Shown here piece by piece: positions 1 through 64,000 of a stretch of DNA of 64,000 nucleotides. The number at the start of each line of letters is the position of its first letter. Position 1 is the stretch's first letter. The position numbers and the translations under genes are program-made. The notes below the pieces were generated by a model that saw only the letters and a list, made by a program, of their open reading frames with translations, was not told the origin of the DNA and did no database searches. Source of the DNA: Gammaproteobacteria bacterium (lineage in GTDB: Bacteria; Pseudomonadota; Gammaproteobacteria; SZUA-152); NCBI GenBank assembly GCA_029882975.1, contig JAOUJW010000004.1:124001-188000 (forward strand), read 5' to 3'.

Positions 1-285
1 CACATTGATTATGTCGCCATTTTTCAAACGCTTATTGCTGGGAATTCCATGACAGACCTGGTGGTTAATCGATGTGCAAATGGACTTCGGGAAACCGTGA
101 TAATTGAGAGGGGCGGGGATGGCATGTTGCTCATTGACAATAAAATCATGACAAATTCGGTCCAGTTCCTCTGTGGTAATCCCGGCTTGCACATGGGGTT
201 GTATCATGACCAATACGTCGGCGGCCAAACGCCCGGCAACGCGCATTTTCTCGACTTCTTCTGCATTTTTTATATGAATACCCAT
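1..285 (-). CDS. map: Methionine aminopeptidase type I, N-terminal part (cut by window edge)
   Basis: Reading the - strand from the ATG at 285 gives 95 codons open to the window edge. The protein starts MGIHIKNAEEVEKMRVAGRLA and continues through PAPLNYHGFPKSICTSINHQ and VCHGIPSNKRLKNGDI, which is the conserved N-terminal half of type I methionine aminopeptidase. The enzyme is cytosolic and removes the initiator Met from nascent chains using two metal ions. The metal-binding Asp/His/Glu residues lie mostly beyond the edge, so they cannot be checked here; one conserved His falls in the YHGFP stretch. The gene is divergent from rpsB, the same arrangement as in Escherichia coli, which supports the call. 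Confidence 0.93.
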   Translation of the reverse strand, partial: MGIHIKNAEEVEKMRVAGRLAADVLVMIQPHVQAGITTEELDRICHDFIVNEQHAIPAPLNYHGFPKSICTSINHQVCHGIPSNKRLKNGDIINV

Positions 286-333
286 GATAATCGTCGAATC
301 ACTCCGTTTTTTTAGCTAATGAACCCTGTCGGA

Positions 334-362
334 TTGTTGTTATGTCTGTTTTATGGTATAAA
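334..362 (+). promoter_or_regulatory. Candidate sigma-70 promoter of rpsB-tsf
   Basis: TTGTTG at 334-339 is followed after exactly 17 bases by TATAAA at 357-362. A TG one base before the -10 (TGGTATAAA) makes it an extended -10. It lies about 150 bases upstream of rpsB. Known enterobacterial rpsB promoters are also strong and of the extended -10 type. This is a match by eye and no start site is known. Confidence 0.6.
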
Positions 363-509
363 GCCCGCGCCGATATGGCAATCTTGTTGCAGGTTTCGGC
401 CTGCAGTTAATTTCACACATGTTCCGACACATATATCCGGGTGCCTGGGTTAACCCCCTGGTTGGTATATGGGGCACATGGAGGCATAACCCAACAGTGG
501 AGTAAAAAT
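363..509 (+). promoter_or_regulatory. rpsB 5' leader, possible S2 autoregulatory region
   Basis: About 140 transcribed but untranslated bases precede rpsB. They include a small hairpin (GCAGG-tttcgg-CCTGC, around 390-406) and a GGTTAACCCCCTGG palindromic stretch near 448-461. In gammaproteobacteria the rpsB-tsf leader is a known target of repression by free S2. Here only the position, length and hairpins are seen, so the regulatory role is inferred from the family. Confidence 0.4.
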
Positions 510-1418
510 ATGTCAGCAGTTACTATGCGTCAAATGCTTGAGGCAGGTGTTCATTTTGGCCATCAAGCGCGTTATTGGAATCCCAAAATGGCTCCCTTTA
601 TTTTTGGCGAGCGCAATAAAATTCATATTATCAATCTGGAAAAAACTTTGCCCGCATTTAATGATGCCGCAAATTTCCTCGGAAAAATTACCGCAAACAA
701 AGGTAAGGTACTGATTGTCGGTACAAAAAGGGCAGCACGCGATGTGGTTAAAGAACAGGCTTCCCTGTGCAATATGCCTTTTGTTAACCATCGCTGGTTA
801 GGCGGAATGCTCACCAATTTTCAGACAGTGAAACAGTCTATCAAACGTTTGCGTGAACTGGAAACCATGGAAACTGACGGTAGCTTTGCCCGTTTAAACA
901 AAAAAGAAGCCTTGATGTTGACGCGGGAAAAGGAAAAGCTTGACCGTAGCTTGGGTGGTATCAAGGATATGGGTGGTCTGCCCAGCGCCTTGTTCGTGAT
1001 TGATGTGGGACACGAGAAAATCGCTGTAAACGAAGCTAAAAAACTGGGTATTCCAGTGGTGGGTGTCGTGGACACCAATAACAGTCCGGACGGAATCGAT
1101 TATGTCATCCCTGGCAATGACGACGCCATTCGCGCCATTCGCTTGTATGTCGAATCCATTTCTAAAGCCGTTCTGGAAAGTCGCCCCGACCCTATGCTGT
1201 TGAGTGGACCGGACGACGGATTTGTGGAGTTGGATGACAGCGGTGCTGTAGTGGCCGACGCAGCCCCCAAAAAGACGGCGGCGCCTAAGAAAAAAGCGAC
1301 TGTGAAAAAGAAAGCGACCGTGAAGAAAAAAGCTGCACCGAAGGAAGAAGCGGGTGATGCGGCAGCCAAGAAAAAAGCTGCACCCAAAAAAGCCGTTAAG
1401 AAAAAGACGGCTGAGTAA
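510..1418 (+). CDS. rpsB: 30S ribosomal protein S2 with long Lys/Ala-rich C-terminal tail
   Basis: Start at ATG 510 ([19 protein letters not shown]), which matches the universal S2 N-terminus and follows a GTGGAG ribosome-binding site. An open frame reaches back to 441 but has no S2-like residues. The body (about residues 1-230) has the S2 hallmarks [10 protein letters not shown] and [11 protein letters not shown]2 binds the 30S head-body junction and helps recruit S1. The protein is 302 residues, against about 240 in E. coli. The extra part is a C-terminal tail from about residue 250 made of repeats such as [11 protein letters not shown], which looks like a histone H1-type basic tail. The gene is first in the rpsB-tsf operon. 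Confidence 0.97.
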
Positions 1419-1452
1419 TTCGGAAACTATCAGCGTTTTCGGCACGTAACAT

Positions 1453-1475
1453 AAGGGGGCCTGGCCCCCTTTTTC
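1453..1475 (+). terminator. Terminator or attenuator between rpsB and tsf
   Basis: AAGGGGG and CCCCCTT face each other across a short CCTGG centre and are followed by a T run. This is a classic intrinsic terminator shape 35 bases after the rpsB stop. Since tsf follows in the same direction, it probably reduces rather than ends transcription, lowering EF-Ts relative to S2, as described for the E. coli operon. Confidence 0.75.
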
Positions 1476-1534
1476 AGATAATTGGATGGATATTCCTGTC
1501 CATCACCGTTTAATGAATATGAGGAATTGGGAAT

Positions 1535-2416
1535 ATGGCGATTACAGCGGCATTGGTAAAAGAACTTCGTGAACGCACATCAGCTGGAATGATGGAGTGT
1601 AAAAAAGCTCTGGTGGAAACCAATGGAGATTTAGAAGCTGCCATCGAGCATTTGCGTAAAACAGGTATGGCGAAGGCGGATAAGAAAGCGGACCGTACAG
1701 CGGCCGATGGTTTGATTATCATCCGCATCAGCGATGATCAGAAATTGGCAGTCATGGTCGAGGTGAACTGCGAAACTGACTTCGTGGCAAAAGACGAGAA
1801 TTTTCAAAATTTCGCTAATGAAGTAGGTGATTTGACCCTGGCGAATCAACCGGCGGATTTGGACGCCTTGTTGGCGATGAAAATGAACAGCGGTGACAAT
1901 GTTTCCGACAGCACCAAGGCTTTAACCGCCAAAATTGGTGAGAAAATGGAAGTTCGCCGTTTTACCCTGCTCAAAGCCAGCGATGGTGCTTTCTCCAGTT
2001 ATTCTCATGGTAGTCGAATCGGGGTTGTAGTGGAACTTAGTGGTAATGATGTTGCCTTAGCTAAAGATATTGCTATGCACATTGCGGCCAGCAAACCGGT
2101 ATGTGTTAGTTCCGATGAGGTGCCTGCAGAATTGATTGAGAAAGAAAAGGAAATTTTTGCAGCCCAAGCAGCGGAGAGTGGTAAACCGGCCGAGATCGTT
2201 GAAAAAATGGTCAGTGGACGTATCAATAAGTATTTGAAAGAAGTAACCCTATTGGGTCAACCTTTCGTTAAAGACCCTGACTCCACCGTGGAAAAACTGT
2301 TAAAAAGCGCCAACGCAGCGGTTAATCAGTTTACCCGTTTCGAAATCGGTGAAGGTGTGGAGAAGAAACAGGAAAACTTCGCTGACGAAGTTATGGCTCA
2401 AGTAAAAGGCAGCTAA
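1535..2416 (+). CDS. tsf: Elongation factor Ts
   Basis: This is the guanine-nucleotide exchange factor of EF-Tu. The 293-residue protein begins MAITAALVKELRERTSAGM, the conserved EF-Ts N-terminal domain. It carries the TDFV motif (residues 81-84) that contacts EF-Tu near the magnesium site, and ends in the C-terminal module (TRFEIGEGVEKK). Its length is close to the E. coli protein (283). It lies 116 bases after rpsB, behind the rpsB-tsf hairpin, so its expression is probably partly attenuated. Confidence 0.97.
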   Translation: MAITAALVKELRERTSAGMMECKKALVETNGDLEAAIEHLRKTGMAKADKKADRTAADGLIIIRISDDQKLAVMVEVNCETDFVAKDENFQNFANEVGDLTLANQPADLDALLAMKMNSGDNVSDSTKALTAKIGEKMEVRRFTLLKASDGAFSSYSHGSRIGVVVELSGNDVALAKDIAMHIAASKPVCVSSDEVPAELIEKEKEIFAAQAAESGKPAEIVEKMVSGRINKYLKEVTLLGQPFVKDPDSTVEKLLKSANAAVNQFTRFEIGEGVEKKQENFADEVMAQVKGS

Positions 2417-2502
2417 GCTATACCATTGCTCAAGGAGGAACGCTCGGGGAGTGTAGCAGCCAGGGAAGATGTGGGAGCAGGCCAAACAATAGTACAGATC
2501 AG

Positions 2503-2530
2503 CCGGCGGCCGTTTAACGGCCACCGCCGG
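2503..2530 (+). terminator. Strong GC hairpin between tsf and pyrH
   Basis: CCGGCGG at 2503-2509 pairs with CCGCCGG at 2524-2530, and GGCCGTTTAACGGCC nests inside. Only a short T-rich stretch (TATTTT) follows. It probably ends or attenuates tsf transcription and also lies in the pyrH leader. It could equally be a processing or mRNA-stability hairpin. Confidence 0.5.
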
Positions 2531-2575
2531 TATTTTGCCACAACACAGACAGCAAGAATTTGAAAGGGCATCCCA

Positions 2576-3313
2576 GTGGGTAAGCAAGCAAAATCGGTCT
2601 ACAAAAGAGTATTATTGAAACTCAGCGGCGAAGCGCTAATGGGCGATGGGGAATTCGGCATCGATCCTAAGATCATTGAGCGCGTTGGTGAGGAAGTCAA
2701 AGAACTGGTGGCAATGGGAGTACAGGTTGCCATTGTCATCGGTGGCGGTAACATATTTCGCGGTGTGAGCCTGGCATCCAGCGGTATGGATCGAGCCAAC
2801 GGCGATTACATGGGAATGCTGGCAACCGTAATTAATTCTCTGGCACTGCAGGATTGCTTCGAACGTGCCGGTCTGACAGTGCGTGTCATGTCAGCACTGC
2901 ACATCAACCAAGTGGCGGAAGATTATATTCGTCGCCGTGCTATCCGCCATCTGGAAAAGGGGCGAGTGGTTATATTTGCAGCGGGAACCGGTAGTCCCTT
3001 TTTCACCACCGATTCAGCTGCCAGTTTGCGCGGAATAGAAATTGGTGCGGACGTGGTATTAAAAGCTACCAAAGTTGACGGCGTTTATTCAGCTGATCCG
3101 ATGAAGGTCAAGGACGCCGTACGATACAGTCGTTTGAGTTATGATGAAGTTTTACAAAAAAATCTTAACGTTATGGATGCAACCGCAATTGCATTGTGTC
3201 GAGACTGCAACATGCCGGTACGGGTGTTTGATATGAACAAAAAAGGCTCGTTATTGCGGATTATTCAAGGTGAGGATGAAGGCACTATAGTCGAAAATGG
3301 GGAAGTGTCATGA
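2576..3313 (+). CDS. pyrH: UMP kinase
   Basis: Phosphorylates UMP to UDP with ATP, the first dedicated step from UMP to UTP/CTP. The 245 residues show the bacterial amino-acid-kinase fold: [12 protein letters not shown] near the N-terminus, GGGNIFRG in the nucleotide loop, and [13 protein letters not shown] further on. The start is GTG at 2576, the only start before the conserved [12 protein letters not shown], with GAAAGGG as a weak ribosome site. It overlaps frr by ATGA (3310-3313), so the two are probably translationally coupled. Confidence 0.96.
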
Positions 3314-3867
3314 TCAATGAAATAAATGAAGATGCCAAGAAGCGCATGCAAAAAAGCATTGAAGCGCTTAGAATCGAGTTGACCAAACTACGAACCGGGC
3401 GGGCTCATGCCAGCTTGTTAGACCACCTGGTGGTGGAATATTACGGCAGTGATGTGCCCCTGTCCCAAGTGGCTTCTATATCGGTATCCGATGCCCGTAC
3501 CTTGACGGTTACGCCTTGGGAAAAAACCATGGTACAGCCGGTAGAAAAAGCCATTATGACGTCTGATTTGGGATTGAACCCGGCAACATCAGGAACCACA
3601 ATCCGCGTACCTTTGCCACCACTGACAGAGGAAAGACGCAAAGACATGATTCGTATTGTGCGCGCCGAAGGTGAAGCTGCCAAGGTGGCCATTCGTAATA
3701 TTCGCCGCGACGCCAATGGTGATTTCAAAGCTTTACAAAAAGACAAAGAAATTACTGAGGACGATTTGCGTCGTGCCGAAGACCAAATGCAAAAACTGAC
3801 GGACGAATTTACCAAAGAGGTGGATAAAGCCATCGAAGAAAAAGAAATAGATTTGATGGAAATGTAG
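3310..3867 (+). CDS. frr: Ribosome recycling factor
   Basis: RRF splits post-termination ribosomes together with EF-G. At 185 residues it equals the E. coli length. The family signatures are present: [13 protein letters not shown] in the first helix, and [23 protein letters not shown] and [10 protein letters not shown] in the last helix of the three-helix bundle. The ATG overlaps the pyrH stop. Confidence 0.97.
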
Positions 3868-3963
3868 TCTCAGGCGTCGCGGTGATATCTGCTGCGACCA
3901 GGTGTATGCCAGAGAATCAGCAGTCTAGCAGGCCAACTAATTAAGTGAGTAACAGAGAACGTC

Positions 3964-4722
3964 ATGCCCGGTGAACCACCCTATCAATATAGCAAACCGT
4001 TACCGCGGCATATTGCCATCATTATGGATGGTAATGGGCGATGGGCTAAAAATCAGAAGAAACCCCGTTTCTTTGGTCACAAAGCCGGCGTAGAGACCGT
4101 TCGGACGGTCGTTAAAGCCTGCGCAAAATTGAATATCGAAGTTCTTACGCTGTTTGCATTTAGCAGTGAAAACTGGCGCCGCCCTGAGCAGGAAGTCAGT
4201 TTATTGATGGAATTACTGTATACCGCATTGCAACGAGAAGTCAGCAAGTTGCACGAAAACAATGTACGACTACGCATTGTTGGGGAACGCCGCGCGTTCA
4301 GTGATAAACTTCAGGAGCGACTGGCCGAATCCGAACGACTCACGGCCAATAACTCCGGCCTTACACTGGTGGTTGCGGTAAACTATGGTGGCCGCTGGGA
4401 CATGGCACAATCAGCTCGGAAAGTCGCGCGCCTGTTGGCTGACGGCAAAATTCATGAAGAAGACATCGATCAGGACTTGATTCATGAACACATGTCATTA
4501 GCGGGATTGCCGGATCCCGATCTTTTTATTCGCACCGGTGGGGAAAAACGCATCAGCAATTTTCTCTTGTGGCAGTTAGCGTACGCAGAATTGTTTTTCA
4601 CCGATATTCTCTGGCCGGATTTTACGGAACAAACGCTCAACGAAGCGATAGAGTCTTTTAGTGCCCGCCAACGTCGCTTCGGTCGAACCAGCGAACAAGT
4701 GGAAACAACGCCAAGTGCTTAA
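3964..4722 (+). CDS. uppS: Undecaprenyl diphosphate synthase (cis-prenyltransferase)
   Basis: Adds eight isopentenyl units to farnesyl diphosphate to make the C55 carrier lipid used for peptidoglycan and O-antigen. The 252 residues start with the motif HIAIIMDGNGRWA (catalytic Asp at residue 22). ENWRRP and DLFIRTGGEKRISNFLLWQ, the diphosphate-binding signatures, follow. Length matches E. coli UppS (253). It lies 96 bases after frr, and its end overlaps the start of cdsA. Confidence 0.96.
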   Translation: MPGEPPYQYSKPLPRHIAIIMDGNGRWAKNQKKPRFFGHKAGVETVRTVVKACAKLNIEVLTLFAFSSENWRRPEQEVSLLMELLYTALQREVSKLHENNVRLRIVGERRAFSDKLQERLAESERLTANNSGLTLVVAVNYGGRWDMAQSARKVARLLADGKIHEEDIDQDLIHEHMSLAGLPDPDLFIRTGGEKRISNFLLWQLAYAELFFTDILWPDFTEQTLNEAIESFSARQRRFGRTSEQVETTPSA

Positions 4723-5572
4723 ACAACGCCTGCTTACGGCTTTTACTCTAGGACCCCTGGTTATTTGGGGGGTGTTGGCTTTGCCCAATGTATTTTTCGC
4801 GCTCATTATGGGGCTGCTGATTCTCATGGGCAGTTGGGAGTGGGGCAATCTGGCCGGTTTTACGGCGGCGATTCAGCGTGGAGCATTTACAGCAGTTAAC
4901 GCGGTTGCCATGGGCGCGGTTTGGTATTTATTGCATTATCAATCTCAATTTGCCTTACCCCTGTTTAGCGGTACGGTGCTGTTGTGGTTATTGATTTCAA
5001 TTTTGGTTATGACTTACCCCGCCAGTGCCGGTAGTTGGGCTAATCGCTGGGTCAAAGCTTTAGTGGGGCTACTCATTCTAGTAATGACTTGGGCCGCTTT
5101 GATCGTAGTGCATGGTGGCGAGACCAACGGTCCATATTTCGTTTTGTATTTGTTTTTATTAATCTGGTTTGCAGACTCTGCGGCATATTTTGGCGGCCGT
5201 CGTTGGGGGCGTAGAAAATTGGCGCCCAAAGTCAGCCCGGGAAAATCCTGGGAGGGTGTCTATAGCGCGTTGGCTATAGCTGTGCCCACCGCCGCTGTGG
5301 GGGGGTATGTATTGGGTATGTTCGATCTGGGGTTGGGTAAAGCCGCCGTGTTTTTCTTGTTTTCGCTTTTGTTAACCTTTATTTCCGTTCTGGGCGATTT
5401 GACGGAAAGTATGTTCAAAAGGCAAATGAGCGTTAAAGACAGTGGGTCTTTGTTGCCCGGCCATGGTGGCATTTTAGACCGAATTGACAGTATGACCATA
5501 GCATCACCGGTCTTTCTTATGGGATTGTGGTGGCTTTTCGATATGAAGCTGGTTCTGTCGGGATCAAAATAG
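4715..5572 (+). CDS. cdsA: Phosphatidate cytidylyltransferase
   Basis: Makes CDP-diacylglycerol from phosphatidate and CTP in the inner membrane, the branch point of phospholipid synthesis. Several hydrophobic segments fill the protein. The C-terminal family signature is complete (SMFKRQMSVKDS, then GHGGILDRIDS). I chose the GTG at 4715 (VLKQRLLTAFTLGP): it gives 285 residues, the E. coli length, and an 8-base overlap with uppS. The frame is open back to a GTG at 4661, but those residues do not resemble CdsA. Confidence 0.93.
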   Translation: MLKQRLLTAFTLGPLVIWGVLALPNVFFALIMGLLILMGSWEWGNLAGFTAAIQRGAFTAVNAVAMGAVWYLLHYQSQFALPLFSGTVLLWLLISILVMTYPASAGSWANRWVKALVGLLILVMTWAALIVVHGGETNGPYFVLYLFLLIWFADSAAYFGGRRWGRRKLAPKVSPGKSWEGVYSALAIAVPTAAVGGYVLGMFDLGLGKAAVFFLFSLLLTFISVLGDLTESMFKRQMSVKDSGSLLPGHGGILDRIDSMTIASPVFLMGLWWLFDMKLVLSGSK

Positions 5573-5585
5573 ATAGGGGCAGAAC

Positions 5586-6797
5586 ATGTCAGAAGTCAGC
5601 GGTCATGGTATAGGTGTTACTGTTCTGGGAGCCACGGGAACCATCGGTGTGAATACTCTCGATGTCTTGGCGCGTCACCCACAACGCTATCGAGTCGTCG
5701 CCTTAACTGCCAATCGACAGGTGGATCGCCTTTATGAGCAGTGTCTTCAACATCAACCGGAATATGCGGTAATGCTGGATGAAACCTGTGCTCAGCAGTT
5801 GGAACAAAAGCTTCAATCCAGCGGTCTTCAAATTCAGGTACTGTCGGGCAAAGAAGGACTGAAACGTGTGGCTTCCTTAGAAAGTGCGCAGTATGTGATG
5901 GCTGCCATTGTGGGGGCGGCCGGTTTAGAACCGACTTTAGCGGCTGCAGAGGCGGGTAAACGTGTATTGCTGGCTAATAAAGAGTCTCTGGTGATGTCCG
6001 GAGGGCTTTTTATGAAAGCTGTAACTCAAAATAACGCAGAGCTTCTCCCCATAGACAGTGAACATAATGCCATTTTTCAATGCATGCCGCACGGAAACGG
6101 CGAAGACGATCGCAAAGGCATTCGCAAAATTCTGTTGACCGGTTCCGGCGGCCCGTTTAGGAATCGGGATTTAGCCAGCTTGCGGGATGTTACCCCGGAT
6201 CAGGCTTGTGCCCACCCTAATTGGGTCATGGGTCGCAAAATATCCGTGGACTCTGCGACCATGATGAACAAAGGTTTGGAGTTTATTGAAGCGTGCTGGT
6301 TGTTTGGTATGCCGGCACAGGACATAGAAGTGTTGATACATCCGCAAAGTGTCATTCACTCCATGGTGGAGTACGTCGATGGTTCCGTGCTGGCGCAACT
6401 GGGTAATCCGGATATGCGTACACCTATTGCACATGCACTGGCTTGGCCGGAACGTCTGGAATCCGGAGTGGATCGATTGGATATGCTGACCGTTGGCAAG
6501 CTGGAATTTGAGGCGCCGGATTATGACCGTTTCCCCTGTTTGCGTTTGGCGATGGATGCCTTTGAAGCCGGAGGAACAGCCAGTGCCATATTAAATGCGG
6601 CCAATGAAGTGGCAGTGGCTCGGTTTTTGGAAAATGAAATTCGGTTTCCCCACATACCGGATATCATCGAGCAGACTTTGGCGCAAATAAAAGTGGTGGA
6701 AGCCGATTGTTTGGAGACCGTTATGCAGGCCGATCAGCAAGCTCGTTACACTGCTGAAGAATATATTAACCGAAATCTAAAGAACGGGTTGCACTAA
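5586..6797 (+). CDS. dxr: 1-deoxy-D-xylulose-5-phosphate reductoisomerase
   Basis: Second step of the MEP isoprenoid pathway: DXP to MEP using NADPH and a divalent metal. The 403 residues show the NADPH loop GATGTIG, the metal-site motif [10 protein letters not shown], the flexible substrate loop [23 protein letters not shown] (split here in its usual place), and [10 protein letters not shown] near the end. Length is close to E. coli (398). It feeds uppS two genes upstream. Its stop overlaps the rseP start by one base. Confidence 0.97.
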
Positions 6798-8158
6798 TGG
6801 ATTCGTTTTTCATGTCACTATTGGGCTTGTTGGTCACTCTGGGATTATTAATCGCATTTCATGAGTACGGCCACTATTGGGCGGCAAGACGCATGGGAGT
6901 CAAAGTCCTGCGATTTTCCATCGGCTTTGGTAAGCCACTGTGGACCCGGGTGCGAGGTGAGGATAAAACCGAATTCGTTCTGGCCGCGTTTCCCATTGGT
7001 GGCTATGTGAAAATGCTGGATGAGCGAGAGGGTGAAGTCAAAGAAGAGGAAGTCCATCGTGCCTTTAACCGGCAAAAGGTTTCCAAGCGTATTACCATCG
7101 TTGCCGCCGGACCCATATTCAATTTTATTTTCGCCATCATCGCCTATTTTCTCATGTATCTGGTGGGAATTCCGGGTGCCAAACCGTTGGTTGGCGAGGT
7201 GCTGCCCGAGTCCATAGCTCATGCCGCCGGTTTGACTCAAGGTGATGAAATCGTCAGTGTGGGCGGAGAAACAACGCCTACCTGGGGTGCGGTACGCATG
7301 GCGATTTTGGAAACCGGATTGGATAAAGACCGAATTGCCATTGAGTTCAAAACGGTGGACGGTAATCGCGGCTCGGAGTTGGATTTTACCGGCGTAACGT
7401 TGGATGAAAAACAGGGCAATTTGTTTAAGGCTATGGGGGTAAAGCCCTTTCAACCCGAGTACCCTGCGGTCATTGGTAAGATCAGCGATGGCAAAGCGGC
7501 ACAACAGGCCGGTTTACAGTCAGGCGATCGGGTGATCGCTGTGGATAGCAAGCCGATAGAAAACTGGGGCAATTGGGTAGAGGTCATTCGCAAAAACCCC
7601 AATCGTGTCATCATGGTGCAAATAGAACGGGGTCAGGACGTACACGTACTGGAGTTAAAACCCGAGGAGGTGGCGTCGGAGACAGGTCCGATAGGTTATA
7701 TTGGAGCAGCTCCCGAGGTGCCTGAAGATTTGGTTGATTCGCTTAGCACCGTGGTGAAATATCCTGTGGGTGAGGCTTTTCTTCGGTCTTTTCAGGAAAC
7801 GTGGCGAATGTCGGTACTAACCCTGCGGATGTTGGGAAAAATGATCATGGGTGATGTGTCTGTGAAAAATCTCAGCGGACCCATTACGATTGCCACGTAT
7901 GCCGGTTATACCGCCAGCATCGGATTGACCACTTTTTTATCTTTTCTGGCGATTGTCAGCATTAGCTTAGGTGTATTGAATCTGTTACCCATCCCTATAT
8001 TGGACGGTGGGCATTTGCTGGTATATTTTGTTGAAATTTTCACCGGTAAGCCCGTTTCGGATGAAACCTTGATGAAGATGCAGCAGGTGGGGATTGTTCT
8101 TCTGGGTATGTTGATGATTCTGGCATTTTATAACGATATTCAACGCTTGATAGGGTAA
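6797..8158 (+). CDS. rseP: Site-2 zinc protease RseP
   Basis: Inner-membrane metalloprotease that cleaves anti-sigma-E (RseA) within the membrane and clears remnant signal peptides. HEYGH at residues 22-26 is the zinc and catalytic motif in the first membrane segment. Two PDZ-like domains follow in the periplasmic part (about residues 125-290). NLLPIPILDGGH near residue 400 supplies the third zinc ligand (Asp). Its 453 residues match E. coli (450). It is immediately upstream of bamA, whose folding pathway it monitors through sigma-E. Confidence 0.96.
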   Translation: MDSFFMSLLGLLVTLGLLIAFHEYGHYWAARRMGVKVLRFSIGFGKPLWTRVRGEDKTEFVLAAFPIGGYVKMLDEREGEVKEEEVHRAFNRQKVSKRITIVAAGPIFNFIFAIIAYFLMYLVGIPGAKPLVGEVLPESIAHAAGLTQGDEIVSVGGETTPTWGAVRMAILETGLDKDRIAIEFKTVDGNRGSELDFTGVTLDEKQGNLFKAMGVKPFQPEYPAVIGKISDGKAAQQAGLQSGDRVIAVDSKPIENWGNWVEVIRKNPNRVIMVQIERGQDVHVLELKPEEVASETGPIGYIGAAPEVPEDLVDSLSTVVKYPVGEAFLRSFQETWRMSVLTLRMLGKMIMGDVSVKNLSGPITIATYAGYTASIGLTTFLSFLAIVSISLGVLNLLPIPILDGGHLLVYFVEIFTGKPVSDETLMKMQQVGIVLLGMLMILAFYNDIQRLIG

Positions 8159-8223
8159 GCCGGTCAGCGGAGGACGGAGAAAACAATGAGCTGCGGCGAA
8201 AAAAATAAAAACTGAGGCGGTAA

Positions 8224-10590
8224 ATGAAGCTTAATTATTTGGTATTTTTATGTCTGTTTTTATTCTCCGGCTTTGTTGGCGCTGATGAGTCCTTCGTGGT
8301 TAAGGATATCAAAGTGGAGGGATTGCAACGCATTTCGTTGGGCGCTGTTTTATCCTATTTGCCATTCAAAGTCGGTGAATCCATGAGTCAGGAAAAAATC
8401 GTGGACTCGGTGCGAGCTTTATATAAAGCAGGCTTTTTCGACGACGTTAAAGTGGGGCGTGAGAACGACATTGTGGTTATCCGCATCAAGGAACGCCCAT
8501 CTATCGATAAGCTGGAAATATTCGGTAATGTTGAGATCAGTACGGATACTATTAAGGATGCACTGAAAGAGATTGGTCTGGCCGAGGGGCGGGTCTTAAA
8601 CCGTTCTGCACTGGACCGTATCCACCAGGAATTGAAACGTCAATACTTTGGACTGAGCTATTATGGCGTGGATATCAAATCCAGTTTGACGGATCTGCCC
8701 AGAAATCGAGTTGATTTACAGATTGATATTACCGAAAATGATCCGGGTCGTGTGCGAAAAATCAAACTCATTGGAGCCAAGGCGTTCAACGAGTTCGATT
8801 TGATGAATAACTTTGAAATGACACAAGGGACCTTGTGGTCGTTTATGACAGGTAGTGACAAGTACGCCGATCACACCTTAGAAGGGGATTTGGAACGACT
8901 GAAATCGTACTACATGGATCGAGGTTATATTAATTTTAGAATCGAGTCCAAAAATGTATCCATTTCTCCGGACAAGAAGAATATTTATGTCACTATTAAA
9001 ATCAATGAAGGAGAGCAGTTTCACGCAGGTGAGATAAAGTTGGCCGGGGATTTGGTAATTCCGGAAGGTGAACTGCGCGGCCTGTTGCAATTGAAACAAG
9101 GCGATGTCTTTTCCCGGTTTAAGCTAATACAAAGCGTTAACAATATTAAAGACCGTCTGGGAATCGACGGTTATGCTTTTGCCAATGTGAACGAAATTCC
9201 AGATTTTGATCAAAAGAAAAAAGAGATAGCCATTACCTTTTTTGTGGACCCGGGTAAGCGCGTATATGTGCGGCGTATTAATATCGGCGGTAACACCAAA
9301 ACCCATGATGAGGTCATACGGCGTGAATTACGACAAATGGAAGGGGGCTGGATTTCCACGCCCTTGTTGAAGCGTTCGCAGGTACGGTTACAACGATTGG
9401 GATTTTTTGACGATATCAAAATTACAACGCCGGCGGTTCCGGGAACCACGGATCAGGTGGATGTCAACATTGATGTGGTGGAAGGCTCCACCGGTAACTT
9501 TACTGCAGGTATCGGTTACGGTCAGGAAAACGGGTTTCTGTTCAACACCAGTATTACTTTGAACAACTATTTGGGCACCGGTAAAAAAGTGAAGTTACAG
9601 GTCGACAATAATAAGTCCGATGAGATTTACAACTTTTCTATAGATGATCCCTATTTCACCAAAGACGGCGTTAGCCGGGGTATGCGTTTGTCTTACCGTT
9701 CGCGTGAAAATGCGGAGTTAAATCTGGCTGATTTCAGTACCGATGAGTTGGATCTGGGAATGAATTTCGGTATACCGGTCAGCGAATACACCCGAGCCAG
9801 TTTTGGGATGGGCGGAAAACGCACCGATTTGACCATTAATCAAAACTCGGCACCGCAATCTTATATTAACTGGGTGAATAAGATAGATCCCAATCCTGAG
9901 GTGGTGGATAGCAATAACATAAAAACGGATTTCACTTCCCTAAATGCACATTTGAGTTATTCTTACGATTCGCGTAATCGGCCTTTGTTTCCCGATGAAG
10001 GTTTATTGTCCCGTTTTTCCGGTGAGGCGACTTTGCCTTGGGCGGACCTGAAGTATTACAAACTCAATTACCGTCTGCACTGGTATGTACCTTTGTACGA
10101 CTATGTCACTCTGTTGGTCGGAGGTGAATACGGTGTGGGTTACGGTTACGGCGACAAGAAAGATGGAGCGGACATACTGCCCTTTTTCGAGAATTTTTTC
10201 GCCGGTGGCAGTCGCTCCGTTCGCGGATTCCGGGGTAATACCATTGGTCCAAAGGATATGAATTGTGATCCTGTCTGCGAACCCGGCGACCCTGTGGGTG
10301 GCAACGAACGTACGTTGGCTAAACTGGAGCTGTTTTTTCCGCCACCGTTCACCGATGAGCCCAGCAAGAACTTTCGTTTAAGCGCTTTTGTTGATGCGGG
10401 ACGGATTCGATCCCGGGCGGAGGATACCAGCGATATATTCATTGATGATCGATATCGTGTTTCTTATGGTTTCGCCGCAGTGTGGGTGACTCCGGTGGGG
10501 GCTCTGATTTTTAACTGGGCTTGGCCTATTAATAGTTACGATGGCGACCAAATGGAGCGATTCCAGTTTAACATTGGGGCACCGTTTTAA
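8224..10590 (+). CDS. bamA: Outer-membrane protein assembly factor BamA
   Basis: Central subunit of the beta-barrel assembly machine. A signal peptide (first 20 residues, ending FVGA) precedes five POTRA domains (about 22-425) and a C-terminal beta-barrel. The barrel contains SRSVRGF in the conserved L6 loop and ends with Phe (FNIGAPF), the typical C-terminal residue for outer-membrane insertion. The 788 residues are close to E. coli (810). skp follows directly. Confidence 0.97.
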   Translation: MKLNYLVFLCLFLFSGFVGADESFVVKDIKVEGLQRISLGAVLSYLPFKVGESMSQEKIVDSVRALYKAGFFDDVKVGRENDIVVIRIKERPSIDKLEIFGNVEISTDTIKDALKEIGLAEGRVLNRSALDRIHQELKRQYFGLSYYGVDIKSSLTDLPRNRVDLQIDITENDPGRVRKIKLIGAKAFNEFDLMNNFEMTQGTLWSFMTGSDKYADHTLEGDLERLKSYYMDRGYINFRIESKNVSISPDKKNIYVTIKINEGEQFHAGEIKLAGDLVIPEGELRGLLQLKQGDVFSRFKLIQSVNNIKDRLGIDGYAFANVNEIPDFDQKKKEIAITFFVDPGKRVYVRRINIGGNTKTHDEVIRRELRQMEGGWISTPLLKRSQVRLQRLGFFDDIKITTPAVPGTTDQVDVNIDVVEGSTGNFTAGIGYGQENGFLFNTSITLNNYLGTGKKVKLQVDNNKSDEIYNFSIDDPYFTKDGVSRGMRLSYRSRENAELNLADFSTDELDLGMNFGIPVSEYTRASFGMGGKRTDLTINQNSAPQSYINWVNKIDPNPEVVDSNNIKTDFTSLNAHLSYSYDSRNRPLFPDEGLLSRFSGEATLPWADLKYYKLNYRLHWYVPLYDYVTLLVGGEYGVGYGYGDKKDGADILPFFENFFAGGSRSVRGFRGNTIGPKDMNCDPVCEPGDPVGGNERTLAKLELFFPPPFTDEPSKNFRLSAFVDAGRIRSRAEDTSDIFIDDRYRVSYGFAAVWVTPVGALIFNWAWPINSYDGDQMERFQFNIGAPF

Positions 10591-10670
10591 AGCATTGGTA
10601 TCAGAGGTGATTCGTGGCATTATACGCGATTGGGTCACTAGGGATCTGAAGAAAGGGGTTATTGAGACAG

Positions 10671-11204
10671 ATGAGAAAAACTATTTCCATAATATTAGTG
10701 TGGTTTATTGCAGTGATTCCAGCATCGGTTTTGGCTGCGGAACTGAAAATCGGCGTCTTGCACACAGCCAAAGTTTTGGAAGAAGCACCGCAAACGGAAA
10801 TAGCTCGAACAGCCATTGAAAAAGAATTTCAGCCACGCCGAAAAGAAATTGATGAGTTATTGAAAAAACTGCGTCAAAAAGAAGAAAAACTCACTCGCGA
10901 TGGCGCCATTATGAGTGAAAATGAGCGACGTAAATTGGAACGAGATGTGAGAACCCGGCAACGGGATATCAAGCGCTTGCAGGATGAAATTCGCGAAGAT
11001 TTTAATATTCGCAGAAATGATGCTTTGGACAAAGTACAACGGCAAGTTCGTGAAGCGGTTAACATTGTGGGTGAACGCGGTAAATTCGATTTGATTTTGA
11101 ATGATGAAGTTTTGTTTTATATGAGTAATAAAGTTGACATTACGGCGGCTGTGATTAAAGAGCTAAAGGCAAGCAAAAACAATTCTAAAAAACCGAAGAA
11201 ATAG
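10671..11204 (+). CDS. skp: Periplasmic chaperone Skp (OmpH family)
   Basis: Holds unfolded outer-membrane proteins in the periplasm on their way to BamA. A signal peptide ends at VLAAE. KIGVLHTAKVLEEAP then forms the first strand, and a long charged coiled coil (about residues 50-130) forms the tentacles. FDLILNDEVLFYMSNKVDITAAV matches the C-terminal family motif. ATG 10671 is used; an in-frame TTG at 10662 is possible since GAAAGG lies at a better distance from it. The protein is about 177 residues. Confidence 0.9.
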   Translation: MRKTISIILVWFIAVIPASVLAAELKIGVLHTAKVLEEAPQTEIARTAIEKEFQPRRKEIDELLKKLRQKEEKLTRDGAIMSENERRKLERDVRTRQRDIKRLQDEIREDFNIRRNDALDKVQRQVREAVNIVGERGKFDLILNDEVLFYMSNKVDITAAVIKELKASKNNSKKPKK

Positions 11205-11228
11205 CATCTACCGTAGAATCGAGTCGTG

Positions 11229-12245
11229 ATGTTCACATTACAACAACTGGCGGAAAAACTGGATGCTGAAATCGTGGGTGATCCGGCCTGTGAAATCAGC
11301 AACGTCTGCACGCTTCAAAATGGACAATCGGGCTGCATTAGTTTTCTCGCCAATCCTAAGTATAAAAAATATCTACAGTCCACCACCGCTTCAGCGGTTT
11401 TGGTCAATGCTGCCGTAAAAGACCTGCTTAACACCAACGGTTTGGTGGTTAGCAATCCCTATGTGGCCTATGCCAAAGTGGCATCGTGGTTACATCCGTT
11501 TGAAAATCCACAAACAGGCGTACATCCCAGTGCCGTTGTTGCCACAACGGCTACAATCGATCCTTCCGCCTGGGTGGGACCACAGTGTGTCATTGGTGAA
11601 GGGGTTCATATCGGTCCTGGTTGTTACATTGGTCCTGCTTGTGTGGTTGAAGCCAATGTGGTGCTGGGTGAGTTTTGTCGTTTGGTTGCCAATGTTACTT
11701 TGTGCCACGAAGTTCAAGTGGGGCAGCGGGTTATTTTACATCCCGGTGTCGTGATTGGGGCCGATGGATTTGGTATTGCACAGGAAGGGGAGCATTGGTT
11801 GAAAATTCCACAGGTGGGGTCGGTCATACTGGGTGACGATGTGGAAGTGGGCGCTAACACCACGATTGATAGAGGGGCTATCGAGAATACGATTATTGAG
11901 AACGGTGTTAAACTGGATAATCTTATCCAAGTAGGACACAATGTACGAATTGGCGAACATACGGTTGTGGTTGCTAGTGCGGCTATTGCCGGGAGTACAC
12001 GTATAGGTAGATGTTGTGCTATCGGTGGACAGGCCGGCATTGTTGGTCATGTTGAGATAACAGATAATGTGACCATCACCGCGAAAACATTTGTAATGCA
12101 ATCAATCAAGGAACCTGGTGTCTATTCCTCCGGGGTAACCGCGGAGACTAACGAAAAGTGGCGAAAAAACTCTATTCGTTTTAGGCAGTTAGACGACATG
12201 GCCCGTAAATTAAAGCAGCTGGAAAGGGTTAAAGACAAAAAATAA
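11229..12245 (+). CDS. lpxD: UDP-3-O-(3-hydroxyacyl)glucosamine N-acyltransferase
   Basis: Third step of lipid A synthesis. An N-terminal uridine-binding domain (about 1-100) is followed by a left-handed beta-helix of hexapeptide repeats ([17 protein letters not shown] and similar). The catalytic His lies in [12 protein letters not shown], and a C-terminal helical tail ends the protein. It has 338 residues from ATG 11229; a GTG at 11226 is one codon earlier. The stop overlaps the fabZ ATG by one base. Confidence 0.96.
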
Positions 12246-12697
12246 TGGATAATTCAGAGACGCTCGATATATTGGAAATATTGAACCACTTACCCCATCG
12301 CTACCCTTTTTTATTGATCGATAGAGTCATCGATTGTCAGGTAGGCAAATCCTTGGTGGGTATTAAGAATGTGACCTACAATGAGCCTTATTTTTTGGGA
12401 CATTTCCCACAAAAACCCGTCATGCCGGGAGTGTTGATTCTGGAAGCGCTGGCACAGGCCACTGGGATTTTAGCTTTTCGAACCTCTGGATCGCGTCCCA
12501 GCGATGACTCCCTCTATTATCTCGTGGGTATCGATGAAGCCCGATTTAAACACCCCGTAGGTCCGGGTGACCAGTTGAAGTTATCAGTAGAAGTCATAAA
12601 GTCCAAACGCGGTGTGTGGAAGTTTAATGGTGAAGCCAGTGTGGATGGAGAAGTGGTTGCCAGCGCTGTGCTCATGTGCGCCGAAAGGGCAGCCTGA
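12245..12697 (+). CDS. fabZ: 3-hydroxyacyl-ACP dehydratase FabZ
   Basis: Dehydrates (3R)-hydroxyacyl-ACP in fatty-acid elongation and competes with the Lpx enzymes for the same substrate. The 150-residue hot-dog fold shows [11 protein letters not shown] and the catalytic pair in [20 protein letters not shown] (His and Glu). It sits between lpxD and lpxA as in most gammaproteobacteria, and lpxA begins on the very next base. Confidence 0.97.
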
Positions 12698-13468
12698 TTG
12701 ATTCATCCCCAAGCCATTATTGATCCGTCTGCCCGTTTAGGCGATGGAGTGCAGGTGGGTCCTTATTCCGTTATTGGGCCGGACGTCGTAATAGGTGACG
12801 GCACCTGGATTGGTTCCCACGTGGTGCTTACTGGTCCCACATCCATCGGTCGCAATAACAAAATTTACCCATTTGCCTCTGTCGGGGGCGAACCCCAGGA
12901 TAAAAAATATCGTGATGAGCCGACGCGTCTGGAAATCGGCGACAATAATGTGATTCGTGAGTATTGCACTATCAGTCGTGGTACAGTCCAAGACGAAGGT
13001 ATTACCAGCATTGGTAATGATAATTGGATTATGGCGTATGTTCACATCGCCCATGATTGCCGTGTGGGAAATCACACTATTTTTGCCAATTCCGCTTCAT
13101 TGGCCGGGCACGTGAGCGTGGGGGATTATGCTATTTTGGGTGGTTTTACACTGGTGCATCAGTTCTGTAAAATCGGTGCTCACTGCTTCACTGCCATGAA
13201 CAGCGTAATTTCCAAGGACGTACCTCCCTTTGTTATGGTATCCGGGCATATGGCGAAACCGCACGGATTAAATACCGAGGGTCTGAAACGAAGGCAGTTC
13301 AGCAGTGATGCTTTAAGTAAGCTCAGAAAAGCTTACAAAATCCTGTATCGGTCAGGTTTGACTACGGAACACGCTTTGGAGCAATTAGCTACATTAGCGG
13401 TTGACTGTCCGGAAGTGGAAGCACTGGCGGGCTTTGTACGAGAAGCCACCCGCGGTATTGTGCGCTAG
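12698..13468 (+). CDS. lpxA: UDP-N-acetylglucosamine acyltransferase
   Basis: First step of lipid A synthesis. Hexapeptide-repeat beta-helix of 256 residues with the LpxA signatures ASVGGEPQDKKY and PTRLEIGDNNVIREYCTI, and the catalytic His in YVHIAHDCRVGNH. The start is TTG at 12698, directly after the fabZ TGA. No ATG occurs before the conserved N-terminal PSARLGDGVQVGPYSVIGP, so the rare start codon is well supported, and translation is probably coupled to fabZ. Confidence 0.95.
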   Translation: MIHPQAIIDPSARLGDGVQVGPYSVIGPDVVIGDGTWIGSHVVLTGPTSIGRNNKIYPFASVGGEPQDKKYRDEPTRLEIGDNNVIREYCTISRGTVQDEGITSIGNDNWIMAYVHIAHDCRVGNHTIFANSASLAGHVSVGDYAILGGFTLVHQFCKIGAHCFTAMNSVISKDVPPFVMVSGHMAKPHGLNTEGLKRRQFSSDALSKLRKAYKILYRSGLTTEHALEQLATLAVDCPEVEALAGFVREATRGIVR

Positions 13469-13521
13469 TGATATAATAACAACATCCTGGGTAACCCCAA
13501 TTAACAAATAGAATAATCGAC

Positions 13522-14673
13522 ATGCGAATTGGTATCGTAGTAGGAGAGTCTTCCGGCGATATTCTGGGTGCCGGTCTCATGACGGCGATTCTGGAGCAGT
13601 GCCCAAGTGCAACATTTGAAGGCATTGCCGGTCCCTTAATGATAAAACAGGGCGCCAACTCTTTATATCCCATGGAGCGTCTGGCTGTTATGGGGATTAC
13701 TGAGGTGGTGGGCCGTTATCCTGAGTTAAAAGGAATACGTGACGAGCTTATTCAGGGTTTTATCGCCAATCCTCCCGATGTTTTTATCGGCATTGATGCG
13801 CCTGAGTTTAATACTCATCTGGAATACTGCCTGAAACAGGCCGGTATAAAAACGGTGCACTATGTGAGTCCTTCTGTCTGGGCTTGGCGCCGTTACCGAA
13901 TCAAAAAAATCAGTCAGTCGGTGGATTTGATGCTGACGCTGTTTCCTTTTGAGGCTCAATTCTACGAAGCCCAATCCATGCCGGTGAAATTTGTGGGCCA
14001 TCCCTTGGCAGATGTCATACCGTTGAAGATTGATAAAGACGAAATTCGTGAAGAAATGAAATTGCCCAAGGATTGGAAAATCGTCGCCATTCTTCCGGGC
14101 AGTCGTGGTGTGGAACTGCATTACTTAGCGGATATATTTCTCCAGGCGGCACAGTGGATTTTAGATCATCGGCCCAACTCCAATGTGTTTTTCATTGCGC
14201 CCATGATCAATGCCGCCAGACGCAAACAGTTTGAGCAAGCGGTAAATCGACAGGGCGGGCATTTGCCCATCAAATTGGTGGATGGTCGCTCCAGAGAAAT
14301 CATGGCGGCGGCTGACGTGATTATGGTGGCATCCGGAACGGCAACCCTGGAAGCCATGCTGTTAAAGAAACCCATGGTGGTGGCGTACAAGCTATCTGCT
14401 TTGACCTACTGGATTACCAAACTGTTGGTGCACGTGAAAGTTTTCAGTTTACCCAATCTATTGGCAAGGCGCATGGTGGTGCCGGAGTTGATACAAAAAG
14501 AGGCAACACCGGAACGTATCGGTGCTGAAGTGGTGGGCTATCTGGATAATGAAGAACGGCGTAACATCCTGCAAGAGGTGTTTCACAGTATCCATGTGAC
14601 ACTACGTAAAAATGCCAGCAAAGAAGCTGCAAGCGCCGTGTTGGAGCTGGTGAAAACCGGTAAAACATCATGA
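13522..14673 (+). CDS. lpxB: Lipid A disaccharide synthase
   Basis: GT19 glycosyltransferase joining UDP-diacylglucosamine and lipid X. The N-terminus [20 protein letters not shown] is diagnostic. [17 protein letters not shown] and [11 protein letters not shown] follow, and a C-terminal [20 protein letters not shown] forms the UDP-binding site. The 383 residues equal the usual length. Its end overlaps rnhB (ATGA, 14670-14673). Confidence 0.96.
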
Positions 14674-15263
14674 GTCAAACCGACGCCTCACAAATAATCG
14701 CCGGTGTGGATGAAGTGGGCAGAGGGCCTTTGGCCGGTCCCGTGGTGGCAGCGGCGGTGATTTTGGATAGCACTAAGCCTATAGAAGGTTTGGCAGATTC
14801 CAAGAAACTGTCTGAAAAGCGCCGCGAAGAACTCGCTTTGGAGATAAAAGCCAAAGCACTGGCCTGGTGTCTGGGCCGGGCGGAAGTGGAAGAGATTGAT
14901 CACATTAATATATTGCAAGCTTCACTATTGGCTATGCGGCGGGCAGTAGAAGGGTTGCAGTTGGAGCCGGATTTGGTGCTTGTGGATGGCAATCGTTGTC
15001 CTGATATTTCCTACCCGGCTCAAGCTATTATCAAAGGCGACAGCAAAGTGGCAGAAATCAGTGCAGCATCCATTTTGGCTAAGGTCGCCAGAGATAATGA
15101 AATGGTACAGCTGCACCAGCAATATCCTCAATACGGTTTGGATGGCCACAAGGGTTATCCCACCAAGAAACATATAGAAGCTTTACGGGAGCACGGTGTG
15201 ACCGCAATCCACCGGCGTTCTTTCGGGCCGGTGAAAAAACTTCTGGTCGTAGACTACGCCTGA
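14670..15263 (+). CDS. rnhB: Ribonuclease HII
   Basis: Removes ribonucleotides from DNA and RNA primers. The 197 residues carry the motif [16 protein letters not shown] with the catalytic Asp-Glu, VDGNRCP with a further catalytic Asp, and the C-terminal [11 protein letters not shown]. It is last in the lpx operon, overlapping lpxB by four bases. About 120 bases with no clear terminator separate it from the convergent SMI1 gene. Confidence 0.96.
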
Positions 15264-15387
15264 TTATAGGTCTGATTCTGTTCTATTATCCTTCACACAC
15301 GGTTGTCATCCTGCACATCTGAACAACTCCGGGTAGCGTATTTGAGAAGCCGCTTCGGCGGATAACGAAATATAGCTAAACGTTTTG

Positions 15388-16332
15388 TTAATGGGTTGGC
15401 AGCTCTTTACATTCCAAAATGGTATAGTTTCGATCTTTAAAAAACAGTCGTTTGGTCACATTGACTTTGAGTTTGACTGCGTAAACGTGATAGAGGCGGT
15501 TGCCTTTCACATTTATGAGTTCGTCCAAATTGCCATTAATGACGATGTCTCCAATATAGAATGCTTTCATTGTATGTTGGCCGGTTTCATAATTGGGCTT
15601 GATCGTTCCGTACAATACAATTTCATCGCCGTTATTAAAGTCATTCTCGTCCAAGTCCGGTGCATTGGTGGAATTTTCCACATACTCGATTTGACGGCCA
15701 TAGTGTTGCATTTCCAATTCCGCAGCGTCGGTAAAATACTCGTCCATATTGTTGTCTTGTAATTTGTTGGCTGATTTAATGCTCTTACTTTTATCCAGTT
15801 CGATGTTTAGGGTTCCGCTTTCAAGTGTGTTGACGTATGTCTGAAAAAAATCCAAAAAAGAATCGGCTATGACCAGAAATTTATCGCATTCCCAATCCAC
15901 TGCAATGATTTGCCCCCTTACTCCATTCTTGCCGGGATCCAGGTCGACTGCCCAAAATCGATCGCCGTTGAGGTCCATAAATGGAATCCAGGCTTTGGAG
16001 AACAATACGGGTTGGATGCGGGGGTTCTGTGCCTCTTCTTCATCCAGCTCTCGCTTCTCGGACAGGGGCAAGCAGCGTTTCCATAGGCTATAAATAGCCG
16101 GAACCGGCAGGTAGGCTCCATACTCATAAAAAACACGAGCAGGCCATCCGTCATCTTCGCCATTATGAATGCGCAGGCTATTTTTAAGATCTTCCGGTAA
16201 AGCCAACTGCAATCGTTTTTCCAGTTCTTGTAGTTCTATTTCGCTTGCCGGACCCTGTAAGTCGTCCAATAGCTCGGGAGCGTGGCCGGTTGCCCAGCTT
16301 TCCAATCGTTGCCACAATGACTCTATACTCAT
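15388..16332 (-). CDS. SMI1/KNR4 family protein
   Basis: The N-terminal half (about residues 20-175) matches the SMI1/KNR4 fold: EIELQELEKRLQLALPEDLK is the family's opening helix, LRIHNGEDDGW the following signature, and VDWECDKFLVIADSFLDFF its end. Proteins of this superfamily are often immunity proteins of polymorphic toxin systems. The C-terminal part (about 175-314) is acidic with a beta-rich ending and is not recognised. No toxin gene is adjacent. The gene is on the opposite strand to the core genes and its start lies next to a repeat element, which suggests a later insertion. The immunity role is only an inference. Confidence 0.75.
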   Translation of the reverse strand: MSIESLWQRLESWATGHAPELLDDLQGPASEIELQELEKRLQLALPEDLKNSLRIHNGEDDGWPARVFYEYGAYLPVPAIYSLWKRCLPLSEKRELDEEEAQNPRIQPVLFSKAWIPFMDLNGDRFWAVDLDPGKNGVRGQIIAVDWECDKFLVIADSFLDFFQTYVNTLESGTLNIELDKSKSIKSANKLQDNNMDEYFTDAAELEMQHYGRQIEYVENSTNAPDLDENDFNNGDEIVLYGTIKPNYETGQHTMKAFYIGDIVINGNLDELINVKGNRLYHVYAVKLKVNVTKRLFFKDRNYTILECKELPTH

Positions 16333-16350
16333 TTTTGCTTATCCTGACAC

Positions 16351-16363
16351 TAATCAGAGGTTC
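16351..16363. repeat. Solitary copy of the MITE terminal repeat
   Basis: TAATCAGAGGTTC recurs here just upstream of the SMI1 start, in the context CTTATCC-6 bases-TAATCAGAGGTTC-2 bases-TAAG. The same context, with the same spacing, ends the 170-bp element at 16577. It looks like a leftover end of a second element. Confidence 0.6.
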
Positions 16364-16407
16364 TTTAAGGTTTGAGTATAGCCAATAAATTTTCAGGATA
16401 CTGTTAA

Positions 16408-16577
16408 GGAACCTCTGATTAACTCTATGAATTTCATTTATGAGAACTAAATTGTCAATGGCTTCCTCGCCTACATGGATGTAGGTAAGTAGCGTGAGCA
16501 GGACGCGGAAGTTTTTTGCCTTGCACTTAACAATTTATTTTTCATCTATACTTATCCGGAAATTAATCAGAGGTTCC
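16408..16577. mobile_element. 170-bp MITE-like element with perfect 15-bp terminal inverted repeats
   Basis: GGAACCTCTGATTAA at 16408-16422 is the exact reverse complement of TTAATCAGAGGTTCC at 16563-16577. Inside lie further inverted segments: AAATTGT/ACAATTT, CTTCC/GGAAG, and the palindrome CCTACATGGATGTAGG. The whole could therefore fold into one long hairpin. It codes for nothing. Size, terminal repeats and AT-rich interior fit a miniature transposable element mobilised by an outside transposase. No transposase is in the window, and a target duplication is not clear. Confidence 0.6.
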
Positions 16578-16605
16578 CTAAGTTACATTTTGTGTTCGAA
16601 TAAGG

Positions 16606-19110
16606 TTAAACCAATTTTTCTCCGAGTTGCTGTGAGTTTGTTTCAACAGCGGTTAAAACAGGTCGTTCCTGCGGGATTTTTGGTTTATCCAGGCGTGATT
16701 CCTGTGGCAGGTACATGATGAATGTGCTGCCTTTGCCTTCGGTGCTGTTTACATGGATAATTCCGCCCAGCATTTTTGCTAGATGTTGGCTGATGGCCAG
16801 GCCCAGCCCGGTGCCGCCGTAGGCGCGAGTGGTGGAGCTATCGGCTTGAGAGAAGTTCTGAAACAGCTTTTTTATGGTGTGTTCCGGAATGCCGATCCCC
16901 GTATCCGAGACCGACATGCTGATCCAGGTTCGGTTGTCGGTGTTGGTAAAGGGACTGGTACAACTGCGGATAGTCACGGATATTTCACCATCGTGAGTGA
17001 ACTTACAGGCGTTGCTGATTAAGTTTAACAGGCACTGGCGTACCATGTTGGCATCTGTGATCATATTCTCATTGGTATTTAATCTGACCGACAATGTGTT
17101 GTTGTTGGATTCGGCCAGTGGGCGGGCGATATCGATGCTGTCTTGAACCAGTGCGGCAAGTTTAACTTGTTCCAGATGAATTTCCATTTTACCGGCTTCG
17201 ATCTTGGATAAGTCTAAAATATCATTGATAACGGCCAGTAGGTGTTTGCCGGCATTTTGAATTTTGACCATATCCGGAATAAGTTGAGATTGGCTCAGAG
17301 TTTTGGCATCCTCCTGCAGCATGTCACTGTAACCGATAATAGCGTTTAAAGGGGTGCGCAGCTCATGAGACATATTGGCGAGAAAGGCGCTTTTGGCCTG
17401 ACTGGCGGATTCTGCAGTGTCTTTGGCATCTTCAAAACGTTTCTGTGCGATCTGTCGTTCAATCGATTTGGCAACCCAACGACCCATGAGCTTTAACAGG
17501 TTTTGATCCACATCGGTAAATGGTTTGTGCACCCAGGAGCTGGAAAAATTGATGGTGCCGTATTTTTGATTGTTAACCCATAAGGGTGTGCCGATATAGG
17601 ATTGCAATCCACTGTTGGTGTAGCAAAGATGCTCCCGCAAATTGGATTTTCCAACATTGTTTAGAGCCAAAGGAAATTTTTGGTTGTAAGTGATACCGCA
17701 AAACGTATCGGACAATGGTATTTCTATACCAGCCTTAAGCTGATATTTTTCCGGTGCCACAACACACACCAACGTTATGCGATCTTTCTCTTCATCCACT
17801 TTACACACTTGGGCTATTTCCAGATTTAACATACGGCAGCCCAGAGACAACATGTGTTCGATTTCATCTTGCGGCGACAGCCCGGGCAGAGCGGATGCTT
17901 CGTACAAATCCTTGATGCGTTCCGAATGAATCCGTTCGGCATCTTGCGCGCGTTTTCTTTCTTCAATTTCTCGTTCCAGTTCCTGCTTGGAGAGGGAGAG
18001 CTTGCGGTTCATGCGGTTGACATAAAGAGTGAGCAGCGTCATACCAAAGAGCATAAAAGCACCCACCGCCCACCCGGCGTTTTGGGTTGGTGGGATTATG
18101 CTGGGAACATCCTGTGTTTTATAGGGACCAACACTTAGTTCTTGCATTAATTCGTGTACGGGCTGGTAGTCCAAGGGGATAGTCCAACCGGCACTGTTGG
18201 CTTGCTGAGCTGCCGCATGGTCTTGCGCCATGCTGAGCAGTGCTATGGCCACTTGTTGAGCCAATTGGTTCTCAGTTTGTCTGGCTTTGGCGAAGGGCCA
18301 CTCCGGATATAAACGGGTACTGTGGGCAAAGGGAAAACCGGCCGCCATTTGCGGCGAGAGAATTTTTAGTTGTTGGGCGGGGATGAGGTTTTCCTGTTGC
18401 ATTCTTTCGAGAATGTTGGTGCGTACGGTACCGGCGTCTGCTTTTCCTTGCATCACGGCTTGTACCACTTGGTCTTGTGGCAGTCCGGTGAATTGCAAAC
18501 TTCCCAGGTCTTCAATTCGCAGACCCCGGTGTTGCATTTCCCGCCAAGCCATCCACCAACCACCAAAGGCGTTCGGATGAACGGCGGCAAAGGTTTTGCC
18601 TTTTAAATCGTTCAGGGTTTGGATATCGTCACGGTCGGCCCGCGTAAAAATAAGAGCTCCAAACTTGGTATAAGATTGTCCGGCACGGCGGTTACGTAAG
18701 GTGGCTATGCGTGAGATGCCGTATTGTATTTCCAGTTCTGCATAAGAAGCCGGATTGGTCAACACAAAGTCAACTCGACCGTCACGAATGGCGTTGCTGA
18801 GATTGTCGATGGATAAAGGCGTAACAGCAAATTGATGGCTGCCTATGGTTTTACTTAAATAGTCGGCTGTGGCTTGCCATTGGGCCAGGGTCTTCTCTGC
18901 GCCGCGAATAGCCAGTACCCCGATGACCTGCGGTTTCGACTCGGGGGTAACCGCGGACTTTGCCTGGACCTCAGTGCTTAGAGTCAGTGCCAGTGAGGCG
19001 ATAAAATAGAAGACAACAAAACCCTGCTGTCCTGGCAGCCGGCATTCTGGCCGCCATAATCGGTTTTGCCGCCGTAGGCGGTTTTGGTCATTATTAGAAT
19101 GGATTGCCAT
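16606..19110 (-). CDS. Membrane sensor histidine kinase with PhnD-like periplasmic domain and GAF domain
   Basis: Order of parts in the 834-residue protein: signal anchor (about 30-50); periplasmic PhnD-type solute-binding domain (about 60-330, with DGRVDFVLTNPASYAEL and GKTFAAVHPNAFGGW); membrane segment (about 350-370); short coiled coil; GAF domain (about 425-555); HisKA with the phospho-acceptor His in FLANMSHELRTPLNAIIGYSD; HATPase with SDTGIGIPE and GGTGLGLAIS. No receiver domain and no response regulator lie next to it, so it is an orphan. The layout recalls TtrS, the tetrathionate sensor, but the ligand here is unknown. ATG 19110 is preferred (GGGGGA eight bases upstream); the frame is open to a TTG at 19143. 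Confidence 0.85.
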   Translation of the reverse strand: MAIHSNNDQNRLRRQNRLWRPECRLPGQQGFVVFYFIASLALTLSTEVQAKSAVTPESKPQVIGVLAIRGAEKTLAQWQATADYLSKTIGSHQFAVTPLSIDNLSNAIRDGRVDFVLTNPASYAELEIQYGISRIATLRNRRAGQSYTKFGALIFTRADRDDIQTLNDLKGKTFAAVHPNAFGGWWMAWREMQHRGLRIEDLGSLQFTGLPQDQVVQAVMQGKADAGTVRTNILERMQQENLIPAQQLKILSPQMAAGFPFAHSTRLYPEWPFAKARQTENQLAQQVAIALLSMAQDHAAAQQANSAGWTIPLDYQPVHELMQELSVGPYKTQDVPSIIPPTQNAGWAVGAFMLFGMTLLTLYVNRMNRKLSLSKQELEREIEERKRAQDAERIHSERIKDLYEASALPGLSPQDEIEHMLSLGCRMLNLEIAQVCKVDEEKDRITLVCVVAPEKYQLKAGIEIPLSDTFCGITYNQKFPLALNNVGKSNLREHLCYTNSGLQSYIGTPLWVNNQKYGTINFSSSWVHKPFTDVDQNLLKLMGRWVAKSIERQIAQKRFEDAKDTAESASQAKSAFLANMSHELRTPLNAIIGYSDMLQEDAKTLSQSQLIPDMVKIQNAGKHLLAVINDILDLSKIEAGKMEIHLEQVKLAALVQDSIDIARPLAESNNNTLSVRLNTNENMITDANMVRQCLLNLISNACKFTHDGEISVTIRSCTSPFTNTDNRTWISMSVSDTGIGIPEHTIKKLFQNFSQADSSTTRAYGGTGLGLAISQHLAKMLGGIIHVNSTEGKGSTFIMYLPQESRLDKPKIPQERPVLTAVETNSQQLGEKLV

Positions 19111-19465
19111 GTCCCCGATCCCCCGCGGTACATTAACGGACAAAAGCGCGGATATGGGTGTTTGTCCATAACAAATTTAATGCTACCGCTCCTGCCAAGG
19201 CAGGTGCCCCTGTGGTAAATCATATGCAGCGCCCCCGATTGTCTCTTTTGTTTTTTATTTAGTATATAAACCCGATTTATTTTATGGCTATTAATCACTG
19301 TTTTATAATGCCCAGCCACTCCTACTAAATCTAGCAAATTTAACCTCAGTTCCGAATACAAATAAATTGGGGAAAGATTAAACAAGCCTATAACCCGGTT
19401 TTTTGATCCTGGTTTTCGTCGTTCTGGTGTAGTATATAAAAGCGCGCATTCAAGTAAGGAGAGGC
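19111..19465. other. Divergent intergenic region between sensor kinase and dnaE
   Basis: AT-rich spacer holding promoters for both genes. A perfect TATAAT lies at 19304-19309 on the + strand but with no good -35 box. Another TATATAA-like stretch lies close to dnaE (around 19434-19440). AAGGAGAGG just before 19466 is the dnaE ribosome site. No other gene or strong structure is seen. Confidence 0.4.
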
Positions 19466-22400
19466 ATGGAACCGCAGTTTGTCCATTTGCAGGTGCACAC
19501 CGAATATTCACTGGTGGATGGCATCACCCGAATTAAACCCTTGGTAAACAAGGTGAAGCAGGAAAACATGCCTGCCGTGGCGGTTACGGACCAATGTAAC
19601 TTGTTTGCTATGGTGAAGTTTTACCGTGCCGCTATTCAAGCGGGGGTTAAACCCATCATAGGGGTAGAAGTATGGGTGCAAAATCCGGAGAAAATTTCTC
19701 AACCGTTTCGGTTGCTGTTGCTCTGTCAGAATAATCAAGGCTATCGAAATTTAACTCAACTGGTCTCTCGGGCTTATATGGAGGGTCAGCATGGCGGTAT
19801 ACCCATGTTGCAGCGGGATTGGTTTGAAGGTCAAACAGAGGGCATCATTGCGCTTTCCGGCGGTCGCGAAGGGGACGTGGGACAGGCCTTGCTGGCAGCG
19901 AATACTGAATTGGCCAATGAGTATTTGCGTTACTGGGATGGATTGTTCCCGGATCGCTACTATCTGCAGTTGCAGCGGACAGGGCGCCCCGGCGAAGAGG
20001 ACTATGTTCACGCAGCGGTGGATTTGGCCTTGCAACATGGCACTCCGGTGGTAGCCACCAATGATGTACATTTTTTGGCAGCATCAGATTTTGAAGCGCA
20101 TGAAGTGCGGGTTTGTATTCATGACGGGCGCACTTTGGATGATCCCAGACGGCCTAAGCGCTACAGTGAACAGCAATACTTACGTAATGCGACAGAGATG
20201 CTCGAGTTGTTTGCGGATATTCCTGAAGCCCTTGCCAATAGCGTAGAAATAGCCAAACGTTGTAATGTAGAACTGACGCTGGGGAAAAACTTTTTACCCG
20301 ATTTTCCCATTCCGGATGGTTTGACCGAAGCGGAGTTTTTTCGTCGGGAAGCGCGTGAAGGTTTACAGCGCCGTCTGGAATTTCTTTTTGATGCTCAAGG
20401 GGATGACTTTGAGGTCATCCGTAAACCTTATGACGAGCGTCTGGAAATCGAGCTAAACGTTATTATCTCCATGGGTTTTCCCGGTTATTTTTTAATTGTG
20501 GCCGATTTTATCCAGTGGGCCAAGCAAAACGGCGTACCGGTGGGTCCCGGGCGTGGTTCCGGTGCCGGTTCATTGGTGGCTTATGCTTTGACCATCACCG
20601 ATCTGGACCCCTTGAGATACGAATTGCTGTTTGAGCGATTTTTAAACCCTGAGCGGGTGTCCATGCCCGATTTCGATGTGGACTTCTGTATGGAAGGGCG
20701 GGACCGTGTTATTGAATACGTTTCCGAACACTACGGTAAAGAAAAAGTTTCCCAGATCATCACCTACGGTTCCATGGCAGCCAAAGCGGTGGTTCGTGAT
20801 GTGGGGCGGGTTTTGGGGCACCCCTATGGCTTTGTGGACCAGATTGCCAAGCTCATACCCTTTGATATCGGCATCACGTTGGATAAGGCATTGGAGCAAG
20901 AGGAGGCTTTACGGGAACGCTACCAGCGCGAAGAAGAGGTACAACTTCTGATCGATATGGCTCGCTCCTTGGAGGGACTGTCACGCAACGCCGGCAAGCA
21001 TGCCGGAGGCGTGGTGATTGCGCCCTCAAAATTGACCGATTTCTCTCCGCTGTATTGTGAGCAAGGCGGTGCCAGTCTGGTTACCCAGTTTGATAAGGAC
21101 GATGTGGAGTCCGTGGGGCTGGTGAAATTCGATTTTCTGGGGCTGCGAACCCTCACCATTATTGATTGGGCCCTAAAAACCATTAACGCGCAAAAACAGA
21201 CCTTGGGCGAAGAGCCGATACAGATAGAGCGCATATCCCTGGAAGACGAAGCCAGTTATACGTTGTTGAAAAACTGCTCCACCACGGCGGTGTTCCAGTT
21301 GGAATCGCGGGGAATGAAAGATCTGATCAAGCGTCTGCAACCGGATAACTTTGAGGATATTGTGGCTTTGGTAGCCCTGTTCCGGCCGGGACCATTGCAG
21401 TCGGGAATGGTGGATGACTTCATAAATCGTAAGCACGGTCGCGCCAAGGTGGAATATCCCCACCCCGATTTGGCACCTATTCTCAAGCCCACCTATGGGG
21501 TCATTTTGTACCAAGAACAGGTTATGCAGATAGCCCAGGTGTTGGCCAGTTATACCCTGGGAGGTGCGGACCTACTACGTCGTGCTATGGGCAAGAAAAA
21601 ACCGGAGGAGATGGCCAAGCAGCGCGAGATTTTCACCGAAGGTGCGTTGGGTCGTGGTGTGGAAGCCAAAACTGCCACCTATATCTTCGATCTTATGGAG
21701 AAATTCGCCGGTTATGGGTTTAATAAATCCCACTCGGCAGCTTATGCCTTGGTGTCTTACCAGACGGCTTGGCTAAAGACCCATTATCCGGAAGCCTTTA
21801 TGGCGGCGGTATTGTCGGCGGATATGGACAATACGGATAAAGTAGTGACGCTGATCGAAGAGTGTCGCGAGATGGATCTGAGTGTGACGCCACCGGATGT
21901 GAATTTATGCGACTATCGGTTTACGGTAAAACAAGATGGCGTCATTTTGTATGGTTTGGGAGCCATCAAAGGCGTTGGTGAAGGGGCAATCGAGGTCGTG
22001 CGCCAGGAACGGCTGGATCATGGGCCATATGCCGACTTGTTTGAATTCTGTCGAAGGGTGGATTTGAAACGACTCAATCGCCGTACCTTGGAAGCTTTGA
22101 TCAAGGCGGGGGCTATGGATTCTTTGGGGCCCAATCGGGCCACCTGTATGGCCTATCTAAACACGGCTCTTAAAGCGGCAGAGCAGCAATCTCAGAATGT
22201 GGACAGCGGTCAAAGTGATCTGTTTGGACTGGATAGTGCGCCACGAACTGCCGTCACTCCGGATATGCAGGCCGTTCCCGAATGGGATGATGAAACCCGT
22301 CTCAATGGTGAAAAAGAAACGTTGGGATTGTATCTTACCGGTCATCCTATTGATCGGTATGAGCAGGAATTGAGGGATATCATTAGTTCCAAGATTTGCG

Positions 22401-22930
22401 ATCTGAATCCCAAGTCCAACCAAACCATCCGTATTGCCGGACTGATTGTAGCATTACGAACCATGAATACTCGTCGCGGCGATCGTATGGCATTTTTGAC
22501 TCTGGATGATCGCAGTGGAAGGGTTGAATTGGCTGTATTTTCAGATGCTTACCAGCACTATCGGGATATGCTGGCCAAGGATCGCCTGGTCGTTGTGGAA
22601 GGCGAGGTGAGTGTGGACGAGTACAGTGGCGGGATTAAGATGAGCGCCCAGAAAATATTCGATATCAATAAAACCCGCGAAATTTTCGCCAAACGGCTTC
22701 TGCTAACCTTAGATAAAACCAAGACAGAACAAGGGTTTGCAAGTCTTTTGAAGAATGTGCTGGACCCGTTTAAACAGGGTCATTGTCCGATTTATGTGCA
22801 TTACAAGGGCCAAGGAGCCAATGCCCGTATCAGGCTGGGGGAGCAGTGGAATGTGCATCCCACGGACGAATTGATTCACCGACTCACTGAACTGGCCGGG
22901 GAGCACTCTGTGTGTGTGGAATACCGCTAG
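19466..22930 (+). CDS. dnaE: DNA polymerase III alpha subunit
   Basis: Replicative polymerase. The 1154 residues compare with 1160 in E. coli. An N-terminal PHP domain (FVHLQVHTEYSLVDG) is followed by the palm, with catalytic acids in MPDFDVDFCMEGRDRV, then the fingers and the tandem HhH (YALVSYQTAWLKTHYPEAFMAA region). A C-terminal OB fold (IAGLIVALRTMNTRRGDRMAF) and tail domain end the protein. The start is ATG 19466 after a strong AAGGAGAGG. accA follows, as in many gammaproteobacteria. Confidence 0.97.
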   Translation: MEPQFVHLQVHTEYSLVDGITRIKPLVNKVKQENMPAVAVTDQCNLFAMVKFYRAAIQAGVKPIIGVEVWVQNPEKISQPFRLLLLCQNNQGYRNLTQLVSRAYMEGQHGGIPMLQRDWFEGQTEGIIALSGGREGDVGQALLAANTELANEYLRYWDGLFPDRYYLQLQRTGRPGEEDYVHAAVDLALQHGTPVVATNDVHFLAASDFEAHEVRVCIHDGRTLDDPRRPKRYSEQQYLRNATEMLELFADIPEALANSVEIAKRCNVELTLGKNFLPDFPIPDGLTEAEFFRREAREGLQRRLEFLFDAQGDDFEVIRKPYDERLEIELNVIISMGFPGYFLIVADFIQWAKQNGVPVGPGRGSGAGSLVAYALTITDLDPLRYELLFERFLNPERVSMPDFDVDFCMEGRDRVIEYVSEHYGKEKVSQIITYGSMAAKAVVRDVGRVLGHPYGFVDQIAKLIPFDIGITLDKALEQEEALRERYQREEEVQLLIDMARSLEGLSRNAGKHAGGVVIAPSKLTDFSPLYCEQGGASLVTQFDKDDVESVGLVKFDFLGLRTLTIIDWALKTINAQKQTLGEEPIQIERISLEDEASYTLLKNCSTTAVFQLESRGMKDLIKRLQPDNFEDIVALVALFRPGPLQSGMVDDFINRKHGRAKVEYPHPDLAPILKPTYGVILYQEQVMQIAQVLASYTLGGADLLRRAMGKKKPEEMAKQREIFTEGALGRGVEAKTATYIFDLMEKFAGYGFNKSHSAAYALVSYQTAWLKTHYPEAFMAAVLSADMDNTDKVVTLIEECREMDLSVTPPDVNLCDYRFTVKQDGVILYGLGAIKGVGEGAIEVVRQERLDHGPYADLFEFCRRVDLKRLNRRTLEALIKAGAMDSLGPNRATCMAYLNTALKAAEQQSQNVDSGQSDLFGLDSAPRTAVTPDMQAVPEWDDETRLNGEKETLGLYLTGHPIDRYEQELRDIISSKICDLNPKSNQTIRIAGLIVALRTMNTRRGDRMAFLTLDDRSGRVELAVFSDAYQHYRDMLAKDRLVVVEGEVSVDEYSGGIKMSAQKIFDINKTREIFAKRLLLTLDKTKTEQGFASLLKNVLDPFKQGHCPIYVHYKGQGANARIRLGEQWNVHPTDELIHRLTELAGEHSVCVEYR

Positions 22931-23003
22931 GACTCAGATGAGCGGTGTGGCAACGATGCTTGTGTAGCGCTTAGTAGGGAAAGACTTATGTGCCCGCATG
23001 CAC

Positions 23004-23009
23004 TATAAT
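23004..23009 (+). promoter_or_regulatory. Candidate -10 box of accA
   Basis: A perfect TATAAT lies 34 bases before the accA ATG, which would give a leader of roughly 27 bases. The -35 region is poor (AAGACT or similar). An in-frame upstream ATG at 22998 would overlap this box, which supports the later accA start. Confidence 0.45.
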
Positions 23010-23042
23010 GCGGAGTTTTTGATACAAGAGAAACTGACTTCA

Positions 23043-24002
23043 ATGAATTTGAATTTTCTGGAATTCGAACAGCCGATCGCGGAGTTGGAAGCCAAAATAG
23101 AAGAACTTCGCTATGTAGGTAATGATAACGAAATCAATATTTCTGAGGAAATTACGCGCCTGCAGGAAAAGAGCCGAGTGTTGACGGAAAACATTTTTTC
23201 CAATCTCAATTCCTGGCAAATTTCCCAACTGGCGCGGCATCCGCAACGTCCCTTTACCTTGGATTATATCGAACATATATGTACGGATTTTGAAGAATTA
23301 CACGGTGATCGCAGTTTCGCTGATGACCCGGCCATTGTCGGTGGTGTGGCTCGTATAGACGAACGACCCGTAATGGTTATTGGCCAGCAGAAGGGCCGTG
23401 ACACAGCAGAAAAAATTCAACGCAATTTTGGTATGCCCAAACCCGAAGGGTACCGCAAGGCCATGCGCTTGATGCAAATGGCGGAGCGCTTCAAATTACC
23501 TCTGATTACCTTCATAGACACACCGGGTGCTTATCCTGGCATTGATGCTGAAGAGCGGGGCCAAAGCGAAGCCATTGCCCGCAATTTATTTGTGATGGCG
23601 CAATTGAGAACACCGATTATTTGCACTGTCATTGGTGAAGGCGGTTCCGGCGGCGCCTTGGCCATTGGTGTCGGGGATCGGGTTTTAATGCTGCAATACA
23701 GCACCTATTCTGTTATCTCGCCGGAAGGTTGTTCATCCATCTTATGGAAAAGTGCGGAGAACGCTGCCGAAGCTGCAGAGTCCATGGGTATCGTTTCCAC
23801 TCGTTTAAAAGAGCTGGGTTTGATCGATCAGGTCATTAGTGAGCCTTTGGGTGGGGCGCATCGGGATACGGAGACCATGGCGGCAAACTTAAAAAATGCC
23901 TTGTTGGAAAATCTGGATTATCTGCAAAGTTTGCCCACGGATAAACTGCTGGAGCAACGTTACGAACGCCACATGCGGTTTGGAAACTTTTCAGAGGGTT
24001 AG
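23043..24002 (+). CDS. accA: Acetyl-CoA carboxylase carboxyltransferase subunit alpha
   Basis: With AccD, transfers carboxyl from biotin to acetyl-CoA to give malonyl-CoA. ATG 23043 ([21 protein letters not shown]) gives 319 residues, exactly the E. coli length. Signatures: [48 protein letters not shown] and [15 protein letters not shown], which forms the oxyanion and CoA site. It follows dnaE by 112 bases and has its own -10 box. Confidence 0.97.
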
Positions 24003-24116
24003 TTTTCAAAACGGTTCTGTTGCCCACGAAGTGTGCCGCAAACCTGTCACACGGCTTATCCGGCATGTAGCTAATAGAGTTCGTAATTGTACAAGTCAGC
24101 GTCAGGTTAGTTCACC

Positions 24117-25433
24117 ATGTCCACGGTTCTCCATACTGTCCAGCAAATGCTAAAACGCCAGCCACCGGTTCGTCGTTACTGGGTGGCCTTCAGCGGTGGT
24201 GTGGATTCTCATGTACTGTTGCATTGTATGGCGCGTATTGAGGATTTACGCGGCGCACAGTTGTGGGCTGTGCATGTGAACCACAATCTTATGCCGCAAG
24301 CACAACATTGGGTAGAGCATTGTACCCAGGTTGCCACACAGTTACAGGTACCTTGTGAGATCGTTCAGGTCAATGCCAAAGCCGGTCAAGGTGAAAGCCC
24401 CGAAGCCAAAGCTCGACAGGTGCGTTACGCTGCGTTTCATGCCTTGATGCAAAAAAATGATTGTCTGCTGACGGCGCATCATCAGGATGATCAGGCGGAA
24501 ACCTTACTGTTGCAACTGATGCGAGGTGCCGGTCCTCGTGGTCTTGCTGCAATGCCGGAATCCGGTACGCAATCCGGCTACACGATCATGCGGCCAATGT
24601 TATCGTTGAGCCAGGAACAAATTCTCGATTACGCCCAACAGTATCAACTGCGGTGGGTAGATGACAGCAGCAACGAAGACTGTGGCTTCGATCGCAACTA
24701 TTTACGCCATCAGGTCATACCCTTGTTGAAAAATCGCTGGCCTGCTATGGCAAAAACCCTTAGCCGCAGTGCCGCCTCGTGTGCGGAAGCGTCTCGCTGC
24801 CTGGATGAACAAGGGGAGAGCGACTTGCAACAAGTCACTCAGGGTGAGGGTTTGTCCGTCAAAAGCTTGAACCGACTCAGTTCTCATCGCTTGCACAATG
24901 TGTTGCGGTTTTGGATTCGATCGCTCGGGCTTACGGTTCCGAATCAGGCGGTGTTACACGAAGTGGAGAACCTATTGCGTGCCAGTGTGGATGCCAAACC
25001 CCTGGTGCATTGGAAAGGGGCAGAACTACGACGGTACCGGGACACGGTATACATTATGGCTCCGTTAATGCCATTTAGTGCTCAGCCGGTTTTATGGGAT
25101 TGCCAACAAGCCTTGGACTTTCCCGGTGCCGGTTGTTTGCAGGCACAGGCAGGTATTGGCTGCGGTATAAAACAAATCTATGCAGAAAATCTCATTGTTC
25201 GCTTTCGAACCGGCGGCGAACGATTTCGGCAGGCCGGACATCATCATTCCCTGAAAAACTGGTTTCAAGAACAGGGTGTTTTGCCCTGGCTGCGTGATCG
25301 TATCCCTTTGTTGTTTCACCACAATGAACTCGTCGCCGTTGGTGATTGTGTAGTGGACGAAACTTACTTGGCGGCGGCAGAAGAACCCGGGTGGTCCGTG
25401 CATTGGAGCGTGGAGTCCAAGTCTACGTCGTAA
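24117..25433 (+). CDS. tilS: tRNA(Ile)-lysidine synthase
   Basis: Modifies C34 of the CAU-anticodon tRNA(Ile) to lysidine using ATP and lysine. The PP-loop motif FSGGVDSHVLLH stands near residue 25, and TAHHQDDQAETLLLQLMRGAG follows. The C-terminal domain contains FRTGGERF and a LKNWFQEQGVLPWLRDRIPLL-type ending. The 438 residues match E. coli (432). It lies after accA as in E. coli and relatives. Confidence 0.95.
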   Translation: MSTVLHTVQQMLKRQPPVRRYWVAFSGGVDSHVLLHCMARIEDLRGAQLWAVHVNHNLMPQAQHWVEHCTQVATQLQVPCEIVQVNAKAGQGESPEAKARQVRYAAFHALMQKNDCLLTAHHQDDQAETLLLQLMRGAGPRGLAAMPESGTQSGYTIMRPMLSLSQEQILDYAQQYQLRWVDDSSNEDCGFDRNYLRHQVIPLLKNRWPAMAKTLSRSAASCAEASRCLDEQGESDLQQVTQGEGLSVKSLNRLSSHRLHNVLRFWIRSLGLTVPNQAVLHEVENLLRASVDAKPLVHWKGAELRRYRDTVYIMAPLMPFSAQPVLWDCQQALDFPGAGCLQAQAGIGCGIKQIYAENLIVRFRTGGERFRQAGHHHSLKNWFQEQGVLPWLRDRIPLLFHHNELVAVGDCVVDETYLAAAEEPGWSVHWSVESKSTS

Positions 25434-25502
25434 TAGTCGGGCAGAAGCGAGCCTGGGTTCATGGTAGAATGGCCTCTATATACAAAATACGGTTCGAGTT
25501 TC

Positions 25503-26717
25503 ATGCAGTTTAGACAAAGTATACAGAGAGTTTTGGCGCAAGCGGTGTTCTGTACAGCCTTAGGGCTTGGCGGCCTGGTTTTCCAACCGTCACCCGGTGA
25601 AGCACAGTCGGCCTCGGTGTCGGATATAAACCCAACAATGGATCTGCAAGTGGGGCAATGCGCGGCTTGTCACGTCAAAGGTGAACATATCCAACAACTG
25701 GGTTCTATGGAAAAGTGTGAACAATGCCATGGCAAAGCGGATCATGAACCCCGTTTGCAAAAAGTAAGTCAGACGTTGGCGGATGCACTAACTCAGGGTA
25801 AGACGAGCGGGAATTCATCCCAGGGAAAAAAAACTGTTAAGACCGAAAACGACTCTAAGCGAACCAAAGCCTTGTTGGCCGAACCCGGTCAGGAAACGGA
25901 TAAATCCATTGTACACAAAATATTACCCACAGCCGGCATGAGCTATCCCATTTATTATCAAGGCAGCCGTATCGGGTCGGAACCCAATAAAATGGTGCTG
26001 GTTCCTGCCGGGGAATTTATCATGGGCACGGATGATCGGTTACCGGATGAAGGGCCTCAGCATAAGGTATATTTACCCGCTTACTATATTGATATCTACG
26101 AAGTGACCAATCTGCAATATAAGCAGTTCAATGACGCCACTCATCGGCGTTCACCCACACATTTTCGTAATCGCACGTTTCCTGAGGGCAAGGCGGATCA
26201 TCCCGTGACCTATGTGTCTTGGGAAGATGCCGATGCTTATTGTCGCTGGGCCAAGAAACGTTTGCCCACAGATCAGGAGTGGGAAAAGGCCGCCAGAGGT
26301 ACGGATGGGCGTATGTTTCCATGGGGTGGTGAGTTTGATGTAAAAAAAGCCAATACTCCGATTCGTTGGCAGCAGATTGGTTCTTTTGGTGATACTACAC
26401 CAGTGGGTGCCTTTGAAAATGGAAAAAGTCCATATGGGCTTTATGATACCACGGGCAATGTTTGGGAGTGGACTGCATCGTGGTATCAGGCCTATCCCAA
26501 CAATAAGGTGGCATCGGAGAGTTATGGAACTCGTTATAAAACCTTAAAAGGCGGTTCCTGGTTTGATTGTTCTTTTTATAAGTGCGGAATTTCAGCGCCG
26601 GTGTTCAATCGGGCATTTTTTGCTACTCGCACCAAGAATGACAGTTTTGGTTTTCGTTGCGCCGGTGATGTTGCTACAAATAGTTCACCCGCTAAACCGA
26701 CCTCGATAAAGCCATAA
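25503..26717 (+). CDS. Periplasmic SUMF1/FGE-fold protein with two N-terminal CxxCH motifs (type A)
   Basis: ATG 25503 gives 404 residues. A signal peptide (about 1-36, ending EAQS) is followed by CAACH (53-57) and CEQCH (72-76), which look like two heme c sites. A linker of about 80 residues comes next. A complete SUMF1 (formylglycine-generating-enzyme sulfatase) domain fills the rest, from MVLVPAGEFIMGTDDRLPDEG to SFGFRCAGD. Family signatures include EVTNLQYKQF, RLPTDQEWEKAARG and GLYDTTGNVWEWTASW. Near the end GGSWFDCSFYKCG holds a Cys-x4-Cys pair with the spacing of the two catalytic Cys of true FGE. The substrate is unknown. This is the first of four related genes. A TGGTAGAAT box at 25462-25470 may be its promoter. 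Confidence 0.85.
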   Translation: MQFRQSIQRVLAQAVFCTALGLGGLVFQPSPGEAQSASVSDINPTMDLQVGQCAACHVKGEHIQQLGSMEKCEQCHGKADHEPRLQKVSQTLADALTQGKTSGNSSQGKKTVKTENDSKRTKALLAEPGQETDKSIVHKILPTAGMSYPIYYQGSRIGSEPNKMVLVPAGEFIMGTDDRLPDEGPQHKVYLPAYYIDIYEVTNLQYKQFNDATHRRSPTHFRNRTFPEGKADHPVTYVSWEDADAYCRWAKKRLPTDQEWEKAARGTDGRMFPWGGEFDVKKANTPIRWQQIGSFGDTTPVGAFENGKSPYGLYDTTGNVWEWTASWYQAYPNNKVASESYGTRYKTLKGGSWFDCSFYKCGISAPVFNRAFFATRTKNDSFGFRCAGDVATNSSPAKPTSIKP

Positions 26718-26764
26718 CAATAAATCGATAACAGCGGAACCAAATCGTCAATAAGGGGGAGAGT

Positions 26765-27718
26765 TTGACATATCAGGTTTATTTAATGATAGCACTGGTG
26801 CTTGTGTTACTCAGCGCTTGCAGTCAATCGGCTAACAACAGTAGTGCCGGGGTGTTACCGCCTGTCGACATGGTGAGTGTTCCAGCCGGTGATTTTGTTA
26901 TGGGTAGTGAGAAGGAAGATACCGAAGGCGTGCAGCAGCGTTACGGTTTTCCCAATCCTTTATACCGAGACGAACGGCCGCGACGCAAGGTGTCGGTCGC
27001 CGCGTTTCAGATAGACAGTTATGAGGTCAGCAATAAACTGTATAAGCTTTTTATCTTAAACAGCAAACGTATGATGCCGTTTCATTGGGTCAACAACGGT
27101 TACGCCCTGTCAGAAGAAAAGCTAAAGAGTATGGATGTGGAGAAGTTGCGTAAGATCGCCGTAGAATATTTCAAACTGGATATGGATACGCGAAAAATGG
27201 ACAAACCGCAGTTGCTTAACGCGATGCTGGAGCAACAAAAAGTGCTGGATACCTACCCGGTGGGGGGTGTCAATTGGTTTGAAGCCAAAGCCTTTTGCGA
27301 GTGGCGCGGTGCGCGTTTACCACGGGAAGCGGAATGGGAAAAAGCCGCCAGAGGCACGGACGGTCGGGAATATCCATGGGGAAATCAATGGGATCCGAAA
27401 ATCACCAATACCGGTGATGACGCTAATTGGGAAAACGGCATAGCGCCTGTGGGAGCTTATCCGGAGAATCGTTCTCCTTACGGGGCATACGATATGTCGG
27501 GAAACGTGTGGGAGTGGGTGGAAGATTGGTATGAGCCTTACCCGGGTTCGGACCATCAAAGTCCACTGTTTGGCAAAATTAACCGTGTGATCCGAGGCGG
27601 GGGCGGTGGTGTGGGCCACTATGCCATCAGTTATTTCTTCCGTGCGGCGACACGACAGTATTCTGAACCGGAGTTGGAAAGTGAGGATGTGGGTTTTCGT
27701 TGCGCCAAGGATGCGTAA
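26765..27718 (+). CDS. SUMF1-fold lipoprotein without the catalytic cysteine pair (type B)
   Basis: 317 residues. The start is TTG 26765 behind AAGGGGGA; an in-frame ATG at 26786 is possible. The signal peptide ends in a clear lipobox (LLSAC), so it is probably membrane-anchored and periplasmic-facing. The SUMF1 domain runs from MVSVPAGDFVMGSEKE to DVGFRCAKDA and includes EAEWEKAARGTDGREYPWG and AYDMSGNVWEWVEDWY. A helical insertion of about 50 residues (EEKLKSMDVEKLRKIAVEY region) splits it. Where type A has the Cys pair, this protein has GGGGGVGHYAISYFFRAA, so it should not act as a Cys-dependent FGE. It may be a binding partner. The end overlaps the next gene by eight bases. Confidence 0.83.
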   Translation: MTYQVYLMIALVLVLLSACSQSANNSSAGVLPPVDMVSVPAGDFVMGSEKEDTEGVQQRYGFPNPLYRDERPRRKVSVAAFQIDSYEVSNKLYKLFILNSKRMMPFHWVNNGYALSEEKLKSMDVEKLRKIAVEYFKLDMDTRKMDKPQLLNAMLEQQKVLDTYPVGGVNWFEAKAFCEWRGARLPREAEWEKAARGTDGREYPWGNQWDPKITNTGDDANWENGIAPVGAYPENRSPYGAYDMSGNVWEWVEDWYEPYPGSDHQSPLFGKINRVIRGGGGGVGHYAISYFFRAATRQYSEPELESEDVGFRCAKDA

Positions 27719-28868
27719 ACATACAGAGCGAAAGTGTACAGGGCGACGATGTGCAGCAAACCATGTAGCTTGTTTTAATCTGCAATGGTTGTGGGCGCCG
27801 GCGTTTATTGGCTTGATGGGTGTTGGTGAGGCACTGGGTGGTGCTCCGTCTTTAACCGAGCCGGAAAAGAAAAAATCGACTTTAACCGCGGAGAAACAGG
27901 AAGTATTAAAACAGGAAGTATTAAAACAGGAGCATCACCGGCGTTCGGCTTCCTGTTTTTCCTGTCACCGGAATACCGAATCACCGGCATTCAAACAGCT
28001 GATGAAGACTGCCTGTGTACAGTGCCATAAAACCGGTTGGGTTACCGGAAAACTGGCGGCTTTAAAACACGAGCCGGAGACTCCGCAGTCTGATTCCAAC
28101 TTTCCCAAGGCGCTTGGGCGTGGTCCGGGCATGAACCTGGAAATGTACTATAACGGCACTCTCCGCGGGCCGAAACCCGGAGCGATGGTTTTAGTGCCGG
28201 AAGGGGAGTTTATCCGCGGTACCAATGAACGCTTACCGGACGAGGGACCGCAGCACCACTTGTTTGTAAAAAGTTTTTACATTGATGTGTATGAAGTTAC
28301 CAATTTGCAATACGAGCATTCACTGGCTTTTACACATCGGCCGCCCCCTTCGCATTTTGTCAATAGTCGACATCCTGAGGGTAAGGCGGATCATCCCGTG
28401 ACTTTTGTTTCCTGGTTTGATGCTAAGGCTTATTGCGAATGGGCCGGCAAGCGGTTACCCGACGATAAGGAGTGGGAGAAGGCGGCACGAGGTACCGATG
28501 GGCGCGTCTATCCTTGGGGGGATGAGTTTAGTATAGAACGGGTCAACTCGCCGGTGCGTTGGGCCAATTTAAGATTGCAGGGCGATACAACTCCTGTGGG
28601 TGCCTTTGATGGTGGCAAGAGTCCCTTTGGCTTATACGATACATCGGGTAATGTATGGGAATGGACCGCTTCGCGCTATGAGGCTTACCCGGGCAATACG
28701 CGTCAATCGGAGAACTATGGAGGCAATTATCGGGTGCTGAAAGGAGGCTCCTGGTGGGATTGCTCTTTTTACCAATGCGGTATATCGGCGCCCGTTTATA
28801 ATCGCAGTTTTTTTCATCCCAAAACCAAGAATAACAGCTTTGGTTTTCGTTGCGCTAAAGATGCGTGA
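27711..28868 (+). CDS. Second SUMF1/FGE-fold protein with two CxxCH motifs (type A')
   Basis: ATG 27711 overlaps the previous stop and gives 385 residues; the open frame extends to 27606 but that would lie inside the upstream gene. A charged N-terminus and hydrophobic stretch (about 22-45) look like a signal sequence or anchor. CFSCH is at 82-86 and CVQCH at 102-106. The SUMF1 domain closely resembles the first type A protein (NERLPDEGPQH, KADHPVTFVSWFDAKAYCEW, FGLYDTSGNVWEWTASRY) and keeps the pair in GGSWWDCSFYQCG. EVLKQEVLKQE just before the first CxxCH comes from a 15-bp direct duplication at 27898-27927. It is probably a product of tandem duplication of the A-B pair. Confidence 0.83.
   Translation: MRKHTERKCTGRRCAANHVACFNLQWLWAPAFIGLMGVGEALGGAPSLTEPEKKKSTLTAEKQEVLKQEVLKQEHHRRSASCFSCHRNTESPAFKQLMKTACVQCHKTGWVTGKLAALKHEPETPQSDSNFPKALGRGPGMNLEMYYNGTLRGPKPGAMVLVPEGEFIRGTNERLPDEGPQHHLFVKSFYIDVYEVTNLQYEHSLAFTHRPPPSHFVNSRHPEGKADHPVTFVSWFDAKAYCEWAGKRLPDDKEWEKAARGTDGRVYPWGDEFSIERVNSPVRWANLRLQGDTTPVGAFDGGKSPFGLYDTSGNVWEWTASRYEAYPGNTRQSENYGGNYRVLKGGSWWDCSFYQCGISAPVYNRSFFHPKTKNNSFGFRCAKDA
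27898..27927. repeat. Two tandem copies of a 15-bp unit
   Basis: AGGAAGTATTAAAAC is repeated exactly twice, in frame, in the linker of the second type A SUMF1 gene. The second copy runs on into AGGAGC. It adds five residues (QEVLK-like) to the linker. Confidence 0.85.
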
Positions 28869-28900
28869 AGCAACAAATTAAGGAAGATAAGGATGTGTTC

Positions 28901-29743
28901 ATGTTAAAACATTTGCCGGGAATGGTGTTGATTCTAATCACGGTGGCTTGTTCGGATAAATCTTCCGTTGAGGCAACACAGCAAGCGGTGAAACCTGCAA
29001 CCATCACAGCAACGCAAGTTCAGGACATGGTGTATATCGGTGCCGGTGAATTCATTATGGGTACGGATGAGGTGGATGCCAGCGGTAAATCGGAAGAATT
29101 CGGCTTCAATGAGCCCCTGTATTTACCTGAGCAACCACGTCGCAGGGTTAATCTTAAAGCCTATTACATTGATAAATACGAAGTGAGCAATGCGGACTTC
29201 AAAGCTTTCTTACGTGCTGACGGACGATTTAACCCGGCGCAATTGCAAACCATTTATGAGCGCTTACACATGAAATCTGATTTAGCCCCCGTGCGAATTG
29301 TTACCTGGCAAGTGGCGAACGACTATTGCCGCTTCCTGGGCAAGCGCTTGCCTACAGAGGCTGAATGGGAGAAAGCGGCACGGGGACCGGATGGTAGGGA
29401 ATATCCCTGGGGTGACGAATGGAAACCGGATTATTTGAATGCCGGGCAGGGAGAGCAGGATCTGACGGCAGTCGGTTCCTTTGAGCTGGGTAAATCCTAC
29501 TACGGTGTTTACGACATGGCCGGTAATGTCATGGAATGGACCGCCGATTGGTATGAAGCTTATCCGGGAGCGCAATACCAAAGCCCTAACTACGGTCGCA
29601 AACACAAAGTCGTGCGAGGCGGTGGTTGGGGTGGTATTGGTCATTATGTGATACCGCATTATTTTCGCACAGCCTATCGCTATAATTTTGATCCCAGCAA
29701 AGCCTACAACGATGTCGGTTTCCGCTGCGTTAAAGATACCTGA
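28901..29743 (+). CDS. Second SUMF1-fold lipoprotein-like protein without cysteine pair (type B')
   Basis: About 280 residues from ATG 28901 (AAGGA upstream); a GTG at 28865 overlapping the previous stop is an alternative start and would suit translational coupling. The signal peptide ends VACSD, a weak lipobox. The SUMF1 domain (MVYIGAGEFIMGTDE to DVGFRCVKDT) resembles the first type B protein: both have FNEPLY/FPNPLY-like and PRRxV segments, and GGGWGGIGHYVIPHYFR in place of the Cys pair. It lacks the long helical insertion. It ends the four-gene SUMF1 cluster. Confidence 0.82.
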   Translation: MLKHLPGMVLILITVACSDKSSVEATQQAVKPATITATQVQDMVYIGAGEFIMGTDEVDASGKSEEFGFNEPLYLPEQPRRRVNLKAYYIDKYEVSNADFKAFLRADGRFNPAQLQTIYERLHMKSDLAPVRIVTWQVANDYCRFLGKRLPTEAEWEKAARGPDGREYPWGDEWKPDYLNAGQGEQDLTAVGSFELGKSYYGVYDMAGNVMEWTADWYEAYPGAQYQSPNYGRKHKVVRGGGWGGIGHYVIPHYFRTAYRYNFDPSKAYNDVGFRCVKDT

Positions 29744-29870
29744 TCACGTGTGCTGGATTGTAGATACGGGAGTTTGCTTGATGTGGTACAACCCGACGGG
29801 CGGCAAGGTTGGTTTACCCCGCTAGTTTACGGCTTATCGGTGCCGGTGAAGTTAAGGTTTAGGCCTGCTT

Positions 29871-29954
29871 GGTGGATTACGCAGGCTATTCCACCTTACC
29901 ATCCCTGCCGGCCTGCAAGAATTGTAGGTTGGCTTAGCGCAGCGTAACCCGACA
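29871..29954. repeat. Degenerate REP-like palindromic elements
   Basis: GGTGGATTACGCAGGCTATTCCACC (29871-29895; given in two halves, it is an imperfect palindrome) is followed by TGTAGGTTGGCTTAGCGC and AGCGTAACCCGACA (29923-29954). Both resemble the widespread GGTGGATTACGC and TAGGTTGG...TAACCC(G)ACA repeats of gammaproteobacterial spacers. They fill most of the 330-base gap after the SUMF1 cluster. No gene is seen in the gap. Confidence 0.55.
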
Positions 29955-30073
29955 TGCGACAGGTGGAGTTATTGATGAAATTTTTCCTGTCAAATCACCA
30001 GACTCCTTGGACATCGCCATGGTCTCGTGATTTAATTAGAACTCTCCAAAGTAGTTGATGGGATGGTTGTTTT

Positions 30074-30565
30074 ATGGCTGAAACGCGTGTATCTAAAAAC
30101 CTTGTAGTGTCAATAACTTATAGAATTTTTAATGAAAAAGGTGAGCTTGCGGAGCAATCCGATCTGCCGATCGATTATATCCATGGCGTGGAAAATCCTA
30201 TGTTTGAAAAAATCGAGCATGCACTGGATCAAAAATGCGTGGGTGACACGGTAGAGGTGGAACTGTCTCCCACAGAAGGTTTTGGCGAATACAATCCCAA
30301 TTTATGTTTTACTGACGATCTGGAAAACGTACCTCATGAATATCGTTTCGTGGGTGCTCGTCCATCCTTCGAAAACGAACAAGGTGAAGTGATGGATCTG
30401 GTAGTAACAAAAATAGAAAATGGTAAACTCACAGTGGATGCCAATCACCAATTCGCCGGACAGACCGTGAAGTTCCAAGTGGATGTGGTGGGGATACGAC
30501 CTGCAACTAAAGAAGAGCTGGATGGAACAGCGATTGTGTCTCAGGCTCCACACACGCTGCAATAG
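30074..30565 (+). CDS. FKBP-type peptidyl-prolyl isomerase, SlyD-like
   Basis: Prolyl isomerase/chaperone of 163 residues. The split FKBP domain is visible as VVSITYRIFNEKGELAEQS, the YIHGVENPMFEKIEHAL active-site segment, then the IF (insert-in-flap) chaperone domain starting VELSPTEGFGEYNP. The metal-binding His/Cys-rich tail of E. coli SlyD is absent. The cell location is probably cytosol, as no signal peptide is seen. Confidence 0.88.
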   Translation: MAETRVSKNLVVSITYRIFNEKGELAEQSDLPIDYIHGVENPMFEKIEHALDQKCVGDTVEVELSPTEGFGEYNPNLCFTDDLENVPHEYRFVGARPSFENEQGEVMDLVVTKIENGKLTVDANHQFAGQTVKFQVDVVGIRPATKEELDGTAIVSQAPHTLQ

Positions 30566-30567
30566 CC

Positions 30568-30951
30568 TTAATCCTTTTCAATCTCAACGGTAAATTCTGT
30601 TAAGTAGCTTTCCACACTTTCGGCGAACGTTCTGGGGTCCAGCGGTTTGGCGATGTAGCCGTCACAACCGGCGGAAAGAATTTTCTCCGGGTCTCCGGTC
30701 ATTGCTTTTGCGGTAAGGGCGATAACCGGAGGAGGGGAGTCCATTTGTTTAATTAATTTGGTGGCTTCCAGACCATTGAGTACGGGCATTTGGATGTCCA
30801 TAATGATTAAGTCGAATCGCTTGTTTTTCGCAGCCTCAACAGCTTCCTGGCCATTATGAGCTTCGTCAATTTGATGGCGGCGCTGCTCCAATAAAAATCG
30901 CGCCAGATACAAATTTTGGGCATTGTCATCAGTGATTAGTATTTTACTCAT
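30568..30951 (-). CDS. Single-domain response regulator (CheY-like)
   Basis: 127 residues, one receiver domain and nothing else. ILITDDNAQN carries the acidic pair, LIIMDIQMPVLNG the phospho-acceptor Asp, and IALTAKAM and GYIAKPLD the conserved Thr/Ala and Lys. It overlaps the hybrid kinase gene by eight bases and is translated after it, so it is probably a phosphoryl acceptor in that kinase's relay. It has no output domain, so the end target is unknown. Confidence 0.9.
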   Translation of the reverse strand: MSKILITDDNAQNLYLARFLLEQRRHQIDEAHNGQEAVEAAKNKRFDLIIMDIQMPVLNGLEATKLIKQMDSPPPVIALTAKAMTGDPEKILSAGCDGYIAKPLDPRTFAESVESYLTEFTVEIEKD

Positions 30952-33841
30952 GGACTTCCTCTATGGTTTTAGACTCCTGAAGGATTTGCTTTATCCGAGT
31001 CAGCATGACTTTAAAATCAAATCTGCCTTTTGTGAGAACCAGCCGCGCACCCTGGATCAACATTTTCCTCTCTGGGTCGCTAGGTTCTTGAGCCGCAATG
31101 ACGATAATGGGGATATTGTCGCCGACGTTATTTTTAATTCGTTGCATTAATTCAAAGCCGTTCGTTTCAGGTAACATCAAGTCCATTAGAATAAGGTCAG
31201 GTTGCAGGGTTTCAATACTTTGTAAAGTGCCAGGCCCGTCTTTAACGTGAATACAATGGTAGTTATGGAGTTCCAGTTCCTTGCGGATCAAACTCGTTTC
31301 TATGGCGTGATCTTCTACCAGCAATATTCGCTTACCTGTACCTTCCAGCTTTTTCAAGCAGGCGGCAAGATCGTTTTCTTTTATGGGTTTTTGCAGATAA
31401 TCTGCAGCCCCTAAAGATAAACCCAGATGCTGCCGATCCAGAACGGATATGACCAGTACGGGAATGTGTTGTGTGGCCGGATTCGCTTTTAATAGGCTCA
31501 ATATGCTCAACCCGTCGATTTCCGGCATCATTAAATCCAAAGTGATGGCAAACAGTTGTTGATCCCGGGCAATTTCTGTGGCGTCATTTCCGTTATTGCA
31601 ACAGATTACACTATAACCCTGATTGAGTAAGTAAGTTTGGAGCAACTCCCGGGCCTCTGCCTGATCGTCCACAACCAGGACCGTTTTCCCACGACCGTTT
31701 TTCGGTACTTTTACATCAATTCCTGTTTCCCTGGTTTGGCTATATTGCGTCTTTATCGGTAGACGTATAACAAATCGACTGCCTTTGTTGATTTCACTTT
31801 GCAGGGAAATGTCCCCTCCCATCATGTTGATGAAAGATTGACAAATGGCCAACCCTAAGCCGGTACCGGTATGGATTCGGGTATCACTGTTGTCAACTTG
31901 TTTGAAAGCTTCAAAAATAGTGGCGCGTTGTTCTTCAGGAATCCCAATGCCGGTGTCAACGACATTAATGATACAGTTGTTTTTGTCTCTGGAGCAGCTT
32001 AACGTGACGCCGCCGGTATGGGTAAATTTAATGGCATTACTCAACAAATTGAGCAAGATCTGCCGCAATTTAGCGCGATCAGTATGCAGCTCAATATCGG
32101 TCTTGATATCAATGGAAAGGGTTAATTGCTTTTCCATCGCTTGTTGCTGCATTAATTGACCCAGTTCTTCCAGGACGGGCGCAATATAAAAGTGCTCCCG
32201 AAACAGTTCTGCTTTACCGGCTTCGATTTTGGAGAGATCCAATATCTCGTTAATCAGATCCAACAGGTGTTTGGCACTGTCGTAAACCAGGCTTAGTTGA
32301 CGAGCTTGTTCTTCATTAACTTCGCCGGCCATACCGTCACGGACGATTCCACTGAAACCGATTATGGCATTGAGCGGTGTGCGCAGTTCATGGCTCATAT
32401 TGGCCAGGAATTCTGATTTGGCCTTGGTGGCGTCCAAGGCGGCGTTACGAGCCTGTTCCAATTCCCGGGTTCGGGACTGGACTAATTCCTGTAAATGTTC
32501 TTTGTGTTGTTTCAGTTCATTTTCAATCAGTGTTTGGCGAGTAACGTCCTGTACGGTACCCATCGAACGAGTAGGATCACCGTCCTTGGTAAACGATGTT
32601 TCGCATTGTTCGGTGACATACTTGATTTCACCGCTTGCGAGCTTGAGTCGGTGAGTGATGCTGTAGGGTGTTTTGTTTATCAGAGAATCGATATACGCCT
32701 GATTCACCATTTCCCGATCATCGGGATGTATGGTTTCCAAAAAAGCGTCATAAGTAGCGGGAAATTCCTCTGGCGTTTGTCCGAAAATTCGGTAAATCTC
32801 ATCAGACCAATGCAGTCGGTTGCTTTTTATATCCAGATCCCAATGTCCAAGATGGGCCATTCGTTGAGATTCTGACAGCCGTTGTTCACTTTTTCTCAGA
32901 GCGTCGGTGACTAACTCTTGTTTATCGATGCTTTCGCGCAGACTGTGGTTCAATTTCCACAAGGAGCGGTAGTACCAAATGGCAAAGGTAAGGAGAATAG
33001 CAAGAAATACAGTCGCCATGGTGGATGCGACCCGTAGCACAGTCCAATAGGGAGTGGGTTTGGCGAACCAACGACTATAAATGGTTTTGTAATCCTCACT
33101 ATCAACAAATGCAGCCAGTATGGTGTTGATTTGGTTCAATAGCCGAGTATTGTCCTTGTTCACGGCGATTGCCCGTACGACTTCAGCCAGGGTAGGACCA
33201 ACTACTTTAATGCGATGTTCTAACCCGGCTTTTTCGGCAATGTGCTGCAGCCAAGGTTTGGGATAGACCACGGCATCCACTTTGTTTGATAATAAAGCAA
33301 ACAAGGCATCCTCAACTGTGGCGCTGATCACTACTTGGGTTCCCGATTTTTTCAGAATATCTATCGCGATATTGCCTTTGACGGTTGCTGTTTTTCTGTT
33401 GTTTAAATCGGACAGGCTTTGGATGTCCTGACTGGAGTTTCTGACAAATATGGATATGGGTGTGGCTTCCACGGGGCGGGTATAAGCGAAGTCGATTTTA
33501 CGTTTTTCAGAAATCCCCAAATTGGGTATCAGGTCGACAGAGCCATTGCGTAATGCGGCAAAGGTGTCCGGCCAATTGTCGTAAACTTGATATTGGACTG
33601 TGAATCCGCCTTTCAAGGCGATGTGGTTCATGGTTTCTATGGCAAAGCCATCCGGGTTGCCGTTTGCGTCCGTTATATATTGTGGTGCAAATTCCTGCGG
33701 TACGGCAGCTTTTAATACAATGGGTTCCGCGGCATTGCTGTTGTTCATGCTGAACAAAAAAAGACCAATGGCGCCAAAGGTGTTGAGAATATCTAAAAAT
33801 CTAGGAAGTAACTGACCTTTGTTTTGCTTAAACACGGTCAT
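30944..33841 (-). CDS. Hybrid sensor histidine kinase: SBP_bac_3, PAS, HisKA, HATPase, two receivers
   Basis: 965 residues. Order: signal anchor (about 15-38); periplasmic family-3 solute-binding domain (about 42-265, with GNPDGFAIETMNHIA and GSVDLIPNLGISEKRKIDFAYT); membrane segment (about 270-292); coiled coil; PAS fold (about 325-435, HPDDREMVNQAY); HisKA with His in FLANMSHELRTPLNAIIGFSG; HATPase (DTGIGIPEEQR, GTGLGLAICQS). Two receivers follow: the first with ITLDLMMPEIDG and QKPI, the second with LILMDLMLPETNG. The second has LTKGRF in place of the usual Lys-Pro. It probably senses an amino acid-like ligand by analogy with EvgS/BvgS, and passes phosphate to the overlapping CheY-like gene. 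Confidence 0.9.
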   Translation of the reverse strand: MTVFKQNKGQLLPRFLDILNTFGAIGLFLFSMNNSNAAEPIVLKAAVPQEFAPQYITDANGNPDGFAIETMNHIALKGGFTVQYQVYDNWPDTFAALRNGSVDLIPNLGISEKRKIDFAYTRPVEATPISIFVRNSSQDIQSLSDLNNRKTATVKGNIAIDILKKSGTQVVISATVEDALFALLSNKVDAVVYPKPWLQHIAEKAGLEHRIKVVGPTLAEVVRAIAVNKDNTRLLNQINTILAAFVDSEDYKTIYSRWFAKPTPYWTVLRVASTMATVFLAILLTFAIWYYRSLWKLNHSLRESIDKQELVTDALRKSEQRLSESQRMAHLGHWDLDIKSNRLHWSDEIYRIFGQTPEEFPATYDAFLETIHPDDREMVNQAYIDSLINKTPYSITHRLKLASGEIKYVTEQCETSFTKDGDPTRSMGTVQDVTRQTLIENELKQHKEHLQELVQSRTRELEQARNAALDATKAKSEFLANMSHELRTPLNAIIGFSGIVRDGMAGEVNEEQARQLSLVYDSAKHLLDLINEILDLSKIEAGKAELFREHFYIAPVLEELGQLMQQQAMEKQLTLSIDIKTDIELHTDRAKLRQILLNLLSNAIKFTHTGGVTLSCSRDKNNCIINVVDTGIGIPEEQRATIFEAFKQVDNSDTRIHTGTGLGLAICQSFINMMGGDISLQSEINKGSRFVIRLPIKTQYSQTRETGIDVKVPKNGRGKTVLVVDDQAEARELLQTYLLNQGYSVICCNNGNDATEIARDQQLFAITLDLMMPEIDGLSILSLLKANPATQHIPVLVISVLDRQHLGLSLGAADYLQKPIKENDLAACLKKLEGTGKRILLVEDHAIETSLIRKELELHNYHCIHVKDGPGTLQSIETLQPDLILMDLMLPETNGFELMQRIKNNVGDNIPIIVIAAQEPSDPERKMLIQGARLVLTKGRFDFKVMLTRIKQILQESKTIEEVHE

Positions 33842-34230
33842 GGGATTGTAGCCATTGCGAGTGTGCGGCTCCCATATACAAATCCGGTCTTAGCGCTTCG
33901 GTGTGGTTCATGGTTGTCAGTTAACAGTTAGGGTTGTCTGGGTTGCCAGGGCTTCCGGTTATGGTTCCTGTGTTACATTATAGGGGAACTGCATCAATAC
34001 ATGAAAACAGCATTTGCCCTATATCCAATCCGACGCCAGCGCATGAACTGTCGCCAATAAGCACATCGGATAATGCAGAAAAATTCCGGGGAAAGCTTCA
34101 GATTCTATTTCGGACCCTAATCAATAATCCCTTAGAATCTTTAGTTTAGATATAACCGACCAAACGCGCGACGGTTATTACTGACATTATTGTAAAAACT
34201 ATATTATAAATCAACCGGAACTTTGACCTA
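33842..34230. other. 389-base spacer upstream of the hybrid kinase
   Basis: No credible gene. The end next to 33841 should hold the hybrid kinase promoter (- strand). The part from 34150 to 34225 is very AT-rich. Short open frames here have no family resemblance. A perfect hairpin at 34231-34261 closes the region on the side of the SGNH gene. Confidence 0.5.
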
Positions 34231-34261
34231 GAACCCACCAGGGCGAGGCCCTGGTGGGTTC
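34231..34261 (-). terminator. Perfect 13-bp hairpin after the SGNH hydrolase gene
   Basis: GAACCCACCAGGG pairs without mismatch with CCCTGGTGGGTTC around a five-base loop, 12 bases past the stop of the - strand gene ending at 34273. No T run follows on either strand, so it may protect the mRNA end or need Rho rather than act as a simple intrinsic terminator. Confidence 0.6.
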
Positions 34262-34272
34262 GTGTGTCCAGT

Positions 34273-35214
34273 CTAGTCGTCCGATTCGAACCAATCCTCC
34301 ACTTTCTCGCTCATGGCTTTGCCTACCAGGTGGTGTACCCGGGCGGTGGGGTGTACTTCATCAAAATAAATATACTGGTCAAAATTTAAACCATAGTTGC
34401 AATCGGGTGTAAAGGTGCCTTGTTGAGAACTAAAACAAAATCCCTTGGTATTGGTAAATCCCAGCTCCTCAGCCTTGCTAACAATGTCAGCCAGTGCCTT
34501 CGCCACCGGAAATTTCTTGATTTTCACTTTCATATCTTTTTTGACCGATTTCAATTGTCGCTTGAGTAAGCGATTGAATTGCTTGGAAAGCTGAGTGGTC
34601 ATCTCAGGGAGGTCCGCCGACCCGGTGGCAGCGGCGATCAAATGGGTTTCCGGTATGACACCGATATCCGGCCCCATAACCACCAGCCAGTATTTGGCTC
34701 CGGCCTGGGACAATTGTCGAAGCTGTGAAGCGATGCCGGTAACAGCGGCTTCGAGTATTTGTTGCGCGGTTGCCGGGTCGGTGTCGCGGGCACTGCGAAT
34801 GTCATTGCCGCCCAGAAACACGACATATAAGGCGTCAGCCGGAGCAATGCCACCATTGTTGGCTAAAAACAGTGTGGTTTGTGTTGCCAGATCGATGGCC
34901 TCCGTGGTTCCGGCCATGGCGCGCACCACTGCATAGTTATCGCCTTGCGCAGGACCAACCAAATGTAAGGAAGTTTGCAGTGGCAGGTTTAGTACTTGCG
35001 CCATGACTTCCACCGCCACCGGTCCGTTGCTTACCCGATTACCGTAATAAGGTGGATTGGGAAAAGGACCAACTACGGATGCCAAATTCCCTGTGTCCGA
35101 CAGGCTGTCGCCGAAAACAACAATACGGTTCAGTTGCATGTCGGCTAACACGCCGGCAGGCCACAGTGCCAGGATGACCAACGAAATTAATAATCTCTTC
35201 ATTACAACGTTCAT
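34273..35214 (-). CDS. Secreted GDSL/SGNH-type lipase or esterase
   Basis: 313 residues with a signal peptide ending VLADM. The SGNH blocks are complete: VVFGDSLSDTGN with nucleophile Ser, a Gly-containing block, FLGGNDIR with Asn, and DEVHPTARVHHL with the Asp and His. This fits the outer-membrane/secreted GDSL lipase family that cleaves acyl esters. A Cys pair (GFCFSS...PDCNYG) may form a disulfide. It starts at ATG 35214 behind GAGGGG. The true substrate is unknown. Confidence 0.9.
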   Translation of the reverse strand: MNVVMKRLLISLVILALWPAGVLADMQLNRIVVFGDSLSDTGNLASVVGPFPNPPYYGNRVSNGPVAVEVMAQVLNLPLQTSLHLVGPAQGDNYAVVRAMAGTTEAIDLATQTTLFLANNGGIAPADALYVVFLGGNDIRSARDTDPATAQQILEAAVTGIASQLRQLSQAGAKYWLVVMGPDIGVIPETHLIAAATGSADLPEMTTQLSKQFNRLLKRQLKSVKKDMKVKIKKFPVAKALADIVSKAEELGFTNTKGFCFSSQQGTFTPDCNYGLNFDQYIYFDEVHPTARVHHLVGKAMSEKVEDWFESDD

Positions 35215-35516
35215 AGTTTACCCCTCTACATCCAGTCGATTGATCGCGAAGCCGTCACAATCTGTTTGCTTACGGTTCCTTATCCAGTCGTCAATCCTAA
35301 TGGATAATGGCTTGACCTTGCAAACTATTCCGATGTTTGTCCCTTTGCTCAATACGAGCGCGTAACAGTGTCGGTGTATTTGCTATTGTGAAGCGTTTAA
35401 TACTTTTGTGCTAAATACAACGGTACTTTATACAATGGTACTTTATACAATGGTACTTTATACAATGGTACTTTATACAATGGTACTTTATACAACGGTA
35501 CCTAATGAAACCACAT
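35215..35516. other. 302-base spacer between fnr and the SGNH hydrolase gene
   Basis: Both flanking genes are on the - strand. The half next to 35214 should hold the SGNH gene's promoter. The half next to 35517 holds the 15-bp tandem repeat array. No gene or clear terminator hairpin is seen, apart from the array itself. Confidence 0.5.
35416..35505. repeat. Six tandem copies of a 15-bp unit
   Basis: The unit TACAATGGTACTTTA is repeated six times head to tail. The first copy reads TACAACGGTACTTTA and the last TACAACGGTACCTAA; the four middle copies are identical. It starts 12 bases beyond the fnr stop on its 3' side. Each unit contains GGTACTTTATACA-like near-palindromic GTAC. The spacing is too short for CRISPR and there are no spacers. 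Confidence 0.93.
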
Positions 35517-36371
35517 TTAATACAATAGCTCCATCCATCGTTGCCCGGCCTGAAGTTCCTTTTTACGTCTATACCACTTGTCTTGCGAACCGGCCATTTC
35601 GGCAAAGGCTTTGTCCAGCATAGTGTTTATGCGATTATGTCCTGCCACATAAACGTAGGTATTGTGGCAACAGATCAAATCCCATACTTCCTGTTCCTGC
35701 AATTCCAAGGCTTGTGTCAGTGCAACATCCTCGTCCCAGTGGGGTCGGATCGACAAACTGCTGAAGGCTTGAAAGGTTTCCTCATCATAGTAGTTGCTGA
35801 AATCATCATGGTGTTTGTTCATATACAATAACTCCAGTCCGGTTCGGGCTCCGTAAAATAAACGCACTTTACCTTCCCAACCTCCCAGTTCTTTATAAAT
35901 ATGTTTGACGAATGCACGAAAGGGGGCGATGCCGGTACCCATGCCGATCATGAGTATATTGGCCGATTTGTCATCGGGAATAGCAAAAGGAATGGAGTAA
36001 GGGCCGGTAATGGTGATTGCTTCGTTGACCTTTAAGTCGCACAAATAGTTGGAAGCTATGCCTCGGTAGCTCTCACCGCTGTAGGGGTCTACATTATTAC
36101 AACGTTTTACTACGATGGTGATCTGGGTGTTGTTCCCGTGCTGAACCGGCACGTCTGCCAAAGTGTATAGTCTGAAGTGGGTTTTATGACCGTAATCATG
36201 CGGTCCCGGAACCACCACGCCGATACAGGCCTCGATTCTTTTTGGCGTGTAATCAGTGACACTTAGTGCAATTTCTTTGACTTCGTCGTCGCTGTCTGTA
36301 GGGGTCAAGCGCTTGCTGCTGCATACTGTTGCCTGGTAGCGCTTACTGGTGTCATAGTCGCTGAGTCGCAT
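35517..36371 (-). CDS. Plant-type ferredoxin-NADP(+) reductase
   Basis: FAD protein moving electrons between ferredoxin and NADP(H). The 284 residues show FRLYTLADV (FAD isoalloxazine site) and SNYLCDLKVNEAITITGPYS. The NADP half has MIGMGTGIAPFRAFVKH, VRLFYGARTGLELLY and VYVAGHNRIN. It ends in Tyr (WMELLY), which stacks on flavin in plastid-type FNRs. It starts at ATG 36371 behind AGGAG, 23 bases after rnfA, and is the last gene of the rnf-nifJ operon. It probably connects the same ferredoxin pool to NADPH. Confidence 0.88.
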   Translation of the reverse strand: MRLSDYDTSKRYQATVCSSKRLTPTDSDDEVKEIALSVTDYTPKRIEACIGVVVPGPHDYGHKTHFRLYTLADVPVQHGNNTQITIVVKRCNNVDPYSGESYRGIASNYLCDLKVNEAITITGPYSIPFAIPDDKSANILMIGMGTGIAPFRAFVKHIYKELGGWEGKVRLFYGARTGLELLYMNKHHDDFSNYYDEETFQAFSSLSIRPHWDEDVALTQALELQEQEVWDLICCHNTYVYVAGHNRINTMLDKAFAEMAGSQDKWYRRKKELQAGQRWMELLY

Positions 36372-36394
36372 AGTTCTTCTCCTGTGGATCCGGC

Positions 36395-36988
36395 TTAAGG
36401 TGCTCCCAGACCGGAAAAACCCATAAACGTCAAAGATAGGATGCCTGCCAAGAATAGCGTAGCGGCGGTACCTCGGGCCAACTCCGAAGTGGTTGACAAA
36501 GATAGCTTAACTCGTAGACCTGCCATCAGCACCAATGCCAGAGTGAAACCGACGCCGGCACCCAGGGCATAGACAATACACTGCATCAATTGGTAACCCT
36601 TGTTGGTTTGAAACAGTGCTAAGCCCAATATGGCACAATTGGTCGTAATTAGTGGTAAGAAAATTCCCAAAGTACGAAATAGCACGGGGTTCACTTTCTT
36701 TAACATGATTTCCAACATTTGTACTGTTGAGGCAATCACCAGAATAAACGACAGTAATTCCAAGTAGGGCGCCTGTATCAAAATCAGTAAAGCATGCATA
36801 GAGTAAGCACATACGGAACTGATTAACATGATCAGCGTGACAGAAATGCCCATACGAGTCGCTGTGCCCAAGTTACCGGAAACTCCAAGGAAAGGGCAGA
36901 TGCCAAGAAAATAGGCCAGAACAAAATTGTTTACCAATGCCGCGTTAAGAAAGATTTGCCAATAGGCTTCATCAAGCATGATGGTCAT
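36395..36988 (-). CDS. rnfA: Rnf complex membrane subunit RnfA
   Basis: Integral membrane subunit of the ion-translocating ferredoxin:NAD oxidoreductase, with a Cys-ligated iron site shared with RnfE. ALVNNFVLAYFLGICPFLGVSGNL, GIFLPLITTNCAILGLAL and FMGFSGL (C-terminus) are diagnostic. Two starts are possible, ATG 36988 and ATG 36979; both overlap the end of rnfE. The frame is open further up into the hexanucleotide repeat, giving INININ residues that are unlike RnfA and are probably not translated. Confidence 0.93.
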   Translation of the reverse strand: MTIMLDEAYWQIFLNAALVNNFVLAYFLGICPFLGVSGNLGTATRMGISVTLIMLISSVCAYSMHALLILIQAPYLELLSFILVIASTVQMLEIMLKKVNPVLFRTLGIFLPLITTNCAILGLALFQTNKGYQLMQCIVYALGAGVGFTLALVLMAGLRVKLSLSTTSELARGTAATLFLAGILSLTFMGFSGLGAP

Positions 36989-37640
36989 GTTCCTGTTGTT
37001 GATGTTGATGTTGATGTTGATGTTGATGTTGAAGCGGTCTTGGGCTGCGTAGGACATCGAATATAAGTACCCAGAATCCTAAGACCAGAAATCCACCACT
37101 GGGAAGAACCATGACTACCCAGGGTTCAAAATTTTCAGGCAGGATAGGTATACCAAATAAAGCACCGCTTCCAAGCAACTCTCGCACGCCACCCAAGCAC
37201 AATAATGCCAGACAAAACCCCAGTCCCATTCCCGCTGCGTCTACCAGTGAGGGCCAAAGGGGGTTACGCGACGAAAAAGATTCGGCTCTGCCCAATATAA
37301 GGCAGTTCACTACAATGAGAGGAACAAAAGCGCCTAAGGCTTTATGTAATTTGAGGTCGATAACTTGCAGCCCATAGTCCACCATGGTAACGAAGGTAGC
37401 GATAATTAAGATATAGCAAGCAATTCTCACTTGACGGGGAATTAGATTTCTCAAAGTGGATACGAACAAGGCCGACATTATCAGCACAAAGGCGCTCGAT
37501 AAACCCATGGCCAGGCTGTTAAGTGCTGTGTTGGTTACCGCCAGCGTGGGGCACATTCCCAGGGCCTGTACAAAAACCGGGTTTTGTTGCCATAGACCCT
37601 GAAGGAACAGGTTGGTTTGGTTTGGATGCGCGGTACTCAT
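36972..37640 (-). CDS. rnfE: Rnf complex membrane subunit RnfE with His/Gln-rich tail
   Basis: Paired with RnfA in the membrane. QNPVFVQALGMCPTLAVTNTA, GAFVPLIVVNCLILGRAE and the membrane segments are typical. The start is ATG 37640 (MSTAHPNQTN), overlapping the rnfG stop by four bases; the open frame to 37715 is not RnfE-like. It is 222 residues. The C-terminus is odd: after DVLRSPRPL the protein ends in alternating His-Gln (QHQHQHQHQH, then QQQEHDHHA) encoded by a hexanucleotide repeat. A His-rich cytoplasmic tail might bind metal or be neutral. Confidence 0.93.
   Translation of the reverse strand: MSTAHPNQTNLFLQGLWQQNPVFVQALGMCPTLAVTNTALNSLAMGLSSAFVLIMSALFVSTLRNLIPRQVRIACYILIIATFVTMVDYGLQVIDLKLHKALGAFVPLIVVNCLILGRAESFSSRNPLWPSLVDAAGMGLGFCLALLCLGGVRELLGSGALFGIPILPENFEPWVVMVLPSGGFLVLGFWVLIFDVLRSPRPLQHQHQHQHQHQQQEHDHHA
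36998..37032. repeat. Hexanucleotide microsatellite GTTGAT, nearly six copies
   Basis: Five complete GTTGAT units (36998-37027) plus GTTGA. It codes for His-Gln dipeptides at the end of RnfE and lies just upstream of the rnfA start. As the unit is six bases, gain or loss of copies keeps the frame and only changes tail length. Confidence 0.93.
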
Positions 37641-38356
37641 GGGACTCTTTCCACGGGATTGGTTGGTGTTGGCGCATTGCGTCCTGTCGCAAGTTGGTGC
37701 AGCCGGGGAACCCAAAGAGCAGAGCTTTTGGATACCGTCTGGATCAAACTGCGAGAGGAAATGGTGGCCCCGGTAATGCTGTCCAGCTCACCGCTTGTTG
37801 GTTTCTTACCTTTTTTGGCCAGGGTGATGATTTTACGCAGTTGTTGTCGATTATCGGTAAGGGGAACCGGTAAGGCGTCGAACTGCGCTTTAAAATGCTG
37901 ATCGGTTTCGATTTTAGTGCCCAGTCCAGGTGTCTCACGGCTGCTAAGTATCTCGTAGCCAGAAATGATCTGGGTTTGTGGACGGTAAGCGTAGAGTAGA
38001 GCAATATTATCCTGGTAACCCATTCCCGAGGCTCGCACTGAATAACCGAGCAAAATGTCATGCCGGTCGAGTACTTCGTAAAAATGTGCCTGCGTGATGC
38101 GCTTTTCCAGCAGAGTCAGTTTTCCGGAGGCGTCCATTTGTAACGCCCGAAACCTGGTGCTGTGGGGAAACAATTCCTGAATCGATTGTTGCAGCAGTTG
38201 TTGTTGGTTTTTTTCAATGGTTGGTGCACTGCTCATATATACAACCGCCAAGAGAGCGGCGCAGATAAGGCCCATTAATGTCAGGGTAAGGAACATGATG
38301 CCCGGTGTTTGGGGTGTCTGGTTTGTTTGCAGTTGGACAATCTGGGATTGACTCAT
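37637..38356 (-). CDS. rnfG: Rnf complex FMN subunit RnfG
   Basis: Periplasm-facing subunit with one membrane helix (about residues 20-42) and covalently bound FMN. The flavinylation motif is present as LDSITGATISSRS, with the acceptor Thr in the TGAT-type motif. SRETPGLGTKIE is a second signature. The start is ATG 38356 (MSQSQIVQLQ), overlapping the rnfD stop by ATGG-type overlap. It is 239 residues. The open frame to 38602 lies inside rnfD and is ignored. Confidence 0.93.
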   Translation of the reverse strand: MSQSQIVQLQTNQTPQTPGIMFLTLTLMGLICAALLAVVYMSSAPTIEKNQQQLLQQSIQELFPHSTRFRALQMDASGKLTLLEKRITQAHFYEVLDRHDILLGYSVRASGMGYQDNIALLYAYRPQTQIISGYEILSSRETPGLGTKIETDQHFKAQFDALPVPLTDNRQQLRKIITLAKKGKKPTSGELDSITGATISSRSLIQTVSKSSALWVPRLHQLATGRNAPTPTNPVERVP

Positions 38357-39366
38357 GGCGATTGCCCCGAAAACGGTTTGGGTTGTAATAAGCGATCGAT
38401 GTGGGGGGAAAGAGCATTGCAGAATAATATAGCGTACATGACACCTTCCGGCAGGCCGGACCAGTAGCGTATAACGACCACCAAGGCTCCTATGAGAACG
38501 CCATAAACAAAACAGGCGCGATGACTTAAGGGTGATGCAACCATATCTGTGGCCATGAACAAAGCCCCCAGCATTAAGCCGCCGGAGCACAGCATAAACC
38601 ACGGTCCTGCGAATTGTTGGGGTTGCAGCCAGTGAAACAGGCTGCTGAGAGCAAAGACGGCTATGAATATGCCGGCCGGGATGCGCCAGTTCATAAAATT
38701 TCTAAATATCAAGTACAAGCCACACATCAGAATCAGAGCAGCACTGGTTTCCCCCAAAGAACCGTTGCTTGTTCCCAGGAATAAGGAGTTCAGTTCACTG
38801 GATTGGCCGCCAAACTTGAAAGCGCTCAACGGAGTGGCGCTGCTGAGGCTGTCATAGCTTGGAGATAGGAGTGGAGGCGTCAAAACAGAATCCGCAATGC
38901 TATGGAACCGATCCGGGGAAAAAGGTGGACTGAATGTGGTCAATGAGGAAGGAAAAGCTGCCTGCAGAAAAGCGCGACCCACTAATGCGGGGTTAAACAC
39001 ATTACAACCCAATCCACCGAACAACATTTTTCCCAGGCCGATGCTGACTATACCTCCCAGTGCAGCCATCCATAAGGGCAGGGCGGGTGGTAAGGTCAGG
39101 CCTAACAGTAAGCCGGTAATCACTGCCGACCCATCGCCGATGCCGGACGGTAACGCCATACGTTTTGACAACCAGTGTTCGGTTAACAAACAACTTATAA
39201 CGCAAACACCAATGATGAGAAGCGCAGACCAGCCATAGCAATAGAATGCAAAACCGACCATTGGAATCAGGGCATACACCACATGGCGCATAATCTTGGG
39301 TACACTCGTGTCGCTGAATATATGGGGGGAGGTGTCAATGTGCAGTGAGGTTTTTATGGGCTTCAT
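38353..39366 (-). CDS. rnfD: Rnf complex membrane FMN subunit RnfD
   Basis: Polytopic NqrB/RnfD-type subunit with covalently bound FMN. Signatures: DGSAVITGLLLGLTLPP, FGGLGCNVFNPALVGRAFL, SSATPLSAFK (FMN-Thr site) and FMATDMVASPLS. The start is ATG 39366 (MKPIKTSLHID), overlapping the rnfC stop; the frame open to 39492 is not RnfD-like. It is 337 residues. Confidence 0.93.
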   Translation of the reverse strand: MKPIKTSLHIDTSPHIFSDTSVPKIMRHVVYALIPMVGFAFYCYGWSALLIIGVCVISCLLTEHWLSKRMALPSGIGDGSAVITGLLLGLTLPPALPLWMAALGGIVSIGLGKMLFGGLGCNVFNPALVGRAFLQAAFPSSLTTFSPPFSPDRFHSIADSVLTPPLLSPSYDSLSSATPLSAFKFGGQSSELNSLFLGTSNGSLGETSAALILMCGLYLIFRNFMNWRIPAGIFIAVFALSSLFHWLQPQQFAGPWFMLCSGGLMLGALFMATDMVASPLSHRACFVYGVLIGALVVVIRYWSGLPEGVMYAILFCNALSPHIDRLLQPKPFSGQSP

Positions 39367-40760
39367 AGTTCCCCCGATGCCGGGGTTTGCGGTTTCGCTT
39401 TGCGATTTAGTTTTGTAAGAGCCGCTTTGGCTACGCGAAAGTACTGCGTTAGGGGAATATGGGACGGACACACATACGCACAGGCACCACACTCAAAACA
39501 GTCCGTGAGATGATAGGCTGCCATGTCTTGATAAGCCTGCTGCTTGGCTTGTAAACCCAACTGGGAGGGGTTCAATCCCATGGGGCAAACCTCGACGCAA
39601 TGGCCACAGTGTATACACGGATAGACCTTGCGTTGATCTTTCACATGCTCAGCGTCGAAGGCAAGCACAGAGGAGACGCCTTTAGTAATCGGTATGTCCA
39701 GGCCGGCTACCGCTTTGCCCATCATGGGGCCACCCAGAAAAACCCGGCTGAGGCTGTCTTTAACCCCCAAGGTTTCCAGGATAAAACGTAGCGGGGTACC
39801 GATGGTGATGCGATAGTTACCTGGCTTGAGTACAGCGGGCCCGGAGACGGTGATAACGCGCTCCTGGATACCCTGGCCTAAGGGCAGTAGATGGCCAATT
39901 TCCGCCGCAGTGGCTACATTGACCGTCACAGCACCGATGTCATAAGCATGACCACCGGAAGGTACGGTTCGTTGTAACAGGGAGTGGATCAGCAATTTGT
40001 CCGCGCCTTGTGGGTATTTAACCGGTAATAGATGCACCGAAATGCGGGCATGTAAATTACGCCGGGATAGCGTTTGGTTCAAGGATTTCGCGGCATCTGT
40101 TTTGTTGCTTTCGATTCCGATCATGGCCTGCCGGGCACCGCTGGCTTTAAGGCAATAGAGTATACCGTTAACAATGTCATCGGTTTGTTCCAGCATGACT
40201 CTATGGTCCGTAGTTAAATAGGGTTCACATTCAGCGCCATTGACCACCAAGGTGTCCACCACTTTTCCCTCTGGAGGTTTGAGTTTTGCGTGGGTGGGAA
40301 AGGCTGCGCCACCCAAGCCGACAATTCCTGCGTTTTGTATGGCTTGAATAATGTCCTCGGCGCCGGCGGTGTCCAGATGGCACGGTGTGCCGGGTATTAC
40401 CTCTTGAGTGGCGCCGGGAGTGGCTTGTAAGTACATGCCCGGTGTCATTCCTGCAGCACTGGGGACCCAGTCGAATTTTTTCACGACTCCTGAAACCGGG
40501 GCGTGCAAACACGTGGATAAAAAGCCATCGGCCCGAGCCAGCAGCTGTCCGCGGCTCACCTCCTCATCGGTTTTAACGACTGCAATGGAGGGTTTGCCAA
40601 TATGTTGTCGCAGTGGCAGTATTAACAAAGGCGCAAAGGCGAGGCGCTTTATGCTTAAATGTGCCGTTAGTTTGGCGTCGTCCAGATGCAAACCCCTAAA
40701 CGAACTGCGTCGCACTATGGTGTCTGTCTGCTGTTTGATGTGGATAGTGTTATTGGCCAT
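39363..40760 (-). CDS. rnfC: Rnf complex NADH-binding iron-sulfur subunit RnfC
   Basis: Cytoplasmic subunit thought to exchange electrons with NAD. The 465 residues contain the Gly-rich NADH/FMN region (GIVGLGGAAFPTHAKL, VVNGAECEPYLTTDHR), an SLBB-like part, and two [4Fe-4S] motifs (CIHCGHCVEVCP and CFECGACAYVCP). It lies six bases after nifJ and overlaps rnfD. The order C-D-G-E-A that follows is the one known from clostridial-type rnf clusters. Confidence 0.95.
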   Translation of the reverse strand: MANNTIHIKQQTDTIVRRSSFRGLHLDDAKLTAHLSIKRLAFAPLLILPLRQHIGKPSIAVVKTDEEVSRGQLLARADGFLSTCLHAPVSGVVKKFDWVPSAAGMTPGMYLQATPGATQEVIPGTPCHLDTAGAEDIIQAIQNAGIVGLGGAAFPTHAKLKPPEGKVVDTLVVNGAECEPYLTTDHRVMLEQTDDIVNGILYCLKASGARQAMIGIESNKTDAAKSLNQTLSRRNLHARISVHLLPVKYPQGADKLLIHSLLQRTVPSGGHAYDIGAVTVNVATAAEIGHLLPLGQGIQERVITVSGPAVLKPGNYRITIGTPLRFILETLGVKDSLSRVFLGGPMMGKAVAGLDIPITKGVSSVLAFDAEHVKDQRKVYPCIHCGHCVEVCPMGLNPSQLGLQAKQQAYQDMAAYHLTDCFECGACAYVCPSHIPLTQYFRVAKAALTKLNRKAKPQTPASGEL

Positions 40761-40766
40761 GAGTTG

Positions 40767-43700
40767 CTAATTATATTTAGTGCCTCGGGCGATCCATTTG
40801 TCCATATCCTTACCCGCGTCTTCTCGTGGATAGCCGGGGTGAATTACTTGTGCAGTACAGCGTTCAGCAGCCTGCACCAAGTCGCTGTAGGGACCGGCAT
40901 TTGGGTTTTTAATAATAGCCTGCTTCTTATCGTTGTACTCAAACATGGCCGGATTGAGTTGAGTGCACTCGTCGCAGGCGGTGCATTCCTCCGATTCAAT
41001 CCAGGGAGCGATGTATTGACTTGATGGTGTTGCTTCAGTCTCGGGATTTAGAGCATCAGGATTAAGTGTCGTGGTTGCTGCGGAGTCAAGCAGGAGTCCG
41101 TCCCCCCCCATGAGTTTCATCAGTCCGTTGCTCACTTGGGACAAAATTTGCCGGCGTATGGCGTGTTCCAGGTCGGCAGTGCTGGTTTGAGGCTGACCTT
41201 CTCCGCTCAGTGATTGTAGTAGTGTCCAAAATCGCTGCCGGTCCTCGCAGGCGGCGATCATGGATTCGTCTACCATCAAGCGCCCTGGTTGAGATTGAGG
41301 GGCATTGGGATTCAAAGTCCACACATACGGATAGCGTTGTGATCGTTGCTCCGGTTGCAGTTGCAGATAGTCTGCTACGGGTATCATATCTTCATGCCAG
41401 GTGTCCGGCGGTGCTGTTCGAAAGTGTTTACGAAAGCGGGTTTCCGTTAGGGCGTAATCTGCAAAGGTAAAAGGCAGTTCCATGACTTCTTTAATACCGT
41501 TGTGATCATAATGCAGTTTGTAAGTGGGCCAGGCATGGTGAATTGCCGGGTTGGAGTTCAGATGCAGGCATTCTTTTATAGTGTCGCCATCGTCGGGATT
41601 GTAATGGAACAGTGGGTAGGCCCTGGATTCTACAGCCAACTTAGCCTGATGATGACTCATATCATCACCTATTCCGTGTTCCGGCTGGCAGGAGGTAAAG
41701 CAATTAAAAACAGCAGGACGTTTACTTAACAAACCCTCCACAAAGCCTTCTATCATATGGTTGGCATAGGCTATGGTGCTTTGCATCACATAGCTGGTGC
41801 GATGGGCGATGGCCAATAGGCCCATTTCTTTGCGGATTTCCTCTTTGCCCTTGTGCGCACTACCAAATGGTGCCATATCGGAGATCTGCCCCGTAAATCC
41901 GGAAGTGCAAGCTTGTCCTCCTGTGTTGGAATACACCTGCGTGTCCAGAATCAGGACCTTGATGGGTTTGCCCGCCATTAACATGCGTGACAGGTTTTGA
42001 AAACCAATATCGTACATCGCACCATCGCCTCCAATGGCGACGACGGGAGGGCACAAAGCCAGTTCCGTGTCGCTGAACTGATGCCAGTCGAAACTCTGAA
42101 AAAATACGTCGTGCTCACGGGGATCGTATTGGTCTGTAAGTTCCAGGTGCACTTTGCGTATGACCTTAAAGCCTTCGGCCATTTTGGCCATATGACCTTC
42201 AAATATTCCCATGGCCATAGATGGGCTGTCCTGAAACAAATGATTCGACCAGGGGAACGGATAAGGGTTATAAGGGTAGGTGCTGCCCCATACCGACGAA
42301 CAACCTGTGGCGTTTATTGCCCCCATGCTGCTGCGGCCGCGTCCGCTGGGGCCCTGCGTATAAAGCCAGCGCAAATGTTTAAGCTGTTCCAACAGTTTCA
42401 ATACCCGTTCCAACCAATCGTGATCTATAGGTTGTGTGTCCTTTACGCTATCCAGCTTCGTGGCAATCGTACCCAGGGTAAGTTCATTGTCCCCCAGAGA
42501 ATGCAGAATACGTCTTAAGGTATTCGTGTCTCCCACGTTCATGGTAGCGACCAAGCGGGTTTCTATGTGTTTTTGTAGTTCGTCGATCAATTGCGATAAC
42601 GCTTCAACATGCCGGGCAACGCGTTGTTGCATCAAAGTTTCTACGGTCGCGGTAAACAATCGAATCACGGTTTTTTCACCGCAACCCATGCAGGCACCAT
42701 CACCGCTGCTAAATGCCAGATAGGCATTTTTATTCAGCAGGATACTGTGTAGGGCGCCGATGCGCTGTTCCAGATTCTCTACTCGGATATAGTGAGGTGG
42801 TGTATTGGGCAGATCCAACCAAAGTGACCAGTGTCTACGCAACCGAGTCAGGCTATCCGGGGATTGCGGGATGCTGATTAAAGCCTCATCGTTACAGACC
42901 TCTATGCATTCACGGCAACCTTTGCAGCTGTAAGGATTAATCACCAGACTGAATAAACCACCACTACCATTGGATTTGCGTTCGGGTACGGTGAAGTAAG
43001 GGCGGGTTATGGCAAAGGAGAAACTGCCCAGTTCCTGTTTAAACAGGGAAAATTCCCGGCGCAGTTGTGCTTTATCGTTTTCCTCCAGCTGTTGTTGTTC
43101 CAGCCCTTCGGTGAGCACTGCCGTCATTAGTGAATTGGTGTTGATTTTATCCTCTGAGTTAATAAACGCTGTTCGTACCTCATGCTCCAAACTGCGCAGG
43201 GCCTTGGGTAAAAAGTTAAGTTTGTGTCCGGAACTGCGAATTCGTTGCAATAGCGTGTCAAAAACCTGGTTAATGTCGTTGACTAAACCGGGGATAGCCG
43301 TATCGGGGCATACCGTGTAGCAATCACCACAGCCGGTGCAGTTTTCTGCGATCCACTGTGGATGCTCAAATCGAATCGAACTCATATCGCGAAATAGCGC
43401 GGAGAGAGCGGGGAGTGTGCCCAATCCTATAAAGGGGTCGGCTAGGTTTTGCCCTGCCAAACCCCGGGCATAAAAATTACCATTTTGCTCCCAAAATCGG
43501 TGCAAGCTGGCCACCGGGGCTTGAGATTGTGGAACGAGTTTCACCATGATCGGGATAGCCGGTTCCGAAGGGCAGGCTTGAGATGAAACCGGGTCCTGAA
43601 TAATTTTATCCGGTATACGTTGGAGTTGATCGAAACCGCGTTTGACCACTCGCACATTGTCTTCCACCACTCGGGCGCCCTTGGTCCCGAACTTGTGCTG

Positions 43701-45731
43701 CAGTTGTTGTTGAATCGCACTGAGCAGAGTGATTTCGTTGAGTCTATTTTTCTGCATTAGGTCTGTAGCCGCAAAAAAAGCTCCCTGGAATGCGGTACCC
43801 TGCATGCGCATTTGTAATTCGGCATCGGTCGCTTCCTCGCGCGCAATTTTGAATGCATCGAGGAAATACACCTGAATGTTTCGCTCACGTATGGCTAAGC
43901 GATATTTTTCAGGAAATGCGGCCCAGACGTGTTCCGGTGCTGTCAGTTCGCTTTGTATAATGAATACACCACCGGTTTTTAAGCCCGCCAGAGCATCGGT
44001 ATGGTGGAATACATTGGGATCGGGCGATATGACCGTGTCCACATACACGTATTCGCAATTCATGCGAATGGGTTCGGGAGCGGCGCTCAGGTAATAGGTG
44101 GTTGGTTGGCCTTTCTTTTCCGAACCGTACTTGGGATTAGCCTTGATGTGATAGTTAAGCAGTTCAAACAAAGTCATGGCTAAGTTTTTTCCGGTGGTCA
44201 TTGCGCCCCATCCGCCGATTGAATGAAATCGTATGGTGATACTGTCTTTCGGCATGAGGTTGGGGTTTTCGCTGCCGTGAACCGCTAACTCGCCGATATG
44301 TGGATAGGCTTCGGCCAACGTCTGTTGGAAAACTTCTTGGGTTGGTGTCAGAGCTTGTTCATGAATAAAGTCTATGCCCAGGTAGAATTGCTTTTTATGA
44401 TGACCGTCATCTAACATGTTTTCCACTGCACCGATGATACCTTCGGCCTGTAAATCACGACTGCCCAGTCCAAAACAGGCGGAATACAACAGCGGGATAT
44501 CATCCTGGGTGTAAGATTGCAGCTCAGGAAACGGTTTATTATGTTTGTTAGGGCTAAGATGGTTTTCTACGGATTTATTAATAGTGGCGCGTATTTCCCG
44601 TAGCAAAGGCGGGTCACCGGCCAAAGGTTGATCCAGGCGCTCCATAACGACTACGCCTTTTTTTCCTTTAAGTATTTTGCTGATGAGGTCTGCGGGGAAA
44701 GGGCGGAACATGAGCATATTCACTACCCCGACTTTTAAATTCCTTTGTTTGCGCAAGTAGTCGCTCACCACTTCGGCACTGGGGATAATGCTGCCTTGAC
44801 CCAGTATGACATACTCTGCATCCTTGCATCGGTAAGACATCACCCGTTCATAGCGACGCTGGGTGAGTTGATAAAACTCTTCGAATACCTGATCCGTAAA
44901 AGTGGCAATATGGTCAAAGAAAAAGGGACGTTGTGCGGCGACGGTTTGCATATAGCTGTCTTGATTTTGAACCACGCCGGACATGATTGGATTGTCTATA
45001 TCCCAAAGCTCAGGGATTCGCCGACGTGTGTCGCCATATAATATGCGTTGTGCCGGCGTCGGTGTTTCTATGATGTCTTCCGGTTTACCTAAAAAGGTTT
45101 GGATCAGTTCACGTTCCGGTGCCAACATGGACTCGATAAGATGAGTGGTTAGAAAACCGTCTTGAGCGATGATGCCTGGGTTCAGTGCCAGTTCTGCAAT
45201 GCGGTGTGCGCAAATATTCAAGTCCGCCACGTGTTGAGCATTTTTAGCGAATAGTTGAAAAAAACCGGTGTCATCCACGCAGTGGTAATCGTCGTGACCT
45301 GCATGTACGTTTAAGGAGGCTTTGGTCATGGCGCGGCTGCCCATGTTCAGCACATAGGTCAGACGTTTCCCAACGGCGGCATACAAAGATTCGTGCATAT
45401 AGGCCACGCCCTGACCGGAGGAAAAATTTGCGGCGCGTAAACCGGTCATGGACAAACCTGCGGTGACAGCGGCTGCAGCGTGTTCGCCCTCGGGTTCGAT
45501 AAAAATGAGAGGCCGTCCTGAAATATTAATATGTCCGTTGGCTGCAGCTTCGGCCCAGTATTCACCCATTTGGGTGGACGGAGTAATGGGATAGGCGCCG
45601 GCAGCGTCTGAGGATTCGCGTTCGCAATGAATAGCGGCACTGTTTCCATCCATGGCGGCCCGAGTTCCGGGGTAAAGTGGTAAAGGCATTTTCTTAATCT
45701 TGGATGGGGTGGTTTTTGCCTGATCATTCAT
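40767..45731 (-). CDS. nifJ: Large 2-oxoacid (pyruvate):ferredoxin oxidoreductase
   Basis: Oxidises pyruvate or another 2-oxoacid with CoA, passing electrons to ferredoxin or flavodoxin. Order in about 1654 residues: pyrimidine-binding domain (YPITPSTQMGEYWAE, GIIAQDGFLTTH); domain II; gamma domain (HSIGGWGAMTTGKNLAMTL); two [4Fe-4S] motifs far apart (CTGCGDCYTVCP and CKGCRECIEVCN, about 160 residues between); TPP domain (MGCGEKT, AINATGCSSVWGS, GDGAMYDIG, YSNTGGQ); and a C-terminal single-cluster ferredoxin-like domain (CTACDECTQLNP). E. coli-type enzymes have about 1175 residues, so insertions and the extra ferredoxin tail make it unusually long. ATG 45731 is chosen (AAGGAAG upstream); a GTG at 45743 is too close to that site. 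Confidence 0.92.
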   Translation of the reverse strand: MNDQAKTTPSKIKKMPLPLYPGTRAAMDGNSAAIHCERESSDAAGAYPITPSTQMGEYWAEAAANGHINISGRPLIFIEPEGEHAAAAVTAGLSMTGLRAANFSSGQGVAYMHESLYAAVGKRLTYVLNMGSRAMTKASLNVHAGHDDYHCVDDTGFFQLFAKNAQHVADLNICAHRIAELALNPGIIAQDGFLTTHLIESMLAPERELIQTFLGKPEDIIETPTPAQRILYGDTRRRIPELWDIDNPIMSGVVQNQDSYMQTVAAQRPFFFDHIATFTDQVFEEFYQLTQRRYERVMSYRCKDAEYVILGQGSIIPSAEVVSDYLRKQRNLKVGVVNMLMFRPFPADLISKILKGKKGVVVMERLDQPLAGDPPLLREIRATINKSVENHLSPNKHNKPFPELQSYTQDDIPLLYSACFGLGSRDLQAEGIIGAVENMLDDGHHKKQFYLGIDFIHEQALTPTQEVFQQTLAEAYPHIGELAVHGSENPNLMPKDSITIRFHSIGGWGAMTTGKNLAMTLFELLNYHIKANPKYGSEKKGQPTTYYLSAAPEPIRMNCEYVYVDTVISPDPNVFHHTDALAGLKTGGVFIIQSELTAPEHVWAAFPEKYRLAIRERNIQVYFLDAFKIAREEATDAELQMRMQGTAFQGAFFAATDLMQKNRLNEITLLSAIQQQLQHKFGTKGARVVEDNVRVVKRGFDQLQRIPDKIIQDPVSSQACPSEPAIPIMVKLVPQSQAPVASLHRFWEQNGNFYARGLAGQNLADPFIGLGTLPALSALFRDMSSIRFEHPQWIAENCTGCGDCYTVCPDTAIPGLVNDINQVFDTLLQRIRSSGHKLNFLPKALRSLEHEVRTAFINSEDKINTNSLMTAVLTEGLEQQQLEENDKAQLRREFSLFKQELGSFSFAITRPYFTVPERKSNGSGGLFSLVINPYSCKGCRECIEVCNDEALISIPQSPDSLTRLRRHWSLWLDLPNTPPHYIRVENLEQRIGALHSILLNKNAYLAFSSGDGACMGCGEKTVIRLFTATVETLMQQRVARHVEALSQLIDELQKHIETRLVATMNVGDTNTLRRILHSLGDNELTLGTIATKLDSVKDTQPIDHDWLERVLKLLEQLKHLRWLYTQGPSGRGRSSMGAINATGCSSVWGSTYPYNPYPFPWSNHLFQDSPSMAMGIFEGHMAKMAEGFKVIRKVHLELTDQYDPREHDVFFQSFDWHQFSDTELALCPPVVAIGGDGAMYDIGFQNLSRMLMAGKPIKVLILDTQVYSNTGGQACTSGFTGQISDMAPFGSAHKGKEEIRKEMGLLAIAHRTSYVMQSTIAYANHMIEGFVEGLLSKRPAVFNCFTSCQPEHGIGDDMSHHQAKLAVESRAYPLFHYNPDDGDTIKECLHLNSNPAIHHAWPTYKLHYDHNGIKEVMELPFTFADYALTETRFRKHFRTAPPDTWHEDMIPVADYLQLQPEQRSQRYPYVWTLNPNAPQSQPGRLMVDESMIAACEDRQRFWTLLQSLSGEGQPQTSTADLEHAIRRQILSQVSNGLMKLMGGDGLLLDSAATTTLNPDALNPETEATPSSQYIAPWIESEECTACDECTQLNPAMFEYNDKKQAIIKNPNAGPYSDLVQAAERCTAQVIHPGYPREDAGKDMDKWIARGTKYN
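41102..41109. repeat. Eight-base C/G homopolymer inside nifJ
   Basis: Eight C on the + strand are eight G in the nifJ message, near codon 1541 of about 1654. The tract lies just before the C-terminal ferredoxin-like domain. The reading frame is intact as given. Confidence 0.9.
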
Positions 45732-45747
45732 TGCGAGTCTCACTTCC

Positions 45748-46629
45748 TTAACTGTTTAAAGGTTGCAAGGAGCTGTTGCGCAGCACTTTTACCGACTGCT
45801 TGCCGTATTCACACCTGCCGTCTGCCCCTATCCACAGAATGGCACCCGTGGGACAACGTTGTATGGGAGCCTGGTTGCGGTGATTCTTGGTGTAATCTAT
45901 TACCGGTAGATTGTTTTGTATAGTAATGAGATCAGGTGCATCCTTCTCACAACGACCGCACGCGGTGCAGGCAACTTCACAATAACTGAGTAACTCATCA
46001 CCAAAAACCGGGTTATTGCAGGCTACCCATAGACGGTGCTCCACAGGATGGATGGTAAATAAATCTTTAGGACAAATATCGACACAGTCGCCACAACCGG
46101 TACACAGGTCTTCCCGTACCAGGGGTAGGGAGTGCGGGCTCATGTGAATGGCGTCAAAATCGCAAACTCGTTCGCAATCGCCAAGGCCCAGACAGCCCCA
46201 TTGACACACTTTGGCTCCCCCATTCACTTGAGCGGCAGCCTCACAGGTGGCAAGACCGGAGTAGTGGGCATGAAAGCGGGCTACATTGTTGCCGCCGGCA
46301 CAAGCCAAGCGTGCAGTGAGTTGATTGACTGTACCGATGCCGACTTGCAGAATGTCGGCAACTTGCCGGCGTTGTTCCTCATCGGATACGCTGCATTGCC
46401 CGGGGTTCGTTTTATGTTGCAGCAGTGCTTCGGCAAATTGGCGGCAACCGGCAAAACCACAAGCGCCACAATTGGAGTTGGGCAAGGTTTGCTCCACCAG
46501 ATCCAGGCGTGGGTCTTCTTGTACCGCAAAGCGCCGGGCGAAAAAGATCAGTAACAGAGCAATAACCGCGGAAATTGCCGTAAAGGTAACAATTGCCGTA
46601 AAGGTGGCGGTGAGCGTATTCGCAGTCAT
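45748..46629 (-). CDS. rnfB: Rnf complex iron-sulfur subunit RnfB, long form
   Basis: Membrane-anchored ferredoxin-accepting subunit. An N-terminal helix (about 8-32) is followed by CGACGFAGCRQF, then a Gly-rich CEAAAQVNGGAKVC segment. Several [4Fe-4S] motifs come after it (CLGLGDCERVC, CTGCGDCVDICP, CTACGRCEKD). At 293 residues it is much longer than E. coli RsxB (192) and resembles the multi-cluster RnfB of anaerobes. It is first in the operon, separated from rnfC by nifJ. An 18-bp duplication sits in its membrane anchor. Confidence 0.93.
   Translation of the reverse strand: MTANTLTATFTAIVTFTAISAVIALLLIFFARRFAVQEDPRLDLVEQTLPNSNCGACGFAGCRQFAEALLQHKTNPGQCSVSDEEQRRQVADILQVGIGTVNQLTARLACAGGNNVARFHAHYSGLATCEAAAQVNGGAKVCQWGCLGLGDCERVCDFDAIHMSPHSLPLVREDLCTGCGDCVDICPKDLFTIHPVEHRLWVACNNPVFGDELLSYCEVACTACGRCEKDAPDLITIQNNLPVIDYTKNHRNQAPIQRCPTGAILWIGADGRCEYGKQSVKVLRNSSLQPLNS
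46573..46605. repeat. 18-bp tandem duplication in the rnfB membrane anchor
   Basis: AATTGCCGTAAAGGTAAC (46573-46590) is followed by AATTGCCGTAAAGGT (46591-46605). In the RnfB protein this gives the repeated hexapeptide-like TAIVTF-TAIS segment. It is in frame. Confidence 0.85.
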
Positions 46630-46896
46630 TCTGTGCGGCTATTGCCTTTTTGCATTTATTAACTATACACCACCTGAGCCGTATCGATGTTTGATCGAAA
46701 TCAGTTTTCAAGTGCCCTGAACCCGGTGGTGATTCACTTTAAATGTGTAAAAGTCAAATAAAACATAAACATACAGATAGTTGCTGCTGTGGTGTTGTCA
46801 GGGGACGGGGCGTGTCGCTAATGAAAAAATCCCCTGAAACAGGTAGACTGCGATCCCATTGTGAATTGTTGTAAAGTGAAGGAGTGCAGGCAGACT

Positions 46897-47247
46897 ATGG
46901 ATTCATTGGAAACCATCCAAAAACTACAAAATGTCCAAAATAATATAAAAATCTTTACGGCAGTCCCTATGGGAGTGTTGATGATTTTGTATTTTTTCAC
47001 TTACGCGACCTTAATAGATCATGGTTTGACCGGATTTCTTTTTTTTGAAATCGTCACCAGCATTTTGTTTCTGATGGCACTGATTTTTCTTAATCCTTTG
47101 AGCTTTGCGTTGGTAAAATTAATGTATGGGCGGCGCCAACCGTACCAGTCCATATTACAGCAACTGAGCCCGTCCAGTATTGTGAAGCCGGCGGATCAAC
47201 TGTTGCAGGATTTGCAACTAAACGATCAAAATAGCAATAGCAACTAA
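46897..47247 (+). CDS. Small membrane protein of unknown function
   Basis: 116 residues from ATG 46897, AAGGAG upstream. Two hydrophobic segments (about 20-40 and 48-75, ILYFFTYATLI and FLFFEIVTSILFLMALIFL) are followed by a polar cytoplasmic-like tail ending in a low-complexity NDQNSNSN. No family is recognised. Its stop overlaps the mutL start (TAATG), so the two are co-transcribed, but a role in mismatch repair cannot be inferred from that alone. It diverges from rnfB. Confidence 0.7.
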   Translation: MDSLETIQKLQNVQNNIKIFTAVPMGVLMILYFFTYATLIDHGLTGFLFFEIVTSILFLMALIFLNPLSFALVKLMYGRRQPYQSILQQLSPSSIVKPADQLLQDLQLNDQNSNSN

Positions 47248-49151
47248 TGTCTACGTCGACTTTGGAGTCTGAAAGCAAGGCGGCGCGTATCGAGCTGCTC
47301 CCCAATCAATTGGCCAACCAGATCGCCGCCGGTGAGGTGGTGGAGCGACCGGCTTCTGTGGTGAAGGAGTTAATTGAAAACAGCCTGGATGCCGGTGCCG
47401 ATACTCTGGAGATTCAGTTGGAGCAGGGTGGTATGCGGCTGCTGCGAATACGCGACAACGGTGTAGGGATTCATGCTGCAGATCTGGAATTGGCTTTAAG
47501 CCGTCATGCAACCAGTAAAATCCGCAGCTTTGAAGATTTGGAAGGTGTGAATTCCCTGGGTTTTCGCGGAGAGGCCTTACCCAGTATTGCATCCGTGTCG
47601 CGTTTGGAAATCAGTTCTCGGACTCATGCCGATACCCATGCGGCCAAATTACAGGTGCACGGCGGAGATATCGCGGCACCGTTGGAACCGGCGGCTCACC
47701 CGGTTGGTACAACCATTACCGTACGGGATCTTTTCTATAACACGCCCGCCAGAAAAAAATTCCTAAAAACGGAAAAAACCGAATTTAACCATATTGACAC
47801 TGTGATTAAGCGGGTGGCCTTGAGCCGCTTTGATGTCAATTTCAATGTTATCCACAATCAAAAACAAGTACACCGCATTCGGGCTTGCCACAATGATTTA
47901 ACCCGGCGTCAACGCATTGCTGATATTTGCGGTTCGGCCTTTGTGGAACAGAGTATCACAGTGGATTTCAGCGGTGCCGGCTTGCGCTTATGGGGTTGGG
48001 TCGGCTTGCCGACGTTTTCCCGCAGTCAGGCGGATATGCAGTACTTTTATGTCAACTCCCGCATGATTCGTGACAAGCTGGTGAGTCACGGTGTGCGACA
48101 GGCTTATAAAGACGTGATGTATCATGGTCGTCATCCGGCTTTTGTTTTGTATTTGGAAATGGATCCCAAGCTGGTGGATGTCAACGTGCATCCAACCAAG
48201 CATGAAGTACGCTTTCGTGAAAGCCGTCTGGTACACGATTTCATTTTTCGGGCTTTACATCAAGCCTTAGCGGAGGTGCGCCCGGGCGATGTGCAAGCGT
48301 CGGAAGCGAATACCACTGCCGGGGTGTGGGCCTATGGGGAAACAATCCCGGAGTTGAGTCAGCTCCCACCCCAATCGCAGTTCAGATCGCAACCAGGCGG
48401 GCAACCATCCCGCGGACAATCGTCTTTTGGATCTGCGGGACAACAGAGTATGGCACTGAGCGTGCAAGAACAGTTGGATGCGTATGCAGGTTTGAACCGC
48501 GCGGTACAGGCTTCCCTGAATGATGAGGTGACGTTGCAGGACCAAGAGGTGGAATCCTCCGGCCATTATTTAGGCTACGCCATTGCGCAACTGCATGGGG
48601 TGTATATTCTGGCAGAAAACCAAAGCGGTTTGGTGTTGGTGGACATGCATGCGGCCCATGAACGGATTGTCTACGAGCGACTCAAGCAAGGATTGGAAAA
48701 CGATGCGGATGGCATTCGTTCTCAGCCTATGTTGGTGCCGCTCACCGTAAACTTGAGTAAAGGCGAAGTCAGTTTGGTGCAGGAAAACGTTGCCGTATTT
48801 ACCGATCTGGGATTTCTGGTGGAGCCCATGGGACAGGAGACGGTCGTTATTCGGCAAATACCCAGTGTGATGCGCGATTCGGATGTGACCGGCTTGGTTC
48901 GGGATGTGGTTTCCGATTTCGCTCGTTATGGCAGCAGTGACCGCATCCGTGAGCATCTAAATAGCATATTGGCCACCATTGCCTGTCATGGCTCGGTGCG
49001 TGCTAATCGCAAACTGTCTTTGCAGGAGATGAATGCCTTGTTGCGGGACATGGAGCGCACCGAACGCAGTGGACAATGTAACCACGGTCGCCCGACTTGG
49101 ATTCAACTGAAGCTGGGTGAACTGGATAAATTGTTTTTACGCGGTCAATAA
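47247..49151 (+). CDS. mutL: DNA mismatch repair protein MutL
   Basis: GHKL ATPase that couples MutS to MutH or to other repair steps. The 634 residues begin with LLPNQLANQIAAGEVVERPASVVKELIENSLDAGA (ATP site, named here by its ends IAAGEVVERP and ENSLDAG), then RDNGVGI, ATSKI and GFRGEALPSIASV. The C-terminal dimerisation domain has HAAHERIVYERL and ends ...CNHGRPTW. The QPMLVPLTVN region has no DQHA(X)2E(X)4E endonuclease motif; MHAAHERIVYE stands there instead, as in methyl-directed (E. coli-like) MutL. The linker (about 345-430) is Gln/Ser-rich. Confidence 0.96.
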   Translation: MSTSTLESESKAARIELLPNQLANQIAAGEVVERPASVVKELIENSLDAGADTLEIQLEQGGMRLLRIRDNGVGIHAADLELALSRHATSKIRSFEDLEGVNSLGFRGEALPSIASVSRLEISSRTHADTHAAKLQVHGGDIAAPLEPAAHPVGTTITVRDLFYNTPARKKFLKTEKTEFNHIDTVIKRVALSRFDVNFNVIHNQKQVHRIRACHNDLTRRQRIADICGSAFVEQSITVDFSGAGLRLWGWVGLPTFSRSQADMQYFYVNSRMIRDKLVSHGVRQAYKDVMYHGRHPAFVLYLEMDPKLVDVNVHPTKHEVRFRESRLVHDFIFRALHQALAEVRPGDVQASEANTTAGVWAYGETIPELSQLPPQSQFRSQPGGQPSRGQSSFGSAGQQSMALSVQEQLDAYAGLNRAVQASLNDEVTLQDQEVESSGHYLGYAIAQLHGVYILAENQSGLVLVDMHAAHERIVYERLKQGLENDADGIRSQPMLVPLTVNLSKGEVSLVQENVAVFTDLGFLVEPMGQETVVIRQIPSVMRDSDVTGLVRDVVSDFARYGSSDRIREHLNSILATIACHGSVRANRKLSLQEMNALLRDMERTERSGQCNHGRPTWIQLKLGELDKLFLRGQ

Positions 49152-49302
49152 CGCTTATCATTCCATTGTTTTCAAGCCGGTTTCAATTTCAATATTTTGC
49201 TATTTTACGGTCTTTCCACCAGAGGCGTTTACCTATAGCCGTAATCGAAAAACACAATAAAGAAGTGTCAATGGATAAGATCGAGTCAAACGTAGGCTTT
49301 TA

Positions 49303-51123
49303 ATGTCAGGAACCGATACTTTCACTTGGTCCTCGCTGGGTGCTATTGCCTTGGAGCATAAACGGGCCTTGATCGTTGCTCATTGGGTGGCATTAATGGC
49401 CGTTGTTTTAGGCGTACCCATTCCATTATTGATGCCACTTTTGGTGGATGAGGTTCTGTTGCAGGAACCTGGGGCTTTGCTGGCCATGTTGGGGCCATTG
49501 TTTCCATCTGCATGGCACGGTCCTACCTTGTTTATACTGGCGACTCTGGCGTTGACTTTGTTTTTGCGTGTGGGAATGTTGATCTGTATCGTGTGGCAGC
49601 TGAAGCAGTTCGCCTTGATTGCAAAGGATATCACCTACCGGATTCGGCGTTTGTTACTGGAAAAACTGCAATTCATTTCCATGGCTCGTTACGAAACCCT
49701 GGGTAGTGGTGCCGTTACCTCGCATTTTGTTACCGATATTAATGCTATTGATCAATTTGTGGGAGAGAGTATCAGCAAGACTCTGGTTGCCGTATTAAGT
49801 TTGCTGGGAATCAGCGTGGTGTTGTTATGGATGCACTGGCAACTGGCATTGTTTATTCTGTTTATGAATCCTCTGGTGATTTATTTCACGGTGACACTGG
49901 GGAAAAAAGTCAAACACCTGAAAAAAAATGAAAACATCGCCGTTGAGCTGTTTCAGCATGCATTAGCGGAAACGCTGGATGCCATTCAGGAGATTCGGGC
50001 TAACAATCGGGAACAAAGTTATATCGGCGAGGTTATCCGTCGAGCCGCACAAATTAAAACCCACTCCGCTGCATATTCCTGGCGCAGCGACGCGGCGAAC
50101 CGTTTTTCTTTTGGTGTGTTTTTATTTGGTTTTGATATTTTTCGCGCCATCACCATGCTGATGGTTGTATTCTCCGATTTAAGTATTGGAGAAATGATGG
50201 CAGTATTCGGGTATTTGTGGTTCATGATGAGTCCTGTACAGGATATTTTGAACGTGCAATATGCCTTTTATGCGGCTAAAGCGGCGTTGACTCGTATCAA
50301 TCAACTGGCTGCTCTTAAGCAGGAACCCCGTTACCCTCATGTGCACAATCCCTTTCGAAATAAAACCACGGTATCGGTACAGGTGGAGAATTTGTCTTTC
50401 GCCTATACCTCTCACGGCGATGAGGTAAACCTGGGGCCTGAGGCAGGTCCCGAATGGGTGCTTAAAGATGTGAATCTGAATATTGCAGCCGGTGAAAAAG
50501 TAGCCTTAGTAGGAGCCAGTGGCGGTGGTAAATCCACTTTAGTTCAGGTGATGTTGGGTTTGTATCCGCATCAAAGCGGTTGTTTGAGTTTTGACCGGAT
50601 TCCTGTGACCCAAATTGGTTTGGACGTCGTGCGGGAACACGTTGCCACTGTATTGCAACATCCGGCCATGTTTAACGATACAGTACGCATGAATCTGAGC
50701 ATGGGACGCAGCTACACGGAGACTCAATTGAACCGAGCACTGGAAGTGGCTCAATTACATGATACTATTGCCGCCTTGCCTGCCGGTTTGGATACGCTGA
50801 TCGGACGTCAAGGTGTACGCTTGTCAGGCGGTCAAAGGCAACGTTTGGCGATTGCCCGAATGGTATTATCCCAGCCTAAAGTTGTCATACTGGATGAAGC
50901 GACTTCCGCGTTGGATGCGGAGACCGAAGCCCGTTTGCATGAAGCCTTGGCTGGGTTTTTGCAGCAGCGCACCACATTGATTATCGCCCATCGATTGAGT
51001 GCGGTTAAGCAAGCGGATCGGGTTTACGTGTTCGAGGATGGACACATCATAGAAGAAGGTGTGCATGAACACTTGATTAAAAGCAATGGCTTGTATCAGC
51101 GATTATATGCCAAACAGCTATAA
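49303..51123 (+). CDS. ABC exporter, fused membrane and ATPase domains
   Basis: 606-residue half-transporter. Six membrane helices (about 20-330) are followed by an ATPase with Walker A VGASGGGKSTLV, Q-loop LQHPAMFND, signature LSGGQRQRLAIARM, Walker B VVILDEATSALD and switch His in IIAHRLS. It belongs to the MsbA/lipid-and-peptide exporter class, but no substrate gene is adjacent. It starts with ATG 49303 after a 150-base spacer. Confidence 0.88.
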   Translation: MSGTDTFTWSSLGAIALEHKRALIVAHWVALMAVVLGVPIPLLMPLLVDEVLLQEPGALLAMLGPLFPSAWHGPTLFILATLALTLFLRVGMLICIVWQLKQFALIAKDITYRIRRLLLEKLQFISMARYETLGSGAVTSHFVTDINAIDQFVGESISKTLVAVLSLLGISVVLLWMHWQLALFILFMNPLVIYFTVTLGKKVKHLKKNENIAVELFQHALAETLDAIQEIRANNREQSYIGEVIRRAAQIKTHSAAYSWRSDAANRFSFGVFLFGFDIFRAITMLMVVFSDLSIGEMMAVFGYLWFMMSPVQDILNVQYAFYAAKAALTRINQLAALKQEPRYPHVHNPFRNKTTVSVQVENLSFAYTSHGDEVNLGPEAGPEWVLKDVNLNIAAGEKVALVGASGGGKSTLVQVMLGLYPHQSGCLSFDRIPVTQIGLDVVREHVATVLQHPAMFNDTVRMNLSMGRSYTETQLNRALEVAQLHDTIAALPAGLDTLIGRQGVRLSGGQRQRLAIARMVLSQPKVVILDEATSALDAETEARLHEALAGFLQQRTTLIIAHRLSAVKQADRVYVFEDGHIIEEGVHEHLIKSNGLYQRLYAKQL

Positions 51124-51172
51124 TAGTTGGTAATTTACAAAGTGGTTGGTAAAAGTAAAAGCGGAAACAATA

Positions 51173-52381
51173 ATGCAAAATAGCGAACAAGAACCCCTGA
51201 TAAATTTCAAGCTAAACCATGTTGAAGTAGATCTTTTAGGTACTGCCCATATTTCCAAAGCCAGCGCTGATAAGGTCAAGGAAATGCTGCAAACGGGCCA
51301 ATACGATTGCGTTGCAGTGGAATTGTGCCCCAGTCGTCACAATTCCATCGTTAATCCAGATGCGTTAGCCAAGATGGACTTGTTTCAGGTCATCAAAGAA
51401 GGTAAAGCGTTGATGGTGACTGCCAATCTGGCTTTGGGTGCGTTTCAACAACGCATGGCGGATGAATTCGGTATAAAACCGGGTGCGGAAATGCGTATGG
51501 CAATTGATATTGCCGCTGAACTGAAAATACCCGTTTTGCTCATCGATCGAGAAATTACCACCACGTTAAAAAGAGTGTACGGTAATGTGCCATGGTGGCA
51601 GAAAATGAATCTTGCCAGTGGATTATTGGGCAGCGTCGTGTCACGTCAAAAAGTGACCGAAGAGGAAATCGAGCGTTTGAAAGAAGGCGATATACTGGAA
51701 TCCACATTTGCCCAGTTTGCAGAAGAAGCTGAAAATATCTATCTGCCCTTGGTGGATGAACGGGATCAGTACATGGCCGCACGCATCCAGCAGGAAGACC
51801 TCACCGGCGAGTACGGGCGTATGTTAGCGGTTGTGGGTGCCGGGCATATGAAAGGTATTGGTAACTATATTGAAAAATGGCGCCAGGATGAGGAGGGGCC
51901 GGAGCAAAAAATAGCGCGATTGGACCAGTTGCCCAAACCCAAGCGTTGGCCACGATTTATTCCCTGGGCAATTGTTGCCTTAATTATAGCCGGGTTTGCG
52001 GTGGGTTTTAGCCGAAACGCCGATTTAGGCTTGCAGCTGGTATGGTATTGGATAGTGATCAACGGTGCTTTGTGTTCTCTCGGAGCGTTAATTGCGCTGG
52101 CCCATCCCTTAACGATAATTGGCGCTTTTGTGGCTGCGCCGATCACTTCCTTGAACCCAACAATCGGCGCCGGAATGGTAACCGCTGCCATGGAAACTTG
52201 GTTACGAAAACCAAAAGTTCAGGATTTCAGTCACTTACGCCAAGATACAACTCACTTCCGGGGTTGGTGGAAAAATCGAGTGACGCGGGTACTATTGGTA
52301 TTTATTCTATGTACTTTGGGTTCGGCTGCGGGTACCTATATTGCCGGATTTAAAATTTTTGAAAGTATTGCAACAACTTAG
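51173..52381 (+). CDS. TraB/PrgY family protein
   Basis: 402 residues. The conserved TraB N-terminal segment LLGTAHISKASADKVKEM with the GxxH motif is present, followed by VAVELCPSRHNSI and VVGAGHMKGI, the second His motif. Four or so membrane helices fill the C-terminal third (about 270-400). The family is related to the EreA/Tiki fold and, in enterococci, PrgY blocks a peptide pheromone. In proteobacteria the job is unknown; a membrane metal-dependent hydrolase is possible. It starts at ATG 51173; a TTG at 51146 is unlikely. Confidence 0.85.
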   Translation: MQNSEQEPLINFKLNHVEVDLLGTAHISKASADKVKEMLQTGQYDCVAVELCPSRHNSIVNPDALAKMDLFQVIKEGKALMVTANLALGAFQQRMADEFGIKPGAEMRMAIDIAAELKIPVLLIDREITTTLKRVYGNVPWWQKMNLASGLLGSVVSRQKVTEEEIERLKEGDILESTFAQFAEEAENIYLPLVDERDQYMAARIQQEDLTGEYGRMLAVVGAGHMKGIGNYIEKWRQDEEGPEQKIARLDQLPKPKRWPRFIPWAIVALIIAGFAVGFSRNADLGLQLVWYWIVINGALCSLGALIALAHPLTIIGAFVAAPITSLNPTIGAGMVTAAMETWLRKPKVQDFSHLRQDTTHFRGWWKNRVTRVLLVFILCTLGSAAGTYIAGFKIFESIATT

Positions 52382-52491
52382 CTAAGATAGGGCATAATAC
52401 TGCCGATTTTTTCTACTTTACCTGCCGGAATTATTCATTTTATAATCAACCTTTCGTGTTTTTGGGAAGCATATCCCAAATTAGGGTATAA

Positions 52492-53346
52492 ATGGCAGGT
52501 TCTTCAGACTCACAACAGGCGCTTTTCGCTGCAATTTTCAAGCTGATGCGTCCTTTAGTGCGTATTCTACTGCGTAATGGCGTGCCATACGGCGCTTTTA
52601 CGGATATTGCCAAACGGGCTTATGTGGATGTGGCCTTGAATGAATTTGGTGTGTCCGGAAAGAAACAAACCAAGTCTCGCATATCCACTATCACCGGTTT
52701 GTCGCGCAAGGAAATTCAACGAGTATTGCAAATTGAAGATACTGACAATAGAGATATGGTGGTGCGATACAACCGGGCGGCCCGTGTTGTTTATGGCTGG
52801 GTTCATGACGCTACCTATCATACCGAAACAGGTGAATTGGCGGAGCTTGCCTTTGAATCTAAAAGTGAAAACGAAACCGGCGGCGGCGTCAGTTTTAGTT
52901 CCCTGGTAAAGCACTATAGTGGCGATGTGCCTCCCCGGGCTATTTTAGATGAGTTACTGCAAGTAGGGGTGGCAGAACGAGTGGATGGAATGATTCGTTT
53001 GCTGGCTCCAGCATATATTCCCAAAACCGGTGCTGCGGAAAAACTGGCCTTATTGGGCCAGGATGTCTCCGGACTAATCGATACCATGGATAGAAATATT
53101 CATGGTGTGGACCAACCCAGGTTTCAACGCAAAGTATTTTATGACAATTTGTCCGATGAGGCCGCCGAACAAACGCACAAGATGTTGTCGCAAAAAGGCC
53201 AGGCTTTACTCCAGGAGTTCGATCAGTGGATGGCTTCCAAAGACCGGGATGTCAATCCAGATGCCGGTGGTGAAGGACGTCGCGCCATCGGTGTGGGCTT
53301 GTATTTTTTTGAAGAAGACGTAGACGATTCATCGGAGTCCCCATGA
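52492..53346 (+). CDS. DUF6502 family protein
   Basis: 284 residues, soluble, no signal peptide. LFAAIFKLMRPLVRILLRNGVPYGAFTDIAKRAYV (named here by its ends LMRPLVRILL and AKRAYVDVAL) and RISTITGLSRKEIQRVL look like winged-helix/HTH segments, matching my recollection of DUF6502. A transcription-related role is plausible but unproven. It overlaps the next gene by ATGA, so the two are coupled. Confidence 0.7.
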   Translation: MAGSSDSQQALFAAIFKLMRPLVRILLRNGVPYGAFTDIAKRAYVDVALNEFGVSGKKQTKSRISTITGLSRKEIQRVLQIEDTDNRDMVVRYNRAARVVYGWVHDATYHTETGELAELAFESKSENETGGGVSFSSLVKHYSGDVPPRAILDELLQVGVAERVDGMIRLLAPAYIPKTGAAEKLALLGQDVSGLIDTMDRNIHGVDQPRFQRKVFYDNLSDEAAEQTHKMLSQKGQALLQEFDQWMASKDRDVNPDAGGEGRRAIGVGLYFFEEDVDDSSESP

Positions 53347-54761
53347 TTCTCCATCAGGTAAGTAATAGACTAAATAGATTCCCTCCTCTGTGGATCGCCC
53401 TTGTTGTCGGTACACTGTTGTCCTGCAGCGGTGGTGAAACCGGTACGGGTTTGAGAAGCAAAGTATTTGCTGTGGGTGCTATAACCGGCTTTGGCAGTGT
53501 CCACTTAAATGGTGTTCGCTATGAAACCGCAGATACCACAGTGAGTGTGGATGGCGGTGCTGGGGCAGAAAGCGAGCTGGCCGTGGGTATGGTTGTGACG
53601 GTGAGTGGTTCCAAGCATAACTTTACCAATGGCAGCGCCACCCATGTGGCTTATGAAAGCGAAATTAAGGGTAAGGTGCAAAGTAATAACGGCACCCAAC
53701 TGCAAGTGATGGGGCAGACGGTTGTGTATGGTACTCATACCCAATTTTACAATCCCACTGGTGTTTCCGATTGGGTCGATCCCGCTCAAATCGCCGCTGA
53801 TGCGCTGATTGAGGTGAGCGGTTATCGCACAGTGGGGGAGACAATTCAGGCTACTTATATCAAAGTGGAAAGTGCACAATGGACGGGGCAGAATATGTCC
53901 TTGCGCGGTATGGTGTCCTCTGTGGCTGAGTCCGGATTTCAAATTGCCGATCTAAGCGTCGTCTATGCCAACGCCAATGTTTTGTTGCAACAGGGGCAGT
54001 GGGTTAAGGTGCAAAGCACTCAAGATATTACAATGGGGGCAAACACTATTCTGCAATGGCCGGCGGATTCCGTGGACGTCATAGCATTGTCCACAATTGA
54101 GGCGGGATCGGAATTTGAATTTGAAGGCTATGTCTCTTCCCATGATGAGATAAACCGGACATTCGTATTGGCCGGCCAAGTGATCCACTATGACGAACAA
54201 ACCCAGTTTGATTCGGCTGCCGTCGGTTCTTTGCTCAATGTGAAACTGGAAGCCGAAGGTTATGTAAGGAATGACGGTAGTTTGTACGCCGAGGAAGTGG
54301 AACGGCGTGTTCGTCCTTCTGTGGAACTCAATGCCATTGTCCAGTCGGTTGACAGTGCCTCGAACAGTTTTTCTTTATTGGGACAAACGTTAAACGTGAG
54401 CTTCCTCACCGTGTTCAAGGACGACAGTGAAGCTTCCGTGCGCAGGTTTAACCTGGGCAATCTGCAGCAGGGCAACCGTGTTACCCTCAAGGCCTACATC
54501 GATGCAAACGGTCAATTGGGCGTGCTCGAATTAAAACGACTTGAAGTGGTTGCCGCCGATAATAATGTGTGGCTCAAAGGGGAGTTGTTGTCATTTGACG
54601 CCGGTACCGGTAAAGGCATCGTTGCCGGTGTGGTTGTGGTGGATGACGATGCGGACCCGGATGCCGGGTTTGCGGGTAATGTGGGCAGAACCATTACCAT
54701 TGAGTCGGCAGTGTATGACAGCATTACAAACGAACTTACGGCCACTAAATTTTCAATATAA
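53343..54761 (+). CDS. Lipoprotein with repeated DUF5666-type beta domains
   Basis: 472 residues. The signal peptide ends with lipobox LLSCSGG, so an outer- or inner-membrane lipoprotein is expected. The rest is made of about five repeats of a 70-80 residue beta unit. They show recurring INGVxY/ETxxT, VGMVVTVSG and IEVSGYRTxxGxxxATYIKV-like patterns, as in DUF5666 (an OB-like fold). It is translationally coupled to the DUF6502 gene. No enzymatic motif is seen. Confidence 0.78.
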   Translation: MILHQVSNRLNRFPPLWIALVVGTLLSCSGGETGTGLRSKVFAVGAITGFGSVHLNGVRYETADTTVSVDGGAGAESELAVGMVVTVSGSKHNFTNGSATHVAYESEIKGKVQSNNGTQLQVMGQTVVYGTHTQFYNPTGVSDWVDPAQIAADALIEVSGYRTVGETIQATYIKVESAQWTGQNMSLRGMVSSVAESGFQIADLSVVYANANVLLQQGQWVKVQSTQDITMGANTILQWPADSVDVIALSTIEAGSEFEFEGYVSSHDEINRTFVLAGQVIHYDEQTQFDSAAVGSLLNVKLEAEGYVRNDGSLYAEEVERRVRPSVELNAIVQSVDSASNSFSLLGQTLNVSFLTVFKDDSEASVRRFNLGNLQQGNRVTLKAYIDANGQLGVLELKRLEVVAADNNVWLKGELLSFDAGTGKGIVAGVVVVDDDADPDAGFAGNVGRTITIESAVYDSITNELTATKFSI

Positions 54762-54762
54762 A

Positions 54763-54787
54763 GAGTCGTGTTTCACAAACACGACTC
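54763..54787 (+). terminator. Perfect 11-bp hairpin after the DUF5666 gene
   Basis: GAGTCGTGTTT pairs perfectly with AAACACGACTC over a three-base loop, starting two bases after the stop codon. The following bases are not T-rich, so it may act with Rho or as an mRNA end protector. Confidence 0.6.
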
Positions 54788-54875
54788 CCGCTCAAGCTAT
54801 CACATTCCTTTCCATTCGCGGATAAAACAACTATCATTTTCCCATCGTTAAAAAAACCGGTCAAAATCCGTCTCC

Positions 54876-56681
54876 ATGGCGCACCATTTTAAATACACCA
54901 GTACTCCCAGCGCCAGTCGCAACAATTTTTCCAATATTCAATCCTTGTTACCCTATGTCTGGGAATTTCGCGGTCGCGTATTGTTGGCCATGAGTTGCTT
55001 GGTTTTATCTAAATTGTCCATTGTGGGCGTACCCATTGCCCTGAAACAAATTGTGGATACGCTCAATATCAATGTCAGCGGTGATACCCAGGTGCAGATC
55101 GTGTTACCGGTGGCTTTACTGCTGGCTTACGGCGCGATGCGTTTAGCCAGTTCGCTGTTTAATGAATTGAGAGACGTATTGTTCACCAAGGTTCGGTATA
55201 GAGCAATGCGACGCCTGACTATACGTACGTTGGAACATTTACACGAACTTTCCTTGCGTTATCACCTGGACCGTAAAACCGGAGCCATCAGCCGGGATTT
55301 GCAGCGCGGCGCTGTCAGTTTAAGCTCGCTGTTGAACTATCTTACCTTCAGTATTATTCCTGTTCTTGTGGAATTTGGCCTGGTAGCGGCCTACCTGATT
55401 ACACAATACGACATCGTATTTACACTGGTCATATTTGTGAGCGTTACGATATACATTCTTTTTACCTTTAAAGTAACCAATTGGCGGGTGGAATACCGCC
55501 ACGAAATGAACCGCTTGGAGTCCAAAGCCAACAACGAAGCCATAGACAGTTTGATTAACTACGAAACCGTGAAATATTTCAACAATGAAGCAATGGAGTT
55601 TCAGCGTTGCAATGACACCTTGGGCTTGTGGGAAGTCAATGCGGTAAAAAACCAGATGGGAATGTCCGCGCTGAATTTCGGGCAAGGGGCCATTATTGCC
55701 GTTGGTGTTACGCTCATCATGTTCTTTGCCGCTGGTGAAGTGGTGGATGGGGATATGAGCATTGGTGATTTTGTGTTGGTGAATGCTTTTTTGTTGCAAT
55801 TGTTCATTCCATTGGGTTTCTTGGGCATTATATACCGTTCCATACGCTATGCCTTGGCGGACATGGATCAACTGGTCAAGTTGCTGGATGAAAACCCCGA
55901 AATTGTCGACAAGGAAAATGCGGCTGAACTTCAGGTTAGCGGTGGTGAGGTTCAATTTGATCGTGTAGGGTTTTCTTATCAAACGGAACGGCAAATTCTT
56001 CATGACGTCAGCTTTACCATTAATCCCGGTCAGAAACTGGCGGTGGTGGGTTCCAGTGGGGCGGGTAAGTCCACACTGGCGCGGTTGTTGTTTCGTTTCT
56101 ACGATGTTAACTCAGGATGTATCCGCATTGATGGACAGGATTTGCGCGAAGTTACCCAGCACAGTGTGCGTAGGGCCATTGGTATCGTGCCACAGGATAC
56201 GGTGTTGTTTAATGAAAGTATCTACTACAATCTGGCCTATGCTAACCCCGATGCGGGCAAAGAAGAGATTATACAAGCCGCCAAAAAGGCGCATATACAC
56301 GAGTTTATTTCCAGCCTACCGCAGGGCTATGATACGGTGGTGGGGGAGCGAGGCCTGAAACTGTCCGGTGGGGAAAAGCAACGTGTGGCGATTGCTCGTA
56401 TCATATTAAAGGCACCCAAGATCCTGGTGTTTGATGAAGCCACTTCGGCATTGGATAGCAAAAGTGAGCAGGCAATATTGGAAGACTTACGCCAAACTGC
56501 CACAAACCATACGACATTAGTCATTGCCCATCGATTATCCACTATTGTTGATGCGGATTATATTATGGTGTTGGAGCAGGGTAGAATAGCGGAAAGTGGT
56601 ACTCATGAAGATCTGCTGCAAAACGATGGCGTTTATGCGCAGTTGTGGCGCTTGCAACAGAAAGAAAAAACCGTTTCATGA
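54876..56681 (+). CDS. ABC exporter of the ATM1/HMT1 family
   Basis: 601-residue half-transporter. The membrane domain carries the ATM1-type segment NNEAIDSLINYETVKYFNNE and EHLHELSLRYHLDRKTGAISRDLQRG, both typical of mitochondrial ATM1 and its bacterial relatives. The ATPase has GSSGAGKSTLARL, LSGGEKQRVAIARI, LVFDEATSALD and VIAHRLST. Such proteins export glutathione-linked sulfur, Fe-S or heavy-metal conjugates. The substrate here is inferred from family only. It stands alone between the DUF5666 gene and a zinc-ribbon miniprotein. Confidence 0.88.
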   Translation: MAHHFKYTSTPSASRNNFSNIQSLLPYVWEFRGRVLLAMSCLVLSKLSIVGVPIALKQIVDTLNINVSGDTQVQIVLPVALLLAYGAMRLASSLFNELRDVLFTKVRYRAMRRLTIRTLEHLHELSLRYHLDRKTGAISRDLQRGAVSLSSLLNYLTFSIIPVLVEFGLVAAYLITQYDIVFTLVIFVSVTIYILFTFKVTNWRVEYRHEMNRLESKANNEAIDSLINYETVKYFNNEAMEFQRCNDTLGLWEVNAVKNQMGMSALNFGQGAIIAVGVTLIMFFAAGEVVDGDMSIGDFVLVNAFLLQLFIPLGFLGIIYRSIRYALADMDQLVKLLDENPEIVDKENAAELQVSGGEVQFDRVGFSYQTERQILHDVSFTINPGQKLAVVGSSGAGKSTLARLLFRFYDVNSGCIRIDGQDLREVTQHSVRRAIGIVPQDTVLFNESIYYNLAYANPDAGKEEIIQAAKKAHIHEFISSLPQGYDTVVGERGLKLSGGEKQRVAIARIILKAPKILVFDEATSALDSKSEQAILEDLRQTATNHTTLVIAHRLSTIVDADYIMVLEQGRIAESGTHEDLLQNDGVYAQLWRLQQKEKTVS

Positions 56682-56820
56682 AATGTTGTCATTCGCTATA
56701 ACTACCGATCCGCCTATGCTACAGTTGAATTGCGCCCAAGCGGTTGGCGGGTTTGAGTAGTCTCCACGATTTGGAGATTACCGGCAGATTACGCTTCCAT
56801 AGAGAAAAAGGAGATACATC

Positions 56821-57015
56821 ATGGCTGTATACAAATGCGAAAAATGCGGAATGAGTATTGGTACCATGACTTGTGGTGAATGTGATGCAGAATTAAAACA
56901 CAGCACCTTAACCCTGGATGACGGTAATACGGTGGCCATTTCTGAATGTCCCAACGGTCACGGAAAAGTGAAATCTCCCATGTGTTGTGGTGAGGACATG
57001 AGCTGTCCGGTATAG
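56821..57015 (+). CDS. 64-residue zinc-ribbon-like protein
   Basis: MAVYKCEKCGMSIGTMTCGECDAE shows two close CxxC pairs, and a further CPNGHGKVKSPMCCGEDMSCP follows: in all eight or nine Cys and two His in 64 residues. This fits a small metal-binding (zinc ribbon or rubredoxin-like) fold. GGAGATACATC before the ATG is a good ribosome site. Function unknown; such genes are common in sulfur- and methane-cycling proteobacteria. Confidence 0.75.
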   Translation: MAVYKCEKCGMSIGTMTCGECDAELKHSTLTLDDGNTVAISECPNGHGKVKSPMCCGEDMSCPV

Positions 57016-57035
57016 GGATTGGCTCAATTACCCAT

Positions 57036-58832
57036 TCATGACTGCCGGGTTACATCGACGTATAGCTTGATTTTTTGACCCGGTTGCAGATATTTCAGCG
57101 ATTGCAGGACCTTATTCCATTTGTGAATTTGAGCCACTGTCACCCGGAATTTCTGCGCGATACGGGCGATGGAGTCTCCGCGTCGAACAATGTAACGTAT
57201 CCAGCGCTTGGTCTTGGAGTGAGGTGGGGTAATCATACGGCTGGTATCTATATCAACCGCGGTTATCTTTTTGGATTGGCGTTTGCTCCAGATGACCAGT
57301 TTCTGTCCTATAGAGAGTTTGTCTCTTGGTGCCATGCCGTTCCACTTGGCCAATTGGCGCATACCCACTTTGTATTTGCGTGAAAGCGTCCAGAAGGAAT
57401 CGCCTTCGGCTACAATATGAGTTTGTTTGTATCGACCTTTTCGTTGTGTATTTTGAATGCGGCGTTTGCGTTTGTCGGCAGTATGGGTATAGGCTGAAGG
57501 TTCTTTCATCGCCACCGGTATGATCAGTCGTTGTCCCTGGCGAATGGTGTTGCCGCGCATTTTATTGACTTTTTTCAGAACTTTGACCGTTGTGTTATAG
57601 CGTGAAGCAATTTGACCGATACTCTCGCCTTTGCCGATTTTATGACGTATCCAGCGAATGCGATTTTCCGGGGGCAACTGTGCCAGTTGCGACTTAAATT
57701 GGTCCACTTTGTCCAGAGGGATAAGCAAAGAGTTTTCCTGATTAGGATCTGTCGCCCAGCGGTTGAAAGCCGGGTTTAAGGTATACATCTCTTCCACACT
57801 AAGTTCGGCCATTTCCGCGGCCAGGGCCAGGTCCAGTTGCCCATCCAGTTGAACCCGGTCAAAGTAAGGTTCATCGGCGATGGAGAGCAAGGTGATACCG
57901 TATCGTTCCGGATCGGCAACAATAGCGGATATTGCCAACAGTCGGGGTACATAACCTCGGGTTTCCACAGGTAGATTGCGGCGTAGGGACCAGAAGTCTA
58001 TGTCACGGCCTTTGCGTTTGTTTTTTCGTATGGCTTTACTAACTGTGCCGGAGCCGGAGTTGTAGGATGCCAAAGCCAGCTCCCAGTCATTGAACTTTTG
58101 ATATAAAGCGTTGAGATAATTTAATGCGGCATGCGTGGAAGCCCAAATGTCGCGTCTGCCGTCATACCACCAATTTTGTTTTAAGCCATAGAGTCGTCCG
58201 GTGCCGGGAATAAACTGCCAGATACCGGCGGCCCGTCCATGGGAATACGCAAAGGTCTGAAATGCACTCTCGACAACCGGTAACAGAGCAATTTCCAGTG
58301 GCATACCGCGCTTTTCAGTTTCAGAAACAATAAAGTGCAAAAACGGCGTGGCACGTTCCACCACGCGATCCAGGTATTCTTGATTGGAGGCGTACCATTG
58401 CAAATCATTTTCCACTCCCGGATGAGTGTGATCCAGGGTGAAACCACGGCGAATGCGGTCCCATAAATCGGTCTGTCCCAGGTTCTCCGTTTCCCGGTCT
58501 TCAAGTTCCTGTTCGCCCGCTGCCGTTTCGGCTGGGTTATCAATATCAAGCGGCGCTATACCGTTTGATTCGGTCTCCGTATTTTGTCGTTCCGCTTCCC
58601 CGCCGACGAGATCAATTTGGTCTTCGCTGCTGCCTTGCGTGTGGCCGTCTTCGGTATCTACGTTATCTTCCGCAACTGTATCCGTTGAACCGGCTGTAGA
58701 ATCCAATGCAGTCAGTTCACCGCGCTCATTTACTGATGTGGCGGTATCCGGGCCTGATTGGATGTTTTGCTGCGTGAGGCTACAGGCGTTTAATACTACG
58801 CCCAAGAAAATTAAAGAAATGCAATGTCTCAT
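57036..58832 (-). CDS. mltD: Membrane-bound lytic transglycosylase D-like protein with three LysM domains
   Basis: 598 residues. Lipobox LNACS near residue 17, then an acidic low-complexity linker (about 25-120). The SLT family 1 domain follows (about 150-290), with catalytic Glu in LLPVVESAFQTFAYS, then GRAAGIWQFIPGTGR and LASYNSGSGTVSKAI. After a linker come three LysM repeats (about 395-440, 470-515, 545-590; HKIGKGESIGQIASRYN, HIVAEGDSFWTLSRKYK, YIVRRGDSIARIAQKF). It cleaves peptidoglycan from the periplasmic face of the outer membrane. The basic linkers (KRKRRIQ) are notable. Confidence 0.92.
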   Translation of the reverse strand: MRHCISLIFLGVVLNACSLTQQNIQSGPDTATSVNERGELTALDSTAGSTDTVAEDNVDTEDGHTQGSSEDQIDLVGGEAERQNTETESNGIAPLDIDNPAETAAGEQELEDRETENLGQTDLWDRIRRGFTLDHTHPGVENDLQWYASNQEYLDRVVERATPFLHFIVSETEKRGMPLEIALLPVVESAFQTFAYSHGRAAGIWQFIPGTGRLYGLKQNWWYDGRRDIWASTHAALNYLNALYQKFNDWELALASYNSGSGTVSKAIRKNKRKGRDIDFWSLRRNLPVETRGYVPRLLAISAIVADPERYGITLLSIADEPYFDRVQLDGQLDLALAAEMAELSVEEMYTLNPAFNRWATDPNQENSLLIPLDKVDQFKSQLAQLPPENRIRWIRHKIGKGESIGQIASRYNTTVKVLKKVNKMRGNTIRQGQRLIIPVAMKEPSAYTHTADKRKRRIQNTQRKGRYKQTHIVAEGDSFWTLSRKYKVGMRQLAKWNGMAPRDKLSIGQKLVIWSKRQSKKITAVDIDTSRMITPPHSKTKRWIRYIVRRGDSIARIAQKFRVTVAQIHKWNKVLQSLKYLQPGQKIKLYVDVTRQS

Positions 58833-59169
58833 TTTGCAATCACTGTGTGTTATCCCTGATGTGGGCTATTGTACCTATATTAGGATTCTGGATCTGTGCG
58901 ATTATTGATCAAAAAGTTACTATTTTGTAGCAAGTGAGGTGCCAGGCTCGGTCCTGCCTCGTGTTCTGATTGACAAAATTATCCATATCCTCTAGCTTAG
59001 CCCCTGATCTACATAGCGTTACATCGGGATATCCCTGTAAATCTTTTGTTATCTATTTTGTTTATATTTTTATATTGCACTTGGAAACGTGCCGCCCCGA
59101 ATACACGCATGCGCCACAGCATAGGGTTTTTGGGGAGAACCAGTTGCCGATTAATCAAGGGGGGGTGTT
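58833..59169. other. Divergent spacer between mltD and an unknown gene
   Basis: 337 bases. TTGACA at 58970-58975 with a weak TAGCTT 17 bases on could serve the + strand gene, and the - strand side should hold the mltD promoter. A G7 run at 59159-59165 forms the ribosome site of the next gene. No gene is seen. Confidence 0.4.
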
Positions 59170-59565
59170 TTGAATACCAATCTGGAGAAGATTCAAAACG
59201 CGCTAATGTCGTTGTTACAAAACCAGTCTATCGACGCGTATACGGTTTTTCTGGATAAAGCCAGTGGTCGGTATATTCAATTTGCCGGTACACAAAATCA
59301 AAAACTCACATTGGATCTTCCGGTTCAAAGTTTATCCGAACATGAATTTGAAACGGCTCAAGCCGTATTCAGGGAATACGGCAGTGATTTGGAGGTCATG
59401 CCACTGGTGAATCGGCCGGGCGGGGAAATCGTGGATGCTCATTTTGGATTCCACCTGCAGTTCGGCCAAGAGTGCGCAGCTGCAGCTCGTGTGGCTTACT
59501 ACATCATGTTGACCGTGTTTGATCTCAAACAAGACTTTGAGTTGGCAATTGAGCAGAATTTTTAG
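59170..59565 (+). CDS. Protein of unknown function, 131 residues
   Basis: TTG start at 59170 directly behind a G7 tract (AAGGGGGGGTG), the only good ribosome site. The protein is soluble with no signal peptide, and mixes alpha and beta: MNTNLEKIQNALMSLLQNQ helix, YIQFAGTQNQKLTLDLPVQ beta segment, and a final helix. No family is recognised. It faces the dsrE-like gene, their stops only seven bases apart. A real gene is supported by length, codon pattern and start site. Confidence 0.65.
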   Translation: MNTNLEKIQNALMSLLQNQSIDAYTVFLDKASGRYIQFAGTQNQKLTLDLPVQSLSEHEFETAQAVFREYGSDLEVMPLVNRPGGEIVDAHFGFHLQFGQECAAAARVAYYIMLTVFDLKQDFELAIEQNF

Positions 59566-59571
59566 TTTTTA

Positions 59572-60039
59572 CTAAAAATCCTTAAGATACGCATATCCTT
59601 GCGTTTGGAGTTGAACGAGTTCTGCATCTGCCATGGGCACCAGAATGACGAAATTATGTAAGTCATTCGCGCCAATGCCTTGTTGTTTTGCAGAGGCTTC
59701 ACAAATGCGAAACTCAATCATTTCGCCCAGGCTTAGACCGCGGGCGCGTTGCATGAGTTGTTCCTGGTTTGGGTATTTTTTCGTGAACAAGGGAATGGCA
59801 CCTTCATGAATGACCAAAACAATGGATGCATCAAAACTGTTATGGTTGTAGACAGTTTGCAGAAGATTTATCCGGTCGAGCAGATGCGCCAGTTGTTTGG
59901 GGTCGGCAGTGCTGACATCGTACGTCACTTTTGCCGGTTTGTAGGTTTTATTGGTTGAATCGGATTGAGCCCAAAGACTCGTGGACCAGTGCAAGCACAG
60001 TAGCAATACAATTAAGTGAAAATAGCCGGGTTTTATCAT
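59572..60039 (-). CDS. Secreted DsrE-family-like protein
   Basis: 155 residues with a signal peptide (about 1-25, ending LWAQS). The mature part KVTYDVSTADPKQLAHLLDRINLLQ, ASIVLVIHEGAIPLFTK and FRICEASAKQQGIGANDLH, ending ADAELVQLQTQGYAYL, fits the DsrE/F-like fold in periplasmic form. One Cys (in RICEA) sits at the position used by relatives. DsrE proteins handle sulfur in the cytosol; the secreted branch is not characterised, so the role is unknown. Confidence 0.8.
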   Translation of the reverse strand: MIKPGYFHLIVLLLCLHWSTSLWAQSDSTNKTYKPAKVTYDVSTADPKQLAHLLDRINLLQTVYNHNSFDASIVLVIHEGAIPLFTKKYPNQEQLMQRARGLSLGEMIEFRICEASAKQQGIGANDLHNFVILVPMADAELVQLQTQGYAYLKDF

Positions 60040-60086
60040 CGTTAACCTCCCGAAAAAGGCCGGACAGCCGCGCTAAACAGGGTTTG

Positions 60087-60371
60087 CTAGTAGGTTTTTT
60101 TGCGCTTGTCAGGTTCCAAAACCCCGGTCCAGCGTGTATTACCTTGGTGTTCCTTTTGGGCGTGTAGTTCCGCATTGCGTTCCGCCTCTTCGCGTTTAGC
60201 GTAGCACTTGCCCACCCAGCCTTCCAGGTTGTGCAGGCTATGGGAACAAAAAACCACATAGGGTTTGTCTAGAGGACAGGCTGAGGCTTCCGGGTGATTA
60301 CCCATGGCGTACGTGTGTTGGGTGGAAAGAAGCAACAGCAATACGCCGCATAGGATTTTTAAAGACTTCAT
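60087..60371 (-). CDS. Small secreted protein of unknown function
   Basis: 94 residues. The signal peptide ends TYAMG. The mature part has three Cys (ACPLDKPYVVFCSHS and WVGKCYAKREEA), which may form a disulfide, and a charged C-terminal half. No family is recognised. It is 47 bases upstream of the dsrE-like gene on the same strand, so the two may be co-expressed. Confidence 0.6.
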   Translation of the reverse strand: MKSLKILCGVLLLLLSTQHTYAMGNHPEASACPLDKPYVVFCSHSLHNLEGWVGKCYAKREEAERNAELHAQKEHQGNTRWTGVLEPDKRKKTY

Positions 60372-60416
60372 ATTCTCAATGTAACGCGGTAGCGTCGTGA
60401 TTGCAACAGGGGCGGA

Positions 60417-60929
60417 TTATAGATGCAGACGTCGCAGCTCCGGGTCGGGGGAAGAATGTTCCCAGGCATTATGAAAAAATCGTAATGCGGTTTTGCAATC
60501 TTGGCGATCGTTAAAGTTCACTTGGCCTTCGTATCGGTCGGCAATGGGGCGACGCAATAAGGCCGTTTCATCAGCAATACAGAATGCTTCTATATGTGTA
60601 TTGAACTGGGGGGCTAACTTTTTGATTAAAATATGGGAACCTAAGCGGCGAGCCAATTCTATGATGCGATGGCCGCGCAGAACCACGCGGCTGGTGTCGC
60701 GGATAAGGATGTGGACATAACTGTGAGGAACGCGTATGGCCAGTTGTTTAGCCGCTTCAACAAACTCGCCGTTGTCGTAGACCGGGGTATCAAAGTCATG
60801 AGTATAGATGTGTAGAGATTTGTGCGCTTGGCGCGTCATGGACAACACAGCCAGACGGCTTTCTTCTTTGGTGTCCACATGAATCAGATCGTCCGTTTCG
60901 CCCAGTATGCATTTCTCAAAATCAGTCAT
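60417..60929 (-). CDS. DUF7931-like protein, possibly phospholipase-D-like fold
   Basis: 170 residues, no signal peptide. SRLAVLSMTRQAHKSLHIYTHDFDTPVYD and HSYVHILIRDTSRVVLRGHRIIELARRLGS resemble a half PLD-like domain, but the catalytic HxKxxxxD motif is absent. I recall this gene beside GNAT acetyltransferases in many gammaproteobacteria, as here (70 bases downstream of the GNAT gene). Function unknown. Confidence 0.6.
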   Translation of the reverse strand: MTDFEKCILGETDDLIHVDTKEESRLAVLSMTRQAHKSLHIYTHDFDTPVYDNGEFVEAAKQLAIRVPHSYVHILIRDTSRVVLRGHRIIELARRLGSHILIKKLAPQFNTHIEAFCIADETALLRRPIADRYEGQVNFNDRQDCKTALRFFHNAWEHSSPDPELRRLHL

Positions 60930-60998
60930 AGCACTGTACTCTGTTGTCTTGTCCTAATGTAATTATCGACTGTCATGGTAAATGTTTTAATTGCCATA

Positions 60999-61436
60999 TT
61001 ACAATGGGAGGATCATGTGTAGATGGGGGATGTTCGCTTCCATAAACAGCTCGCCCTCAGCTTCAAAGCCGTGTTTTTGGTAAAACCCCAAAGCCGACTG
61101 TTGCGCATGCACGAATACCTGCGAGAAGCCCTTCTGTCTCGCAGTTTCAATTAATAAGCTTAGCATGGAATGGCCAATGCCGCGGCCGCGGTACGGTGTC
61201 AAGACTGCCATGCGGCCTATTTGGCCGGTATCCAACAAACGGGCCGTGGCAATGGCTGAGCCATTTGAATCGCATACCAGTACATGCTCGGCGGCATCGT
61301 CCAAATTGTCCCACTCCAATTCTTCAGGAACCTTTTGTTCGTGCACAAAGACTTGTTTTCGTATTTTTTGCAACTGGGGTGCGGACCGTGCCCAGTGGGT
61401 ACGCTGAATTTGAAATTCATGTTTCTGTGTCATCAT
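60999..61436 (-). CDS. GNAT family N-acetyltransferase
   Basis: About 145 residues. The acetyl-CoA motif A is clear: IGRMAVLTPYRGRGIGHSML, and VFVHAQQSALGFYQKHGFEAEGE closes motif B. FRIQR/RTHWARSAPQLQKIRKQVFVHEQKVP resembles the ElaA-like branch. The acceptor is unknown. The start is ATG 61436 (or 61433); a TTG at 61442 is possible. It overlaps the end of roxA by about 20 bases and is in the same operon. Confidence 0.85.
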   Translation of the reverse strand: MMTQKHEFQIQRTHWARSAPQLQKIRKQVFVHEQKVPEELEWDNLDDAAEHVLVCDSNGSAIATARLLDTGQIGRMAVLTPYRGRGIGHSMLSLLIETARQKGFSQVFVHAQQSALGFYQKHGFEAEGELFMEANIPHLHMILPL

Positions 61437-62592
61437 CGTCAAAGTAAACTTTTCCCGAATTATATAAGTGCAGCAATAAACTAAAAGTATTGTCCATATT
61501 TAAGTAGGGCTCAAGTTCGTTGTGACGGTAACATCGTTGGTTGCAAATTAATCGAGCCAGTTTCAGTTGTTCCCGGTCTATGGGAATCCCATTTCCGTCA
61601 ATGACTAACTCGCGGTTTGACGGCAGATCCATGAAGGCAAAGCGGCTGTACTCGCTGCGATACAGCTTACCCGATTGAGCCAGTTCTTGGAGAAAATGTT
61701 GCGGGGAGCAGGGTGCCGGTTCCGGTAAGGGATCATTGGCCGGTTCGGTAACCAGTTCGGCAAACCAACGGTCTTTCGGAACCTGTTGGAATTGAGTCTG
61801 TAACGTTGCCGAGATTTTTTCCAATGTCTGCGCAGTAATTTCTCCACTGTAGCGCTGCAGTTCCAGATCCGGGTCGGTGTAACGCAGCTCTCCCTGTCGG
61901 TTGATATGACGGATAACTTGCTCCAGATAAGCGGACAAGAGATCTGCATAGGTTGGGGCTCGAAATCCAACAGAGATCGTAATGCAGTCTTCCAGGGCTA
62001 CCCCGTAGTGACTGACTCCGGGTGGGAGATACAAAATGTCACCCGGCTCTACAATCCATTCGTCCTCTGCCTCAAAAGATTTGAGGATGTGTAAGTCAAT
62101 ATTGGCATAGAAATCTTCCGGGGCGTAGACTTTGCTGTTAATTTGCCAACGTCTTTTTCCCATGGCTTGTATCAGAAACACATCGTACTGATCCAGATGG
62201 GGGCCGACAGAGCCGTGCTTGGGCGCGAAACTCACCATGACATCATCAACGCGCCAATTGGGTATAAAATTAAACCGGTCCAATAACAGCGCAAGGTCGG
62301 TATGATATTTATTGCATTCCTGTACCAATAAAGTCCAATGGCTGTCCGGCAGGGCTAAAAAATCGGCCTCACTGAACGGGCCATAGTCGCATTGCCAATA
62401 AGGCGCTTGGGAAAGCTCGCGCACAATCCGCGATTCCACTTCCTCGTCACAAGCCAGCCCAGCCAGTTGTTCCGGCGTCAGTGGGCAGGAATAGTTCTCC
62501 AATGCTGCCTTCACAAATAAAGGCCGTTTTTGCCAATATTGCTGCAGAAAAGTTTCTCGGGACAAAGTGCCTAAAGGTGATGGTTTCGTCAT
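61417..62592 (-). CDS. roxA: Ribosomal protein L16 arginine 3-hydroxylase (RoxA/YcfD, JmjC cupin)
   Basis: 2-oxoglutarate/Fe(II) oxygenase. ATG 62592 gives 391 residues; the frame open to 62682 is not RoxA-like. The family N-terminus SRETFLQQYWQKRPLFVKAAL is followed by the JmjC core: VGPHLDQYDVFLIQAMGKRRWQ, with His-x-Asp of the iron triad, then ILYLPPGVSHYGVA with the distal His. The C-terminal winged-helix part follows (to about 391). It hydroxylates an Arg of L16 in E. coli (YcfD, 373 residues). Confidence 0.93.
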   Translation of the reverse strand: MTKPSPLGTLSRETFLQQYWQKRPLFVKAALENYSCPLTPEQLAGLACDEEVESRIVRELSQAPYWQCDYGPFSEADFLALPDSHWTLLVQECNKYHTDLALLLDRFNFIPNWRVDDVMVSFAPKHGSVGPHLDQYDVFLIQAMGKRRWQINSKVYAPEDFYANIDLHILKSFEAEDEWIVEPGDILYLPPGVSHYGVALEDCITISVGFRAPTYADLLSAYLEQVIRHINRQGELRYTDPDLELQRYSGEITAQTLEKISATLQTQFQQVPKDRWFAELVTEPANDPLPEPAPCSPQHFLQELAQSGKLYRSEYSRFAFMDLPSNRELVIDGNGIPIDREQLKLARLICNQRCYRHNELEPYLNMDNTFSLLLHLYNSGKVYFDDDDTET

Positions 62593-62731
62593 AAGAACCA
62601 GTATACCACTGCGCACAAGCAGGGTGGTACGATTGGCGTACGCGTTTCGGAAACACGCATACTCCCGGTGCGTTGAAACCACCTGCTACAATTTTCAGTG
62701 ACAGCACAAAACTTTTTCGACCCCATAAAAA

Positions 62732-62757
62732 AAGCTGCACCAAGGGGTGTGCAGCTT
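62732..62757 (-). terminator. Intrinsic terminator (- strand)
   Basis: AAGCTGCAC pairs with GTGCAGCTT around an eight-base loop. The seven A before it on the + strand make a T7 tail on the - strand. It would end transcription coming from the purB side. Confidence 0.75.
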
Positions 62758-62921
62758 GAATGGACTACGGGCTTAGCAGATAGCCTGGGGAGAGACTGGA
62801 ATGAGATGGTGCCGTAATCCCATTGCAATAGAGTATGGTAGATTCGCGCCGGCTTTTCTGTGATGGCTTTCACAGTTCACTGAGGGGCCAATTAAAAAGA
62901 GTGTAAAAGAAGTATTAAAAA

Positions 62922-62950
62922 AAAAGGGGTGCTAAAGGTGCACCCCTTTT
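62922..62950 (-). terminator. Intrinsic terminator (- strand), partly bidirectional
   Basis: AAAAGGGGTGC and GCACCCCTTTT form a perfect 11-bp stem with a seven-base loop. Nine A (62917-62925) give a long T tail on the - strand. TTTT on the + strand could also end transcription weakly that way. It is the likely terminator of purB. Confidence 0.8.
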
Positions 62951-63149
62951 AGAAGGGGAGGTGTGACCAATATCGGGGGGGATAGGTTGGTCACGCCAAT
63001 GATGTTGCATTGAGTGTGCCAAAAGTTATTGTGTCATTGTGGCGCGGTGTCAGAGTGCTTGAGAGGTGTAATGTGGCTGACAATATAGTCGGGATTGACC
63101 GGGGGCAGGCAGAGAGGGGTAAGTTTTTGGGTGATACTTTCTTAAGTAA

Positions 63150-63173
63150 CTCCCATCCTGGTTGGGATGGGAG
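63150..63173 (-). other. 9-bp hairpin after purB
   Basis: CTCCCATCC pairs with GGATGGGAG over a six-base loop, 67 bases past the purB stop. There is no T tail, so it is probably an mRNA-end hairpin rather than a terminator. Confidence 0.45.
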
Positions 63174-63240
63174 CAGTCATGGTTTTAGCTTTGCCATTTC
63201 GCGTCAAAAAACGAACAAAGCTGTCAGTTGCCTGACGGTA

Positions 63241-64000
<760 letters not shown>

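Follow-up and report, generated by a model that had tools for sequence, protein, structure and literature searches.

Ferredoxin-dependent enzymes and the Rnf complex are usually seen as anaerobic equipment. An arrangement of rnfB, a PFOR gene, and rnfC is already in print: in the Solemya velum symbiont, a PFOR gene lies between rnfB2 and rnfC2, and the passage describing it reads it in the oxidative direction (PMC4287430). For the Escarpia and Riftia symbionts, the relevant sections propose that Rnf serves ferredoxin-linked CO2 fixation (PMC6315080, PMC11636981), with the direction of korAB left open in one (PMC6315080) and that of Rnf/PFOR in the Riftia symbiont called unknown in the other (PMC11636981). 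According to the same Riftia section, the expression of korAB and a PFOR-like gene went down under sulfide limitation and that of the rTCA genes went up, which may speak against a synthase direction (PMC11636981). A precedent for a heterotrophic pyruvate synthase is the PFOR of Kentron, as outlined in its description (PMC6593406), and Rnf1 of Azotobacter vinelandii is described as running in reverse (PMC12174285).

The window analyzed here, the whole stretch of 64,000 nucleotides, carries the eight genes rnfB-por-rnfC-D-G-E-A-fnr on the minus strand at 35517-46629, where adjacent genes overlap or are separated by no more than 23 bp (Table 1). A previous sequence-only reading had described this block, and it was recovered with all eight reading frames open and family assignments that agree with the Pfam and NCBIfam profiles. 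The rnfB start, formerly placed at 46731, was moved to 46629 because in-frame stops lie upstream. By gene order, the POR gene between rnfB and rnfC reproduces the Solemya-type Rnf-POR arrangement. The earlier description of the Rnf genes as clostridial in order, except for B now standing first, is right in substance; rnfBCDGEA is listed as an order known in Bacteroidetes and Chlorobi (PMC3534657).

Table 1. Features of the operon, in window positions; Rnf bit scores are set against the profile cut-off.
Feature	Position	Strand	Remarks
rnfB, long form, 293 aa	45748..46629	-	several Fe-S motifs; Pfam FeS and Fer4 over cut-off; TIGR01944 82.7 bits vs 68.7
por, 2-oxoacid:ferredoxin oxidoreductase	40767..45743	-	1658 aa with start GTG 45743, 1654 aa with start ATG 45731; POR_N, PFOR_II, POR, TPP_enzyme_C
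C-terminal single-cluster ferredoxin domain of por	40839..40997	-	residues 1583-1635 from GTG 45743; Fer4_13 match; profile also matched at this place by ferredoxin I, PDB 1dax
rnfC, 465 aa	39363..40760	-	TIGR01945 460.9 bits vs 246
rnfD	38353..39366	-	likely ATG 39366, longest ORF from 39492; TIGR01946 307 vs 207
rnfG	37637..38356	-	likely ATG 38356, longest ORF from 38602; FMN_bind over Pfam cut-off; TIGR01947 83.9 <102
rnfE	36972..37640	-	likely ATG 37640, longest ORF from 37715; His-rich C-terminus; TIGR01948 221 vs 213
rnfA	36395..36988	-	likely ATG 36988 or 36979, longest ORF from 37057; Rnf-Nqr 167.5 bits, over Pfam cut-off; TIGR01943 212 <229
fnr, plant-type ferredoxin--NAD(P) reductase, 284 aa	35517..36371	-	ends in Tyr

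The gap between rnfB and por is 4 bp with GTG 45743 and 16 bp with ATG 45731, the latter being preceded by AAGGAAG. It is followed by gaps of 6 bp (por-rnfC) and 23 bp (rnfA-fnr), overlaps of 4 bp at rnfC/D, D/G, and G/E if the inner ATGs are the starts, and an rnfE/A overlap of 8 or 17 bp depending on the rnfA ATG chosen. Gene spacing alone suggests that the operon is expressed as one transcript. A promoter and terminator scan returned sites no commoner than in shuffled sequences, and no inverted repeats of at least 12 were found at 46600-46900. Both flanks look unrelated, with a GDSL lipase gene on the 3' side and a divergent ORF without Pfam match, plus mutL, on the 5' side. All six Rnf subunits are encoded; RnfB, C, D, and E score over an NCBIfam Rnf cut-off, and RnfA (212 vs 229 bits) and RnfG (84 vs 102) fall under theirs but over those of Pfam. 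A flavinylation motif search by eye gave the candidates SITGATISS in RnfG and, where the consensus reads SGATPLA, SSATPLS in RnfD. The genome holds a second, ordinary rnfABCDGE on another contig.

The gene inserted after rnfB had been called nifJ. This holds as far as kinship is concerned: POR_N, POR, and TPP domains and 4Fe-4S ligands place it in the 2-oxoacid:ferredoxin oxidoreductase superfamily, and it shares with homodimeric PFOR/NifJ the chain of POR_N, core, POR, 4Fe-4S, and TPP domains, the cluster cysteines, and the active-site residues. It is no ordinary NifJ, however, being divergent, approximately 420-490 aa longer than solved PFORs (1654-1658 aa), with inserts around the clusters and a ferredoxin domain of its own at the C-terminus. 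Against TIGR02176 (NifJ, homodimeric PFOR), it reaches 400.6 bits, far under the equivalog cut-off of 911.35, and it is therefore filed as a POR-family enzyme. The four cysteines of the C-terminal domain are invariant in the eight sequences aligned. T50, E83, and R133 (counted from ATG 45731) are invariant as well and align with the Thr, the catalytic Glu, and the substrate Arg of PFOR. In agreement with these residues, the 2-oxoacid is probably pyruvate.

The last gene encodes a predicted plant-type FNR, with plant FNRs as its best solved relatives (E 8e-55) and an aromatic C-terminal residue. The latter is Tyr in 53 of 58 copies among the matches listed, Phe in four, and followed by two extra residues in one. 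The protein shares the motif GTGIAPFR with plant-type FNRs (chloroplast, PetH, and the reductase half of BoxA), but unlike PetH and BoxA it is not fused and scores under the cut-offs of both. Ser207 is invariant and Arg209 nearly so, while the later Lys/Tyr of spinach FNR were not seen; a specificity for NADP(H) is thus uncertain.

In the reading that we favor, with somewhat less than an even chance, the eight genes work as a single ferredoxin module in which Rnf (NADH and ion gradient) and FNR (NADPH) would feed a pyruvate synthase. The Rnf complex, powered by NADH and a transmembrane ion gradient, would reduce ferredoxin, as would the plant-type FNR from NADPH. The fused ferredoxin domain of the long POR may accept electrons from the reduced ferredoxin, and the POR would use them to carboxylate acetyl-CoA to pyruvate, fixing CO2. 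Acetate, fatty acids, or stored polymer could then serve an aerobe or facultative anaerobe as sources of C3 compounds. Since Rnf, FNR, and POR are all reversible, an excess of low-potential electrons may reverse the flow. We infer the partner contacts among Rnf, POR, and FNR, the pyruvate substrate, and the direction of flow.

A scan returned at least 577 relatives, of which 80 were kept for locus comparison. Judged by sequence, unrelated and seemingly aerobic bacteria have the operon in almost the same form: among the matches listed, por-rnfCDGEA was found in loci labeled as at least eight phyla, in at least six of them with fnr, and fnr is present in 57 of the 74 loci in which the whole rnfCDGEA block is visible. 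The gene order exceeds chance because it is repeated in dozens of loci of several phyla. The comparison with Chromatiales and Thiotrichales suggested earlier was therefore too narrow; wide presence of the operon, named at the time as a refutation if its function were known, was confirmed. Within the open-licence literature, no tested function was found, nor anything on an fnr in the unit, the small gene described below, or the spread. Distances of the other operon genes track those of por (r 0.84-0.93, 55 loci, without an unlinked-gene control), which, like the fnr count, supports a unit. The gammaproteobacterial loci L139 and L075 show the Bacteroidota-type gene order, and L139 shares 73-95% identity with Cecembia rubra (L094) in all eight genes; both are counted as support for a transfer of the por/rnf/fnr block between lineages as a whole unit.

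A small Cys-rich gene accompanies the block in 63 of these 74 loci (among the matches listed) and is absent from the window. It presumably resembles NqrM, yet a Pfam search of six sequences with E values allowed up to 10 gave no match to that family and only weak ones to others. A profile search found no copy elsewhere in the window genome, a weak result since the profile also missed a divergent copy in G144.

The neighbors in related loci bear on the direction of flow. In a sister clade, PEP synthase often takes the place of fnr. Six loci, each with a different family label, have it after rnfA: L030, L031, L032, L144, L145, and L154, the last with the gene in pieces. It was over the NCBIfam cut-off in the two checked, L031 and L145; a PEP synthase regulator comes next in L145 (Pfam) and, judged from sequence alone, in L031 and L144. 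These blocks lack fnr, and, as a point against the synthase reading, the sister-group loci L029, L143, L147, and L150, where the position is visible, have neither gene there. In L117, PPDK is found upstream in the orientation of the block, and in L059 and L096 it lies nearby on the other strand. Distant relatives (approximately 29%) sit among TCA-type genes: korAB in L036, L151, L152, and L153, to which L036 adds sucCD and mdh, and L153 mdh. Against the synthase reading, PEP synthase and PPDK form PEP from pyruvate whatever its source. The window's own branch lacks a PEP synthase beside the operon; the direction is borrowed from relatives. Overall, the PEP synthase, PPDK, and TCA-type neighbors lean towards the reverse-pump reading without deciding for it. 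Of the two options offered originally, electrons shared among acceptors or a pump in reverse, a single shared ferredoxin pool is supported by the joint recurrence of por, rnf, and fnr.

In the main rival reading, which we hold to be somewhat less likely, the module would work oxidatively: the POR would oxidize pyruvate, and ferredoxin would pass electrons to Rnf for NADH and ion pumping or to FNR for NADPH, as an energy-saving alternative to PDH at low oxygen. POR and Rnf classically run this way in anaerobes, the passage cited states it for the PFOR of the Solemya velum symbiont (PMC4287430), and FNR would yield NADPH as in chloroplasts. However, where the block contains a PEP synthase, pyruvate is likely drawn towards PEP, and the aerobic OGDH E1 is over its cut-off in 57 of 60 POR-bearing genomes (the window's, nine relatives, and those of 50 of the 80 loci, picked for long flanks), with at least two E2-like matches in each, although the model, an actinobacterial SucB, fits poorly. 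A second oxidative route is thus not obviously needed; the POR adds to the aerobic TCA cycle, and a role as OGDH replacement was rejected. Among the points against the synthase reading, isocitrate lyase occurs in 17 of 50 POR-bearing genomes and in none of 10 POR-bearing relatives vs 28 of 104 others (including G057, which has the distant type). It is absent from the whole window family, and without a clean anticorrelation the operon was rejected as a glyoxylate-shunt substitute.

It is improbable that Rnf and FNR act as an ion-driven NADH-to-NADP+ transhydrogenase via ferredoxin with the POR as a side valve. PntB is indeed missing from the window genome and, in the relatives set, from 9 of the 10 gammaproteobacterial genomes with a POR (window's included), but this marks the family (0 of 24 genomes, with or without POR) and not the operon, as 37 of 50 other POR-bearing genomes have PntB. 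The ppsA-type block, moreover, lacks fnr. Ferredoxin supply for nitrogenase, the known role of other Rnf operons such as Rnf1 of Azotobacter, is highly improbable and largely refuted as a general role, although three of the four late-added gammaproteobacterial genomes (G344, G467, G567) do have NifH. Of 64 POR-bearing genomes, no more than 5 have it over the cut-off (three more lie below it, E up to 1e-60), and the window genome has none.

Returning to the pyruvate-synthase reading, we tentatively extend it to an unnamed, horizontally spread module. It would combine Rnf, the long POR with its ferredoxin domain, a plant-type FNR, and in most cases a small Cys-rich membrane protein with a possible part in assembling an Rnf iron-sulfur cluster; across many phyla of aerobic bacteria, it would use the ion gradient to drive pyruvate synthesis. 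If true, cells whose TCA cycle is of the aerobic type would draw on their ion gradient to obtain low-potential electrons for turning CO2 into pyruvate, and acetyl-CoA could be converted to sugars by a path other than the glyoxylate shunt. The carriers include named strains, among them Marivirga sericea DSM 4125, Algoriphagus kandeliae, and Rubripirellula obstinata, which makes this testable.

Compared by description, rnf2 (rnfBCDGEA) of the Solemya velum symbiont is like the window in its PFOR between rnfB and rnfC and in a second rnfABCDGE operon, but the passage on it mentions no fnr, small gene, or spread (PMC4287430). The rTCA clusters of the Escarpia and Riftia symbionts, as described in the sections concerned, place Rnf beside rTCA genes and recall L036 and L151-L153; they hold a transhydrogenase and Hdr-Flx, whereas the window operon has no TCA genes but an fnr (PMC6315080, PMC11636981). 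Rnf1 of Azotobacter vinelandii matches the synthase reading as an Rnf that works in reverse in an aerobe and reduces ferredoxin; its sink, however, is nitrogenase, and its description mentions neither POR nor FNR (PMC12174285).

The eight-gene minus-strand arrangement described by the sequence-only reading, in which a long NifJ-like 2-oxoacid:ferredoxin oxidoreductase (POR) stands between rnfB and rnfC and fnr closes the operon, is real, with every gene recognised by Pfam and NCBIfam. Three junctions are 4-bp overlaps, rnfE and rnfA overlap further, the remaining gaps measure 4-23 bp, and the flanking genes are seemingly unrelated. An ordinary rnfABCDGE is also present on another contig (C2) of this genome. 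The RnfC encoded there shares 37% identity with the window RnfC, versus about 49-62% for the RnfC adjoining por in 80 named loci (the best of at least 577 relatives), so the window set did not arise from the resident one by recent duplication. RnfE closes with a hexamer repeated six times without mismatch, which encodes a His-rich tail, lies just ahead of the probable rnfA start and might be prone to slippage. A 15-bp tandem repeat (5.8 copies, 97% match) directly follows fnr, and elsewhere in the window Rfam gave a t44 RNA match of 71.8 bits.

Coordinates of the window operon, nearby features and selected genes of related loci (L-numbers, POR-bearing loci of other genomes)
Feature	Location	Strand	Remark
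rnfB, por, rnfC, rnfD, rnfG, rnfE, rnfA, fnr, in this order	window 35517-46629	-	rnfB start at 46629
Hexamer repeat	window 36997-37032		
15-bp tandem repeat	window 35415-35501		
t44 RNA match	window 396-490		
ORF of about 120 aa	L091:431-805		same strand as por
Crp-type regulator gene	L096:18565-19263		3' of fnr, same strand
750-840 aa ORF beside rnfB	L036:12901-15153		
750-840 aa ORF beside rnfB	L151:12564-15086		
750-840 aa ORF beside rnfB	L153:14986-17496		
750-840 aa ORF beside rnfB	L152:3420-5855		

The window POR is 1654-1658 aa long, versus 1171-1232 in solved PFORs; with the NifJ model it reaches 400.6 bits, the cut-off being 911. Aligned to solved PFORs, it has about 80 and 115 additional residues around its cluster region, and a single-cluster ferredoxin domain lies at the C-terminus. 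Among eight sequences (numbering from ATG 45731), Cys 798, 801, 804, 808, 936, 939, 942, 946, 1014, 1017, 1144, 1348, 1583, 1586, 1589 and 1625 are invariant, as are T50, E83 and R133; we take their roles to be those assigned in PFOR work. The solved structures closest to the window FNR are plant FNRs (E 8e-55), and the C-terminal residue is Tyr in 53 of 58 copies and Phe in four, the copy in L027 having two extra residues beyond Tyr. The window FNR would probably prefer NADP.

A scan of named genomes with eight gammaproteobacterial PORs yielded at least 577 relatives, of which the best 80 were retained (59-66% identity). Por with full rnfCDGEA was found under the labels Pseudomonadota, Bacteroidota, Calditrichota, Myxococcota, Planctomycetota, Acidobacteriota, Verrucomicrobiota and Hydrogenedentota, and fnr accompanies it in the first six; many of these loci come from metagenome bins, and some labels are possibly wrong. 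Distribution is patchy: por occurs in 24 of 369 Gammaproteobacteria sampled evenly, the window genome counted (three with only the distant type, about 29% identical), and in 3 of 149 Bacteroidia, the centre genome of the set counted. Among 106 loci with a POR stretch >2.8 kb, two pairs being one record twice, rnfC, D, G, E and A are all visible in 74. Fnr is present in 57 of these, PEP synthase in five and neither in 12, namely four of the distant type, three that end at that place (L043, L069, L090), and L029, L084, L107, L143 and L147. Two loci with POR pieces too short for the count, L150 and L154, carry neither gene and pieces of PEP synthase, respectively. RnfB lies at the operon end in the Bacteroidota type and mostly ahead of por in others. 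L050 has a further rnfCDGEA set, located upstream of its full operon at a distance of about 9 kb, and two genomes hold two differing cluster versions (G567, contigs 9 and 10, L145 and L151; G001, contigs 66 and 179, L024 and L025).

The operon moves between genomes as a unit. For the 55 loci in which the full set of eight is present, the distances between loci computed from each of the other genes track the por distances (r 0.84-0.93, for fnr 0.90), in a comparison that includes no unlinked control gene. The gammaproteobacterial loci L075 and L139 have the Bacteroidota gene order, and all eight genes of L139, whose genome comprises two contigs, are 73-95% identical to those of Cecembia rubra.

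A permissive search found a small Cys-rich gene in 63 of the 74 full loci and none next to the window operon. In loci L040-L117 (e.g. L052, L071) it lies between rnfA and fnr, and its product of about 60-77 aa has a single membrane helix and a cluster of Cys residues; Pfam gave nothing above cut-off. We take it to resemble NqrM, the Na+-NQR maturation factor. An ORF of about 120 aa precedes por in 23 of the 80 best named loci, the L091 copy lacking an NCBIfam match and the L063 copy a Pfam match. In the distant clusters L036, L151, L152 and L153, a partly POR-like ORF adjoins rnfB (no Pfam match for the L036 copy). In L096, fnr is followed by a Crp-type regulator gene.

With regards to direction, we tentatively hold, with a confidence just short of even, that the module works as a pyruvate synthase: Rnf in reverse and FNR would reduce ferredoxin, and POR would use it to make pyruvate from acetyl-CoA. 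NADH alone is unable to drive pyruvate synthesis via ferredoxin. The argument comes from this thermodynamics and from gene neighbours, not from co-occurrence; neither PntB absence nor isocitrate lyase tracks the operon once the window family is taken into account. In the POR tree, the type with PEP synthase falls within a supported clade of 11 PORs (100*). Of ten such loci with the place after rnfA visible, two being too broken for the tree, six carry PEP synthase (L030, L031, L032, L144, L145, L154) and L029, L143, L147 and L150 do not. Both copies tested exceed the cut-off, and a PEP synthase regulator follows in L145 and, on sequence evidence, also in L031 and L144. PPDK above cut-off lies near the operon in L117 (upstream, same strand), L059 and L096. 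KorAB accompanies the distant relatives, with sucCD inside and mdh behind the block in L036, and KorAB-like genes also flank some fnr-type operons. These neighbours are compatible with pyruvate made from acetyl-CoA. However, PEP synthase serves pyruvate whatever its origin, and korAB may work oxidatively. Moreover, work on Riftia found lower expression of korAB and of a PFOR-like gene under sulfide limitation while rTCA genes went up (PMC11636981), which argues against a simple reductive role if the genes are the same as here. This result and the four sister loci lacking PEP synthase slightly weaken the pyruvate-synthase reading and slightly strengthen an oxidative direction, which we nevertheless consider somewhat less likely. 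Of the 60 POR-bearing genomes, 57 have an aerobic OGDH E1 that exceeds its cut-off; in the other three the match is absent (G022), weak (G116) or partial (G117). Ferredoxin supply to nitrogenase is highly improbable, even if slightly strengthened by three NifH carriers among genomes added late; NifH occurs in 5 of 64 POR-bearing genomes and was not found in the window genome.

For comparison with known systems, we draw on the accessible portions of earlier papers. PFOR genes were sited between rnfB2 and rnfC2 in the Solemya velum symbiont, where pyruvate may feed the PFOR-linked Rnf (PMC4287430). Symbiont rTCA clusters containing Rnf (PMC6315080, PMC11636981) and PFOR as a heterotrophic pyruvate synthase (PMC6593406) are already published, and Caldithrix has rnfBCDGEA plus a PFOR under a distant locus tag (PMC5317091). 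Neither fnr nor the small gene, nor the variant with PEP synthase or the cross-phylum unit, is described in these portions of open-licence papers, with reports elsewhere possible. The gene order was noted once before; what goes beyond these papers is its recurrence together with fnr and the small gene.
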